Below, one piece after another: positions 1-42,941 of a stretch of 42,941 nucleotides of DNA. A program made the translations under genes and the position numbers. Position 1 is the first letter of the stretch, and every line of letters starts with the position of its first letter. The stretch is from Bacteroides sp. (GTDB lineage: Bacteria; Bacteroidota; Bacteroidia; Bacteroidales; Bacteroidaceae): the NCBI GenBank assembly GCA_017621035.1, contig JAGATY010000085.1, forward strand, positions 1 to 42,941, read 5' to 3'. The notes under the pieces were generated by a model. That model saw nothing but the letters and a program-made list of their open reading frames with translations, had not been told where the DNA came from and ran no database searches.

Positions 1-133
1 CTACCCCTTTGGGAAGTATAGAAACTATACCTTTCCCTTTATCTTCAAGTACAAAATGTTCTAAAGCAGTCTGAGAAAACAGAGACATTGAAATCCCCCA
101 TACAGAAATAAATATTGTTATAAACCTTTTCAT
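1..133 (-). CDS. Secreted protein, N-terminal part only
   Basis: An ATG at 133 (minus) opens a frame of 44 codons that runs off the left edge without a stop. The first 20 or so residues are a clear Sec signal peptide: MKRF, a hydrophobic core, then a likely cut after SLFSQ. The mature part visible (TALEHFVLEDKGKGIV...) matches nothing I recognise. It starts 36 bases after the stop of the gene at 170-721 on the same strand, so it is probably the third gene of a run of small secreted proteins. Function unknown. Confidence 0.6.
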   Translation of the reverse strand, partial: MKRFITIFISVWGISMSLFSQTALEHFVLEDKGKGIVSILPKGV

Positions 134-169
134 TACCATACGTTAAAAAGAGACCGGGTACTTCTACAA

Positions 170-721
170 CTACTTATACAAACGACCAAACCACAACGTC
201 AAACCATAATGTAAAGGCTTGTCTACAATACCCTCTTTAGGAGTTGGTAGGTCGGGAATAAATCCTTCCCATGTCATCATTCTCTCTTCCAGTGCATACA
301 GTTCTTTCAATTTCAATGGAAAATTCTCCTCTCGTCCCCATAAGAAACAAATAGCCAGCACTTCCCGTTTCACGCTATCATAATCAATCATATACATAAT
401 GCGAGTTCCCGACAGTTCCTGTGCCCTCTCCTTTGAGAATACAGAACGGTAAAGAGGATATAAAACCTCATCACGATGCTTTCCCGTATAACGAGGCATA
501 CAATTCTTGTAAGAAGAACCTTCTATCACCTCAAATTCTGGACGATATATCCTTCCGTTTTTATAAATATAAACCAAACCATCCTCTCGCAATGTATCTG
601 CAGAGGTCTCTTGAGCTTGCAAAGAGAAGAAAGGCATTAGCTGCAGAAAGAATAGCAAACTAATCCGTGTACAAGCCTGAATTGGCAAGAAGAGTAAAGT
701 TTCTATAAAGGGTATTCTCAT
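170..721 (-). CDS. Small secreted protein of unknown function
   Basis: The frame opens with TTG at 730, but an ATG four codons in (721) is the more likely start and gives 183 residues. The N-terminus is hydrophobic, with two stretches (about residues 4-12 and 20-36) ending in SLQAQ, which reads as a long signal peptide with cleavage after AQ. The mature part has a short repeat-free alpha/beta composition (YIYKNGRIYRP near the start, TLWFGRLYK at the C-terminus). I do not recognise a family. It lies 20 bases downstream of the gene at 742-1836, itself secreted, so the two are probably cotranscribed. Confidence 0.7.
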   Translation of the reverse strand: MRIPFIETLLFLPIQACTRISLLFFLQLMPFFSLQAQETSADTLREDGLVYIYKNGRIYRPEFEVIEGSSYKNCMPRYTGKHRDEVLYPLYRSVFSKERAQELSGTRIMYMIDYDSVKREVLAICFLWGREENFPLKLKELYALEERMMTWEGFIPDLPTPKEGIVDKPLHYGLTLWFGRLYK

Positions 722-741
722 TGGCTTCAAAACTTTATACG

Positions 742-1836
742 TTAATTGATTTCCTTTTTTACCTCTCCCCGTCCCGAGATACGCATCTTTCTGTTCAGCA
801 ATGTCTCGGAAGAATAATTTTGCGGGAGATAACTTGTTTCCCGAATCTTTATAAACTTACCACTTCCTGCAAGCTTATAAGAGACATCCATGCGTTCACC
901 TTTCAGTCCTTCAACAGGTTTGAAGTCTTTAATAATAAAATCATTGTGCGGAAACTCCAACTTCTGCACATCTATGATGAAGTTATTATGAATTTGTGCC
1001 TCAATCGTTCTTATCCTATTCCCGTGAACTTCTCCAATAGGAATGTAGTCTATCAGATTCCCTTGAAAATCAAAAGTCGCCAGCCAGCTTTTATTTGCAT
1101 TATGGTCTGCTGATATGGCATAAATAATACAAATAAGGAAATCGCCAACGCTCTCATCCAACATAAACTGCACCCTTGTTTCGGCATCATTCCTTGCTTG
1201 ACTACTCTTTCTCACATTCACAAAGAAAGGAGAATCTGTTACAGGATATGAATATGATACCGGTTTGATTTTCTTACTCATCCAACTTTTGGTAAAAGAT
1301 GCGTCATACACAAAAGGCAGTTTCAAGAAGCCGGTGTGCTCAGAGGAGTTAAACACCTCACGAAAATACTCACTTTCAATATCTTCCAGTGAAATCGTAT
1401 GTATAACATCCACTTCAAACTTCAGCTTACCCTTATGCGATTTAACCACTTTTTCCCCAGCCTCATCCACAGAAGCATAAACAATGGTGTAGCTGATGTC
1501 AAAGAAACGGACACCTTTGTCTCTGAGAGCAGGAAACCAGGAAAAGGCAAACCGTTCCTCTTGCATCGGCTTAATGGGGATGAGACTCTCTTTTTCACGC
1601 AAGCCTGTAATGAAGCTTTCATACTCCACACCCGTCTTGCTGTACCTGGGCGTTATGGTAGAAGAGTATCTGGCTCCATCATACACATCAAACACATATA
1701 TATCACAATCCCTACTCTCATTCCCCACAATCAGTTCCAGCACATCTTTCTGCTTATCGTAATTCAACGATGCAGTAATCTGTGCACAAGCCAGCGTTGG
1801 CAAGAGAAGCAATATTGCTAAAATGGAAATTCTCAT
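742..1836 (-). CDS. Secreted protein of unknown function (364 aa)
   Basis: ATG at 1836. Residues 1-19 form a signal peptide (MRISILAILLLLPTLACAQ, cleavage after ACA or AQ). The rest is rich in beta-strand-like alternation with no membrane segments, suggesting a soluble periplasmic or surface protein. No motif I recognise. It is the first of three secreted-protein genes on the minus strand. No TAnnTTTG box is visible just upstream; instead its leader contains the GGTCT hairpin repeat at 1873-1885, so transcription may start further out or read through from the LRR operon. Confidence 0.75.
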   Translation of the reverse strand: MRISILAILLLLPTLACAQITASLNYDKQKDVLELIVGNESRDCDIYVFDVYDGARYSSTITPRYSKTGVEYESFITGLREKESLIPIKPMQEERFAFSWFPALRDKGVRFFDISYTIVYASVDEAGEKVVKSHKGKLKFEVDVIHTISLEDIESEYFREVFNSSEHTGFLKLPFVYDASFTKSWMSKKIKPVSYSYPVTDSPFFVNVRKSSQARNDAETRVQFMLDESVGDFLICIIYAISADHNANKSWLATFDFQGNLIDYIPIGEVHGNRIRTIEAQIHNNFIIDVQKLEFPHNDFIIKDFKPVEGLKGERMDVSYKLAGSGKFIKIRETSYLPQNYSSETLLNRKMRISGRGEVKKEIN

Positions 1837-1856
1837 AACAAGCTCAATTAAAACCA

Positions 1857-1900
1857 GAATTCAATATAAGATGGTCTGAAAGACCGAGTGGCAAAGCCAC
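1857..1900. repeat. Twin-hairpin REP-like repeat, copy 1
   Basis: GAATTC at 1857-1862 is followed by AATATAAGAT and then a perfect hairpin GGTCT-GAA-AGACC at 1873-1885. Two bases later comes a second perfect hairpin GTGGC-AAA-GCCAC at 1888-1900. The first hairpin with its GAATTC flank recurs at 25900-25928 in inverse orientation and, more loosely, at 2101-2113. This resembles REP-type elements; no RAYT transposase is present in the window. Confidence 0.7.
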
Positions 1901-1927
1901 TTTCAATAACCGCGGTCTCAAAACAAA

Positions 1928-1994
1928 GTTGACAAGATACGAGTTGACAAGTTGACAAGGTTCTTGTGTCTTGTCAACTCGTTAACTCGTCAAC
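1928..1994. repeat. Long imperfect inverted repeat built of GTTGACAAG words
   Basis: The left arm starts GTTGAC (1928-1933) and includes CGAGTTGACAAG (1940-1951); the right arm has CTTGTCAACTCG (1970-1981), its exact complement, and ends GTCAAC (1989-1994). An additional TTGACAAG copy at 1952-1959 gives an alternative pairing. It can form a long stem with a loop of about 18 bases. There is no clear T-tract, so I do not call it a terminator. Confidence 0.65.
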
Positions 1995-2007
1995 TCTAAT
2001 AACACTT

Positions 2008-2113
2008 CTATAGCCTACGGCCACGTCTTTCAGACGTCTTTTTTATCACTCCTAACCACGGGTTTAAAAACCCGCGGCTACTATAGTACCTACGGTACCC
2101 GGTCTTTCAGACC
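2008..2113. repeat. Duplicated CTATAG/CCTACGG/GTCTTTCAGAC unit
   Basis: Two direct copies of a unit of about 31-33 bases begin with CTATAG at 2008 and 2081. Each continues with CCTACGG and ends in a GTCTTTCAGAC hairpin (2024-2034 region and 2101-2113). Between them sits another hairpin, CGGGTTTAAAAACCCG, at 2059-2074. The second copy ends in GGTCTTTCAGACCATCTATCGAA, matching the reverse complement of the repeat core at 1857-1885. Confidence 0.6.
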
Positions 2114-2238
2114 ATCTATCGAACTGGCGTTATCAAAACTGATTCTTCGCCTGCAAGATAGTAACTATCTGCAGCAGAGACAAGAGGAATAGGAAAAAGA
2201 CAACAACTATTAACTAGTCGGACTTCGGCAGAAAGTAT

Positions 2239-2271
2239 GAAAGAGGGGGCGGTATCAGCACCCCCGCTTTC
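2239..2271. other. GC-rich stem-loop
   Basis: GAAAG-a-GGGGG at 2239-2249 can pair with CCCCC-g-CTTTC at 2261-2271, with a loop of about 11 bases. It lies in the gene-free stretch 1837-2534, which has no credible ORF. It may be a transcript 3' end structure; no strong U-tract is visible on either strand. Confidence 0.45.
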
Positions 2272-2357
2272 TTCCGGCACTGTCTGCTCGGGTGTTGCAT
2301 AGTAAGTGGGGAGGTTGCGGACAGAGAGTTCCCGACCGGCACATTAGAAGCAAACAT

Positions 2358-2422
2358 GCACAAGATGCCAACTTGTGCTACACAAGATGGCATCTTGTGC
2401 AACATAAGTTGGCATCTTGTGC
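2358..2422. repeat. Nested palindromic array A
   Basis: GCACAAGATGCCAACTTGTG (2358-2377) is matched by its near-perfect inverse at 2403-2422 (19 of 20 positions). Between them, 2381-2399 is a perfect palindrome with 9-base arms, CACAAGATG-g-CATCTTGTG, made of the same word. The segment can therefore fold either as one long stem or as separate smaller hairpins. It sits downstream of the LRR gene and beyond that gene's terminator-like hairpin. Confidence 0.8.
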
Positions 2423-2493
2423 AGGATAGGTACTAGTGTGTTGGGCGAGAGGAATAAGTGTCCCGAAGGAGAAGAATAGGTGTAGAAAGAGAG

Positions 2494-2529
2494 CCGCCCC
2501 TATCCGGAACAACGCTCGGATAGGGGCGG
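2494..2529 (-). terminator. Terminator-like hairpin after the LRR operon
   Basis: A perfect 13-bp stem, CCGCCCCTATCCG (2494-2506) with CGGATAGGGGCGG (2517-2529), with a 10-base loop starts 5 bases past the stop codon at 2535. Read on the minus strand it is followed by a pyrimidine-rich stretch (CTCTTTCT) rather than a pure U-tract. It probably ends the 2535-9266 operon. Confidence 0.7.
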
Positions 2530-2534
2530 GATGC

Positions 2535-5500
2535 TTATGGAATAAGAACTTTTCTGCCTTCCATAAAGTAGAAACCGGGGGCAAGACCGGTCACCTCGTT
2601 CAGTCCCTCCTGTAACTGCAGGTGGCGGATGGTGCGTCCTGTAGCGTCATAGAGTGAGAGGGCGCGGGCACGGTCGGTCACGATGCAGAGCACGTTGCCT
2701 TGCGTGTAGACCTTCAGAGAGGTGTCTTCGCGCTTCACAATATCTTCCAGGCCGGTTACCTCCCCACTGTCACCGCCAATGCTGTAGTAGAGGGGGCCGC
2801 GTGTAGCGGCTGTTGTCTCCTTGCTGGTTACGTAGGCTGAGAAGGCGTGAGCCATTCCAATCGTGCGACTGAAGATACTGCCGATGGGGTACTCCGTACC
2901 ATCCAGTGTCACCACGGTTGTGTTCAGGCAGTAGGCACCGGGGGTAGCACTTTCGCCATACTCTTCAGTGTAGATTTCGTCATACGTGCCGTGCAGACTG
3001 AACTGTGTGCCCTCGCCGGCAGGCATCACATCGGGAGTGGCAGCCACTGCTATGCCCTCCTCGCTCTCGGCTGTAAACCAGACATCGCCTACCACGTTAT
3101 ACTGTGCATCGTAAGTAGCATGGTTGGGCATGGCTATGATGTAAGGAGTGTTGGGTTGTATGCTAGTCTCCGACACGAAACCTTCTGTACCCAGGCTCCG
3201 CAGCCAGAAGGGCTTGCCCATGATTGAGTCATTGTTGAATGGTGCAAGGTCTCCCTGCTCCTCGTGATAGATACGTGTGGGCGTGAAGGGCAAGGTAATC
3301 GTTTGCCAACCACCTGCTGTTCCGCGACCGCTCTCATACACAGTGCCATCCTCAGTCCGGTTGAAGGTGCGTACATAGCTAATCTTCTTGGCCTTGAAGG
3401 GTTTAGCGGCAAAGAAGGGGATGTATTGCTGAGCACCGTTCTGCATGGTAGTGTCCTTCAGCACTATCTCTTCCGCCACACCGTCTACTATGACATTTTG
3501 CCACTTGTCATCCACTTCCGTTCCTGCCTTCACATAAAGCAGCGTATTGGGGTGTATGGGGTAAGGCAATGCCTTCTTCAGTGAGGCACTTGAGTTCCAC
3601 ACGATGGAGTTCACCGTGATATAAGGCCCGTAGTAAGAGAAGATGTCATCGGCCTGAGTCACACTCTCGGGAATGGTAACTTGCTGTAAGTTAAAGCAGG
3701 CAGCAAAGGTACCTACATCTATTCTGGTTAATGTGTTCGGCAAGGTGATAGATGAAATATCTGATTCATAGAAAGCGAACTGGCCCATCTCTGTCAGCCC
3801 ACTCTCGAAACTAACAGATGAAAGGTGAGTATCAGTAAAAGCAAAGTCAGAAACCTTCTTCACTGAGAGCGTCAGAGAGCCGGTTTTCTTACTGGGATAG
3901 AAGATGATGGTACTCATATCCTTGCTATACAAAGCACCATCCAGAGAAGCATAATTGGGATTCTCGGCAGCCACCTCTACTTCAGTCTGATGACTCCAAT
4001 AGCCAAAGGCTGAGAAATCCATGTCGGTTACCGAGGCCGGAATAGCGACAGACTGTAAAGACACGCAGTTATTGAAAGCAGAGCCTTCTATCCGTTGTAA
4101 CCCTTCATTCAAGAATACCTGTCTGATTTTGCTGTTGTCGGTAAAGGCACCATCGGCCACCTTAACTGTTGTGTTAGGCAGATAGACTGTTTCCAGAGGA
4201 GCCGTCATGATGGAGAAGAACATCCAGGTACCTATTACATTGTCTTCTGTGTACTGCGGATAGGTGCCGTCCTCATTCACATAATAGGCATCGCCACCGG
4301 CCACAATGTTTGCCAGGCACATATCTAAGGTTCTGAGGTTGGTCATGTTACGTATCAGCTTAATGTCTGTACCGTTCAGATTGCCCGCCACGCAAAGCAG
4401 GGTGTCGGTGGCAGCATTGTCACCCAACAGTGTGGAGAGCGTTCCGGGAGTCTTTACACAAGCTAGCTCGCGCACCTCTTTAAATCCGGCCCACTGCTCA
4501 GAGGCTTCGTAATCATCCTTCAGACCATACTGCACATAGAGTGTGGCATTGGCTTGCGGGTTTTCATAGAAGTTGAAATCATCCGTGTAAGTAGGAAACA
4601 CATCAGACAGACAATAAACTGCTTTCAGTTTGGAGCGGGTATCCAGAATAGAGCCTCCCACAAAGCTGGAGACATTGCCCAGGTGAATGACTTCCAACTG
4701 TGGATTGAGGGCAAAGGCTGCATACTCAACCGTAGTAGCCGTTTCCGGTACATAAACTTCACGCAGAACAGACGATTCTAAATCACCATGAAACATACAT
4801 TTGGTGATGGTGTCTTTCTTTGTAGGAAGGTCTAAGCCAATATTCCTTGCTGCATAGCTTCCACCCGCCACAATGTTAGCTTTCCGTAAGTCCAGCACCT
4901 CCAGCGTAGGAATGTTCAAGAAGCACTGCACATCGTCCCCATTGATGGGACCGCTTACCGTCAGCTTGGTCAGACCGGCAACCGATTCTCCCAGCAGCGT
5001 AGCCAGTGTACCGGCCGTCTCCATAAGAATGTCTGCCTCGCCATTGGAAACATCTGCTACGGCCTCTTCTTCTATGTTGATGAAGTTAGACCAGTTTTCT
5101 GCCGCACGGTATGCCTCACTTGTACCGGTGGGAACATAGAGCTTACAGTTGGCATAATCCAACTCAAAGAAAGTATTGTCAATATTATAAGGTGTCTTGC
5201 TGTTGCAATGTACCTCTGTGATGGAGGTGCAGGCCTGGAAAACATGGCCACCTAATGAAGTCACATTCCCGGGAATGGTTACACGCTTCAAACCTTTGCA
5301 ATTAAAGAATGCCTGAAGGCCTATCTCTGTACACAAAGGCGGAATAGTTACACTCTCCAACGCATGTAAGGCATTAACAGCCCATTTGTCAATCTTACGC
5401 AAGGAGTAAGGCAGTGTCAATTGCTTCAAAGAGCTTACCTGTTCAAATGCTCCCCAGCATAGGGTTGTGACCCCTTCCGGAATAGCATAGCTTTCGGCTG

Positions 5501-6524
5501 TCAGCCCCATGGGATAGAGCAGCAACTCTCTCATATCCTTTGTGAAAAGAACATTGTCTTGTACCACCAGGTTTGTGCTTGCCTCATCTACTGTAATGGA
5601 AGTAATGGGGCACGAAGCAAATACTCTAAGACCCAGTTCTGCCACATTCGCCGGAAAATGCACTGAAGTCAGACCTGTATAGGCAAATGCCTGTTCCTCT
5701 AAAGTAACCAATGACTGCGGCAGAGTAACTGATGTCATTCGACAATCTCGAGCTGCACCAACAGCTATACATTTTGTACCTTCAGGAATAGCCAGTACTT
5801 CTCTCTCTTTATGAGAAACCAGGTAAAGAGTAGAAAGATCCTTGCTGTAAAGTGAACCGTCGTAAGCTGTGTAATAAGCATTCTCTTCATCCACTGTAAA
5901 CTCCTGTATGCTATGACTGCTGAGTGTTCCAAAACTCTTTATTGCTTTAGGTAGGTGAAGGGTAGTAATCCTATGACACCCGTTCAGAGCCAACATATCA
6001 ATAGTTTCCAATGTAGAGGGGAAGGTTATAGATGTTAAACTAGTATAGGCTAAAGCCCCCGTTTCAATAGTCAACAATCCCTCCGGTAGCGTGATGCTAT
6101 TCAATGTATTTATACTCGCGAAAGCATATTTCCCAATAGAAGTAATGCCCTTGGGAAGCACTATGGATTGCAAAGGTGCTACATACTCTTCATCTGATGT
6201 TGGCTTATAAAGCAAGCGTTCGGGAATGTTGTGTCCCGTAGTCTTATACTCTCCATAATAGGCATCTCCTCCGGCTACAATCTCTACATTCAGCATATCC
6301 AGCTTGGTGAGGGCAGCCATCTGGCGGATGAAGATAAAGTCTGTACCGTTCAGCTGTCCGGAAAGGGTAAGTTCTGTAATCGTGCTCTTCTTGTCACCGA
6401 CCAGGGTAGAGAGCGTTCCGGCTGTGGTTACGGTGTAGCTCTCTGCCAGAGCAGGCACTGCAGCCAGCAGCACACAGAGTGCTGCAAGCCACCGTTTGAT
6501 TGTTCTCATGCTATGTTGTTTCAT
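2535..6524 (-). CDS. BspA-like leucine-rich repeat (LRR_5) surface protein
   Basis: A 1329-residue secreted protein. Signal peptide: MKQHSMRTIKRW then a hydrophobic core ending AVPALA. The first ATG is supported by AAAGGAG 9 bases upstream. The body is LRR_5/BspA-type repeats (units such as LNSITLPEGLLTIETGAL and LKRVTIPGNVTSLGGHVF). Three copies of a separate module, T(A/P)GTLxTLLG...SGxLNGTD...LDM...IVAGG, start near residues 33, 502 and 690, each heading an LRR block. From about residue 1000 the protein is non-LRR, and it ends in a beta-sandwich tail (LYDATGRTIRHLQLQEGLN...GFYFMEGRKVLI) that resembles T9SS type A sorting domains and related C-terminal domains of Bacteroidales. Family members bind host or matrix proteins in some species; the ligand here is unknown. 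Last gene of the three-gene operon, 17 bases after the Fn3 lipoprotein. Confidence 0.9.
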   Translation of the reverse strand: MKQHSMRTIKRWLAALCVLLAAVPALAESYTVTTAGTLSTLVGDKKSTITELTLSGQLNGTDFIFIRQMAALTKLDMLNVEIVAGGDAYYGEYKTTGHNIPERLLYKPTSDEEYVAPLQSIVLPKGITSIGKYAFASINTLNSITLPEGLLTIETGALAYTSLTSITFPSTLETIDMLALNGCHRITTLHLPKAIKSFGTLSSHSIQEFTVDEENAYYTAYDGSLYSKDLSTLYLVSHKEREVLAIPEGTKCIAVGAARDCRMTSVTLPQSLVTLEEQAFAYTGLTSVHFPANVAELGLRVFASCPITSITVDEASTNLVVQDNVLFTKDMRELLLYPMGLTAESYAIPEGVTTLCWGAFEQVSSLKQLTLPYSLRKIDKWAVNALHALESVTIPPLCTEIGLQAFFNCKGLKRVTIPGNVTSLGGHVFQACTSITEVHCNSKTPYNIDNTFFELDYANCKLYVPTGTSEAYRAAENWSNFINIEEEAVADVSNGEADILMETAGTLATLLGESVAGLTKLTVSGPINGDDVQCFLNIPTLEVLDLRKANIVAGGSYAARNIGLDLPTKKDTITKCMFHGDLESSVLREVYVPETATTVEYAAFALNPQLEVIHLGNVSSFVGGSILDTRSKLKAVYCLSDVFPTYTDDFNFYENPQANATLYVQYGLKDDYEASEQWAGFKEVRELACVKTPGTLSTLLGDNAATDTLLCVAGNLNGTDIKLIRNMTNLRTLDMCLANIVAGGDAYYVNEDGTYPQYTEDNVIGTWMFFSIMTAPLETVYLPNTTVKVADGAFTDNSKIRQVFLNEGLQRIEGSAFNNCVSLQSVAIPASVTDMDFSAFGYWSHQTEVEVAAENPNYASLDGALYSKDMSTIIFYPSKKTGSLTLSVKKVSDFAFTDTHLSSVSFESGLTEMGQFAFYESDISSITLPNTLTRIDVGTFAACFNLQQVTIPESVTQADDIFSYYGPYITVNSIVWNSSASLKKALPYPIHPNTLLYVKAGTEVDDKWQNVIVDGVAEEIVLKDTTMQNGAQQYIPFFAAKPFKAKKISYVRTFNRTEDGTVYESGRGTAGGWQTITLPFTPTRIYHEEQGDLAPFNNDSIMGKPFWLRSLGTEGFVSETSIQPNTPYIIAMPNHATYDAQYNVVGDVWFTAESEEGIAVAATPDVMPAGEGTQFSLHGTYDEIYTEEYGESATPGAYCLNTTVVTLDGTEYPIGSIFSRTIGMAHAFSAYVTSKETTAATRGPLYYSIGGDSGEVTGLEDIVKREDTSLKVYTQGNVLCIVTDRARALSLYDATGRTIRHLQLQEGLNEVTGLAPGFYFMEGRKVLIP

Positions 6525-6541
6525 AATCTGTTCTCCTTTCT

Positions 6542-7879
6542 TTAGATTTCAGTTTCAGGTGATTCATTGTCTCCCTCTCCCGGTACCGGGTCAATAGGAG
6601 TAGTCACTGTCTGCACATCGCCATAGGTGATGCCGGCTTCATTGATGGCATACGGGCGTACATAATAAGTGGTGTTGTGTGTCAGGCTCGCAACAGATAC
6701 ATCCAGTGCCATTTCATCGGTCGGATGCTCTGAGTGATAGTGTGCTTGCTGATGTGAGTCACTATCCTTGTCCGGTGTAGTATTGGTCGTACTCCAGCAG
6801 ACACCCATCTCTTGAATGAGGCCATTACCGCAGCCCACTGTAGCAGTGAGGCGGAAGCTATTGATGGTCACGTCAGTAACTTCAACATTGGTAAGAGTAG
6901 GTGCTGTTATCTGCTTGGTAGTCACCTCTATCACATTGCCGTAACCAATCTTTGTGCCGTTGCGGGCAAACGAGCGAATGTAGTAAGTAGTGGCCGGCTG
7001 CAGTTCGCTCAGCATGGCTGTGAATACACCGTTAGCTGTACCCTCGGCCAGTACAAAGCCATCGCTCATGGTCGGCAGTGTGCTGGTGGTGCTGTAGCAG
7101 AAGCCACGCTCAACCACGGCAGAGAATCCCTGGCTCAACTGGTTGGCTGATACCATTGCCCACGAACCGCTATAGCTTGTAACCTCTGTTGAGTTAACAA
7201 CCGGGGCTTCAGAATCCTCGGTGGTGATGTTGGTCTCTGCACCGTAACCGATACCACCGCGACTGATGGCGAAACCGCAAACCAGATAGGTTACACCGGC
7301 TTCCAAGCCCTCCACGGTAAGTGTATATTCCTCAGTAGTAGGCTCGTCGAGAATGGTCATAGAGTATTTCTGTGAGTCGGAGCGACGGTAAGCCACACCC
7401 ATCATAATGACGTCATAACCGCCATCGTCTGTCAGTTGGCAGCTGACGGTAATACTCTGTTCATTCTTATCCAACTCCTTGATGCCGGCCAGCGAAGGAG
7501 CATCACTCGCGTTGGTCTTGAAGCTCTTCACCTCACTAGTTACCCGTGTCACACCACTACCGGCATAGAGCTGATAGTAGTAGGTGGTGTTGGGGTCGAG
7601 GTTAGAAAGCGTGGTCTCCACGGTTCCGGCAGGAGTACCGCTGAAGCTAATATCTGTGGCATTGGCCAGATTCTCGTACTCGCCATAAGTGAAGCCATAC
7701 TCCAAAATGTCGCCACCGTTGGAGGTGATGCGTCCTGAGAGCGTGGCCGTCAGGCGGGTAATATTTGTGGCATCGTCCAAAGTAAAGGCTGGAGCAAATG
7801 CCTCAGGCTCTGTAAACTTCTCGCAAGCAGATGCCAGCAGCAACAGGGCAGTCAACAAAAGGGTTTGTATCTTTTTCAT
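6542..7879 (-). CDS. Fibronectin type III repeat lipoprotein
   Basis: 445 residues with a lipoprotein signal: MKKIQTLLLTALLLLASAC, lipid attachment at Cys19. Four tandem Fn3-like domains follow, at about 30-125, 127-222, 225-322 and 325-430. Each carries the typical LxPxTTYYxRxYAxNxxGxxYG strand (for example LDPNTTYYYQLYAGSG, LQPATTYYIRSFARNG, LTHNTTYYVRPYAINE) and ends in (S/T)xxxxFKT or EVTT/TVTT. The C-terminus is a short acidic Pro/Gly tail (PVPGEGDNESPETEI). Probably anchored in the outer membrane, possibly surface-exposed. It is the middle gene of the operon with the PEGA protein (43 bases upstream) and the LRR protein. Confidence 0.88.
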   Translation of the reverse strand: MKKIQTLLLTALLLLASACEKFTEPEAFAPAFTLDDATNITRLTATLSGRITSNGGDILEYGFTYGEYENLANATDISFSGTPAGTVETTLSNLDPNTTYYYQLYAGSGVTRVTSEVKSFKTNASDAPSLAGIKELDKNEQSITVSCQLTDDGGYDVIMMGVAYRRSDSQKYSMTILDEPTTEEYTLTVEGLEAGVTYLVCGFAISRGGIGYGAETNITTEDSEAPVVNSTEVTSYSGSWAMVSANQLSQGFSAVVERGFCYSTTSTLPTMSDGFVLAEGTANGVFTAMLSELQPATTYYIRSFARNGTKIGYGNVIEVTTKQITAPTLTNVEVTDVTINSFRLTATVGCGNGLIQEMGVCWSTTNTTPDKDSDSHQQAHYHSEHPTDEMALDVSVASLTHNTTYYVRPYAINEAGITYGDVQTVTTPIDPVPGEGDNESPETEI

Positions 7880-7922
7880 GTCTATGATTACATGTTATCG
7901 GTTAAGACTCTGATTAGGTTCA

Positions 7923-9236
7923 CTAGAAGAGGATACCGACACCGGCTGCCACTTCATTATGCTTGAGGTTTACGGTATGGAAGCCCAGCGTAACAGCAAA
8001 CTTGCCGAGGCGAAGCACACCACCCAAATCGGCAGCCACGCCGGTTGCGCTGTGGTCTGTGTTCTTAGCCCAGCGGCCATCCACAGTCTCCCAGGCAGAA
8101 ACAGCACTGCCATAACCGGCGCCCACATAGAGGTAGAGCGGCTTGCTGAGGCGGTAGAGTGCACCACCGGTTACCGACATGCGCGACTTGGCCGTGTTGC
8201 CTGTGTAGTAAGGTGTTCCACTTCCGTCGGCCAACACTCCGGCATCGTCGCACTCCAGCTCGGTAGAGGCTGAGCCGAAGTCACTTACAAAGCGTACATA
8301 GAAGCCCCACTTCTTCATGAAGCCCACCATACCACCGTAAGAGAGGGTGGAGGGGTGATAGTTAGCCTGTGCAGCAATCAGCACATCCCAAGGCACGCGG
8401 GGCTTGATGGTGGAAATCAGCTGGAAGGTAACGCTCTCGGTCTGTCCGGCCGACACGGTCAGGGTGGTGTCGATGGGGAAGTACATCTCCTTCTCTACAC
8501 GCACATTATAGGTACGGGCTGCCATGCGGTCGCTGCGGTAGGGGGTAGAGCCTACTTCCACACTGTCGACATACACCTTGGCACCCTGTTCCGGCAATGA
8601 GAACAGCTCCATGTAACCAAACTTGGGTTTCAGCACCACGTTCATAATCTTCTGTTCGTCGCCCAGCTTCACCACACCGGCATCCGGCTGGTACATGGGT
8701 GCTTCCACGCGATAGGTATGCTCTCCCTTCTTCATGGTTGCACTGAAGAAACCATTCTCCACCGGCATCAGTTCGTCATCAATATAGATGTTGGCATTAG
8801 AGGGTTCGGGACGCATCACCAAGAGCTGCATGTTATCTTCCACTACCGGCTTGTCTGTATGCTCGCCGGTATTGAGCACCATCTCATAGGTAGTTCCCTT
8901 ATCCACAATCTCAGGATAGAAGTAGTTGCGAATGATGCCAAGCGTTTCGTGCATGACTGAGATGCGTCGTGCACCGCGGGGCACATAGAGCCAGATTTCC
9001 CCCGGCTTGTTCTCACGCGCCACAATGCCTAGAGCATCCGACTCAAAATAGAGGTCTTTCACGCTGGTCACAATACGGATAAGTGCACAAATCTCACCGT
9101 TCTGGTCGCGACGGGGAGCCGTCACACGCGCCGTGATGTCCGTCTCCATCCGGTTGAACGATGCTACGGTCATCTTGTTTTGTTGCGCAACAGCTTCTGT
9201 CTGAGGCAACAATGCCAGCAGCAAAAGCGGCAACAA
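7923..9236 (-). CDS. PEGA-domain protein with C-terminal beta-barrel-like region; signal peptide interrupted by TGA
   Basis: The open frame starts at TTG 9236 (437 residues). The natural start appears to be the ATG at 9266 in the same frame, which reads M-R-N-I-T-P, then TGA at 9246-9248, then RLLLLPLLLLALLPQTEAVAQQ, a normal signal peptide with its charged N-region before the stop. A CGA to TGA change would explain this. The mature protein has a beta-rich N-terminal half; two PEGA-like segments (PSNANIYIDDELMP near 143-156 and PEQGAKVYVDSVEVGSTPY near 210-230); and from about 285 a series of amphipathic strands (ANYHPSTLSYGGMVGFMKKWG, YVGAGYG, final VAAGVGILF) like an outer-membrane barrel. 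First gene of the operon, with a promoter at 9335-9342. It may be a pseudogene, a gene using a weak TTG start, or a sequencing error. Confidence 0.75.
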   Translation of the reverse strand: MLPLLLLALLPQTEAVAQQNKMTVASFNRMETDITARVTAPRRDQNGEICALIRIVTSVKDLYFESDALGIVARENKPGEIWLYVPRGARRISVMHETLGIIRNYFYPEIVDKGTTYEMVLNTGEHTDKPVVEDNMQLLVMRPEPSNANIYIDDELMPVENGFFSATMKKGEHTYRVEAPMYQPDAGVVKLGDEQKIMNVVLKPKFGYMELFSLPEQGAKVYVDSVEVGSTPYRSDRMAARTYNVRVEKEMYFPIDTTLTVSAGQTESVTFQLISTIKPRVPWDVLIAAQANYHPSTLSYGGMVGFMKKWGFYVRFVSDFGSASTELECDDAGVLADGSGTPYYTGNTAKSRMSVTGGALYRLSKPLYLYVGAGYGSAVSAWETVDGRWAKNTDHSATGVAADLGGVLRLGKFAVTLGFHTVNLKHNEVAAGVGILF

Positions 9237-9334
9237 GAGTAGTCGTCAGGGAGTAATGTTTCTCATTATTATAAAGGTTAAGTTGTTTGCCTCCTAAACA
9301 GGTTTTGTAAGTTTTACCCTCCCATCGGGAAGAG

Positions 9335-9342
9335 CAAAGGTA
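9335..9342 (-). promoter_or_regulatory. TAnnTTTG -7 box of the surface-protein operon
   Basis: TACCTTTG on the minus strand. It would give a leader of about 65 bases to the ATG at 9266. Its placement supports 9266 as the original start of the PEGA gene. An AGGAGG at about 9290-9295 lies too far from the ATG to be its ribosome binding site. Confidence 0.65.
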
Positions 9343-9552
9343 CAAGAGGCCGGTAACAGTATGCCGCATACCCGCCACAAAACTAGCGAAAAAAACTATC
9401 ACTCCATCCAAACATTGTCCTCTTTTTCTTTTAAGAACTGCTTTTATTTGCTTTGACATCAGTTCAATAAATGGTCTGAGTAGTCCTTAAAGTCTATTTA
9501 CCCCTTTCTGAAGCCCTTTCCACTCCCTACCACCTCCCTTATTCATACCTTA

Positions 9553-9628
9553 TAGCTTTGGTATTGCTTCGATATTTATTCGATAAAGTGCTGATATTCC
9601 TAATAGATATCATAGGAATATCGAAGCA
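9553..9628 (+). promoter_or_regulatory. Second upstream -7 box followed by nested inverted repeats
   Basis: TAGCTTTG at 9553-9560 matches the Bacteroidales -7 consensus. Immediately after it come two overlapping inverted repeats: TGCTTCGATATT (9565-9576) with AATATCGAAGCA (9617-9628), both perfect, and GATATTCCTA (9593-9602) with TAGGAATATC (9613-9622). The two pairings share 9617-9622 and so compete. This could be an operator or the structured start of a longer rpoN leader or small RNA. The rest of the 9267-9747 gap holds no gene. Confidence 0.4.
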
Positions 9629-9719
9629 GAACCGAATGTGTAATGGCGATGGTATAGACTTGATTTAGCGATGGAACAAAATTATCCCCTCTCATTCCCT
9701 TTCTTCTCACAGAAAGCGT

Positions 9720-9727
9720 TATCTTTG
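9720..9727 (+). promoter_or_regulatory. rpoN promoter -7 box
   Basis: TATCTTTG, 20 bases before the rpoN ATG, giving a leader of roughly 15 bases. Confidence 0.7.
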
Positions 9728-9747
9728 CAACACTATTCAACAAGAGC

Positions 9748-11232
9748 ATGGCACAAGGGTCTAAACAGATACAAACACAGGCGCAACAGCAGACGTTGAT
9801 GCTGTCGCCGCAGCAAATCCTGGTAGTGAAGCTATTGGAGCTGCCTGCTGTGGAGCTGGAAGACCGTGTGCGTGCTGAGTTGCTGGAGAATCCTGCCCTG
9901 GAAGAGGGACGAGAGGAGAGTCCGACGGAAGAGAACAACGAGCCAGAGGAAGAGACTATCAGTCAGGAGGATGGCGGAGATACTGCATACGACAGTCTCA
10001 GCGACTACCTGAATGAGGATGACATTCCGGACTACAAGTTGCAGGAGCGAAACCGCAGTCGCGACGAGCAGGCGGAGGAGATTCCTTTCTCGGCGGCTAC
10101 CTCTTTCTATGAGACACTGAAGGAGCAACTGGCAGAACAGCCACTGAATGAGCATCAGCGTCAACTGGCTGAGTATCTGATAGGCTCGCTGGACGATGAC
10201 GGACTGTTGCGTAAACCGCTGGAAACCATTGCAGACGAGTTGGCCATCTACAGCGGTATAGAGTGCAACGTGCAGGAGCTGGAAGAGATGTTGAAACTTA
10301 TCCAGGACTTCGACCCGGCCGGACTGGGGGCACGTGACCTTCAGGAGTGCCTCTTGCTGCAGGTGGAACGCAAGTTGTCACAACAGCCGGAAGAGCGAGT
10401 GCTGCAACTGGCAGAAGCCATTTTGAAAGAGTGCTTCCTTGAGTTTACCCGCAAGCATTGGGAGAAGATAGAACGTCGGCTGGAGCTGAGTGAGGAGGAG
10501 TGTAGGGAGGCTGTGAAAGAGATTTGCCGACTGAACCCTCGTCCCGGAGCCTCGCTGGGAGAGACCATCGGGAAGAACACGCAACAGATTGTGCCAGACT
10601 TCTTGGTGGAGACGTATGACGACGGCACCATTACCTTGTCGCTAAACAATCCGGGCATGCCGCAACTACGCATCAGTCGGGAGTTTGCCACGCTGGCAGA
10701 GGAGCATCTAAACAACCGGGCCAACCAATCCAAGGAGTCAAAAGAAGCACTACTTTTCCTGAAACAGAAGCTGGACGCCGCGCAAGGCTTTATTGCCGCC
10801 ATCAAGCAACGGCAGCAAACACTGACCACCACCATGCAGGCCATAATCAACCTGCAACGCCCTTTCTTCCTGGAGGGAGACGAGTCACTGATTCGTCCCA
10901 TGATATTAAAAGATGTGGCTGAGGCTACAGGGCTGGACATCTCCACCGTGTCGCGCGTCAGCAATAGTAAATATGTACAGACCAACTTTGGCGTCTACCC
11001 ATTGAAGTTCTTCTTTGGCGAGGCCTACACCAATCCGGAGGGAGAAGAGCTGTCGGTAAGACAGATTCATGCCGTGCTGGAGGAGTGCATTGCCAATGAG
11101 GATAAGAAGAACCCGTTGACCGATGAAGAGTTGACAGAGCTGCTGAAGAAGAAAGGCTTCCCCATGGCACGACGCACAGTGGCCAAGTACAGACAACAGT
11201 TGAACATTCCCGTAGCCCGACTACGTAAGTAA
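9748..11232 (+). CDS. rpoN: RNA polymerase sigma-54 factor
   Basis: 494 residues, the usual length. The N-terminus is the Gln/Leu-rich activator-contact region I (MAQGSKQIQTQAQQQTLMLSPQQ... then LLELPAVELEDRVRAELLENPALEEG). Residues about 55-115 are the acidic region II. The core-binding domain follows (NEHQRQLAEYLIGSLDDDGLL, FDPAGLGARDLQECL), then the DNA-binding HTH region (LKDVAEATGLDISTVSRVSNSKYVQT). The RpoN box (ARRTVAKYR) is at about 475-483, just before the C-terminus. It directs core polymerase to -24/-12 promoters that need an AAA+ activator; none is encoded in this window. ATG 9748, promoter 9720-9727. The PAP2-like gene starts 14 bases later. Confidence 0.97.
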   Translation: MAQGSKQIQTQAQQQTLMLSPQQILVVKLLELPAVELEDRVRAELLENPALEEGREESPTEENNEPEEETISQEDGGDTAYDSLSDYLNEDDIPDYKLQERNRSRDEQAEEIPFSAATSFYETLKEQLAEQPLNEHQRQLAEYLIGSLDDDGLLRKPLETIADELAIYSGIECNVQELEEMLKLIQDFDPAGLGARDLQECLLLQVERKLSQQPEERVLQLAEAILKECFLEFTRKHWEKIERRLELSEEECREAVKEICRLNPRPGASLGETIGKNTQQIVPDFLVETYDDGTITLSLNNPGMPQLRISREFATLAEEHLNNRANQSKESKEALLFLKQKLDAAQGFIAAIKQRQQTLTTTMQAIINLQRPFFLEGDESLIRPMILKDVAEATGLDISTVSRVSNSKYVQTNFGVYPLKFFFGEAYTNPEGEELSVRQIHAVLEECIANEDKKNPLTDEELTELLKKKGFPMARRTVAKYRQQLNIPVARLRK

Positions 11233-11246
11233 TAATCCCGCAAGAG

Positions 11247-11945
11247 ATGAAAGAGGAGCACCTACATTCCACAGAGCAACTGGTATCAGAGCAGAGCCTG
11301 ATCAGGATGGCACGGATAGTATCGGCAGTCTTTACACCGGTTACCATCCCGTTTCTGGCCTTTGGCATTCTGTTTCTGTTCTCATACCTGCGCCTGCTGC
11401 CCTACCAGTACAAGCTGATTGTGATGGGGGTAGTCTTCTGTTTCACCATCCTGATGCCCCTGTTTACCATTCACACTTATAAGCGTATCAATGGCCTGAG
11501 TCGCGATGAGATGGCTGAGCGTAAGCATCGCTATGCCTCTCTGATACTGACACTTATCGGCTACATCTTCTGCCTGATTATGATGCACCGCATGAATCTT
11601 CCCTATTACATGAATGGCATCATCATCTGTGCACTGCTGATGATTCTGGGCTGCACGGTGTGTAACCTGAAGTGGAGAGTGAGTGAACACATGGCCGGAG
11701 CGGGCGCCATCATTGGCGGACTGGTTGCCTTCAGCACGCTGCTCAGTTACAATCCGCTCTGGTGGCTCACGCTGTTTATCCTGATTGCAGGTACGCTGGG
11801 CACGGCACGTATTATCCTGGGGCATCATACATTAGGTGAGGTGATAGGAGGCTTTGTAGTAGGATTGCTCTGCTCACTGCTGGTATTGCATCCGCTGAGC
11901 AACTTCTTCCTCTTTAAATTCATCATTCACCTGATTGCACCCTAA
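11247..11945 (+). CDS. PAP2-like integral membrane protein
   Basis: 232 residues with about six hydrophobic segments (near 22-48, 55-75, 95-112, 120-138, 150-168, 172-195 and 200-225). A weak PAP2 signature is visible: KWRVSEHMAGAGA (in the place of the PSGH motif) and GTARIILGHHTLGEVIGGF (the SRxxxGxHxxxDxxxG motif). The second histidine region is well kept; the catalytic motifs are otherwise degenerate. The family dephosphorylates lipid phosphates such as undecaprenyl pyrophosphate or lipid A; the substrate here cannot be told. It follows rpoN by 14 bases and is probably cotranscribed. Confidence 0.7.
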   Translation: MKEEHLHSTEQLVSEQSLIRMARIVSAVFTPVTIPFLAFGILFLFSYLRLLPYQYKLIVMGVVFCFTILMPLFTIHTYKRINGLSRDEMAERKHRYASLILTLIGYIFCLIMMHRMNLPYYMNGIIICALLMILGCTVCNLKWRVSEHMAGAGAIIGGLVAFSTLLSYNPLWWLTLFILIAGTLGTARIILGHHTLGEVIGGFVVGLLCSLLVLHPLSNFFLFKFIIHLIAP

Positions 11946-12006
11946 AGAGGTAATAAAGAAGAGATTTAAACGTTATATTAGTATAAACCCTTAAAATTAA
12001 AGTATC

Positions 12007-12387
12007 ATGAAATTCCCAACAGACGTAAAGTACACTAAGGAACATGAATGGATCAAGATGGATGGCGACGTTGCCATTGTAGGTATCACAGACTATGCTC
12101 AAGAGCAACTGGGCGACATCGTATTCGTTGACATCCAGACCGAAGGTGAAACATTGGCTGCTGAAGAGGCCTTCGGCACCATTGAAGTGGTAAAAACAAT
12201 CAGTGACTTGTTCATGCCTGTGGCAGGTGAAGTACTGGAGCAAAATGAAGCATTGGCTGACCAACCGGAACTTGTCAACCAAGACCCGTATGGCGAGGGC
12301 TGGCTCATCAAGGTAAAGCCTGCTGCTGATGCCGACTTCGACTCACTGCTGGACGCAGAAGCATACAAGGCACTGGTGAATGAGTAA
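12007..12387 (+). CDS. gcvH: Glycine cleavage system H protein
   Basis: 126 residues, full length. It is the lipoyl carrier that shuttles the methylamine arm between the P, T and L proteins in glycine cleavage. The family start (YTKEHEWIKMDGDVAIVGITDYAQ) is intact, and the lipoylated lysine is Lys63 in GTIEVVKTISDLFMP. The other glycine-cleavage genes are not in the window. It starts 61 bases after the PAP2-like gene; no TAnnTTTG box is visible in that gap. Confidence 0.96.
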   Translation: MKFPTDVKYTKEHEWIKMDGDVAIVGITDYAQEQLGDIVFVDIQTEGETLAAEEAFGTIEVVKTISDLFMPVAGEVLEQNEALADQPELVNQDPYGEGWLIKVKPAADADFDSLLDAEAYKALVNE

Positions 12388-12412
12388 TAAAGAATTTTTT
12401 AATTATGAGTTT

Positions 12413-12500
12413 TGAATTTTGAATTATGAATGGCTGTTCGGGAGCATTACTGTCACAAACTTCATTCATAATTCAAAATTCATAATTCAAAATTCATAAG
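12413..12500. repeat. AT-rich inverted repeat between gcvH and purE
   Basis: TGAATTTTGAATTATGAATG (12413-12432) is the exact inverse complement of 12463-12482 across a 30-base loop. The right arm is then repeated directly (ATTCATAATTCAAA twice, 12465-12493). It can form a 20-bp AT stem-loop just upstream of purE. A related AATTCATA-rich stretch occurs at 35570-35600. It may modulate read-through from gcvH into purE. Confidence 0.75.
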
Positions 12501-12503
12501 ACT

Positions 12504-13013
12504 ATGACCCCAATCGTCAGCATTATCATGGGTAGTACCAGCGACCTCCCTGTTATGGAGAAAGCTGCCCAGCTGCTCAACGACATGCACGTACCGTTTG
12601 AAATGAATGCCCTCTCGGCTCACCGCACACCAGAGGCCGTGGAAGCCTTTGCCAAAGGAGCCAAAGAGCGTGGCATTAAAGTGATTATCGCCGCTGCCGG
12701 CATGGCCGCTGCCCTGCCCGGAGTGATTGCAGCCAGTACCACACTTCCCGTTATCGGGGTGCCCATCAAGGGTTCTGTACTCGACGGCGTGGATGCGCTC
12801 TACTCCATCCTGCAGATGCCTCCCGGCATACCTGTTGCCACTGTCGCCATCAATGGCGCCATGAATGCAGCCATCCTCGCCATCCAGATGTTGGCGTTGG
12901 GAGATAGTACTTTGGCAGAGAACTTCGCCGCTTACAAAGAGGGGCTGAAGAAGAAAATCGTGAAAGCAAACGAAGAGCTGAAAGAAGTGAAATACGAATA
13001 TAAAACTAACTGA
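12504..13013 (+). CDS. purE: N5-carboxyaminoimidazole ribonucleotide mutase (PurE class I-like)
   Basis: 169 residues. It converts N5-CAIR to CAIR (or AIR plus CO2 in class II) in purine synthesis. Visible motifs: MGSTSDLPVMEKA near the N-terminus (phosphate binding) and SAHRTPE with His40. The loop that in E. coli reads GGAAHLPG is AAAGMAAALPG at 63-73, with Ala70 where the second conserved histidine would sit. No PurK is present in the window. The C-terminus is a Lys/Glu-rich helix. It lies 116 bases after gcvH, with the inverted repeat between them. Confidence 0.93.
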   Translation: MTPIVSIIMGSTSDLPVMEKAAQLLNDMHVPFEMNALSAHRTPEAVEAFAKGAKERGIKVIIAAAGMAAALPGVIAASTTLPVIGVPIKGSVLDGVDALYSILQMPPGIPVATVAINGAMNAAILAIQMLALGDSTLAENFAAYKEGLKKKIVKANEELKEVKYEYKTN

Positions 13014-13022
13014 AGCATAGGC

Positions 13023-13062
13023 AGTTAAAGAGACTATCGCTACATCAGTAGACTCTTTAACT
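13023..13062. other. Stem-loop between purE and ispG
   Basis: AGTTAAAGAGACTA (13023-13036) pairs with TAGACTCTTTAACT (13049-13062), 13 of 14 positions, loop 12. There is no T-tract, so it is more likely an RNA-processing or stability element than a full terminator. Confidence 0.6.
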
Positions 13063-13098
13063 CCTTCACAAATATCCATAATTCTAACTTAACCGACC

Positions 13099-14943
13099 GT
13101 GGATTTATTCAACTACAGCCGCCGAGAGACATCGGAAGTAAACATTGGCATCACCCCACTGGGAGGAGAGCATCCTATACGTCTGCAAAGCATGACCAAC
13201 ACAGCCACCCAAGACACAGCAGGAAGTGTGGCACAAGTAAAACGCATTGTAGACGCCGGAGGAGAGTATGTCCGCCTCACTGCCCAAGGAGTAAAAGAGG
13301 CCGAAAACCTGATGAACATCAATGCCGCCCTGCGTGAAGAGGGCTACATGGTACCCCTGGTAGCCGACATCCATTTCAACCCGCGCGTGGCAGATGTGGC
13401 AGCCCTCTATGTGGAAAAGGTGCGCATCAATCCGGGCAACTATGTGGATGCTGCCCGCACCTTTAAACACCTGGAGTACACCGATGAAGAGTATGCGCTG
13501 GAGTTGCAAAAGATACGCGACCGCTTCGTCCCCTTCCTCAACATCTGTAAAGAGAATCACACAGCCATCCGCATTGGCGTAAACCACGGTTCCCTCTCCG
13601 ACCGCATCATGTCGCGCTATGGCGACACGCCGGAGGGCATGGTTGAGTCGTGCATGGAGTTTCTCCGCATCTGCGTGGAGGAGCAGTTCAGCGATGTGGT
13701 TATCTCCATCAAAGCCTCTAACACGGTAGTGATGGTAAAGACAGTCAGGCTGTTAGCTGCCGTGATGGAGAAAGAGGGTATGCACTTCCCCCTCCACTTG
13801 GGAGTGACAGAGGCCGGCGATGGAGAAGACGGTCGCATCAAATCAGCCCTGGGCATCGGTGCACTGCTGGCCGACGGATTGGGTGATACCATCCGGGTGT
13901 CACTCAGCGAAGAACCGGAAGCCGAGATTCCCGTGGCAAAGAAACTAGTAGAATACATTTTAAAGAGACAGGAACACCCGTATATCCCCGGAGCCGTGGC
14001 GCCGGAGTTTAACTACTTGTCACCAGTTCGGCGTGGGTCTATGCGTGTGGGCAACATTGGCGGAGAGAGCCTGCCGGTGGTTATTGCCGCACGACTAGAT
14101 GGTGATGGAGAGTTCAACCCGCAGCTCTTGCCCGACTACGTATATACGGGGCGTTCCTTTCTTCAGAATAATACATACAACATTCCCTGCATTGTGGATG
14201 CTGACGTATGGGACGGTACAGCCAACAGCTACCCGGTGTTCAAGGCCGACCAGCTCTGTTTCATGGGCATGTGTCCCGCACCGCAGAAGTTTCTCTTCAT
14301 CACTTACATGGGGCTGAACGATGAGGTATTAGCCTGCCTGAAACAACATCCCGAGGTGGTACTGATTGCACAAAGCAACCACCCCAACCGACTGGGTGAG
14401 CAGCGTGCTTTGGCTCACCAGCTGATGTGCGAGGGGTTGAAGAATCCTATCGTCTTCTTCCAACACTATGCAGAAACTTCTGTAGAAGAGCTTCAGATAA
14501 AGGCGGCTGCCGACATGGGTGCCTTGGTGTTCGACGGGCTGGTAGATGGCGTATTCCTCTACAACCAGATTCCCGACATTCCCGCCACAGCTACCGACGC
14601 CATTGCTTTCGGCATTCTGCAAGCCGGCCGTCTGCGCACCAGCAAGACAGAGTACATCTCCTGCCCGGGTTGTGGACGTACACTGTATGACCTGCAAAGT
14701 ACCATAGCTCGCATCAAGGCAGCAACCGGACATCTTAAAGGGTTGAAAATCGGCATCATGGGATGCATAGTAAATGGCCCCGGTGAGATGGCTGATGCCG
14801 ATTACGGTTATGTGGGAGCCGGTCGGGGAAAAATCAGTCTCTACAAGAAGAAGGAGTGCATCGAAAAGAACATTCCGGAAGAGGAAGCTGTGGAACGATT
14901 GATAGAACTCATCAAAGAAAACGGCGACTGGAAAGAGTGCTAA
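13099..14943 (+). CDS. ispG: 4-hydroxy-3-methylbut-2-enyl diphosphate synthase (long, three-domain IspG)
   Basis: 614 residues, start GTG at 13099 (no ATG fits, and the N-terminal RRETSEVNIG...LGGEHPIRLQSMTNT is family-typical). It reduces MEcPP to HMBPP in the non-mevalonate isoprenoid pathway. The N-terminal TIM barrel is followed by a large insertion (about 270-500), as in the plant, Chlamydia and Bacteroidetes type; the short form is about 370 residues. The C-terminal domain holds the [4Fe-4S] ligands Cys522 and Cys525 (CPGCGRTL), Cys556 (GIMGCIVNGPGE) and Glu563. It follows purE by 85 bases and may share its transcript. Confidence 0.96.
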   Translation: MDLFNYSRRETSEVNIGITPLGGEHPIRLQSMTNTATQDTAGSVAQVKRIVDAGGEYVRLTAQGVKEAENLMNINAALREEGYMVPLVADIHFNPRVADVAALYVEKVRINPGNYVDAARTFKHLEYTDEEYALELQKIRDRFVPFLNICKENHTAIRIGVNHGSLSDRIMSRYGDTPEGMVESCMEFLRICVEEQFSDVVISIKASNTVVMVKTVRLLAAVMEKEGMHFPLHLGVTEAGDGEDGRIKSALGIGALLADGLGDTIRVSLSEEPEAEIPVAKKLVEYILKRQEHPYIPGAVAPEFNYLSPVRRGSMRVGNIGGESLPVVIAARLDGDGEFNPQLLPDYVYTGRSFLQNNTYNIPCIVDADVWDGTANSYPVFKADQLCFMGMCPAPQKFLFITYMGLNDEVLACLKQHPEVVLIAQSNHPNRLGEQRALAHQLMCEGLKNPIVFFQHYAETSVEELQIKAAADMGALVFDGLVDGVFLYNQIPDIPATATDAIAFGILQAGRLRTSKTEYISCPGCGRTLYDLQSTIARIKAATGHLKGLKIGIMGCIVNGPGEMADADYGYVGAGRGKISLYKKKECIEKNIPEEEAVERLIELIKENGDWKEC

Positions 14944-14959
14944 CACCCCGTTTGTTCCG

Positions 14960-15036
14960 CACTTGTGTGGAGCGTATTCCACACAAGTACGGAGCACGCT
15001 CCACACAAGTGTCCCGTTTACTCCACACAAGTGTGG
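14960..15036. repeat. Nested palindromic array B
   Basis: The word CCACACAAGT occurs three times on the plus strand (14979-14988, 15001-15010, 15023-15032) and once inverted (ACTTGTGTGG, 14961-14970). CACTTGTGTGGAGCGT (14960-14975) is a perfect inverse of 14996-15011. The same left arm can instead pair with 14979-14988. The last copy forms its own small hairpin, CCACAC-AA-GTGTGG (15023-15036). It lies between the ispG stop and the next gene. Confidence 0.8.
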
Positions 15037-15092
15037 AATAAACAGGATTTAAACAACTGATAATCAGCACACATTTAAAGACTCTAATTCAC

Positions 15093-16643
15093 ATGAAAAT
15101 CACTACTGCATCTCTCTTTTCTCTCCTCTTTTGTTGCCTTACTATACAGGCACAGCAGACACCTCTTTTCCAATCCATCCGTACCACCGTACATACTCCC
15201 GTGCAGAAAGATAGTGTTTGGGAGGGTGGCACCATTCTGGATGAAGTAACCTTTACCCGATTCGACGCCAAGGGAAGAATCATTGCCGACAACTGCATGA
15301 AGCCGGATGGTACACCAGTCGGAAAGATGATTTCACGTTATGATAATCAGGATCGTATCTGTCAGCAGATTCGCCTGACCGAGCAAAACGGGGCTGAAAG
15401 CATTGACCACTTTCTGTATGATGAGCGCAACTTGGTTGTGGGGATAGTGACTATCGGGAAGGTTGGAGATACGTTGCGAGTGAACCTAGCAAGTTATGAT
15501 GAGAAGGGACGCTTTATCAAGCTATTTCACAACAACAAGAAAGGGGGCTATATCAGCATAACAGAATTTATCTATCGCCCTGACGGGAAGATAGAGTCAC
15601 ACTCGGGAAGAACTACAAGCGGTAATCCTCGTGATATCCAATTCAAGAAACGCATACTACCGAAAGGAGATTCTGTTATTCCCCTGAGAGCCAACCCGAC
15701 TCCTCACACCAAATATTTAATGAAGTGGGGAAATGAAATTCATGACCAAAACCGAACAGTTATCACCCGTCGAGACAAGCATGGAAACTGGACACAGATG
15801 TTGGAGTACAACGGCAACGCGGCTACCCCCTCTTTTGTCATAGAACGTGCCATCAGTTACCAAAATGAGGAGCACACTTACACACCTCTGCTACTCAACG
15901 GTCAACCGAAACAAGTAAAGCAAACGGTCTACAAACCCATCCTATCCGGCAAAGACCAGTACTTCAGAGGTGATAAGATAGCGGATGTTTCCTCTTTTGA
16001 GTTCGACACAGAGGGAAGAAAAGTCTCAGAGAGCCTCATCAAAGAGGGAAAGATTGTCGGGAAGATTCTCTACACCTATAATAATAATGGAGAACCGTCA
16101 ATTGCTACTCACCAGGATAATCAGGGAAAGGTTATAAAAATGGGTAAGTACAGCTACTCGAAAGAGGGAGAGCTGAGACGCATCACGTGGTACGATGCAC
16201 AGAACAGGGCTACAGCCATAGACCTGTTTCGGTATGATGTGGAGGGAAATCTTGTTCACGAACAAGGCAACCGAGCAGACGGCACAAAGTATAAGGAGTA
16301 CCGATACCTCTATAACTCCTACGGACAGCGTGTGGCACGCGAAGTTATCCTCTCGCCCGAGGGTGAGGAACCGGTACACTCCTGCCTCTACTCATGGAAT
16401 CTGCAGGGACGACTTGTAAGCGAAGAGTATTTTCTGCTTCCAAGTACCGACCGCCATCTCTACACCTATCGTTACAATAAGAGTGGCGAACTGATTGGAG
16501 GCAGTGAACAGAAGAGTGGCGAGGAGGAAGTAAAGTACACTTATAAGTTTCATCGCGATGAGCAGAAGAATTGGCGTGTCCGCATCAAGTATGTGAACGA
16601 CACTGCCGTGACTTACGAAGAGCGCGACTACATTTATCACTAA
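15093..16643 (+). CDS. Secreted YD-repeat/RHS-like protein
   Basis: 516 residues with a signal peptide (MKITTASLFSLLFCCLTIQAQ). The mature part consists of repeated short beta-hairpin units of the RHS/YD kind: FTRFDAKGRIIAD, SRYDNQDRICQQ, ASYDEKGRFIKL, FEFDTEGRKVSE, YTYNNNGEPSIA, FRYDVEGNLVHE, YLYNSYGQRVAR, YSWNLQGRLVSE, YRYNKSGELIGG. It lacks the RHS core protease and any C-terminal toxin domain, so it is probably a stand-alone periplasmic or surface protein rather than a polymorphic toxin. No TAnnTTTG box is seen ahead of it. The comF-like gene follows by 11 bases. Confidence 0.8.
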   Translation: MKITTASLFSLLFCCLTIQAQQTPLFQSIRTTVHTPVQKDSVWEGGTILDEVTFTRFDAKGRIIADNCMKPDGTPVGKMISRYDNQDRICQQIRLTEQNGAESIDHFLYDERNLVVGIVTIGKVGDTLRVNLASYDEKGRFIKLFHNNKKGGYISITEFIYRPDGKIESHSGRTTSGNPRDIQFKKRILPKGDSVIPLRANPTPHTKYLMKWGNEIHDQNRTVITRRDKHGNWTQMLEYNGNAATPSFVIERAISYQNEEHTYTPLLLNGQPKQVKQTVYKPILSGKDQYFRGDKIADVSSFEFDTEGRKVSESLIKEGKIVGKILYTYNNNGEPSIATHQDNQGKVIKMGKYSYSKEGELRRITWYDAQNRATAIDLFRYDVEGNLVHEQGNRADGTKYKEYRYLYNSYGQRVAREVILSPEGEEPVHSCLYSWNLQGRLVSEEYFLLPSTDRHLYTYRYNKSGELIGGSEQKSGEEEVKYTYKFHRDEQKNWRVRIKYVNDTAVTYEERDYIYH

Positions 16644-16654
16644 GACAAACAAGC

Positions 16655-17359
16655 ATGAAAACTGTGAGACAATGGTTTTTGGATCTGTTCCGACTTCTCT
16701 TCCCTCCCCAGTGTGTGGCCTGCGGCATGATGCTGGAAGAGGATGAAGAGTGCCTTTGCAAGCTATGTTTGGAGACCTTGCCTCGCACTCAGCTTCATCT
16801 CATCAAGCATAACTATCTGGAAGTCATGCTACGGGCACGCTTCCCATTACAACGCATTACCGCCTTCTTCTATCACAAAAAGGAGAAACGGTTTGACCAC
16901 CTGATACACCAGATTAAGTATAATGGTAGAAAAGATGCCGGCATCTATATGGGTAAACTAATGGCTGAAGAGTTGGGAAAGGATGGTTTCTTCAAAGGGG
17001 TAGAGGTAATAGTACCCGTACCGCTTCACCCTCACCGCCAGCGCAAACGTGGTTATAATCAGAGTGACTGCCTTGCTCAAGGAATCAGTATTGTAACAGG
17101 AATACCAGTAGACACAACCTCACTGATTCGCAGTGCCGATAACCAAACACAGGTACACCAATCGCGCCTGGAGCGTCTGCGAAATGTGAAAGGAATCTTT
17201 CGCCTCACTCGTCCCGAGGCTTTCACCGGCAAGCACATCCTGCTTGTGGATGATGTTCTAACCACAGGCTCCACCATCAGCGCCTGTGCCGAAGCCTTTC
17301 ACGAAGTGGAAGATATTCACATCAGCGTCCTCACCCTGTCGGCCGTAGACAGGCACTGA
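16655..17359 (+). CDS. comF: ComF-family phosphoribosyltransferase-like protein
   Basis: The start is taken at ATG 16655 (234 residues); the frame is open further upstream, but that part overlaps the preceding gene and is not family-like. The N-terminal zinc-ribbon is Cys20-x2-Cys23 and Cys35-x2-Cys38 (PPQCVACGM, CLCKLCLE). The type I PRTase core follows: VEVIVPVPLHPHRQRKRGYNQSD, then the PRPP-binding loop HILLVDDVLTTGSTISACAE. ComF proteins take part in uptake or processing of transforming DNA in naturally competent bacteria; whether this organism is competent is not shown here. Confidence 0.92.
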   Translation: MKTVRQWFLDLFRLLFPPQCVACGMMLEEDEECLCKLCLETLPRTQLHLIKHNYLEVMLRARFPLQRITAFFYHKKEKRFDHLIHQIKYNGRKDAGIYMGKLMAEELGKDGFFKGVEVIVPVPLHPHRQRKRGYNQSDCLAQGISIVTGIPVDTTSLIRSADNQTQVHQSRLERLRNVKGIFRLTRPEAFTGKHILLVDDVLTTGSTISACAEAFHEVEDIHISVLTLSAVDRH

Positions 17360-17384
17360 CCCGCATTACAGAGTATAGAAAGCA

Positions 17385-17415
17385 AAAGAGGTTCGCCAAA
17401 ATGACGAACCTCTTT
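17385..17415. terminator. Bidirectional intrinsic terminator between comF and tRNA-Asn
   Basis: AAAGAGGTTCG (17385-17395) pairs perfectly with CGAACCTCTTT (17405-17415), loop CCAAAATGA. On the minus strand it follows the tRNA genes and is trailed by a run of T (CTCTTTTGCTTTC). On the plus strand it follows comF. Confidence 0.85.
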
Positions 17416-17416
17416 G

Positions 17417-17490
17417 CTCTTCCTCTTGGACTTGAACCAAGGACCCTCTGATTAACAGTCAGATGCTCTAACCGACTGAGCTAAGGAAGA
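17417..17490 (-). tRNA. tRNA-Asn(GTT), distal copy
   Basis: On the minus strand TCTTCCT (17490-17484) pairs with AGGAAGA (17424-17418) as a perfect acceptor stem, with discriminator G at 17417. D arm GCTC-AGTCGGTTA-GAGC, anticodon arm TCTGA-CTGTTAA-TCAGA with anticodon GTT, T arm CTTGG-TTCAAGT-CCAAG. CCA is not encoded. Identical to the copy at 17515-17588. Confidence 0.97.
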
Positions 17491-17514
17491 ATGTTGCATT
17501 TAAGTTTCTCTTCG

Positions 17515-17588
17515 CTCTTCCTCTTGGACTTGAACCAAGGACCCTCTGATTAACAGTCAGATGCTCTAACCGACTGAGCTAAGGAAGA
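17515..17588 (-). tRNA. tRNA-Asn(GTT), promoter-proximal copy
   Basis: Identical in sequence and fold to the copy at 17417-17490, offset by exactly 98 bases. The identical block spans 82 bases (17416-17497 and 17514-17595), slightly beyond the tRNA on both sides, which points to a tandem duplication. The spacer is 24 bases, so both probably come from one transcript started at 17614-17621. Confidence 0.97.
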
Positions 17589-17613
17589 ATGTTGCTTTTC
17601 CTTAAATGCGGTG

Positions 17614-17621
17614 CAAAAGTA
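17614..17621 (-). promoter_or_regulatory. -7 box of the tRNA-Asn pair
   Basis: TACTTTTG on the minus strand, 25 bases before the first tRNA base. It lies back to back with the kinase promoter at 17645-17652, so the upstream elements of the two promoters overlap. Confidence 0.6.
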
Positions 17622-17644
17622 ATAGGATATTTTGAAATATGCAA

Positions 17645-17652
17645 TATCTTTG
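17645..17652 (+). promoter_or_regulatory. -7 box of the PfkB kinase gene
   Basis: TATCTTTG, 17 bases before the ATG at 17670. This is why the longer upstream frame (from 17589) is not used as the start. Confidence 0.7.
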
Positions 17653-17669
17653 CAAAAAAAATATCGAAA

Positions 17670-18647
17670 ATGGATAAAATAATAGGTTTAGGCAACGCAC
17701 TGACAGATGTATTGGTTCCGCTGGAGAATGACGAAATACTGACTCTTCTGCAATTACCCAAAGGAAGCATGACGTTTGTTGATGAAGATAAACTACAAAC
17801 AATCAATCGGTTATTCACACAGATGACCACCCATCGGGTAACAGGAGGCTCGGCGGGCAATGCTATGCGTGCCGTAGCAGAGCTGGGAGGAGCAGTCGGA
17901 TTCATCGGGAAGGTGGGAAACGATGCGTATGGAGAATTCTATCGCACTGCACTTCTGAAACGAGGAATAGCTACCTGTTTGCTGACCTCATCTGAGCAAC
18001 CATCCGGCATAGCAGCCACCTTTATCACTCCTGACGGGGAGCGTACGTTTGCCGACCACCTGGGAGCAGCAGCCACCTTGCGTGCCTCTGACCTATCGCC
18101 TGAGATGTTCCAAGGGTACACCTATTTATTTATTGAAGGCTATTTGGTGCAAGACCATGAAATGATTCTGCAGGCTATCCGACTGGCTAAAGAGGCCGGA
18201 GTGCAAATCTGCATGGACTTGTCGAGCTATAACGTAGTGAACGAAGAACACGCTTTCTTCACTATGTTGGTGAACAACTACGTGGACATTGTGTTTGCCA
18301 ATGAAGAAGAGGCACGTGCCTTTACCGGAGGGAAAGCTCCCCAGGAGGCTATTGCAGAGATTGCTACCCTGTGCAACATAGCTGTAGTAAAGACTGGAGC
18401 GTCCGGTTCCATCATCCGCAAGGGTACAGAAGAGATACATGTGTCAGCCCTGCCGGTAAAAAAGGTGGTGGACACAACAGGGGCAGGAGACTTCTATGCC
18501 GCAGGCTTCCTCTACGGACTGACATGTGGTTATCCACTGGAGACGTGCGGGCGCATCGGTTCACTACTGGCTTCGGAAGTGATTCAGGTGATTGGAACAG
18601 AGTTGCCAAGTGAGCGTTGGCAAGCGATAAAGAGTGTAAACTTTTAA
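17670..18647 (+). CDS. PfkB-family carbohydrate/nucleoside kinase (adenosine-kinase-like)
   Basis: 325 residues from ATG 17670 (MDKIIGLGNALTDVLV), chosen because the -7 box lies inside the longer frame. Ribokinase fold: substrate-side glycine pair in VTGGSAGNAMRAVAELG; family signature VVDTTGAGDFYAAGFLYG near 270-287, with the catalytic Asp and the anion-hole GAGD. The sequence layout (GSMTFVDEDKL, FITPDGERTFADHLGAAATL) is like the adenosine-kinase/PfkB group of Bacteroidetes. The exact substrate is not determinable. The S41 protease gene starts 27 bases later. Confidence 0.88.
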   Translation: MDKIIGLGNALTDVLVPLENDEILTLLQLPKGSMTFVDEDKLQTINRLFTQMTTHRVTGGSAGNAMRAVAELGGAVGFIGKVGNDAYGEFYRTALLKRGIATCLLTSSEQPSGIAATFITPDGERTFADHLGAAATLRASDLSPEMFQGYTYLFIEGYLVQDHEMILQAIRLAKEAGVQICMDLSSYNVVNEEHAFFTMLVNNYVDIVFANEEEARAFTGGKAPQEAIAEIATLCNIAVVKTGASGSIIRKGTEEIHVSALPVKKVVDTTGAGDFYAAGFLYGLTCGYPLETCGRIGSLLASEVIQVIGTELPSERWQAIKSVNF

Positions 18648-18674
18648 GTTTTTGAGTTTATAAGTTTGTTAGAA

Positions 18675-20348
18675 ATGAAGATTCGTAAGTTATATTGGAT
18701 GTTACCACTGGTATTGGTGGGCGTATTATTGGTTGCCTTTCAGAGTGAAGACGGCCGGAGTTTCCGCATTGCAAAGAACCTAGACATATTTAACTCTATT
18801 GTTAAGGAGCTGGACTTGTTCTATGTAGACACACTAGACCCGGACAAAAGCATCAAGCAGGGTATTGATGCCATGCTGTATGCACTAGACCCCTACACAG
18901 AATATTATCCGGAAGACAACAGCAGTGAGTTGGAACAAATGCTGCATAACTCTTACGGTGGCATTGGTTCTATCATCACCTGGAACGACAAGCTGAAACG
19001 TTCCATGATTTCAGAACCTTACGAAGGGATGCCGGCTGCGACGGTAGGACTAAAAGTCGGAGACATCTTGATGGAGATAGACGGGGAAGACCTCATGGGG
19101 AAAGACAATCAGAAAGTAAGCGAGATGTTGCGCGGACAGGTAGGAACAAGCTTCAAGCTGAAGGTTCAACGTCCGGGAACAGAACAGCCACTGGAGTTCG
19201 ACATTGTACGCCGCAGCATCCAGTTGCCTATCATTCCCTATTACGATGTCTTGGATAACCACATCGGTTACATCAATCTGAGTACCTTTTCCGGTAATCC
19301 GTCTAAAGAGTTCAAGCAGGCTTTCCTTGATTTAAAGAAGCGTGGCATCACCTCTCTTATTATTGACTTGCGCAACAACGGTGGCGGACTGCTGGATGAG
19401 GCAGTAGAAATTGCCAACTTCTTTGTTCCTCGCGGTAAGACTTTGGTTACAACCAAAGGCAAGGTAAAGCAGGCAGAAGGCACCTATAAGACGTTGCGAG
19501 AACCTCTCGATTTGGAGATTCCACTTGCCGTGCTGGTAAACAACGGAACAGCCAGCAGTTCAGAGATTCTGGCCGGCTCGCTACAAGACCTGGATCGTGC
19601 TGTAATCATTGGCAACCGAACGTTTGGTAAAGGACTGGTACAGACCACACGTCCATTGCCTTATGGAGGAACCATCAAATTGACAACTTCCAAATACTAT
19701 ATTCCCAGCGGTCGCTGTGTTCAGGCCATTGACTACAAGCACAGGAATGAAGATGGCAGTGTAGGGCGCATACCGGATAGTCTGACTACCGTATTCCATA
19801 CTGCAGCCGGTCGTGAGGTGCGCGATGGCGGAGGCGTAACTCCCGACATCACCGTGAAGCCTGAGCGTATGCCCAACATTCTCTTCTATCTGCTCAACGA
19901 CAATGTCATCTTCGACTATGCCACTCAGTACTGCTTACTCCACCCCACCATTGCAGAAGCTAAAGAGTTCAAAGTTACCGATGCTGATTATGAAGCATTC
20001 AAGGAGATGGTGCGTCAGCGCGATTTTAAGTATGACCAACAGACAGCTAAAGTCTTGAAGAATCTGAAAGAGATGGCCGAGTTTGAAGGTTATCTGGAGA
20101 ATGCCTCAGAAGAGATTGCGGCCTTAGAGAAAAAGTTAAGCCACAACTTAGACCGTGACCTGGATCACTTCAAGCCGCAAATCAAAGAGATGATTGCACT
20201 TGAGATTGCCAAACGATACTATTACCAACGTGGTGCCATCATTGAGCAACTGAAGAACGACCCGGACTTAAACGAGGCACTCAAGATACTCAATGCACCG
20301 GCTGATTACCAAAAGATGCTGAGTGCACCGGTAAAGGTTAGCAAGTAA
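18675..20348 (+). CDS. S41 carboxy-terminal processing protease
   Basis: 557 residues from ATG 18675 (an in-frame TTG at 18666 is less likely). An N-terminal signal/anchor (RKLYWMLPLVLVGVLLVAFQ) puts it in the periplasm. A PDZ domain (about 85-170, with YGGIGSIITW, AATVGLKVGDILMEIDGEDL) precedes the S41 catalytic domain. The Ser nucleophile lies in NNGTASSSEILAGSLQD and the catalytic Lys in GNRTFGKGLVQTTRPL. A long helical C-terminal extension (about 420-555) is charged. Such CtpA/Prc-type proteases trim or degrade periplasmic proteins. Likely cotranscribed with the kinase. Confidence 0.93.
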   Translation: MKIRKLYWMLPLVLVGVLLVAFQSEDGRSFRIAKNLDIFNSIVKELDLFYVDTLDPDKSIKQGIDAMLYALDPYTEYYPEDNSSELEQMLHNSYGGIGSIITWNDKLKRSMISEPYEGMPAATVGLKVGDILMEIDGEDLMGKDNQKVSEMLRGQVGTSFKLKVQRPGTEQPLEFDIVRRSIQLPIIPYYDVLDNHIGYINLSTFSGNPSKEFKQAFLDLKKRGITSLIIDLRNNGGGLLDEAVEIANFFVPRGKTLVTTKGKVKQAEGTYKTLREPLDLEIPLAVLVNNGTASSSEILAGSLQDLDRAVIIGNRTFGKGLVQTTRPLPYGGTIKLTTSKYYIPSGRCVQAIDYKHRNEDGSVGRIPDSLTTVFHTAAGREVRDGGGVTPDITVKPERMPNILFYLLNDNVIFDYATQYCLLHPTIAEAKEFKVTDADYEAFKEMVRQRDFKYDQQTAKVLKNLKEMAEFEGYLENASEEIAALEKKLSHNLDRDLDHFKPQIKEMIALEIAKRYYYQRGAIIEQLKNDPDLNEALKILNAPADYQKMLSAPVKVSK

Positions 20349-20407
20349 CACACGCTCCATCAGGATAAGTTTTCCATCTCTCTGTTGCACAATGATGTTT
20401 AAAACAC

Positions 20408-20415
20408 TAACTTTG
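20408..20415 (+). promoter_or_regulatory. -7 box of the acyltransferase gene
   Basis: TAACTTTG, 54 bases before the ATG at 20470. The longer frame starting at 20392 would begin before this promoter, so I use 20470. Confidence 0.6.
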
Positions 20416-20469
20416 TGCACGAAACTTCATGTCATTCAGTGGCATGAGCAGATTGCAAAAGTCAGACGT

Positions 20470-21384
20470 ATGAACAAAATCATTTACGCTATATTGTTTG
20501 CCCTAGGTTACACGGTATCACTGTTGCCTCTACGGGTACTCTATCTCTTGTCCGACCTTTCTTATTATCCTTTCTATTACCTTATTCGTTACCGACGCAA
20601 CGTAGTACGCCAGAATCTAGTGGAGTGCTTCCCTGAAAAGTCGGAAGCTGAGATTATCGGTATCGAGCGTAACTTTTACCACTTCCTCTGTGACTATTTT
20701 GCTGAGACAATCAAGCTATTCTCTATGAGTCGGCGTGAGATTCAACGTCGCATGACCTTCAGCGGCCTGGATAAGGTTAAGGAGATTCTGAAGACACAAG
20801 ATGTTGTTCTCTACATGGGACACTACTGCAACTGGGAGTGGGTAACCTCTTTCCCATTGCACATGCAGGATGTAGATGTAGTTTCCGGACAAATCTACCA
20901 CCGCCTGCGTAACGAAGTGTCCGACCGTCTGTTCCTACACATGCGTAGCCGTTACGATGCTACCAGCATAGAGATGCACCGCGCCCTGCGCCGACTGGTA
21001 AGCATGAAGAAAGAGAAGAAACGTTTCATTGTTGGCTTCATCACTGACCAAGGTCCCAAGTGGTGGAACTATGTCAAGATGTGGACACCTTTCTTAAACC
21101 ATCAAACATCCTTCATCGTAGGAGCAGAAGGTATAGCCAAGATTACCGATGCTGCTGTAGTCTATCTAGATATGCAGCGGGTAAAACGCGGACACTATCA
21201 TGGTGAATTTATCCTACTGACCGAACACCCCAAACAAATGCCCGACTATGAAATCACTGTGGCCTATGCCAACATGCTGGAGGCCTCCATTCGTCGTGCT
21301 CCACAATACTGGCTCTGGAGCCACAAACGCTGGAAACGTACCTACGAGGAGTATCTGCAGCGGGTGAAAGAGGGGCTGATGTAA
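20470..21384 (+). CDS. Lipid A biosynthesis acyltransferase (LpxL/HtrB family)
   Basis: 304 residues from ATG 20470. Inner-membrane enzyme with one N-terminal hydrophobic segment (IIYAILFALGYTVSLLPLRVLYLLSDL). The HX4E catalytic motif is in YMGHYCNWEWVTS (His-Tyr-Cys-Asn-Trp-Glu). Further family features are FITDQGPKWWNYVKMWTPFLN and a C-terminal WLWSHKRWKR. It adds a secondary acyl chain to lipid A. Only one such gene is in the window. The lipopolysaccharide-kinase-like gene follows by 22 bases, forming a lipid A/core pair. Confidence 0.92.
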   Translation: MNKIIYAILFALGYTVSLLPLRVLYLLSDLSYYPFYYLIRYRRNVVRQNLVECFPEKSEAEIIGIERNFYHFLCDYFAETIKLFSMSRREIQRRMTFSGLDKVKEILKTQDVVLYMGHYCNWEWVTSFPLHMQDVDVVSGQIYHRLRNEVSDRLFLHMRSRYDATSIEMHRALRRLVSMKKEKKRFIVGFITDQGPKWWNYVKMWTPFLNHQTSFIVGAEGIAKITDAAVVYLDMQRVKRGHYHGEFILLTEHPKQMPDYEITVAYANMLEASIRRAPQYWLWSHKRWKRTYEEYLQRVKEGLM

Positions 21385-21406
21385 TTCCAACAATCAAAGC
21401 GAACGT

Positions 21407-22156
21407 ATGAAATTCAGAATAAAGATTGGCGATGGCTTTGACCATCTGCACACAAATATAGAAGAAATTCCTGCTCGGTTTGAATCTGAGGGGCACACCA
21501 TTCATGCCGGCCGTAATGTAATAAAGGTGATGGAAATCAACGGTATGGAGGTTAACGTAAAGCGTTACCGTATTCCTTCTCTCTTTAATAAAATAGTCTA
21601 CACGGTTTTGCGTAAGTCCAAAGGATTGCGTGCTTTCCTCTATCCTAGTATTCTTCTAGAGAAAGGTTTTGAAACCCCACGTCCCATAGCCTACATCGAG
21701 GAGCGTAAAAACGGTTTGATTCATTACTCTTATTTTGTCAGTACCCAGTGTCCCTATACACGAAACTTCTATGAATTTGGCGATGCCGACATCAACGATT
21801 GCAAAGATGTTGTAGAGGCTTTTGCACGTTACACAGCTCGGTTACATGAAAACGGTATCTTGCATCACGACTACTCCCCCGGTAATATCCTATTTGAAAA
21901 GCAGGAAGGCGAATACCATTTCTCACTAATAGACATTAACCGCATGTCTTTCTGCAAAGTAAACATTAAGAAAGGATGCGCTAACTTTGCTCGTCTATGG
22001 GGGCAAAAAGCTTTCTTCATTCATTTGGCAAGAACCTATGCCCAAGCACGTGGTGCTGACGAATCTTTCTGTATAGAGTATCTTCTCCAACAGCGTAGTA
22101 AATTCTGGTCACGTTACCGTAAGCGACACGAATTAAAGTTCAATCTGGAGTTATAA
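21407..22156 (+). CDS. Lipopolysaccharide kinase (WaaP/Kdo-kinase/InaA family)
   Basis: 249 residues with a protein-kinase-like fold. The catalytic loop is ENGILHHDYSPGNILFE (HxDxxxxNI form), followed by a metal-binding Asp in HFSLIDINRMSF. The N-terminal lobe carries KRYRIPS as the probable ATP-lysine region. The family phosphorylates Kdo or heptose of the inner LPS core. In Bacteroides a phosphorylated Kdo is part of the LOS inner core, which fits its place after the lipid A acyltransferase. The C-terminal tail is Lys/Arg-rich (SKFWSRYRKRHELKF). Confidence 0.88.
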   Translation: MKFRIKIGDGFDHLHTNIEEIPARFESEGHTIHAGRNVIKVMEINGMEVNVKRYRIPSLFNKIVYTVLRKSKGLRAFLYPSILLEKGFETPRPIAYIEERKNGLIHYSYFVSTQCPYTRNFYEFGDADINDCKDVVEAFARYTARLHENGILHHDYSPGNILFEKQEGEYHFSLIDINRMSFCKVNIKKGCANFARLWGQKAFFIHLARTYAQARGADESFCIEYLLQQRSKFWSRYRKRHELKFNLEL

Positions 22157-22241
22157 TATCGTCTCTTGAGATTGCCGGTATATTACAAAAGGATTCACTA
22201 CATTCCCGGTCTTCAATGAGCACAGTTGCCTGATGCAGAAA

Positions 22242-23807
22242 TTACTGCTTCTCCACTTTAGCAGCAGAGCTCCAAGCAGTGGCACGACTACAGTGAGCGA
22301 TGTAGTACGCTTCCTCCTCCGACAAAGCCTTTGAGTCCATGTACCACGGCAAGTGTTTTAACCGGTAAGGGGCTGCTGTACGATAGGCCTCCACAGCCCT
22401 GCTACGACTCAGACCTACACGGGGGCGATACAAAGCAAATGTTGTATCAACAGGAGCACGAAACAGAGAGTCCTCATTCTCCTCTTTGTAGAAACGACTC
22501 TCCCACTCTATCACTTTACTCTTCTGAGCATAACAATCAGGCAAATCATCAATGCGTAACGAAAGCCCGATTTTAGCTGCACACTTATACTTATCTTTCA
22601 AGAGATGCAACAATCGGTCAACCACATCATCGGGACAAGCCTCATCCAGCACAACATCCGAATCCGTATAAATATAGTAATCCTTGCAGAAGCGGTGTCT
22701 TACGTCCGATGCTTTCCACAAAGCCTTAAAGCCAACATTTCGGTGCAAATAGATTACCTCATAAGGTGTCTGCTTGTAGTAGTCGAGCAAAGGAGGATAA
22801 GTACTGTCGTTATCCAAAATATAAATATTGCGAAGCCCTCTCTTTTCCAACGAGGCAATAAGCTGCCGGAGGGTTGTCAAGCGATTGAAGTTATTGATAA
22901 CGATAGGAATATCCTTGCCCGACTCGATATGTGAAGGACTCATAAGTTCCAACAGACGAAACCAATAAGCCTTCAATCTCGCACTACAGCTCTTTAGCAA
23001 AGGAACTTTGCACGCCCCCACCCCAAAGATAATGGGGAACCAAAACTTCTTCATCCGCTTTTTGTACCAAGAGTGACAACCGAAAGGAAGTGTCCCACCG
23101 GTCTGTTTATAGCAATAGGCCGGGTGCTTATCAAAACTGAAGTAGAAAGCCTCCTTGTAATCAGGATAAGTAAAGTTCATGCCGTGCTGGTTTACCTCTA
23201 TGGAGAAGAAGACATCCTCATTATAAAGATGGTGACCGGGATGTTGAAGATACTCTTGTACCACCTCTTTCAGTTGTTGAGTTGCCCGCAGATGTGCACT
23301 AACCTTGCGTAACGACAGCCCGCCATTACCCACTTTATTGGCCGTAACCTGTGAGTTAGGCCGATGCAACAACCTGCAATACTGACGCTTTACCCAAGAA
23401 GCCAACCGAAACAACGGGAAGTCATAAATGGGACGGCGAGGCCAAGGAGCACCCACATAGTCATACCCCTTGCTGCACCACTCTTTCAGTTCATCCCGAA
23501 AAATGAAAGCATCCAGCTGGCAAATCAAGATATACTCGCAGTCAGAGAAACGCTCGTAAAACTCCGGCGACATCATCAACCTGTTATACCCCCGAATACC
23601 CCGGAAGTACTCGTCATCAAACGCCTCTACCTCCAGTTTAGGGAACCTCTCCAACAGACCGGACAAATCCAGGCTTCTAGGCTTCACCACCACCAATGGA
23701 TAGTTCTGCAACAGCTGATAGTTACGGCATAACGATACCTCCTCAAAGCCTTTCAGCTCAGTACTATAGATAGGAATCACTACTTTTACGGGAGTTGGTG
23801 CAGTCAT
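22242..23807 (-). CDS. Two-domain glycosyltransferase: DUF5672 fused to a GT-A (GT2-like) domain
   Basis: 521 residues. Residues 1-270 match the DUF5672 type (VKVVIPIYSTELKGFEEVSLCRNYQLL..., ILICQLDAFIFRDELKEWCSKGYDYVGAPW, TANKVGNGGLSLRKVS, NEDVFFSIE). A basic/hydrophobic linker (about 250-295) leads to a GT-A domain: IPIVINNFNRLTTLRQLIASLEKRG, NIYILDNDSTYPPLLDYY, then the metal-binding YIYTDSDVVLDE. The two enzymes are usually separate proteins, so the fusion suggests two consecutive sugar transfers. It is convergent with the Kdo-kinase-like gene. A glycan role is inferred. Confidence 0.85.
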   Translation of the reverse strand: MTAPTPVKVVIPIYSTELKGFEEVSLCRNYQLLQNYPLVVVKPRSLDLSGLLERFPKLEVEAFDDEYFRGIRGYNRLMMSPEFYERFSDCEYILICQLDAFIFRDELKEWCSKGYDYVGAPWPRRPIYDFPLFRLASWVKRQYCRLLHRPNSQVTANKVGNGGLSLRKVSAHLRATQQLKEVVQEYLQHPGHHLYNEDVFFSIEVNQHGMNFTYPDYKEAFYFSFDKHPAYCYKQTGGTLPFGCHSWYKKRMKKFWFPIIFGVGACKVPLLKSCSARLKAYWFRLLELMSPSHIESGKDIPIVINNFNRLTTLRQLIASLEKRGLRNIYILDNDSTYPPLLDYYKQTPYEVIYLHRNVGFKALWKASDVRHRFCKDYYIYTDSDVVLDEACPDDVVDRLLHLLKDKYKCAAKIGLSLRIDDLPDCYAQKSKVIEWESRFYKEENEDSLFRAPVDTTFALYRPRVGLSRSRAVEAYRTAAPYRLKHLPWYMDSKALSEEEAYYIAHCSRATAWSSAAKVEKQ

Positions 23808-23850
23808 AGAAGAATCAAATAGAGCGATTAGACATATTTCTTAAAGATGG

Positions 23851-25404
23851 TTAGCACTCAACAATCCACTTCTCAATATTCTTCAATTTCTGTGAGAAGT
23901 TAATGCCAATCTTGAACAGTTGGCGTGAGTCTGTGGCAAAAGGCTGATCGTATTGCTTCTCGTTTATCTGTTGCAAGGCTTCCTCTGCAGAACCATCCAG
24001 CTTAAACTCCATCACGTAGATGTATTTGTCGGTCTGAATGAGAAGGTCTATGCGCCCACGGTTAGTATGGTATTCTGCTTTCACATAGAATCCCAGCAGC
24101 TTGGCTACAATGAACAGTACATTCTGGTAATGCACCTCCAAGTCACGAGCCAACTCATAAGGGGTATCAGCAAAGAAGCTTTGCAGGCGCTGAAGGAACT
24201 CTTCTATACGACCATTTCTCACGGCAAGGACAAAGTTTTGAATTTCAAAACCGGTTTTAGCCTCTTGCACCGGAGCATAATAGGGCAACAAGAATCTCAC
24301 AAAACCGCTTTCCACCTCCTTATTGGGAAAACCTAGTTTGTATGTCTGAAATTCTTCATCATACCCTTTTATCGTCAAATATCCACTCTGATAAATCACA
24401 GGGATAGGGTTGGTGGAGGCAGAGTCAATGCTGTTCAAGACATCCTTAGTCACCACCTCGTTGGCCATCTCATTCAGTTCATAATGATGCAGTTGCAACA
24501 GCTTGACCAGATAAGTGGGAGTGCCGGTGGCAAACCAGTAGTTGTCTAGCTTTTGAGAGGCGAATGTATTAAGCAAACTGTAAGGATTATAAATACCCAC
24601 ACTATTCTCGCAGAAGTGATAGCCATCATAACGGTCGCGTATTTCAGCACACATCTTTTCGTAACAGACTTTATATTTGTCTGCCAAGCCGTGCAACTCT
24701 TCCTCAAAATAGTGATAGAGTTCCTTTTCTGTAATCCCGCAAAGTTCAACGTACTGTTCCCACATGGAGATGTCAATGACATTATTCAAGTCACTGAACA
24801 CACTTACCTTGCCAAACTTGGTTACTCCGGTCAACAGAGCAAACTTAATGCAGCCATCTGTTGACTTCAGGGCACCATAGAAGGCTTTCAGCGTATTGCG
24901 ATAAGAGGTTTGTAACTCCTCGTTGCCAATGGCCTGCAACATGGGCTTGTCGTACTCATCCACTAAAATCACAACCAGTTCACCAGTCTTTTCATAAGCA
25001 CGCTGGATGATGCCTTGGAAACGAAGAGGAAGAGTTCGTTCAGTCTCTTGCCTGCCATAAAGCATTTCCCATTTGGCTAACGTATCATCCAACAAGTATT
25101 CCAACGCCTCCGGTGAGTCATACTTCTGTGTATTTAAGTCCAGATGAAGAACCGGATGTTTCTTCCAATCCTTCTCCAACTTCTCTATAGCCAGTCCTTC
25201 AAACAGTTCTTTCTTGCCTTGAAAGTAAGCTTCCAGGGTGGATATGAGCAAACTTTTACCAAATCGGCGGGGACGACTCAAAAAGTAATAACTTCCTGTT
25301 GTTGCTAGCCGATAAACCAATGCTGTCTTATCTATGTAACAGTAGTTACTTTTGCGCAACTTCTCAAAATTCTGTATGCCAATGGGATAAATTCTGTTAC
25401 TCAT
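23851..25404 (-). CDS. AAA-ATPase-like / DUF1703 PD-(D/E)XK nuclease-like protein
   Basis: 517 residues. The N-terminal AAA-ATPase-like domain has a Walker-A-like loop in FLSRPRRFGKSLLISTLEAYF and Walker B in VVILVDEYDKPML, with sensor-like LLTGVTKFGKVS. The C-terminal DUF1703 nuclease-like domain retains GRIDLLIQTDKYIYVMEFKLDG, the D...ExK core of the PD-(D/E)XK superfamily. The family is highly multicopy in Bacteroidales; its role is not established, with links to mobile DNA and defence suggested but unproven. ATG 25404, promoter 25429-25436. It stands alone. Confidence 0.9.
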   Translation of the reverse strand: MSNRIYPIGIQNFEKLRKSNYCYIDKTALVYRLATTGSYYFLSRPRRFGKSLLISTLEAYFQGKKELFEGLAIEKLEKDWKKHPVLHLDLNTQKYDSPEALEYLLDDTLAKWEMLYGRQETERTLPLRFQGIIQRAYEKTGELVVILVDEYDKPMLQAIGNEELQTSYRNTLKAFYGALKSTDGCIKFALLTGVTKFGKVSVFSDLNNVIDISMWEQYVELCGITEKELYHYFEEELHGLADKYKVCYEKMCAEIRDRYDGYHFCENSVGIYNPYSLLNTFASQKLDNYWFATGTPTYLVKLLQLHHYELNEMANEVVTKDVLNSIDSASTNPIPVIYQSGYLTIKGYDEEFQTYKLGFPNKEVESGFVRFLLPYYAPVQEAKTGFEIQNFVLAVRNGRIEEFLQRLQSFFADTPYELARDLEVHYQNVLFIVAKLLGFYVKAEYHTNRGRIDLLIQTDKYIYVMEFKLDGSAEEALQQINEKQYDQPFATDSRQLFKIGINFSQKLKNIEKWIVEC

Positions 25405-25428
25405 AGCTCTTCAAAAGAATTATTGCTG

Positions 25429-25436
25429 CAAAAATA
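25429..25436 (-). promoter_or_regulatory. -7 box of the AAA-ATPase gene
   Basis: TATTTTTG on the minus strand, 24 bases before the ATG at 25404. Confidence 0.55.
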
Positions 25437-25566
25437 ACGAACCGAAACAGAAGTTGCAAGTAAACAGGGAAGATTTATGCTGACCGGTAACGCTAGGCTT
25501 ATTCAAAAGTTGCTTCTGGTAGAAAATAAAGTTTCTCTTCCCCTATTACAAAACTCTTTTCATCAA

Positions 25567-25670
25567 GATATAAAACTTAATCAGCGCCACTGTTTCGTGA
25601 AACAGTGGCGGCGTTTCACGAAACAGTGGCGCTGATTGGTGAAACGGCGGCGCTGATTAAGTTTTATATC
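25567..25670. repeat. Nested palindromic array C
   Basis: The outer arms 25567-25588 and 25649-25670 are a perfect 22-bp inverted repeat. Inside, CGCCACTGTTTC (25585-25596) forms a 12-bp hairpin with 25599-25610 over a 2-base loop. Alternatively 25579-25598 pairs perfectly over 20 bp with 25618-25637. GGCGCTGATT occurs twice on the plus strand (25628, 25649) and once inverted (25579-25588). At least three mutually exclusive folds are possible. The 25437-25956 gap has no gene; an imperfect direct repeat (TTCCCTAAGTGGAGAAAGTTTA / TTTCCTAAGCGGAAGAGTTTTA) follows at about 25689-25732. Confidence 0.85.
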
Positions 25671-25899
25671 CTTATCTTCCGGCTTTTCTTCCCTAAGTGG
25701 AGAAAGTTTATTTCCTAAGCGGAAGAGTTTTATTACGTACCTACCCCACCGGCACAATAGGTATTAGAGGATTTTGGCTTTTGATACATCTCTTTCCAAC
25801 GTGCATATCGCCCGAAGCAATGTCTTGCCAGTCGTTGGAGTGTATTATTTGTACCCTTTCGCCAAGACCCTAACCTATATTAACCTGAATTCGGCATAA

Positions 25900-25928
25900 G
25901 GTCTGAAAGACCATCTTATATCGAATTC
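25900..25928. repeat. REP-like GGTCT hairpin, copy at the end of the glycan operon
   Basis: GGTCT-GAA-AGACC (25900-25912) followed by ATCTTATATC and GAATTC (25923-25928). This is the inverse of the copy at 1857-1885. A second partly inverted GAATTC-GGCATAA flank lies at about 25887-25899, making the whole unit nearly palindromic. It lies 29 bases past the stop of the oxidoreductase gene, where it could serve as a transcript end structure. Confidence 0.7.
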
Positions 25929-25956
25929 AAGTTATTAAAGAAGATGGTTGAATAGT

Positions 25957-26904
25957 CTAAATCCAGAACTTGTCTGTCTCTCGTTCAATGGTTACTTCAG
26001 AAGAGCAATCTTTGAGCATGTCATATATCTTGCTTGCATACACTACATCATGAAGCCCAAGCCCAATATTGTAGCTCAATATGCGTTCTTCGCCAGACTC
26101 ACGTCCCTTTATTTTTCCTGAAATAGCATCTTGAATCTCTCCAAACTGCTTGAACCGACTGAAATATTTGAACCCACAGACATGAGCCGTATCGTCAGCA
26201 TAGACTTTGTCGAAGAACAAATCACAATTCTGGAATCCACGAGTATGAACAGGAACCACCAGGCAACCTTTTCTGAAGCAGCTATCATCTTCACACAATA
26301 GTCCCTGTGCTTCTGTTATACAACTGATAATTACATCTGATTGCTTTACTAAATCAGGAGCGTTATCACAAACAACAAAAGAGACATTTCGGTAATCTTT
26401 GAAACGTTCCATAAACAGTTCTGCCTGATTTTTGTAACGCAGCAACAGTACATTGTGCATCACTTCCGGCTCGGAATCCAACAGACATAACAAGGTAGCT
26501 CTTCCTGTATTACCCAGACCAAGCAGGCCATAAGTCGTGGCATCGCTCTTACGGAATGTCTGAATAGCCAATGTTGCAACTGCCCCTGTACGCATTGTTG
26601 TAATCCAGTCGGCATCAAACATAGCCAGCAGTTCTCCATTTTGAGAGTTATACAGTAGTATATCACTGCCTAATGCCGGAACTGCTCCCTTAATCCGATG
26701 AACCACTTTTACTCCATAACAATTATAAGGTGAAGGCAATAAGCATGGCATGGTGTTGAAGAAGTCGTTACCTTGTGGATGCAGGCTTATCTTTGCCGGA
26801 AGTTGGGCTGTTTCTTTCAACGAAAAGCTCTCTTTTACCCATTCCACACACGTTGCAGGAGAGATATTCAGTCCCTTGATTTGCTTCTGAGAGATAATCT
26901 TCAT
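25957..26904 (-). CDS. Divergent ornithine cyclodeaminase/mu-crystallin family oxidoreductase
   Basis: 315 residues with the family fold. A substrate-side Lys66 (YGVKVVHRI) and Arg105 (ITTMRTGAVA) are kept, and the NAD(P)-binding GLLGLGNTGRATLLCLLD is clear. The region that in true ornithine cyclodeaminases carries the catalytic Asp (GGDxxGK type) instead reads HTRGFQNCDLFFDKVYADD, so ornithine cyclisation is doubtful. Relatives include alanine dehydrogenase-like and SbnB-like enzymes acting on amino acids or N-substituted amino acids. It overlaps the stop of the fusion gene by ATGA (26901-26904) and is the last gene of the glycan operon. An amino-acid dehydrogenase or imine reductase making a precursor is my inference. 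Confidence 0.85.
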   Translation of the reverse strand: MKIISQKQIKGLNISPATCVEWVKESFSLKETAQLPAKISLHPQGNDFFNTMPCLLPSPYNCYGVKVVHRIKGAVPALGSDILLYNSQNGELLAMFDADWITTMRTGAVATLAIQTFRKSDATTYGLLGLGNTGRATLLCLLDSEPEVMHNVLLLRYKNQAELFMERFKDYRNVSFVVCDNAPDLVKQSDVIISCITEAQGLLCEDDSCFRKGCLVVPVHTRGFQNCDLFFDKVYADDTAHVCGFKYFSRFKQFGEIQDAISGKIKGRESGEERILSYNIGLGLHDVVYASKIYDMLKDCSSEVTIERETDKFWI

Positions 26905-28715
26905 CTTTCCAATTGTTTTAAAGATTCAACAAGTTTGGCGTTATCCTTATGGTCACGAACTGCTATACGCATATACTGTTTCCCGTCAAAGCCACCCTTA
27001 CCGGAACAGTCACGCATCAGAATATTGAATTCCTTCAACATCTTCAGTACCAATCCGTTTGCAGTGAAAGGCGGAAGAACTTCTACCAAGAAGTAGTTGG
27101 CTTGTGAAGGTATCACGCGCAAGAAGCTGATTTGACGCAGTTTCTTCTCAAAGTCTTCACGCTCCTTAATGAACTTATCACAAGCATTCTTGTAATCCTT
27201 TTCATATTTGGTATAAATCTGCATGAAGAATTCACAGAAGGAATTGATGTTCCAAATACTAACCTTTTTCTTGATTTGCGAGATAACATCAACATCGGCA
27301 GAACAAAGAATGCCCAGACGAATGCCGGGGACACCATAGCTCTTACTGATAGACTTCATTACCAACATATGTGGATAGTTCTCTAGTATGTCGTTATGCA
27401 AGAGGGTGTTATTCTCCCAGTCGATACTGAAGTCAACAAAGCTTTCATCCACAATCAACCGGATATTTTTCTTCTCACACCAATCAGCCAGCAGACAGAT
27501 GTCTTTCATGGGAATGAAATTACCCGAAGGGTTGTCCGGATTGATTAGGAGAATATTGTCTGCAGGATTCTTACCAAAGAAATCCATCAAGTCATGAGCC
27601 GTATAACGATACTCATTATTCTGCGGGATGAAGGTAACCAGTGATTCCCGTTCACGACGGTTAGGATACTCTTCAAAAGTGGGGCGGGTAATACCCAACG
27701 TACCGGGAAGTATCTCCATCAGTGCTTTGATTAGTTCAGCTGCCCCATTGCCCGGAACAATGTAATCTTCCTTCACTCCCCAACACTTACTGGCCAGAAG
27801 CGTATTTACTTTCATACCCGAAGGATATTCAGAAAGCAAAGTACGGAAGTTGGCCTGCATCTCATCCACAATCTTAGACCTGCTGAAGTAGGGATTTACC
27901 AAATAACAGAAGTCCAACATCTTGGGAAAGCGCCAATATCCACCGAAACGACCATAGAACTTACGCAGAATATCCTCTTCTTCTGCAAATAGAGCCTCAG
28001 CAATATCAAGGTCTTGTTTATCATCTATTTCATACCACTTCTCATTGGTAATTGGAAGTGCCTTTAAGTCCTTACTATTAAGGAAAGAGATGATGCGAAG
28101 CACATTTTCATAATATTCATTGTTGCCCACCGCCTTAGAGTAGGCATCCAGAAAGGGAACATATTTTGTTTTGCTGAATTCCTTGGAGAACTTATAGATG
28201 TTAACCGTCTTGTAATACTTGTCCGTGTCTTCATAATGAAATGCTGCTTTAGGGACAAAGTTCACAATGTTGTTGTCCTCATCAATACAAACCATAGTGC
28301 CGTCCATCCAGGTTTCATATTTGGCAACAAGGGCAACATTGGGATTGGCATTGTTGATAATTAACGGGAATAAGGAGTCCTCGAATATCAAATCAGATTC
28401 TATCAGAAGCGTATCATCCTTCTGCATCTCCTCTTTCGCCAAAGACAAGGAGTAAATATTGTTGGTTTTGTCATAAATGGGATTCTCAATATATTGAATA
28501 GACAAACCTTCATATTGGTTTCCCAAATACTCTTTGACTTCACGTCCTTTATACCCCACAACAATAATGACTTTCTCTAATGGCTGTTTGGACAATTGCT
28601 TCATCACACGGTCTATCAAAGTAACCCCATTTACTTTAACCATGCACTTGGTGTTTCCCTTTGTCAACTCACCTAAACGTTTGCCCATTCCGGCTGCTAA
28701 GATAATTGCTTGCAT
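26901..28715 (-). CDS. LicC-like nucleotidyltransferase fused to a CobD/HisC-like PLP enzyme
   Basis: 604 residues, two enzymes. Residues 1-240: LicC-type nucleotidyltransferase (MQAIILAAGMGKRLGELTKG, NNIYSLSLAKEE, LLIESDLIFEDS, EKWYEIDDKQDLDIAEAL), a group that mostly uses CTP to activate phosphocholine, phosphoethanolamine-type or phosphonate groups. Residues about 265-600: fold-type I PLP enzyme of the HisC/CobD group (LSEYPSGMKVNTLLASKCWGV, VPGNGAAELIKAL, INPDNPSGN, VDESFVDF), with PLP lysine Lys458 in MKSISKSYGVPGIRLG. CobD-type enzymes decarboxylate O-phospho-threonine or -serine; HisC types transaminate. The fusion could make and cytidylylate a phospho-amino-alcohol for the adjacent LicD. 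The known PntC fusion of phosphonate pathways has a similar first half, but no PepM-type gene is here. Starts 25 bases after licD. Confidence 0.9.
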   Translation of the reverse strand: MQAIILAAGMGKRLGELTKGNTKCMVKVNGVTLIDRVMKQLSKQPLEKVIIVVGYKGREVKEYLGNQYEGLSIQYIENPIYDKTNNIYSLSLAKEEMQKDDTLLIESDLIFEDSLFPLIINNANPNVALVAKYETWMDGTMVCIDEDNNIVNFVPKAAFHYEDTDKYYKTVNIYKFSKEFSKTKYVPFLDAYSKAVGNNEYYENVLRIISFLNSKDLKALPITNEKWYEIDDKQDLDIAEALFAEEEDILRKFYGRFGGYWRFPKMLDFCYLVNPYFSRSKIVDEMQANFRTLLSEYPSGMKVNTLLASKCWGVKEDYIVPGNGAAELIKALMEILPGTLGITRPTFEEYPNRRERESLVTFIPQNNEYRYTAHDLMDFFGKNPADNILLINPDNPSGNFIPMKDICLLADWCEKKNIRLIVDESFVDFSIDWENNTLLHNDILENYPHMLVMKSISKSYGVPGIRLGILCSADVDVISQIKKKVSIWNINSFCEFFMQIYTKYEKDYKNACDKFIKEREDFEKKLRQISFLRVIPSQANYFLVEVLPPFTANGLVLKMLKEFNILMRDCSGKGGFDGKQYMRIAVRDHKDNAKLVESLKQLER

Positions 28716-28740
28716 AATGAATGTTGTGTGTGTTAATAAT

Positions 28741-29622
28741 TCATCGTTTCACGATGTGACTCTTATGTTGATATTCTTTATAGCTTCTTTCTGTATCATA
28801 TTTAAGGATGCCGTGACCGGTGGGAGCCTTAACTCTTTTCATATAGTCCCCGTAATCTGTTCTCAATATGCTATCGTAACCGGCAGGAATGGGAATTTTC
28901 ATATCTTCAAAGAGGCGATATTCAGTAGCGGAATAGGCTGATTTCAAACGAATCTTTGCTCTTATGTTCCATGACAGACAAGACACATATTCTGTATGCT
29001 GAATAGGTGTCTCACGTAAGAGTTCTTCATACGATTTAAAGAACTTGATATCCATTCGCCAACGATTGTAGAGCCACTCAGGAAGTAAATTACAGAATTT
29101 TATACAAACCTTCAGCAGATTCTTCTTCCACTGTAATCTCCTAATAAATTTATATGCCTGCTTAGCCGATTTTGGATAAGCATCTAGAATAAAAATGTCT
29201 ATGAATATTCCTTGATTGTATTTTTCCAGTTTCCCGCTTGGAGGCAGTACCGCTGTTTCGCTATTTCGCAATTGAGCATGCCTATGATTGTAGTGTTTAT
29301 CCGAGTAAATGGTTTGAAAAAAATAGGGATGATTGAACTCTTTATCTGCAATTGAAACAAGCTTATCATAATCTTCTCTGAACATAGACACATCAATGTC
29401 ATCATCCCAGGGTATAAATCCACCCTCACGAACAGCACCAAGCAATGTGCCGGAATCTGCCCAGCACCTCAGTCCATACTTATCACATACTTGTAAGAGC
29501 TTGCGTAACAAATCCATCTCACATGCCCATACCTGTTTCATTTCCTTACTTACCAAGTAGTCACTGCGAATCTCTTCTTCGATTGAGAATGAACTAGTTA
29601 TTTCAAATGGTTTATTGCTCAT
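28741..29622 (-). CDS. licD: LicD-family phosphotransferase
   Basis: 293 residues from ATG 29622. Another ATG at 29628 overlaps the glf stop as ATGA; I prefer 29622 because GGAAG lies 6 bases before it. The LicD core is complete: CWADSGTLLGAVREGGFIPWDDDIDVSM (metal-binding DDDID at the end). LicD proteins move phosphocholine, or related phospho-amino-alcohols, from CDP-activated donors onto glycans or teichoic acids. No choline kinase or choline transporter (LicA, LicB) is nearby; the fusion protein just downstream is the obvious source of a donor. Part of the operon running from 33430 to 25957. Confidence 0.92.
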   Translation of the reverse strand: MSNKPFEITSSFSIEEEIRSDYLVSKEMKQVWACEMDLLRKLLQVCDKYGLRCWADSGTLLGAVREGGFIPWDDDIDVSMFREDYDKLVSIADKEFNHPYFFQTIYSDKHYNHRHAQLRNSETAVLPPSGKLEKYNQGIFIDIFILDAYPKSAKQAYKFIRRLQWKKNLLKVCIKFCNLLPEWLYNRWRMDIKFFKSYEELLRETPIQHTEYVSCLSWNIRAKIRLKSAYSATEYRLFEDMKIPIPAGYDSILRTDYGDYMKRVKAPTGHGILKYDTERSYKEYQHKSHIVKR

Positions 29623-29624
29623 AA

Positions 29625-30737
29625 TCATCTTCCAACTTCTTGTTTCCACAATTTCAATGCAGCCTCAATAGTATCATCCATATCTGCATAGGTATATTGT
29701 GCCAAGCGACCACCGAAAAGTACATTCGGTTGTTGCTGTGCCAATGCCTGATACTGTTGGAACAGGCGTGTATTCCGCTCATCGTTGATAGGATAATAAG
29801 GTTCTTTCCCCTTCTGATAGGTATCCGGATACTCATAAGTAATCACCGTAAAAGGCTGAGATCCAAACTCAAAATGTTTATGCTCGATGACACGAGTATA
29901 TGGAATCTCTCGCTCACAGTAATTTACGACTGCATTGCCCTGAAAGTTATCAGTGTCATCTAAACGTTTATGTTCAAAACGCAAACTGCGATATTCCAGT
30001 TCGCCACAGCAATAATCAAAATATTCATCAATACAGCCTGTGTATAACACTCGTTCCGCCAATGCATCCAAAGAGTTACGTTGAGCTATATAATCTATGC
30101 CTGTTCTTACTTCCACACCTTCCAACAGGGCATCTATCAGTTTTTGATAACCGCCAATGGGAATTCCCTGATAAGGGTCATTGAAATAATTATTATCAAA
30201 AGTAAAACGGAAAGGCAAACGTTTGATAATGAAAGCCGGGAGTTCTGTGGCAGATCGTCCCCACTGCTTTTCGGTATATCCTTTTATCAGGCGGATATAG
30301 ATATCCTCTCCACAAAGCTTCAATGCTTGTTCTTCCAGATTCTTAGGATGTTGTATGGAATCATACTTTCCACGTTGTTCAGCAATCTTTGCCTTTGCCT
30401 CTTCGGGTGTACGGACACCCCACAGCTGATAGAACGTGTTCATGTTAAAGGGCAGATTGTACAGAAAATCCTTATACCTTGCCACCGGCGAGTTGGTATA
30501 ACGATTAAACGTAACAAAACGATTCACATAGTGCCAGATTTCAGGCTTGTCTGTATGAAAAATGTGAGCACCATACTTATGTACATGGATTCCATCAACA
30601 TCTTCACAATAGACATTACCTCCAACAAAGGGGCGTTTATCTATCACCAGACACTTCTTGCCTGTTTTTCGTGCTTCGTGGGCAAACACTGCTCCAAACA
30701 GACCTGCACCAACAATCAGATAATCGTACTCTTTCAT
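29625..30737 (-). CDS. glf: UDP-galactopyranose mutase
   Basis: 370 residues from ATG 30737, which overlaps the upstream stop as ATGA. FAD-binding N-terminus (YDYLIVGAGLFGAVFAHEA, LVIDKRPFVGGNVY) and the mutase signature (VHKYGAHIFHTDKPEIWHYVNRF, YNLPFNMNTFYQLWG, IKGYTEKQWGRSATELP). It converts UDP-galactopyranose to UDP-galactofuranose. The preceding gene looks like a galactofuranosyltransferase, so the pair makes and uses the furanose donor. Confidence 0.96.
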   Translation of the reverse strand: MKEYDYLIVGAGLFGAVFAHEARKTGKKCLVIDKRPFVGGNVYCEDVDGIHVHKYGAHIFHTDKPEIWHYVNRFVTFNRYTNSPVARYKDFLYNLPFNMNTFYQLWGVRTPEEAKAKIAEQRGKYDSIQHPKNLEEQALKLCGEDIYIRLIKGYTEKQWGRSATELPAFIIKRLPFRFTFDNNYFNDPYQGIPIGGYQKLIDALLEGVEVRTGIDYIAQRNSLDALAERVLYTGCIDEYFDYCCGELEYRSLRFEHKRLDDTDNFQGNAVVNYCEREIPYTRVIEHKHFEFGSQPFTVITYEYPDTYQKGKEPYYPINDERNTRLFQQYQALAQQQPNVLFGGRLAQYTYADMDDTIEAALKLWKQEVGR

Positions 30738-31771
30738 GCTTCCTTTTGATTTAATGCCTCTATAGCTATTACCAAAGCCTGCTTGATGAAGCATCCGCTT
30801 GCAATCTTCTGCCCTACCAGATAAGCTTTCTCCCGAATGCGCATATACTCTTCTGTCGACAGATTCTTCAGTTTATCCTCCAGTTCTCGAAGTGAATCTA
30901 CACAAAAACCTACTCCGTTTTCTTCTACAAAAGGAGCCAATGCAGCTTGTTTCCAGATAATTACCGGAAGTCCACAACGCAGATATAAAGAGGTTTTATG
31001 GGGATTATTATACTTCAGATACTCTCCAAAATCGCCGGTACAAGCATCTACAGAAGCCCCATCCCATACCAAGCCGAAGTCTCCTTGTGCCGTAGCTATC
31101 AGACAATCTGAGTTTACAAAGCCCATGTAACGGAAATACTCCTTACCCTTTGCATTATCCAGTTCGAAGCCATTACCATACAAATAAAAGGAATAAGAAT
31201 TTATGTACGTCCCCACTTCATACAAGAATGTATTCTTTTTATAACTCAATCCGCCAGCATACAGCACTTTATAGGGAGGGGTAGGAGTTGCCGGTTGCTG
31301 TACCGGAGTGGAAGAAAGATAATCAAAGATTCCCAATGTACCTACCGGAACGGAACAACCATGTTCCAGCAACCAGTTCCTCATGGATTCATTATGGGCT
31401 ATAATGTAGTCTGCGTGACTCAAACGCTTGATTTCCTGTACATCAGTCAACTTCTTACGACGAAAACTTCCCAAATCATGAATCACCACAATTACTTTTG
31501 CTTTCCTCAAATGTGCCAGCCGACAAACAAACGAGAAATATTTCTTCAGGGGATATTGCAACACCAGATAATCACCGGTATGTAAGCAGAATGGAGCTTT
31601 CAACACGCCCAACAACGTAACCATAAAGGCTACTATCTGATTGGTATAAAGTGTCTGTCTGAGGCCAACATTTCTGAAGCCCATTTCAGACATCACTTGC
31701 TCAATATCCGTCTTTGCTTTATTGCCCGCACCGGACAATCCTTTGTAATTGCGTGATAAATAGCAGTTCAT
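30734..31771 (-). CDS. Glycosyltransferase, galactofuranosyltransferase-like (WbbI type)
   Basis: 345 residues with a GT-B layout. The N-terminal domain has VLQYPLKKYFSFVCRLAHLRKAKVIVVIHDLGSFRR and ADYIIAHNESMRNWLLEHG; the C-terminal nucleotide-sugar domain has YKVLYAGGLSYKKNTFL, DFGLVWDGASVDACTGDFGEYLKYNNPHKTSLYLRCGLPVIIW and a C-terminal helix. The combination of HDLGSFR, GLVWDG and YLKYNNPHK is typical of WbbI-like beta-1,6-galactofuranosyltransferases. Being directly coupled to glf (ATGA overlap) supports galactofuranose as the donor sugar. The acceptor is unknown. Confidence 0.85.
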   Translation of the reverse strand: MNCYLSRNYKGLSGAGNKAKTDIEQVMSEMGFRNVGLRQTLYTNQIVAFMVTLLGVLKAPFCLHTGDYLVLQYPLKKYFSFVCRLAHLRKAKVIVVIHDLGSFRRKKLTDVQEIKRLSHADYIIAHNESMRNWLLEHGCSVPVGTLGIFDYLSSTPVQQPATPTPPYKVLYAGGLSYKKNTFLYEVGTYINSYSFYLYGNGFELDNAKGKEYFRYMGFVNSDCLIATAQGDFGLVWDGASVDACTGDFGEYLKYNNPHKTSLYLRCGLPVIIWKQAALAPFVEENGVGFCVDSLRELEDKLKNLSTEEYMRIREKAYLVGQKIASGCFIKQALVIAIEALNQKEA

Positions 31772-31796
31772 AAGAAAAAGAGAAGTAACAAAAATA

Positions 31797-32828
31797 TTAT
31801 AGTTTGGAAACGATGGTTTCCACTTTCTTCACCACATTTTCCACCTTAATCTCTCTCAAACAAGCAAAGTCCCCACGTAGGCAAGGCTTGTTGCCGAAGA
31901 TAGAACAGGGACGACAAGAGAGTTCCACCTGTACAGCATTGTCTGCTCGCTGGTTCCAGCCCATAAAGCCGGCAAAAGGATGGGTAGCACCCCACACCGA
32001 CACCACCGGGGTAGCAGTCAACGATGCCAGATGCATATTGGCCGAGTCCATGCTAATCATTACATCCAGATGACTCATTAACGCCAACTCACCGGAGAGT
32101 TTCAACCGACCGGCCAAAGAGAGTGTACGAGGATAGCGAGCTGCCCACTTTTCCATGATGCGAGACTCTTCTTTCCCGCCTCCAAACAAGAAGATGCGAT
32201 AGTCCGGATTCTCCGTCAGTCTGCTGATAAGTTCCTCCACCTTCTCTTCGGGAAGTATCTTTCCCCTATGTGCTGCAAAGGGGGCAATGCCTACCCAGTG
32301 GGTAGCGTCAGGTGCTCCGGTTACTTGTTCAAACAGAGAAATATCACCTTTCCCCTCTCCATAGAGGGAACGGAAGAGAGGTGTTACCGGATAACCTAAA
32401 GTACTGAAAACCTTTTCATAGCGTTGGAAAGAGGTGGGTAACTGTTTCAGTTGCTTGTTCTGGGCACGTACCAATGCTTTCTTTTCAGCTCGTCCTTTAT
32501 CGATGTAAGAGACACGCTTTCCACTCAGTCGAAAGAAGGTGCGCAACACCTTGCTACGAAGCACATCATGCAAATCGGCCACAGCCTCAAAGCCCTCCTT
32601 CTTCAGTTCACGATACAAACGCCACAGTCCACCGATGCCTTTGTATTGTTTTAAATCCACTCCTCGGAAGCACACATTCTGCGGCATACTTCCAAAGAGT
32701 GGTTGCATAGAGGGTTTGCTCAGCACCGTTATCTCCAACTCGGGGTACCGAAGTGCCACGCTGTGGATGACCGGCACCGTCATGGCTACATCGCCAAAAG
32801 CAGAAAAGCGGATAGCCAGCAGTTTCAT
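31797..32828 (-). CDS. Glycosyltransferase family 9 (heptosyltransferase-like)
   Basis: 343 residues. GT9 features: LLAIRFSAFGDVAMTVPVIHSV at the N-terminus, VGIAPFAAHRGKILPEEKVEELI, IFLFGGGKEESRIMEKWAAR, then SHLDVMISMDSANMHLASLTATPVVSVWGATHPFAGFMGW. A Cys-rich C-terminal segment (CRPCSIFGNKPCLRGDFACLREI) is seen in many GT9 members. It transfers a heptose or similar sugar to the LPS/LOS core; Bacteroides LOS is not always heptose-containing, so the sugar is open. It overlaps the DUF4254 stop by ATGA (32825-32828). Confidence 0.9.
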   Translation of the reverse strand: MKLLAIRFSAFGDVAMTVPVIHSVALRYPELEITVLSKPSMQPLFGSMPQNVCFRGVDLKQYKGIGGLWRLYRELKKEGFEAVADLHDVLRSKVLRTFFRLSGKRVSYIDKGRAEKKALVRAQNKQLKQLPTSFQRYEKVFSTLGYPVTPLFRSLYGEGKGDISLFEQVTGAPDATHWVGIAPFAAHRGKILPEEKVEELISRLTENPDYRIFLFGGGKEESRIMEKWAARYPRTLSLAGRLKLSGELALMSHLDVMISMDSANMHLASLTATPVVSVWGATHPFAGFMGWNQRADNAVQVELSCRPCSIFGNKPCLRGDFACLREIKVENVVKKVETIVSKL

Positions 32829-33430
32829 TTCTTGCCGTAGAGCACCGGATTCAGAGCCGGGTCGTTGTACATCTTCATCTGCTTGTACACTTTCATGTAC
32901 TTGCGACCGGCCTCAATGTCTTCAATCAGCTGTTCGATGGCAGTAGAGAGGTCTTTTTGTTGTTCTAGCAAGATGTTCAACTTTGTTTCACACTGTGCAT
33001 GATGCTCGGGAGTGGTATCGGTACGTTCTACCTCCTGACGCATGTGATAAATCTTCAGGGCCAGAATAGAGAGACGGTCGATAGCCCATGCCGGACTTTC
33101 TGTATTGATAACAGCACCGGCCTGAATGGTCACGTCTTTATACTTATCCAAGAAATAGCTATCAATCAGCTCCACCAAGTCTGTACGGTCTTGGTTAGAC
33201 TTATCAATACGACGTTTCAGTGTCAACGCCTCCACCGGATCGATGTTCGGGTCACGAATGATGTCTTCAAAGTGCCATTGCACGGTATCAATCCAGTTTT
33301 TCAGATAAAGATAGTATTCGATACTCTTCAACGGATAAGGGTTCTGAATAGGAGTATCCACGTTATCTGTCTTATGATATTCAAGGATAGACTCCACAAA
33401 GATGCGATTGCAAGTTTCAGTAAAGTTCAT
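32825..33430 (-). CDS. DUF4254 protein
   Basis: 201 residues, soluble, highly helical, with no signal peptide or membrane segment. Family of unknown function, common in Bacteroidetes and often next to GT9 genes. Visible features: CNRIFVESILEYHKTDNVDTPIQNPYP at the N-terminus, a central NTESPAWAIDRLSILALKIYHMRQE, and a Lys-rich C-terminus. As the first gene of the glycan operon with a translationally coupled GT9, it may be a cytosolic partner of glycan assembly; that is inference. Promoter at 33475-33482. Confidence 0.88.
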   Translation of the reverse strand: MNFTETCNRIFVESILEYHKTDNVDTPIQNPYPLKSIEYYLYLKNWIDTVQWHFEDIIRDPNIDPVEALTLKRRIDKSNQDRTDLVELIDSYFLDKYKDVTIQAGAVINTESPAWAIDRLSILALKIYHMRQEVERTDTTPEHHAQCETKLNILLEQQKDLSTAIEQLIEDIEAGRKYMKVYKQMKMYNDPALNPVLYGKK

Positions 33431-33474
33431 AACTAAACTAGTTTATATTAGTAATACTCTTTCAAATTCTTCCA

Positions 33475-33482
33475 CAAAGCTA
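33475..33482 (-). promoter_or_regulatory. -7 box of the seven-gene glycan operon
   Basis: TAGCTTTG on the minus strand, 44 bases before the ATG at 33430. No other strong -7 box is visible between the following genes, which are mostly overlapping, so it probably drives all seven. Confidence 0.6.
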
Positions 33483-33545
33483 GGCAAACTTTTCAGAAAC
33501 TGCAACTTCTTACCCCTTAAAAGTGTCTATATGGCAGATTATTCC

Positions 33546-33553
33546 TATCTTTG
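33546..33553 (+). promoter_or_regulatory. -7 box of the MsbA-like gene
   Basis: TATCTTTG, 30 bases before the ATG at 33584. Divergent from the glycan operon promoter; about 60 bases separate the two boxes. Confidence 0.7.
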
Positions 33554-33583
33554 CCCCGTTATCAACACACATAACATCACTTT

Positions 33584-35419
33584 ATGAAAGAATTTCTACG
33601 TCTGCTACAGCGCTTCATACCACCCTACAAGAAGTATCTGATAAGCGCCTTGCTGCTCAACTTGGTTTCTGCCATTCTCAACATTTTTTCCTTTGCTCTC
33701 ATCATCCCCATCTTGCAGATTCTTTTCAAGATGGATAATAAAGTATATGAATTTATCCCCTGGGAGAGTGCCGATGTCACCTTGAAAGATATAGTGATAA
33801 ACAACTTCTACTACTACGTCACCCAGCTGATTGCTTCACAAGGAGCATCGCTCACCCTGCTCATCCTAGGAGTATTCTTGGCTGTGATGACATTGCTAAA
33901 GACCCTCTCCTACTTCGCCTCTTCGGCCGTCATGATACCCCTGCGCACCGGCGTAGTGCGTGACATTCGTGCACAAGTATATAATAAGGTATTACATCTG
34001 CCTTTGGGATTCTTCAGTGAAGAGCGCAAAGGAGACATCATTGCCCGTATGAGCGGTGACGTCACCGAAGTAGAGACATCTGTCACCAGTTCACTGGACA
34101 TGCTCATCAAGAACCCCATCCTGATTATCATGTACTTCGGTACACTGATTGCCGTCAGCTGGCAGTTGACACTCTTCACTCTGCTGGTGCTCCCCGTCAT
34201 GGGTTGGCTCATGGGTACTGTAGGTAAAAAGCTGAAGCGCAAGTCACTCTACGCACAAGAGAAGTGGAGCGACACCATGTCACAACTGGAAGAAACCTTG
34301 GGCGGTCTGCGCATCATTAAAGCCTTTGTGGCAGAAGAGAAGATGGAGAAACGCTTCGACCGCTGCAGCAATGAGTATCGCGAAGCCATCAATCGTGTGG
34401 CTACTCGCCAAGCATTGGCACACCCTATGAGTGAATTCCTGGGCACTTGTGTCATCGTCATCGTGCTTTGGTTTGGCGGTACACTCATCCTGAACAACAG
34501 CTCTACCATCGAGGCTCCTTCTTTTATCTACTACCTGGTCATTCTTTACAGCGTCATCAACCCGCTGAAGGAGTTCTCCAAAGCCGGCTACAACATACCC
34601 AAGGGATTGGCCTCTATGGAGCGCATCGACAAAATCTTGCTGGCCGAGAATCCTATCAAGGAGCCTGCACTGCCTAAGCAACCGGCCAAACTGGAGCAGG
34701 AGATAGAGTTCCGCAACGTCTCTTTCAGTTACGACGGTAATCGTCAGGTGCTGAAGCAGGTCAATCTGACTGTACCTCGCGGAAAGACTATCGCTCTGGT
34801 AGGACAATCCGGCTCCGGAAAGTCTACACTAGTAGACCTATTACCACGCTACCACGACATTCAGCAGGGAGAAATCTGTATCGACGGAGTGAACATCAAA
34901 GACTTCCGCATCCAAGACCTACGTTCTCTGATAGGTAACGTCAATCAGGAGGCAATCCTTTTCAACGACACCTTCTTCAACAACATTGCTTTTGGCGTAG
35001 AGAATGTCACCATGGAGCAAGTAGTGGAGGCGGCTAAGATTGCCAATGCACACGACTTCATCCTGGAGAGTGAGCAAGGCTATCAAACTAACATAGGTGA
35101 CCGTGGTGGTAAACTCAGTGGTGGGCAACGTCAGCGTATCAGCATCGCCCGTGCCATTCTGAAGAATCCACCTATCCTTATCCTCGACGAAGCCACCTCA
35201 GCCCTCGACACCGAAAGTGAACGACTGGTACAAGAGGCTCTGGAGCGCCTGATGAAGACACGCACTACCATCGCCATTGCCCACCGCCTCTCTACCATCC
35301 GCAATGCAGACGAAATCTGCGTACTTTACGAAGGCGAGATTGTAGAGCGTGGCACTCACGACGAACTCCTCACCAAAAACGGTTACTACAAGAAGCTGAA
35401 TGATATGCAAACGAAATGA
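33584..35419 (+). CDS. ABC exporter, MsbA-like (permease-ATPase fusion)
   Basis: 611 residues. The transmembrane half has six predicted helices (about 18-45, 75-112, 165-200 and 280-330), with the type I exporter motif EERKGDIIARMSGDVTEVE. The nucleotide-binding half shows Walker A GQSGSGKSTLVDL, signature LSGGQRQRISIARAIL, Walker B ILILDEATSALD and the switch AIAHRLSTIRNADE. MsbA homologues flip lipid A/LPS core across the inner membrane. Its divergent promoter shared with a probable LOS glycan operon supports that role, but other ABC exporters of lipids or peptides look alike. Confidence 0.88.
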   Translation: MKEFLRLLQRFIPPYKKYLISALLLNLVSAILNIFSFALIIPILQILFKMDNKVYEFIPWESADVTLKDIVINNFYYYVTQLIASQGASLTLLILGVFLAVMTLLKTLSYFASSAVMIPLRTGVVRDIRAQVYNKVLHLPLGFFSEERKGDIIARMSGDVTEVETSVTSSLDMLIKNPILIIMYFGTLIAVSWQLTLFTLLVLPVMGWLMGTVGKKLKRKSLYAQEKWSDTMSQLEETLGGLRIIKAFVAEEKMEKRFDRCSNEYREAINRVATRQALAHPMSEFLGTCVIVIVLWFGGTLILNNSSTIEAPSFIYYLVILYSVINPLKEFSKAGYNIPKGLASMERIDKILLAENPIKEPALPKQPAKLEQEIEFRNVSFSYDGNRQVLKQVNLTVPRGKTIALVGQSGSGKSTLVDLLPRYHDIQQGEICIDGVNIKDFRIQDLRSLIGNVNQEAILFNDTFFNNIAFGVENVTMEQVVEAAKIANAHDFILESEQGYQTNIGDRGGKLSGGQRQRISIARAILKNPPILILDEATSALDTESERLVQEALERLMKTRTTIAIAHRLSTIRNADEICVLYEGEIVERGTHDELLTKNGYYKKLNDMQTK

Positions 35420-35423
35420 GGTA

Positions 35424-35557
35424 GATTTCTGATTTGTGATTTGTGATTTCTGATTTGTGATTTGTGATTTCTGGGTTATTCAACTTTCACAAGTGAGTTT
35501 GAGGAGATAAAAGGGGATAGTTTAAATGGTTAATAGTTAATAGTTGATAGTTGATAG
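35424..35557. repeat. Simple-sequence tandem repeats downstream of the ABC exporter
   Basis: A 21-base unit, GATTTCTGATTTGTGATTTGT, occurs at 35424-35444 and 35445-35465, with a partial third copy to about 35473. Further on, four heptamers TTAATAG/TTGATAG lie at 35530-35557. This sits in the convergent 35420-35675 gap, which holds no gene and no clear terminator hairpin. Confidence 0.75.
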
Positions 35558-35675
35558 TCATCAGCCTTGCAAATCATAATTCATAGCTCATAATCATAAT
35601 TATCTATTGGCCTTTATCTCCCCAAAGAGCGAAGCGATATCTCCATTTATCTCCCAACAACTCATAAATCAAAAA

Positions 35676-36326
35676 TCATCCTCCTTTTTTCCTTCCAAAG
35701 TCTGCCGGCACCTCTCCCCACTCTTGCGTTTCCCATTTCAAGATAGGAGTGGTGTAGCTATTGTTCCGTAGCCACAGCTCTGCCCGTTCAATCAGTTGAA
35801 AGAGAGCTTCCGTCTGCTCATTACGAGGCAGTTTGGTCTTGCAACGTTTCTGCTTCACCCAGCTGATGGCATTCACACTGTCACTATAGATCGGCATGTC
35901 GAAACCTTTCTGTTTCAACAGTGCCAGACCGTGTACAATAGCCAGAAACTCACCGATATTGTTGGTGCCATACACCGGACCATAGTGAAACACCTGCTGC
36001 CGGCTGGCCACATGCACCCCCCGATACTCCATTGCCCCCGGGTTACCACTACAAGCTGCATCCACAGCCAGGCTATTCTCCACTACACACGGTGGCAGAG
36101 GTGCATCCTCACTGTGTTTCGGAGTACTCTTGCTTGGTCGTCCCGACTTACCAATGTAGTCGTATGGCGAAGCTGCCATCGCCTGCTCCGCCTCCTGGCG
36201 CGTGTCAAACGACTTATACTTAGCACCCTCTACTCCTTTCACCTGCAGCTGGCACTCTGTCCATGAGGTATAGATACCAGGATTCACTCCCGCCCAAACC
36301 ACGTAATACTTCTCTTTTTTTGCCAT
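35676..36326 (-). CDS. rnhA: Ribonuclease HI with N-terminal viroplasmin (RNA/DNA-hybrid binding) domain
   Basis: 216 residues from ATG 36326 (MAKKEKYYVVWAGVNPG); the open frame is longer, but the part upstream precedes the promoter. The N-terminal viroplasmin domain (residues 5-50) has YYVVWAGVNPGIYTSWTECQLQVKGVEGAKYKSFDTRQEAEQAM. The RNase H domain from about 80 has its acidic residues in LAVDAACSGNPG, NNIGEFLAIVHGL and IYSDSVNAISWVK, with a terminal Asp in PADFGRK. It cleaves the RNA strand of hybrids. The promoter box ends only 4 bases before the ATG, suggesting a leaderless mRNA. Confidence 0.92.
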   Translation of the reverse strand: MAKKEKYYVVWAGVNPGIYTSWTECQLQVKGVEGAKYKSFDTRQEAEQAMAASPYDYIGKSGRPSKSTPKHSEDAPLPPCVVENSLAVDAACSGNPGAMEYRGVHVASRQQVFHYGPVYGTNNIGEFLAIVHGLALLKQKGFDMPIYSDSVNAISWVKQKRCKTKLPRNEQTEALFQLIERAELWLRNNSYTTPILKWETQEWGEVPADFGRKKGG

Positions 36327-36330
36327 GCTG

Positions 36331-36338
36331 CAAAGATA
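36331..36338 (-). promoter_or_regulatory. -7 box abutting the RNase HI start codon
   Basis: TATCTTTG on the minus strand; only GCAG/C-like bases 36327-36330 lie between it and the ATG. Since transcription begins a few bases after this box in Bacteroidales, the message would start at or next to the ATG. Confidence 0.55.
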
Positions 36339-36470
36339 GGATAAGCAAGTGAAAGTCTCCTCGACTTTATTAAAGAAATTATAGTAAAGACACAAAGTAA
36401 ACCCCGGCTTGGATTGATTAGGTAATCCATCTTTTCAATACGTTTGTTTTACCTTTATAGTTGACAATAA

Positions 36471-36503
36471 CAAAAAGGCTACCCTCGGAAATGGGGGTAG
36501 CCT
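36471..36503 (-). terminator. Intrinsic terminator of pnp
   Basis: Stem AGGCTACCC (36476-36484) with GGGTAGCCT (36495-36503), loop 10, followed on the minus strand by TTTTTG. It starts 26 bases past the pnp stop. Confidence 0.9.
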
Positions 36504-36529
36504 CACCTTATTTATATATAAGGAGTGTA

Positions 36530-38719
36530 TTACTCGCTACGGCGTTCACGACGCTCGGGACGTTCACGGCGTTCGCGACGCTCGGGGCGTTCTTGATAAC
36601 CTTCGGGCTTCGGCAGAAGCACGCGGTGAGAGAGTTTGAACTTGCCGGTCTTAGGATCAATATCGAGCAACTTCACCTCTATCTCGTCACCTTCTTGGAG
36701 ACCTGCTTCTTCTACAGTTTCCAGACGCTTCCAGTCGATTTCAGAGATGTGCAGCAAACCGTCCTTACCAGGCAAGAACTCTACAAATGCGCCATAAGGC
36801 ATGATGCTGCGAACCTTACCGGTATATACCTCACCCACTTCGGGCACGGCAACTATGGCCTTAATCATACGCATAGCATCATCAATGCACTGCTTGTTGG
36901 TACCAGCCACTTCGATGCGACCTACATTGTCAATCTCTTCAATAGTAATGGTAGCACCTGTCTCTTCCTGCATACCCTGGATAATCTTTCCGCCCGGGCC
37001 AATTACAGCACCAATGAACTCTTTCGGAATAGTCATTGTCTCGATGCGCGGAGCGTGCGGTTTCAGGTCGGCACGCGGTTCAGGCATACACTCTGTCAGT
37101 TTACCGAGGATATATTCACGACCCTCTTTAGCTTGCAGCAGAGCCTTCTCCAGAATATCGTAAGAAAGACCATCTACTTTAATATCCATCTGAGTGGCAG
37201 TGATACCGTTCTTGGTACCGGTTACCTTGAAGTCCATGTCACCCAAGTGGTCTTCGTCACCCAAGATGTCAGAAAGCACTGCATACTTGTCTTCACCGGG
37301 GTTCTTGATAAGACCCATGGCGATACCTGATACCGGATTCTTAATCTGTACGCCGGCATCCATCAGTGCCAATGTTCCGGCACATACAGTAGCCATAGAT
37401 GAAGAACCATTTGACTCAAGGATATCTGATACCACGCGGATAACATAAGGATAGTTTGCAGGAATCTGACCCTTCAATGCACGCCAAGCCAAGTGTCCGT
37501 GACCAATTTCACGACGGCCTACACCACGTTGAGCTTTTGCCTCACCGGTTGAGAAAGGTGGGAAGTTGTAGTGCAGCAAGAAACGTTCCTTACCATTGTT
37601 CAGCACGTCGTCGATAATCTTCTCATCAAGCTTGGTACCTAAGGTAGCAGTAGAGAGAGACTGTGTTTCACCACGTGTGAAGATGGCAGAACCGTGAGGG
37701 CCGGGCAGTGGACTGACTTCGCACCAGATGGGGCGGATTTCAGTAGTCTTACGACCATCCAAACGTTTGCCCTCGTCCAAGATACAACGACGCATAGCCT
37801 CTTTCTCTACGTCGTGATAGTAACGATCGATGAGCGGAGCCTTTTCTTCTAGTTCTTCTTCAGTAAACTGAGCCTTAAACTCTTCACGTACGGCTTCGAA
37901 TGCTTCACCACGAGCGTGCTTATCTCTGTTGCCCTCACGAGCAATGGCATAAGCCTTGTCGTAGCAAGCTTCGCGAACAGCCTTACGCAACTCTTCGTCG
38001 TTTACTTCGTGGTCATATTCACGCTTAACGGTAGAACCAACCTCAGCAGCCAACTCGTTCTGTGCAACACACATCGGCTTGATAGCTTCGTGTGCGGCCT
38101 TCAGAGCTGCCAACAGGTCTTGCTCAGAGACTTCATCCATTTCACCTTCCACCATCATGATGTTTTCATAAGTGGCACCAACCATCAAGTCCATGTCGGC
38201 CTTTTCCAGTTGTTCGAAAGTGGGGTTGATGACAAACTCGCCATTGACACGTGCGACACGTACCTCAGCAATAGGACCATTGAAAGGAATGTCTGATACA
38301 GCCAATGCTGCAGAAGCGGCAAGTCCGGCCAGTGCGTCAGGCATATCAACACCATCAGCAGAGAAAAGTATAATATTTACATATACTTCAGCGTGGAAAT
38401 TGTCGGGAAAGAGGGGGCGGAGAGCACGGTCAACCAAACGACAAGTAAGGATTTCATAGTCCGAAGCACGGCCTTCACGCTTGGTGAAACCACCGGGGAA
38501 GCGTCCGAATGCGGAGAATTTTTCTTTGTACTCTACCTGAAGCGGCATAAAATCTGTTCCGGGAACTGCGTCCTTGGCGGCACAAACAGTAGCCAGCAAC
38601 ATGGTGTTACCCATGCGCAGCATTACAGAACCGTCTGCCTGTTTTGCCAGCTTTCCCGTTTCGAGCGTGATGGTTCTTCCATCAGGCAACTCGATCGTCT
38701 TAACAATAGGGTTAATCAT
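36530..38719 (-). CDS. pnp: Polyribonucleotide nucleotidyltransferase (PNPase)
   Basis: 729 residues: two RNase PH-like domains (about 10-220 and 300-540), then a KH domain ([32 protein letters not shown], about 560-615) and an S1 domain ([34 protein letters not shown], about 630-695). The catalytic-side RNase PH motifs are intact ([36 protein letters not shown]...[30 protein letters not shown]). It phosphorolytically degrades RNA 3' to 5'. It ends in an Arg/Glu tail (PERRERR units) encoded by a 27-base tandem repeat. Promoter 38757-38764, terminator 36471-36503. Confidence 0.97.
36540..36593. repeat. 27-bp tandem repeat encoding the PNPase Arg/Glu tail
   Basis: Two in-frame units of 27 bases (36540-36566 and 36567-36593) differ at only a few positions. 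Each codes for nine residues of the ERRERPERR type. Units divisible by 3 would let slippage change tail length without breaking the frame. Confidence 0.8.
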
Positions 38720-38756
38720 AAAAATGTATTATTTCAAAATTTCTTCAAAAATCGCG

Positions 38757-38764
38757 CAAAGATA
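38757..38764 (-). promoter_or_regulatory. -7 box of pnp
   Basis: TATCTTTG on the minus strand, 37 bases before the pnp ATG at 38719. Confidence 0.65.
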
Positions 38765-38881
38765 CAGATTTAATTCAGGTAATGCGGTGTGAATGAGGGA
38801 AAAAGTTTGATAAAAGCCTCTTTTTTTACTTTTATACATGGAAGATGGAGCAAAAAATCTTTGTAACAACTGGAAAACAGT

Positions 38882-38889
38882 TATCTTTG
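38882..38889 (+). promoter_or_regulatory. -7 box of the thioredoxin-fold lipoprotein gene
   Basis: TATCTTTG with about 97 bases of leader to the first possible start (38987). The leader contains GTTGACAAATTGACGAGTTGAA (about 38956-38977), words also found in the inverted repeat at 1928-1994. Confidence 0.65.
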
Positions 38890-39004
38890 CACCCTGAATT
38901 CTCGTGCAGGCAAGTATGCTATCAAGGCAAGCCCAGGTGTGAGATTAAGCTATCGTTGACAAATTGACGAGTTGAAATTGTTTTAAATGAAAACAAACAT
39001 AGAT

Positions 39005-40156
39005 ATGAAGAAAATCATTTGGATGGCACTGGCAGCCATTGTGCTGGGTGCTTGTAATTCTGAGCCCAAGTTTGAGGTAAAAGGGCATGTAATGGATGCC
39101 GGTGGCAAGATGCTCTATCTGGAAGCTGCTGCACTAGAGGGTATTCTTCCGATTGACTCCGTGGAACTGGAAGGTGATGGAGCATTCAGTCTGAAAGGCA
39201 AACGCCCGGCAATGCCGGAGTTCTACCGCTTACGCGTAGACAATAAAGTTATCAACTTCTCGATAGACTCTACCGAAACTGTTCGCTTTGAGACAGCCTA
39301 CGTAAACTTTGCCACTAACTACAGTGTAGAAGGCTCGGTCAACAGCACTAAGATTAAGGAACTGACACTGAAGCAGGCCGACCTGCAGAACAAGGTCAAT
39401 CGCCTGATGGCAGACATGCAAGCCTTCAGAATACCTGCCGGCGACTATCAAGACCAGCTCTCAACACTGCTGAAAGAGTATAAAAATGATGTAAAAATCA
39501 ACTACATCTTTGCTGCCCCCAACACTCCGGTAGCATACTTTGCTCTGTTTCAGAAACTGAACAACTACATGATTTTCGACCCCATGAACAACAAGGATGA
39601 CGTGAAATGTTTTGCCGCTGTAGCAACCAGCATGAACAATGCCTATCCGCATACCGACCGTGCACGCAATATCTACGACATTGCTATCAAGGGTATGAAG
39701 AACACTCGTGTACCGAAAGAGAAAGTAGTGGAGGTGCCGGAAGAGAAAATCTCAGAAACCGGAGTGATTGACATCGCACTGCGTGACCTGAAAGGAAACA
39801 TCCGCAAGCTGAGTGACCTAAAAGGTAAGACCGTCATTCTAGACTTTACCATCTACCAGTCTGCCGTGGCAACCTCACATAACTATCTATTGCGTGACCT
39901 CTATGATAAGTATAAGTCTCGCGGTCTGGAGATCTATCAGGTATCACTCGATGCCGACGAACACTACTGGAAGACCATTGCCGACAACCTACCTTGGGTA
40001 TGTGTGCGCGATGCTGCCGGAATCTACTCAGCCATAGCTGCCACTTACAATGTACAGGACATCCCCACCGTTTTCCTGATTAACAAGAACAACGATTTAA
40101 GTGCTCGTGGCGAAACCATCGAAGACTTGGAAGCAGCCGTAAAAGCCTTGCTCTAA
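39005..40156 (+). CDS. Thioredoxin-fold (AhpC/TSA, DUF4369-type) lipoprotein lacking CxxC
   Basis: 383 residues from ATG 39005; an in-frame ATG at 38987 would add MKTNID. Lipoprotein signal KKIIWMALAAIVLGAC, lipid Cys16. The N-terminal DUF4369-like beta domain (FEVKGHVMDAGGKMLYLEAA...GAFSLKGKRPAMPEFYRL) is followed by a helical linker (ELTLKQADLQNKVNRLMADMQ) and a C-terminal TlpA/AhpC-like domain (SDLKGKTVILDF..., LEIYQVSLDADEHYWKTIADNLPWVCV, YNVQDIPTVFLINKNN with the cis-Pro). Where active members have WCxxC this one reads FTIYQSAVATSHN, so it should not be a disulfide reductase. It stands alone, with its own promoter. Confidence 0.88.
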   Translation: MKKIIWMALAAIVLGACNSEPKFEVKGHVMDAGGKMLYLEAAALEGILPIDSVELEGDGAFSLKGKRPAMPEFYRLRVDNKVINFSIDSTETVRFETAYVNFATNYSVEGSVNSTKIKELTLKQADLQNKVNRLMADMQAFRIPAGDYQDQLSTLLKEYKNDVKINYIFAAPNTPVAYFALFQKLNNYMIFDPMNNKDDVKCFAAVATSMNNAYPHTDRARNIYDIAIKGMKNTRVPKEKVVEVPEEKISETGVIDIALRDLKGNIRKLSDLKGKTVILDFTIYQSAVATSHNYLLRDLYDKYKSRGLEIYQVSLDADEHYWKTIADNLPWVCVRDAAGIYSAIAATYNVQDIPTVFLINKNNDLSARGETIEDLEAAVKALL

Positions 40157-40244
40157 GAGCTGAAAAAGGACTGAAAAAGTATGCGTTTCGATTAAAATTC
40201 TTGAAAAGCATCGCTTTTAACTTGACACGTATTGTTTTAAAGAG

Positions 40245-40252
40245 TACCTTTG
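40245..40252 (+). promoter_or_regulatory. greA promoter
   Basis: -7 box TACCTTTG at 40245-40252, with CTTGACAC at 40221-40228 in the place of the -33 element. The transcript would start near 40256-40258, just ahead of the leader terminator. Confidence 0.7.
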
Positions 40253-40274
40253 CAGAGCAAAATAGGAAAGAGGG

Positions 40275-40309
40275 TTCCAACATGCGCATCATGTTGGAAT
40301 TCTTTTTTG
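40275..40309 (+). terminator. Intrinsic terminator inside the greA leader (attenuator)
   Basis: TTCCAACATG (40275-40284) and CATGTTGGAA (40290-40299) form a perfect 10-bp stem with a 5-base loop, followed by TTCTTTTTTG. It lies between the promoter and the greA ATG, so a fraction of transcripts should end after about 50 bases. No alternative anti-terminator pairing is obvious by eye. Confidence 0.8.
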
Positions 40310-40353
40310 TTTACCCGAAAAATAAAGAATAAATAATAAAGGAGGAAACAATT

Positions 40354-40818
40354 ATGGCTTACATGACCGAAGAAGGCTACAACAAACTGTTGGCCGACCT
40401 GAAACAACTGGAGGCAGTAGAACGCCCCAAGATTGTAGCAGCCATTGCTGAGGCACGTGACAAGGGTGACCTGTCTGAGAATGCTGAGTACGATGCTGCC
40501 AAAGAAGCTCAAGGTATGCTTGAGATGAAGATTGCTAAACTGAAGGCAGTGATTGCCGATGCCAAAATCATCGACGAAACAAAACTGAAAACCGACTCAG
40601 TACAAATCTTGAACAAGGTGGAACTGAAGAACGTAAAGAACGGTATGAAGATGACTTATACCATCGTTTCTGAAAGTGAAGCCAACCTGAAGGAAGGAAA
40701 GATTTCTGTCAACACCCCCATCGCACAAGGCTTGCTGGGCAAGAAGGTGGGTGATGTAGCAGACATCAAAGTGCCCCAAGGCATGATTCAACTGGAAGTA
40801 ATTAGTATTTCATTTTAA
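40354..40818 (+). CDS. greA: Transcript cleavage factor GreA
   Basis: 154 residues, full length. The N-terminal antiparallel coiled coil carries the acidic tip DKGDLSENAEYDAAKEAQG, whose Asp and Glu coordinate Mg at the polymerase active site. The C-terminal FKBP-like domain (about 80-154) has LGKKVGDVADIKVPQGMIQLEVISI. GreA rescues backtracked RNA polymerase by stimulating RNA cleavage. A strong ribosome binding site, AAGGAGG, lies about 9 bases before the ATG, which is unusual among its neighbours. Leader attenuator at 40275-40309 and terminator-like hairpin at 40821-40852. Confidence 0.97.
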   Translation: MAYMTEEGYNKLLADLKQLEAVERPKIVAAIAEARDKGDLSENAEYDAAKEAQGMLEMKIAKLKAVIADAKIIDETKLKTDSVQILNKVELKNVKNGMKMTYTIVSESEANLKEGKISVNTPIAQGLLGKKVGDVADIKVPQGMIQLEVISISF

Positions 40819-40820
40819 TG

Positions 40821-40852
40821 ATAAGGCAGGTCCGCATGCGGGCTTGCCTTAT
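40821..40852 (+). terminator. Terminator-like hairpin between greA and the HIT gene
   Basis: ATAAGGCA (40821-40828) pairs with TGCCTTAT (40845-40852), with an inner CCGCATGCGG stem. It is followed by TATTTATC, a weak T-tract, so some read-through into the HIT gene is likely. Confidence 0.7.
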
Positions 40853-40878
40853 TATTTATCTCATAACAAAAAGCCATT

Positions 40879-41268
40879 ATGACAATATTCAGCAGAATTA
40901 TCGCAGGTGAAATTCCTTGCTACAAAGTAGCAGAAGACGATCGTTTCTTTGCTTTTCTAGACATCAACCCCTTAGCAAAGGGACATACACTGGTTGTTCC
41001 CAAGCAGGAAGTAGATTACATTTTCGACCTCTCGGACGAAGACTTGGCTGCCATGCAGGTATTTGCCAAGAAGGTGGCCATTGCTATCAAGAAAGCTTTC
41101 CCTTGTCTGAAGGTAGGACAAGCTGTATTGGGTCTGGAAGTACCCCATGCACACATTCATCTGATACCGATGCAGAGTGAGAAGGACATGCTTTTCTCTA
41201 ACCCTAAGCTAAAACTCGAGCCGGAAGAGTTCCAAGCAGTGGCTGAAGCCATTCGCCAGGCACTCTGA
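40879..41268 (+). CDS. HIT-family nucleotide-binding protein (HinT-like)
   Basis: 129 residues. N-terminal TIFSRIIAGEIPCYKVAEDDRFFAFLDINPLAKGHTLVVPKQEVD is typical of HinT-like hydrolases. The histidine triad is VPHAHIHLIPM (HxHxH). HinT-type enzymes hydrolyse AMP-linked phosphoramidates and acyl-AMP. It is 60 bases after greA with only a weak terminator between, so it is probably partly cotranscribed. Confidence 0.94.
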   Translation: MTIFSRIIAGEIPCYKVAEDDRFFAFLDINPLAKGHTLVVPKQEVDYIFDLSDEDLAAMQVFAKKVAIAIKKAFPCLKVGQAVLGLEVPHAHIHLIPMQSEKDMLFSNPKLKLEPEEFQAVAEAIRQAL

Positions 41269-41307
41269 TAGCCAGTCGTTTCATTCCTCCATCCAATATC
41301 AACTATA

Positions 41308-41401
41308 TTTAGGCACGGATTACACAAGATTCACTGATAAATTAGGAACCATAAGGTTTTAGAAGAAAAATCAGTGTTTATCTATGTCATCCGTGCCTAA
41401 A
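41308..41401. repeat. Long inverted repeat between the HIT and guanylyltransferase genes
   Basis: TTTAGGCACGGAT (41308-41320) is exactly complementary to ATCCGTGCCTAAA (41389-41401). The stem continues imperfectly inwards, with CACTGAT (41332-41338) matching ATCAGTG (41370-41376). It lies between two convergent genes and may act as a bidirectional terminator, or be a miniature dispersed repeat. Confidence 0.8.
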
Positions 41402-41408
41402 TTATATC

Positions 41409-42494
41409 TTATACAAACTCCTCACCCATCTTGTTTTGTGTATCGTTCACATACTTTCGAATGAGGTGTTCTTCGTCTTTTTTACAGATTAACAACACAT
41501 TACCGGCTTCGGCAACTAAGTAACCCTCCAGTCCCTCGATGACTGCCAGTTTGCCAGAGGGCAGAGTGATGATATTGTTCCGACTGTTATAGGTGAGCGA
41601 CTGACACTTCAGCGTGACATTACCCGCCTCATCCTTAGCTGAAAGGTCATAGAGTGACCCCCAAGTACCAAGGTCGGACCAACCAAAATCACCCAAAGAG
41701 ACATATACGTTATCAGCCTTTTCCATCACGCCAAAGTCTATGGAGACGTTGGGGCAGGCGGGGAAGTGCTCGTTAATAAACTCTTGTTCCCCTGCAGTGC
41801 CATACACAGCCTTACCGGTTACCAGTTTACTCGTAATCTCAGGCTGCAAGACTTCACAGGCTTTAACAATGCTGTTCACGTTCCACATAAAGAGACCTGA
41901 GTTCCAGTAAAACTCACCACTCTCCACAAACACTTTAGCCAGCTCCAGTTCCGGTTTCTCAGTAAAGGTCTTCACCTTATAAAAGTTCTCACCGACGGGT
42001 TCAGCAATCTGAATATACCCATAACCGGTTTCCGGACGATTTGGCTTAATACCAAGTGTTAACAGGCGGTCAGCTTCGGAAACAAAATTCAGTCCCTTCT
42101 CTATAGCCTCCAGAAACTCATCTTCCTTCAGAATCAGATGGTCAGAAGGTGCCACCACGATGTTGGCATTAGGATTCAGTGCCTGTATGTGGTACGAAGC
42201 CCAGGCAATACAGGGGGCTGTGTTCCGACGAGTAGGTTCCAGCAGTATCTGCCGGGGACTTAGTTCCGGAAGTTGCTCACTGATGAGGTCGGCATACATC
42301 TCATTAGTCACAATAAGAATGTTCTCGATGGGGATAATCTTCCGGAAGCGATCCACGGTTTGCTGTAGTAAGGAGCGCCCCGTACCGAAAAAGTCTAAAA
42401 ACTGCTTAGGGAGTGTCTTGCGGCTGAAGGGCCAAAAGCGGCTACCAATTCCTCCGCCCATAATCACGCAATAGTTATCTTTGTGTGTAGTCAT
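41409..42494 (-). CDS. manC: Mannose-1-phosphate guanylyltransferase (short form)
   Basis: 361 residues, covering only the GMP-transferase domain; the bifunctional ManC/AlgA type with an added isomerase domain is about 470. Nucleotide-binding loop VIMGGGIGSRFWPFSRKTLPKQFLDFFG; substrate motifs EPTRRNTAPCIAW, VAPSDHLI, FTEKPELELAK and YWNSGLFMW. It makes GDP-mannose, the precursor of mannose and fucose in surface glycans and glycoproteins. Its product could feed the glycosyltransferases elsewhere in the window. No clear -7 box; TACATTTA at about 42517-42524 (minus) is a weak candidate. Confidence 0.94.
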   Translation of the reverse strand: MTTHKDNYCVIMGGGIGSRFWPFSRKTLPKQFLDFFGTGRSLLQQTVDRFRKIIPIENILIVTNEMYADLISEQLPELSPRQILLEPTRRNTAPCIAWASYHIQALNPNANIVVAPSDHLILKEDEFLEAIEKGLNFVSEADRLLTLGIKPNRPETGYGYIQIAEPVGENFYKVKTFTEKPELELAKVFVESGEFYWNSGLFMWNVNSIVKACEVLQPEITSKLVTGKAVYGTAGEQEFINEHFPACPNVSIDFGVMEKADNVYVSLGDFGWSDLGTWGSLYDLSAKDEAGNVTLKCQSLTYNSRNNIITLPSGKLAVIEGLEGYLVAEAGNVLLICKKDEEHLIRKYVNDTQNKMGEEFV

Positions 42495-42618
42495 GATTAC
42501 TTGTTTTAAAGTTTCTGTAAATGTACGTCCTTTTTATCTATGGAGAAAGTTTTTACTAAAAATCTTCTGTTTTTTCATCTTTTTTTGCTGAAAGGCTTGC
42601 TGAATTGAAAAAAGTCCG

Positions 42619-42626
42619 TATCTTTG
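42619..42626 (+). promoter_or_regulatory. tRNA-Leu promoter -7 box
   Basis: TATCTTTG, 31 bases before the tRNA. Confidence 0.7.
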
Positions 42627-42657
42627 CACCGCATTTGAGAAATCAAGGCTACTATTT

Positions 42658-42741
42658 GCCCAGATGGCGGAATCGGTAGACGCGCTGGTCTCAAACACCA
42701 GTGGATTCACTTCCATCCCGGTTCGACCCCGGGTCTGGGTA
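42658..42741 (+). tRNA. tRNA-Leu(CAA)
   Basis: Acceptor GCCCAGA (42658-42664) pairs with TCTGGGT (42734-42740), first pair G-U, discriminator A at 42741. Anticodon arm CTGGT-CTCAAAC-ACCAG gives CAA. A long variable arm (GGATTCACTTCC region) marks a class II tRNA; T arm CCCGG-TTCGACC-CCGGG. CCA is not encoded. Confidence 0.96.
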
Positions 42742-42744
42742 CAA

Positions 42745-42782
42745 GAGCGGAGGAGTTAGCAATAACTTCTCCGCTCATTTTT
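42745..42782 (+). terminator. Intrinsic terminator of tRNA-Leu
   Basis: GAGCGGAGGAGTTA (42745-42758) pairs with TAACTTCTCCGCTC (42763-42776) with one G-U pair and a 4-base loop, followed by ATTTTT. Confidence 0.9.
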
Positions 42783-42851
42783 ATGTATAAATGAAAATAA
42801 GGCAGGTTGGACAAAAAGTAGGATAAATTCTCTATAATCATTTGATATACA

Positions 42852-42859
42852 TATCTTTG
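42852..42859 (+). promoter_or_regulatory. Possible -7 box at the right edge
   Basis: TATCTTTG followed 17 bases later by an ATG at 42877; the spacing is like that of the kinase promoter at 17645. Confidence 0.45.
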
Positions 42860-42876
42860 CGAAGATTATCATTGAT

Positions 42877-42941
42877 ATGCTAAAAAAAATGCTTTTTTTG
42901 TGGTTCCTCCAATGTGGTCAAGAATGGCCTGAGAGGGCGAA
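42877..42941 (+). CDS. Possible start of a gene cut by the window edge
   Basis: ATG at 42877 opens a frame that stays open for 21 codons to the end of the window (MLKKMLFLWFLQCGQEWPERA). The only support is the promoter-like box at 42852-42859 and the lack of a stop. The product is not recognisable. Confidence 0.25.
   Translation, partial: MLKKMLFLWFLQCGQEWPERA

Follow-up and report, generated by a model that had tools for sequence, protein, structure and literature searches.

One gene slot in a licD-type operon of Bacteroides sp. is the site of an unusually frequent, clean and one-for-one exchange of two unrelated dehydrogenases, since near-identical loci in relatives differ by the swap of this single gene. 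The slot lies 3' of a gene for a fusion protein which, judging from the relatives of its two halves, probably starts from a serine derivative and turns it into an activated tag of ethanolamine phosphate. The proposal developed here, to which we give about even chances, is that the fusion produces CDP-ethanolamine, the slot enzyme adds an alpha-keto acid to it and LicD attaches the resulting tag to a Galf-containing LOS glycan.

Organization of the locus

The window (the whole stretch of DNA that was analysed) comprises 42,941 nucleotides of contig JAGATY010000085.1. An earlier note on this DNA had described seven minus-strand genes at 25957-33430, and seven densely packed ORFs were indeed found there:

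25957..26904, minus strand: OCD/mu-crystallin-family NAD(P)-dependent dehydrogenase (PF02423), occupying the swappable slot
26901-28715, minus strand: fusion, whole gene (Pfam NTP_transf_3 at residues 3-133, Aminotran_1_2 at residues 315-599)
26901..27944, minus strand: fusion C half (about residues 258-604), CobD-like PLP enzyme by PDB and NCBIfam matches
27981..28715, minus strand: fusion N half (about residues 1-245), LicC/PntC-like cytidylyltransferase by PDB sequence matches
28741..29649, minus strand: LicD-family phosphotransferase (PF04991, 145 bits, 5e-42), likely start 29628
29625..30794, minus strand: Glf, UDP-galactopyranose mutase (TIGR00031, 406.5 bits, above the cut-off of 303.75), likely start 30737
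30734..31771, minus strand: galactofuranosyltransferase-like enzyme (best model NF007326, 4.8e-78, 262.7 bits, under the cut-off of 420)
31797..32828, minus strand: GT9 heptosyltransferase-like glycosyltransferase (PF01075)
32825..33430, minus strand: DUF4254 protein (PF14063), first gene of the operon
33584..35419, plus strand: MsbA-like ABC exporter (PF00664 and PF00005), divergent
20392..21384, plus strand: lipid A acyltransferase (PF03279), context
21407..22156, plus strand: Kdo/LPS kinase-like protein (PF06293), context

Where "four or five" ATGA junctions had been counted, there are four and not five, at DUF4254/GT9, Galf/Glf, Glf/LicD and fusion/OCD; in Glf and LicD the overlapping start is an internal ATG, at 30737 and 29628 respectively. 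The GT9/Galf and LicD/fusion junctions are gaps of 25 nt each. Predicted promoters are fewer than in shuffled sequences (12 versus a mean of 18.7), and predicted terminators number 8 versus 5.6 +/- 2.3. The nearby lipid A/core genes and MsbA-like exporter of the earlier note are recovered as the acyltransferase, the Kdo kinase-like protein and the ABC exporter. As for its suggestion that LOS is decorated, a LOS-type setting is likely from this lipid A/Kdo context and from synteny with the same-genus locus L126, which has a DUF4254 relative (84% identical), a GT9 relative in the corresponding place (58.5%) and an ABC exporter relative adjoining this DUF4254-GT9 pair (83.6%). A relation to Bacteroides LOS loci of the BT3362-BT3380 type would be putative, the synteny observed being that with the same-genus locus. 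The seven genes had also been put forward for a co-occurrence search, and the search returned a conserved unit made up of the fusion and a dehydrogenase only. No GT9 or DUF4254 match (E<=1e-8, over more than half of the query) was present in 80 fusion relatives with flanks of at most 10 kb on each side, and the idea that all seven genes form a conserved operon was rejected.

Exchange of two unrelated dehydrogenases in the slot

In these 80 relatives, the gene after the fusion encodes an octopine-type dehydrogenase (PF02317) at 54 loci, an OCD-family protein at 21 and neither of them at five, and no locus carries both, so that one of the two unrelated enzymes fills the slot at 75 of 80 loci. 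A second sample of 25 non-duplicate loci, searched within 1.5 kb, gave 15 PF02317, 4 OCD, none with both and 6 with neither. G014, G022 and Fusobacterium likewise have fusions with neither dehydrogenase beside them; the contig of G001 stops 0.6 kb beyond the fusion. On a careful tree of the fusion the two slot states need 21 changes, at least 18 of them forced, and are not clustered by lineage (shuffled mean 20.1), while 19 changes are needed on a quick tree. When "neither" is included as a third state, the quick tree needs 24 changes against a shuffled mean of 28.7, a value as low in none of 200 shuffles, and this clustering arises because fusions that have neither enzyme beside them group with one another. 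At the DNA level, 77-98% identical sequence flanks an unlike stretch of about 1 kb in five of the seven pairs compared, and L028 and L030 share the fusion (98.7%) and LicD (97.0%) but differ in the slot enzyme. With such a one-for-one exchange, the proposal can be tested on near-identical pairs that occur in nature. No fusion residues tracking the slot enzyme were detected by mutual information beyond shuffles (best value 0.159; permutation maxima, n=40, with a mean of 0.158 and a 95% point of 0.210), which would mean either that the fusion acts first and the slot enzyme second or that the fusion does not discriminate. The earlier note had listed the OCD protein as an "amino-acid-type oxidoreductase" and had missed its key role as a slot occupant. 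That the slot is shared with octopine-type dehydrogenases suggests that the amino group is modified further, and both kinds of slot enzyme probably attach a small acid group of the same sort to the tag.

The alternative that best withstands these data, although we consider it unlikely, is a plain phosphoethanolamine tag, in which the fusion and LicD would act as proposed and the slot dehydrogenase would have another job, for instance in amino acid supply or in the tailoring of a different part of the glycan. The fusions lacking either dehydrogenase (5/80 and 6/25) are in line with it, as is an ORF in G014, matching LicD relatives at 31-33%, that directly overlaps the end of the fusion; moreover, alanine dehydrogenases and imine reductases are members of the OCD family. 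However, a plain tag does not sit well with a slot filled at nearly all loci and never by both enzymes at once, nor with the exact 4-nt overlaps with the fusion in 35 of 50 opine-type and 3 of 20 OCD cases called directly adjacent. The octopine-type slot enzymes also keep their catalytic residues, and in Rhizobium sp. 007 such genes are again accompanied by an opine dehydrogenase, the LicC-like, CDP-alcohol transferase, CobD-like and opine-dehydrogenase genes being consecutive.

The slot enzymes

The OCD protein of the window matches PF02423 with 83.8 bits (cut-off 24), and K66, R105 and D228 are present in 23 of 23 OCD-family members. Its nearest curated models, PRK08618 and SbnB, are both under cut-off (75.9 bits against 326.9 for the SbnB model TIGR03944). 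Since it falls far below every curated cut-off, the reaction assigned to it rests on the slot exchange, and we propose that it is an N-(1-carboxyalkyl) dehydrogenase of (CDP-)ethanolamine. In the opine-type members, the His-Asp dyad and the Arg sensor of octopine dehydrogenase are each found in 57 of 57, the conserved residues aligning with OcDH His212, Arg324 and Asp329, the last number being read off the alignment. For the PF02317 assignment, Pfam was applied to a single opine-type member, L058. In Serratia and Proteus records an opine-type dehydrogenase adjoins SbnA/cysteine-synthase-like and ParB-N genes, and the OCD-family SbnB occupies the corresponding place in Staphylococcus. The SbnA-like gene on the Serratia plasmid does not reach the SbnA cut-off and scores barely higher for SbnA than for cysteine synthase A (238.9 versus 231.1 bits). 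Opine dehydrogenases in genomes from the order of Erwinia were considered but not accepted.

The fusion protein

The N half of the fusion matches PF12804 (51.9 bits, cut-off 27), and its best PDB sequences are LicC (1jyk) and, in second place, PntC (6pd1). Its residue E106 aligns with PntC Glu104 and is a glutamate in 87 of 87 fusions. The C half has as its best PDB sequence 6oux (2.2e-41), a "threonine phosphate decarboxylase-like enzyme" whose name matches the annotation of SMUL_1544. We take 6oux to be SMUL_1544, an enzyme that prefers serine phosphate. CobD (TIGR01140) is the best NCBIfam model of this half, with 2.5e-48 versus 5.2e-39 for hisC, and both equivalog cut-offs lie above its scores (164.9 vs 290.55 bits for CobD, 134.1 vs 276.55 for hisC). 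K458, presumably the PLP Schiff-base lysine, and R583 are each found in 87 of 87 fusions, while R568 is an arginine in only 78 of 87. R568 and R583 align with CobD Arg323 and Arg337, and we assume for them the corresponding catalytic roles; to our knowledge, the arginines at these positions are not known to separate decarboxylases from transaminases. On the strength of these matches, the C half is proposed to be an O-phosphoserine decarboxylase.

A different amine would leave the rest of the scheme unchanged, the C half turning O-phosphothreonine into (R)-1-aminopropan-2-yl phosphate or dihydroxyacetone phosphate into serinol phosphate, and we rate this as rather improbable. It draws on the CobD match itself, the true CobD reaction using O-phosphothreonine, on the split homologues of the same-genus loci L125 and L126, which score higher on hisC than on CobD, and on Cj1437-made serinol phosphate, which goes into capsule as described in PMC12409886. 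On the other side stand the 6oux match with its SMUL_1544-type name and a gene that follows the fusion in Fusobacterium, encoding a serine-kinase-like DUF1015 protein that fits serine. The three best PDB matches of the latter are free serine kinases, with a weak match (E 0.012, shared DGHHR), and the literature search found no direct support for a link between DUF1015 and serine kinases.

Choline, phosphonate and phosphoserine genes

The genome that contains the window is 91% complete. Choline kinase (PF01633) has no matches in it, in agreement with the earlier claim that a LicA-type choline gene is missing, and the phosphocholine route was rejected on this ground. A phosphonate locus elsewhere, which the earlier note had set against its own reading, was not found in this genome either: PEP mutase (TIGR02320) gave no matches and PF13714 reached at best 19.1 bits (cut-off 31.5), so the phosphonate route was also rejected for it. 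SerC, a source of phosphoserine, is present. Together with the relatives of the two halves, these searches support in outline the self-contained CDP-phospho-amino-alcohol donor route suggested before. Of 15 fusion-bearing genomes or records, this genome and 14 others, 12 gave no PEP mutase above cut-off. In G014 and G022 the enzyme is encoded on contigs other than that of the fusion, and G455 has it outside the 21.8 kb around the fusion (L027). It is very improbable that the fusion is a PntC/AEPT equivalent activating 2-aminoethylphosphonate because, despite the close analogy of the Treponema denticola fusion (PMC6697681) and the aepX of rhizobial clusters of related genes, which indicates that a CobD-like/LicC-like pair can also serve phosphonates, PEP mutase was mostly not found and, where present, was not observed close to the fusion.

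Proposed pathway and known systems

Against this computed background of domain make-up, slot exchange, conserved catalytic residues and a genome in which neither PEP mutase nor choline kinase was found, we infer four reactions together with their order, keto acid and acceptor. The CobD-like half would decarboxylate O-phospho-L-serine to phosphoethanolamine, which the LicC-like half would couple to CMP to give CDP-ethanolamine. The slot enzyme, OCD here and of the octopine family in most relatives, would then condense an alpha-keto acid, for which pyruvate is the likeliest candidate, with the amine and reduce the imine with NAD(P)H to the N-(1-carboxyethyl) derivative. This third step would be optional, because fusions with neither slot enzyme exist. 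Finally, LicD would attach N-(1-carboxyethyl)ethanolamine phosphate to a glycan that GT9, the Galf transferase and other enzymes assemble.

N-[(R)-1-carboxyethyl]ethanolamine phosphate, which is the predicted product in one configuration, is probably borne by Proteus. The compound is named in a figure legend that covers polysaccharides of both Proteus and Klebsiella in the review PMC9630907, and our literature search found no biosynthetic genes for it. A more tentative idea, which we hold possible but somewhat doubtful, is that the two slot enzymes give opposite forms of this phosphate, (R) from the octopine type and (S) from the OCD type, the slot thus being a one-gene stereochemical switch of antigens in gut and rumen bacteria. 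If true, surface chirality would be toggled by recombination on an unchanged pathway, perhaps under phage or immune pressure.

Among known systems, PntC-AEPT of T. denticola (Tde1415; PMC6697681) likewise has a LicC-like cytidylyltransferase N-terminal to an amine-making PLP enzyme, and its amine-contact Glu104 is the residue that aligns with the invariant E106. In contrast, the PLP half of the present fusion is CobD-like, class I/II, whereas PDB names the other as class V; in addition, no PEP mutase was found in this genome, and a dehydrogenase here follows the fusion. The Lic pathway (LicA/B/C/D) shares LicC-like activation and a LicD transferase but includes a choline kinase, which was not found here, and phosphoserine would probably be the starting point of the present donor. 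The Campylobacter jejuni capsule enzyme Cj1436 resembles the proposed route by its described reaction, in which serine phosphate is converted into ethanolamine phosphate destined for a surface glycan, although in the account of PMC12409886 the amine is coupled as a glucuronic acid amide and not as a CDP-activated phosphodiester. Octopine dehydrogenase (3c7a, PMC2924402) represents the PF02317 occupant of relatives, with its His/Arg/Asp residues kept, whereas the slot of the window holds an OCD-family protein. SbnB, from staphyloferrin B synthesis, is comparable as it carries out an OCD-family redox step on an N-(carboxyalkyl) amine, but the window protein is far under its cut-off and no SbnA-type gene was seen among the 19 window proteins scanned; ACEGA is named in PMC12414870.

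If the proposal is right, it explains how opine-like phosphate decorations, known chemically in bacterial polysaccharides, can be made from a common intermediate of serine metabolism, and licD loci in gut bacteria become readable without choline or phosphonate genes. The tailoring enzymes of some Bacteroides LOS loci are called unclear in PMC5850320, and these loci may allow a similar reading. In a literature search on Fibrobacter surface chemistry nothing was found. Enzymes that use CDP-activated donors also neighbour the fusion, in keeping with the proposed donor: LicD relatives lie within four genes of it at 45 of 78 called loci, members of a family that was assigned to PF04464 from one scanned protein stand beside it in 4 loci, and a CDP-alcohol phosphatidyltransferase does so in Erwinia.

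Conservation of the fusion and of the gene that follows it

The fusion of a LicC-like cytidylyltransferase with a CobD-like PLP enzyme belongs to an operon of seven minus-strand genes (DUF4254, GT9, Galf-transferase-like, Glf, LicD, fusion and OCD; 25957-33430), whose coordinates in the earlier note match open reading frames and whose domain names were upheld by a domain search. As for the "four or five" ATGA overlaps claimed there, four junctions overlap in this way and the other two are 25-nt gaps. The last two genes are:

26901-28715, minus strand: the fusion
25957-26904, minus strand: ornithine-cyclodeaminase-family (OCD) gene, in the position right after the fusion (the slot)

The best 80 of 249 fusion relatives from a contig scan, picked by similarity to the window's fusion (68-84% identity), are mostly from Bacteroidales and Fibrobacter metagenome assemblies of ruminant or horse-gut origin. 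Co-occurrence of the seven genes, a possibility raised by the earlier note, was not borne out, as no GT9 or DUF4254 match (E<=1e-8 over half the query) was detected in any of the 80, over flanks of at most 10 kb on each side. The recurring element is the gene downstream of the fusion. It is a relative of PF02317 octopine-type ("opine") dehydrogenases in 54 loci (in L033 across a 2.2-kb interval) and an OCD protein resembling the window's in 21 (in L036 across 2.2 kb). Five loci have neither after the fusion (L019, L020, L023, L026, L079); the contig of L020 ends there, and L023 and L026 carry an opine dehydrogenase relative ~3.5 kb upstream on the opposite strand. Both dehydrogenases were never found together anywhere in the fetched DNA of the 80 loci, against ~14 cases expected under independent mixing (54 x 21 / 80). 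A second sample comprised the best 29 additional loci, drawn from 251 family genomes and covering just 1.5 kb of flank. Of these, 17 were opine, 5 were OCD, 7 had neither and none had both; removal of loci at least 99% identical to the first set left 15, 4, 6 and 0 (n=25). Since the OCD-state loci L151 and L157 sit in single-contig genomes, the pattern is more than an assembly effect. In 45 of the 78 loci where the gene caller detected the fusion (L008 and L016 were missed), a LicD relative lies no more than four genes away from it.

Counting the window's own genome each time, fusion matches were present in 58/251 family genomes (E<=1e-90) and 2/395 Bacteroidota genomes (E<=1e-100), and a full-length fusion in 6/61 near relatives; the fusion is uncommon beyond the family. 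In G700 (C1) and G620 (C1) it gives two overlapping matches, each in its own open frame, which makes it a split or broken copy.

Exchange of the slot gene

A careful tree holds 84 fusions, three long-branch rows having been omitted, and 78 of them carry a slot-state label. On it the opine/OCD state needs 21 changes (bootstrap range 20-21), of which starred branches force at least 18; a quick tree of 87 rows gave 19. The shuffled mean on the careful tree is 20.1, and therefore the slot swaps about as freely as if it were blind to fusion lineage. Only the state "neither" is clustered, as seen on the quick tree, and no column of the fusion alignment tracks slot state beyond shuffles.

Seven pairs of loci with unlike slot genes were compared at the DNA level. 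Five (L028/L030, L008/L009, L053/L060, L083/L084 and L077/L078; fusions 90.9-99.5% identical) match on both sides, with 77-98% identity in the slot-adjacent pieces, around ~1 kb of unlike DNA running from about the end of the fusion to about the next gene. The LicDs next to the fusion in L028 and L030 are 97.0% identical. L041/L042 match on the far side only at a different distance, and L046/L061 on the fusion side only. Opine and OCD proteins were compared in two pairs and show no significant similarity (E 0.35 and 1.4).

The slot enzymes

Lys66, Arg105 and Asp228, to which we assign functional roles, are kept in 23/23 OCD proteins. The window's OCD protein falls far below every curated model cut-off, and its reaction is therefore inferred from the slot exchange. 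The opine-type member of L058 matched only two octopine dehydrogenases among PDB sequences at E<=0.001. Octopine dehydrogenase (OcDH) condenses L-arginine with pyruvate and reduces the imine with NADH to give D-octopine, and a His-Asp dyad, His212 and an Arg324 sensor are named for it (PMC2924402). His, Arg and Asp occupy the positions aligned with OcDH His212, Arg324 and Asp329 (the last number being read from the alignment) in 57/57 opine-type proteins, and likewise in the Rhizobium and Serratia relatives.

On a Serratia plasmid (L169:3970-6140) and in a Proteus mirabilis record (L168:3955-6137; one examined of two matching), an opine-type dehydrogenase 27-29% identical to that of L058, and annotated as such in Serratia, stands beside SbnA/cysteine-synthase-like and ParB-N genes. 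The neighbour's best model is SbnA, with a score that is below cut-off and barely exceeds that for cysteine synthase A. Among the plasmid records listed, 22/50 carry an annotated octopine/nopaline dehydrogenase and a cysteine synthase family protein under the match. In Staphylococcus the corresponding place is filled by the OCD-family SbnB, and the Serratia and Proteus genes resemble a diaminopropionate route in which an opine dehydrogenase replaces SbnB. This suggests that the two families may be able to replace one another.

Proposed pathway and product

The best two solved sequences for the N half are LicC and PntC. For the C half, the best is 6oux, a "threonine phosphate decarboxylase-like enzyme" (2.2e-41 vs 1.1e-25 for CobD), which we take to be SMUL_1544, an enzyme that reportedly prefers serine phosphate. 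SMUL_1544 has been given that same name (PMC7755780), and Cj1436 is a published serine-phosphate decarboxylase serving a capsule (PMC12409886). SerC was found in the window's genome (~2.64 Mb in 93 contigs, 91.4% complete). Fusion Glu106, invariant in 87/87, aligns with PntC Glu104, which, among other residues, has been located close to the substrate's primary amine (PMC6697681).

The fusion would thus convert phosphoserine into phosphoethanolamine and then CDP-ethanolamine, the slot enzyme would N-(1-carboxyalkyl)ate the ethanolamine amine, and LicD would transfer the modified donor. The dehydrogenase is placed after decarboxylation because the PLP step requires a free amine, and we infer that it acts after CDP activation because the fusion's sequence ignores slot state and some fusions stand without a slot enzyme. 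OCD-family enzymes are, as far as is known, L-forming and octopine dehydrogenase makes D-octopine, so that on the boldest reading slot exchange could, by analogy and rather tentatively, be an R/S stereochemical switch (octopine type, R; OCD type, S). The product class is already known: N-[(R)-1-carboxyethyl]ethanolamine phosphate is presumably a Proteus constituent. A review covering Proteus mirabilis and Klebsiella pneumoniae names it in one of its figure legends (PMC9630907).

Fusion relatives in other settings

Downstream of a Fusobacterium fusion (49% identical) lies a DUF1015 gene (L085:7820-8869), whose top three PDB matches are free serine kinases, weak (E 0.012) and with a common DGHHR motif; an unnamed protein matches the same stretch in fourth place (E 0.037). 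Judged by these matches, it is a possible serine kinase family. In Gloeothece (L086:5977-9439) the fusion precedes a SAM methyltransferase and LicD, a possible choline-free phosphocholine synthesis through N-methylation. The fusion or its separate parts accompany a CDP-alcohol phosphatidyltransferase in Erwinia, a CDP-alcohol transferase and an opine dehydrogenase in Rhizobium sp. 007, and aepX in Bradyrhizobium and Mesorhizobium. Likely users of CDP donors are among the neighbours in these settings, Gloeothece included.

The rhizobial aepX clusters (L167:1747-6221 and L166:2753-6737) hold LicC-like and CobD-like genes. Phosphonopyruvate decarboxylase is absent among the features listed there, in an incomplete feature table, and the CobD-like enzyme might decarboxylate phosphonoalanine.

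Surroundings of the operon

Lipid A acyltransferase, Kdo-kinase-like and MsbA-like genes lie close to the operon, as had been claimed of lipid A/core genes and an MsbA-like exporter. In the same genus, L126 carries the ABC transporter, DUF4254 and GT9 in the window's order (84, 84 and 59% identity) and L125 carries DUF4254-GT9 (85 and 56%). Given this shared order and the nearby genes, the setting is likely of LOS-core type; the LOS cluster of B. thetaiotaomicron is published (PMC5850320).

Beyond DUF4254-GT9, these two LOS-type loci hold unfused LicC-like and PLP genes (L125:6913-9517; L126:7278-9106), with licD also in L125. Their PLP proteins score higher with the hisC than with the CobD model, opposite to the fusion, and may yield another amine, perhaps serinol phosphate. 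Other features of the window are:

22242-23807: DUF5672 protein (521 aa) by domain search, glycosyltransferase-like by eye, adjoining the LOS-type genes
17416-17588: two tandem tRNA-Asn genes with identical anticodon
2535-6524: BspA-type leucine-rich-repeat protein (1329 aa)
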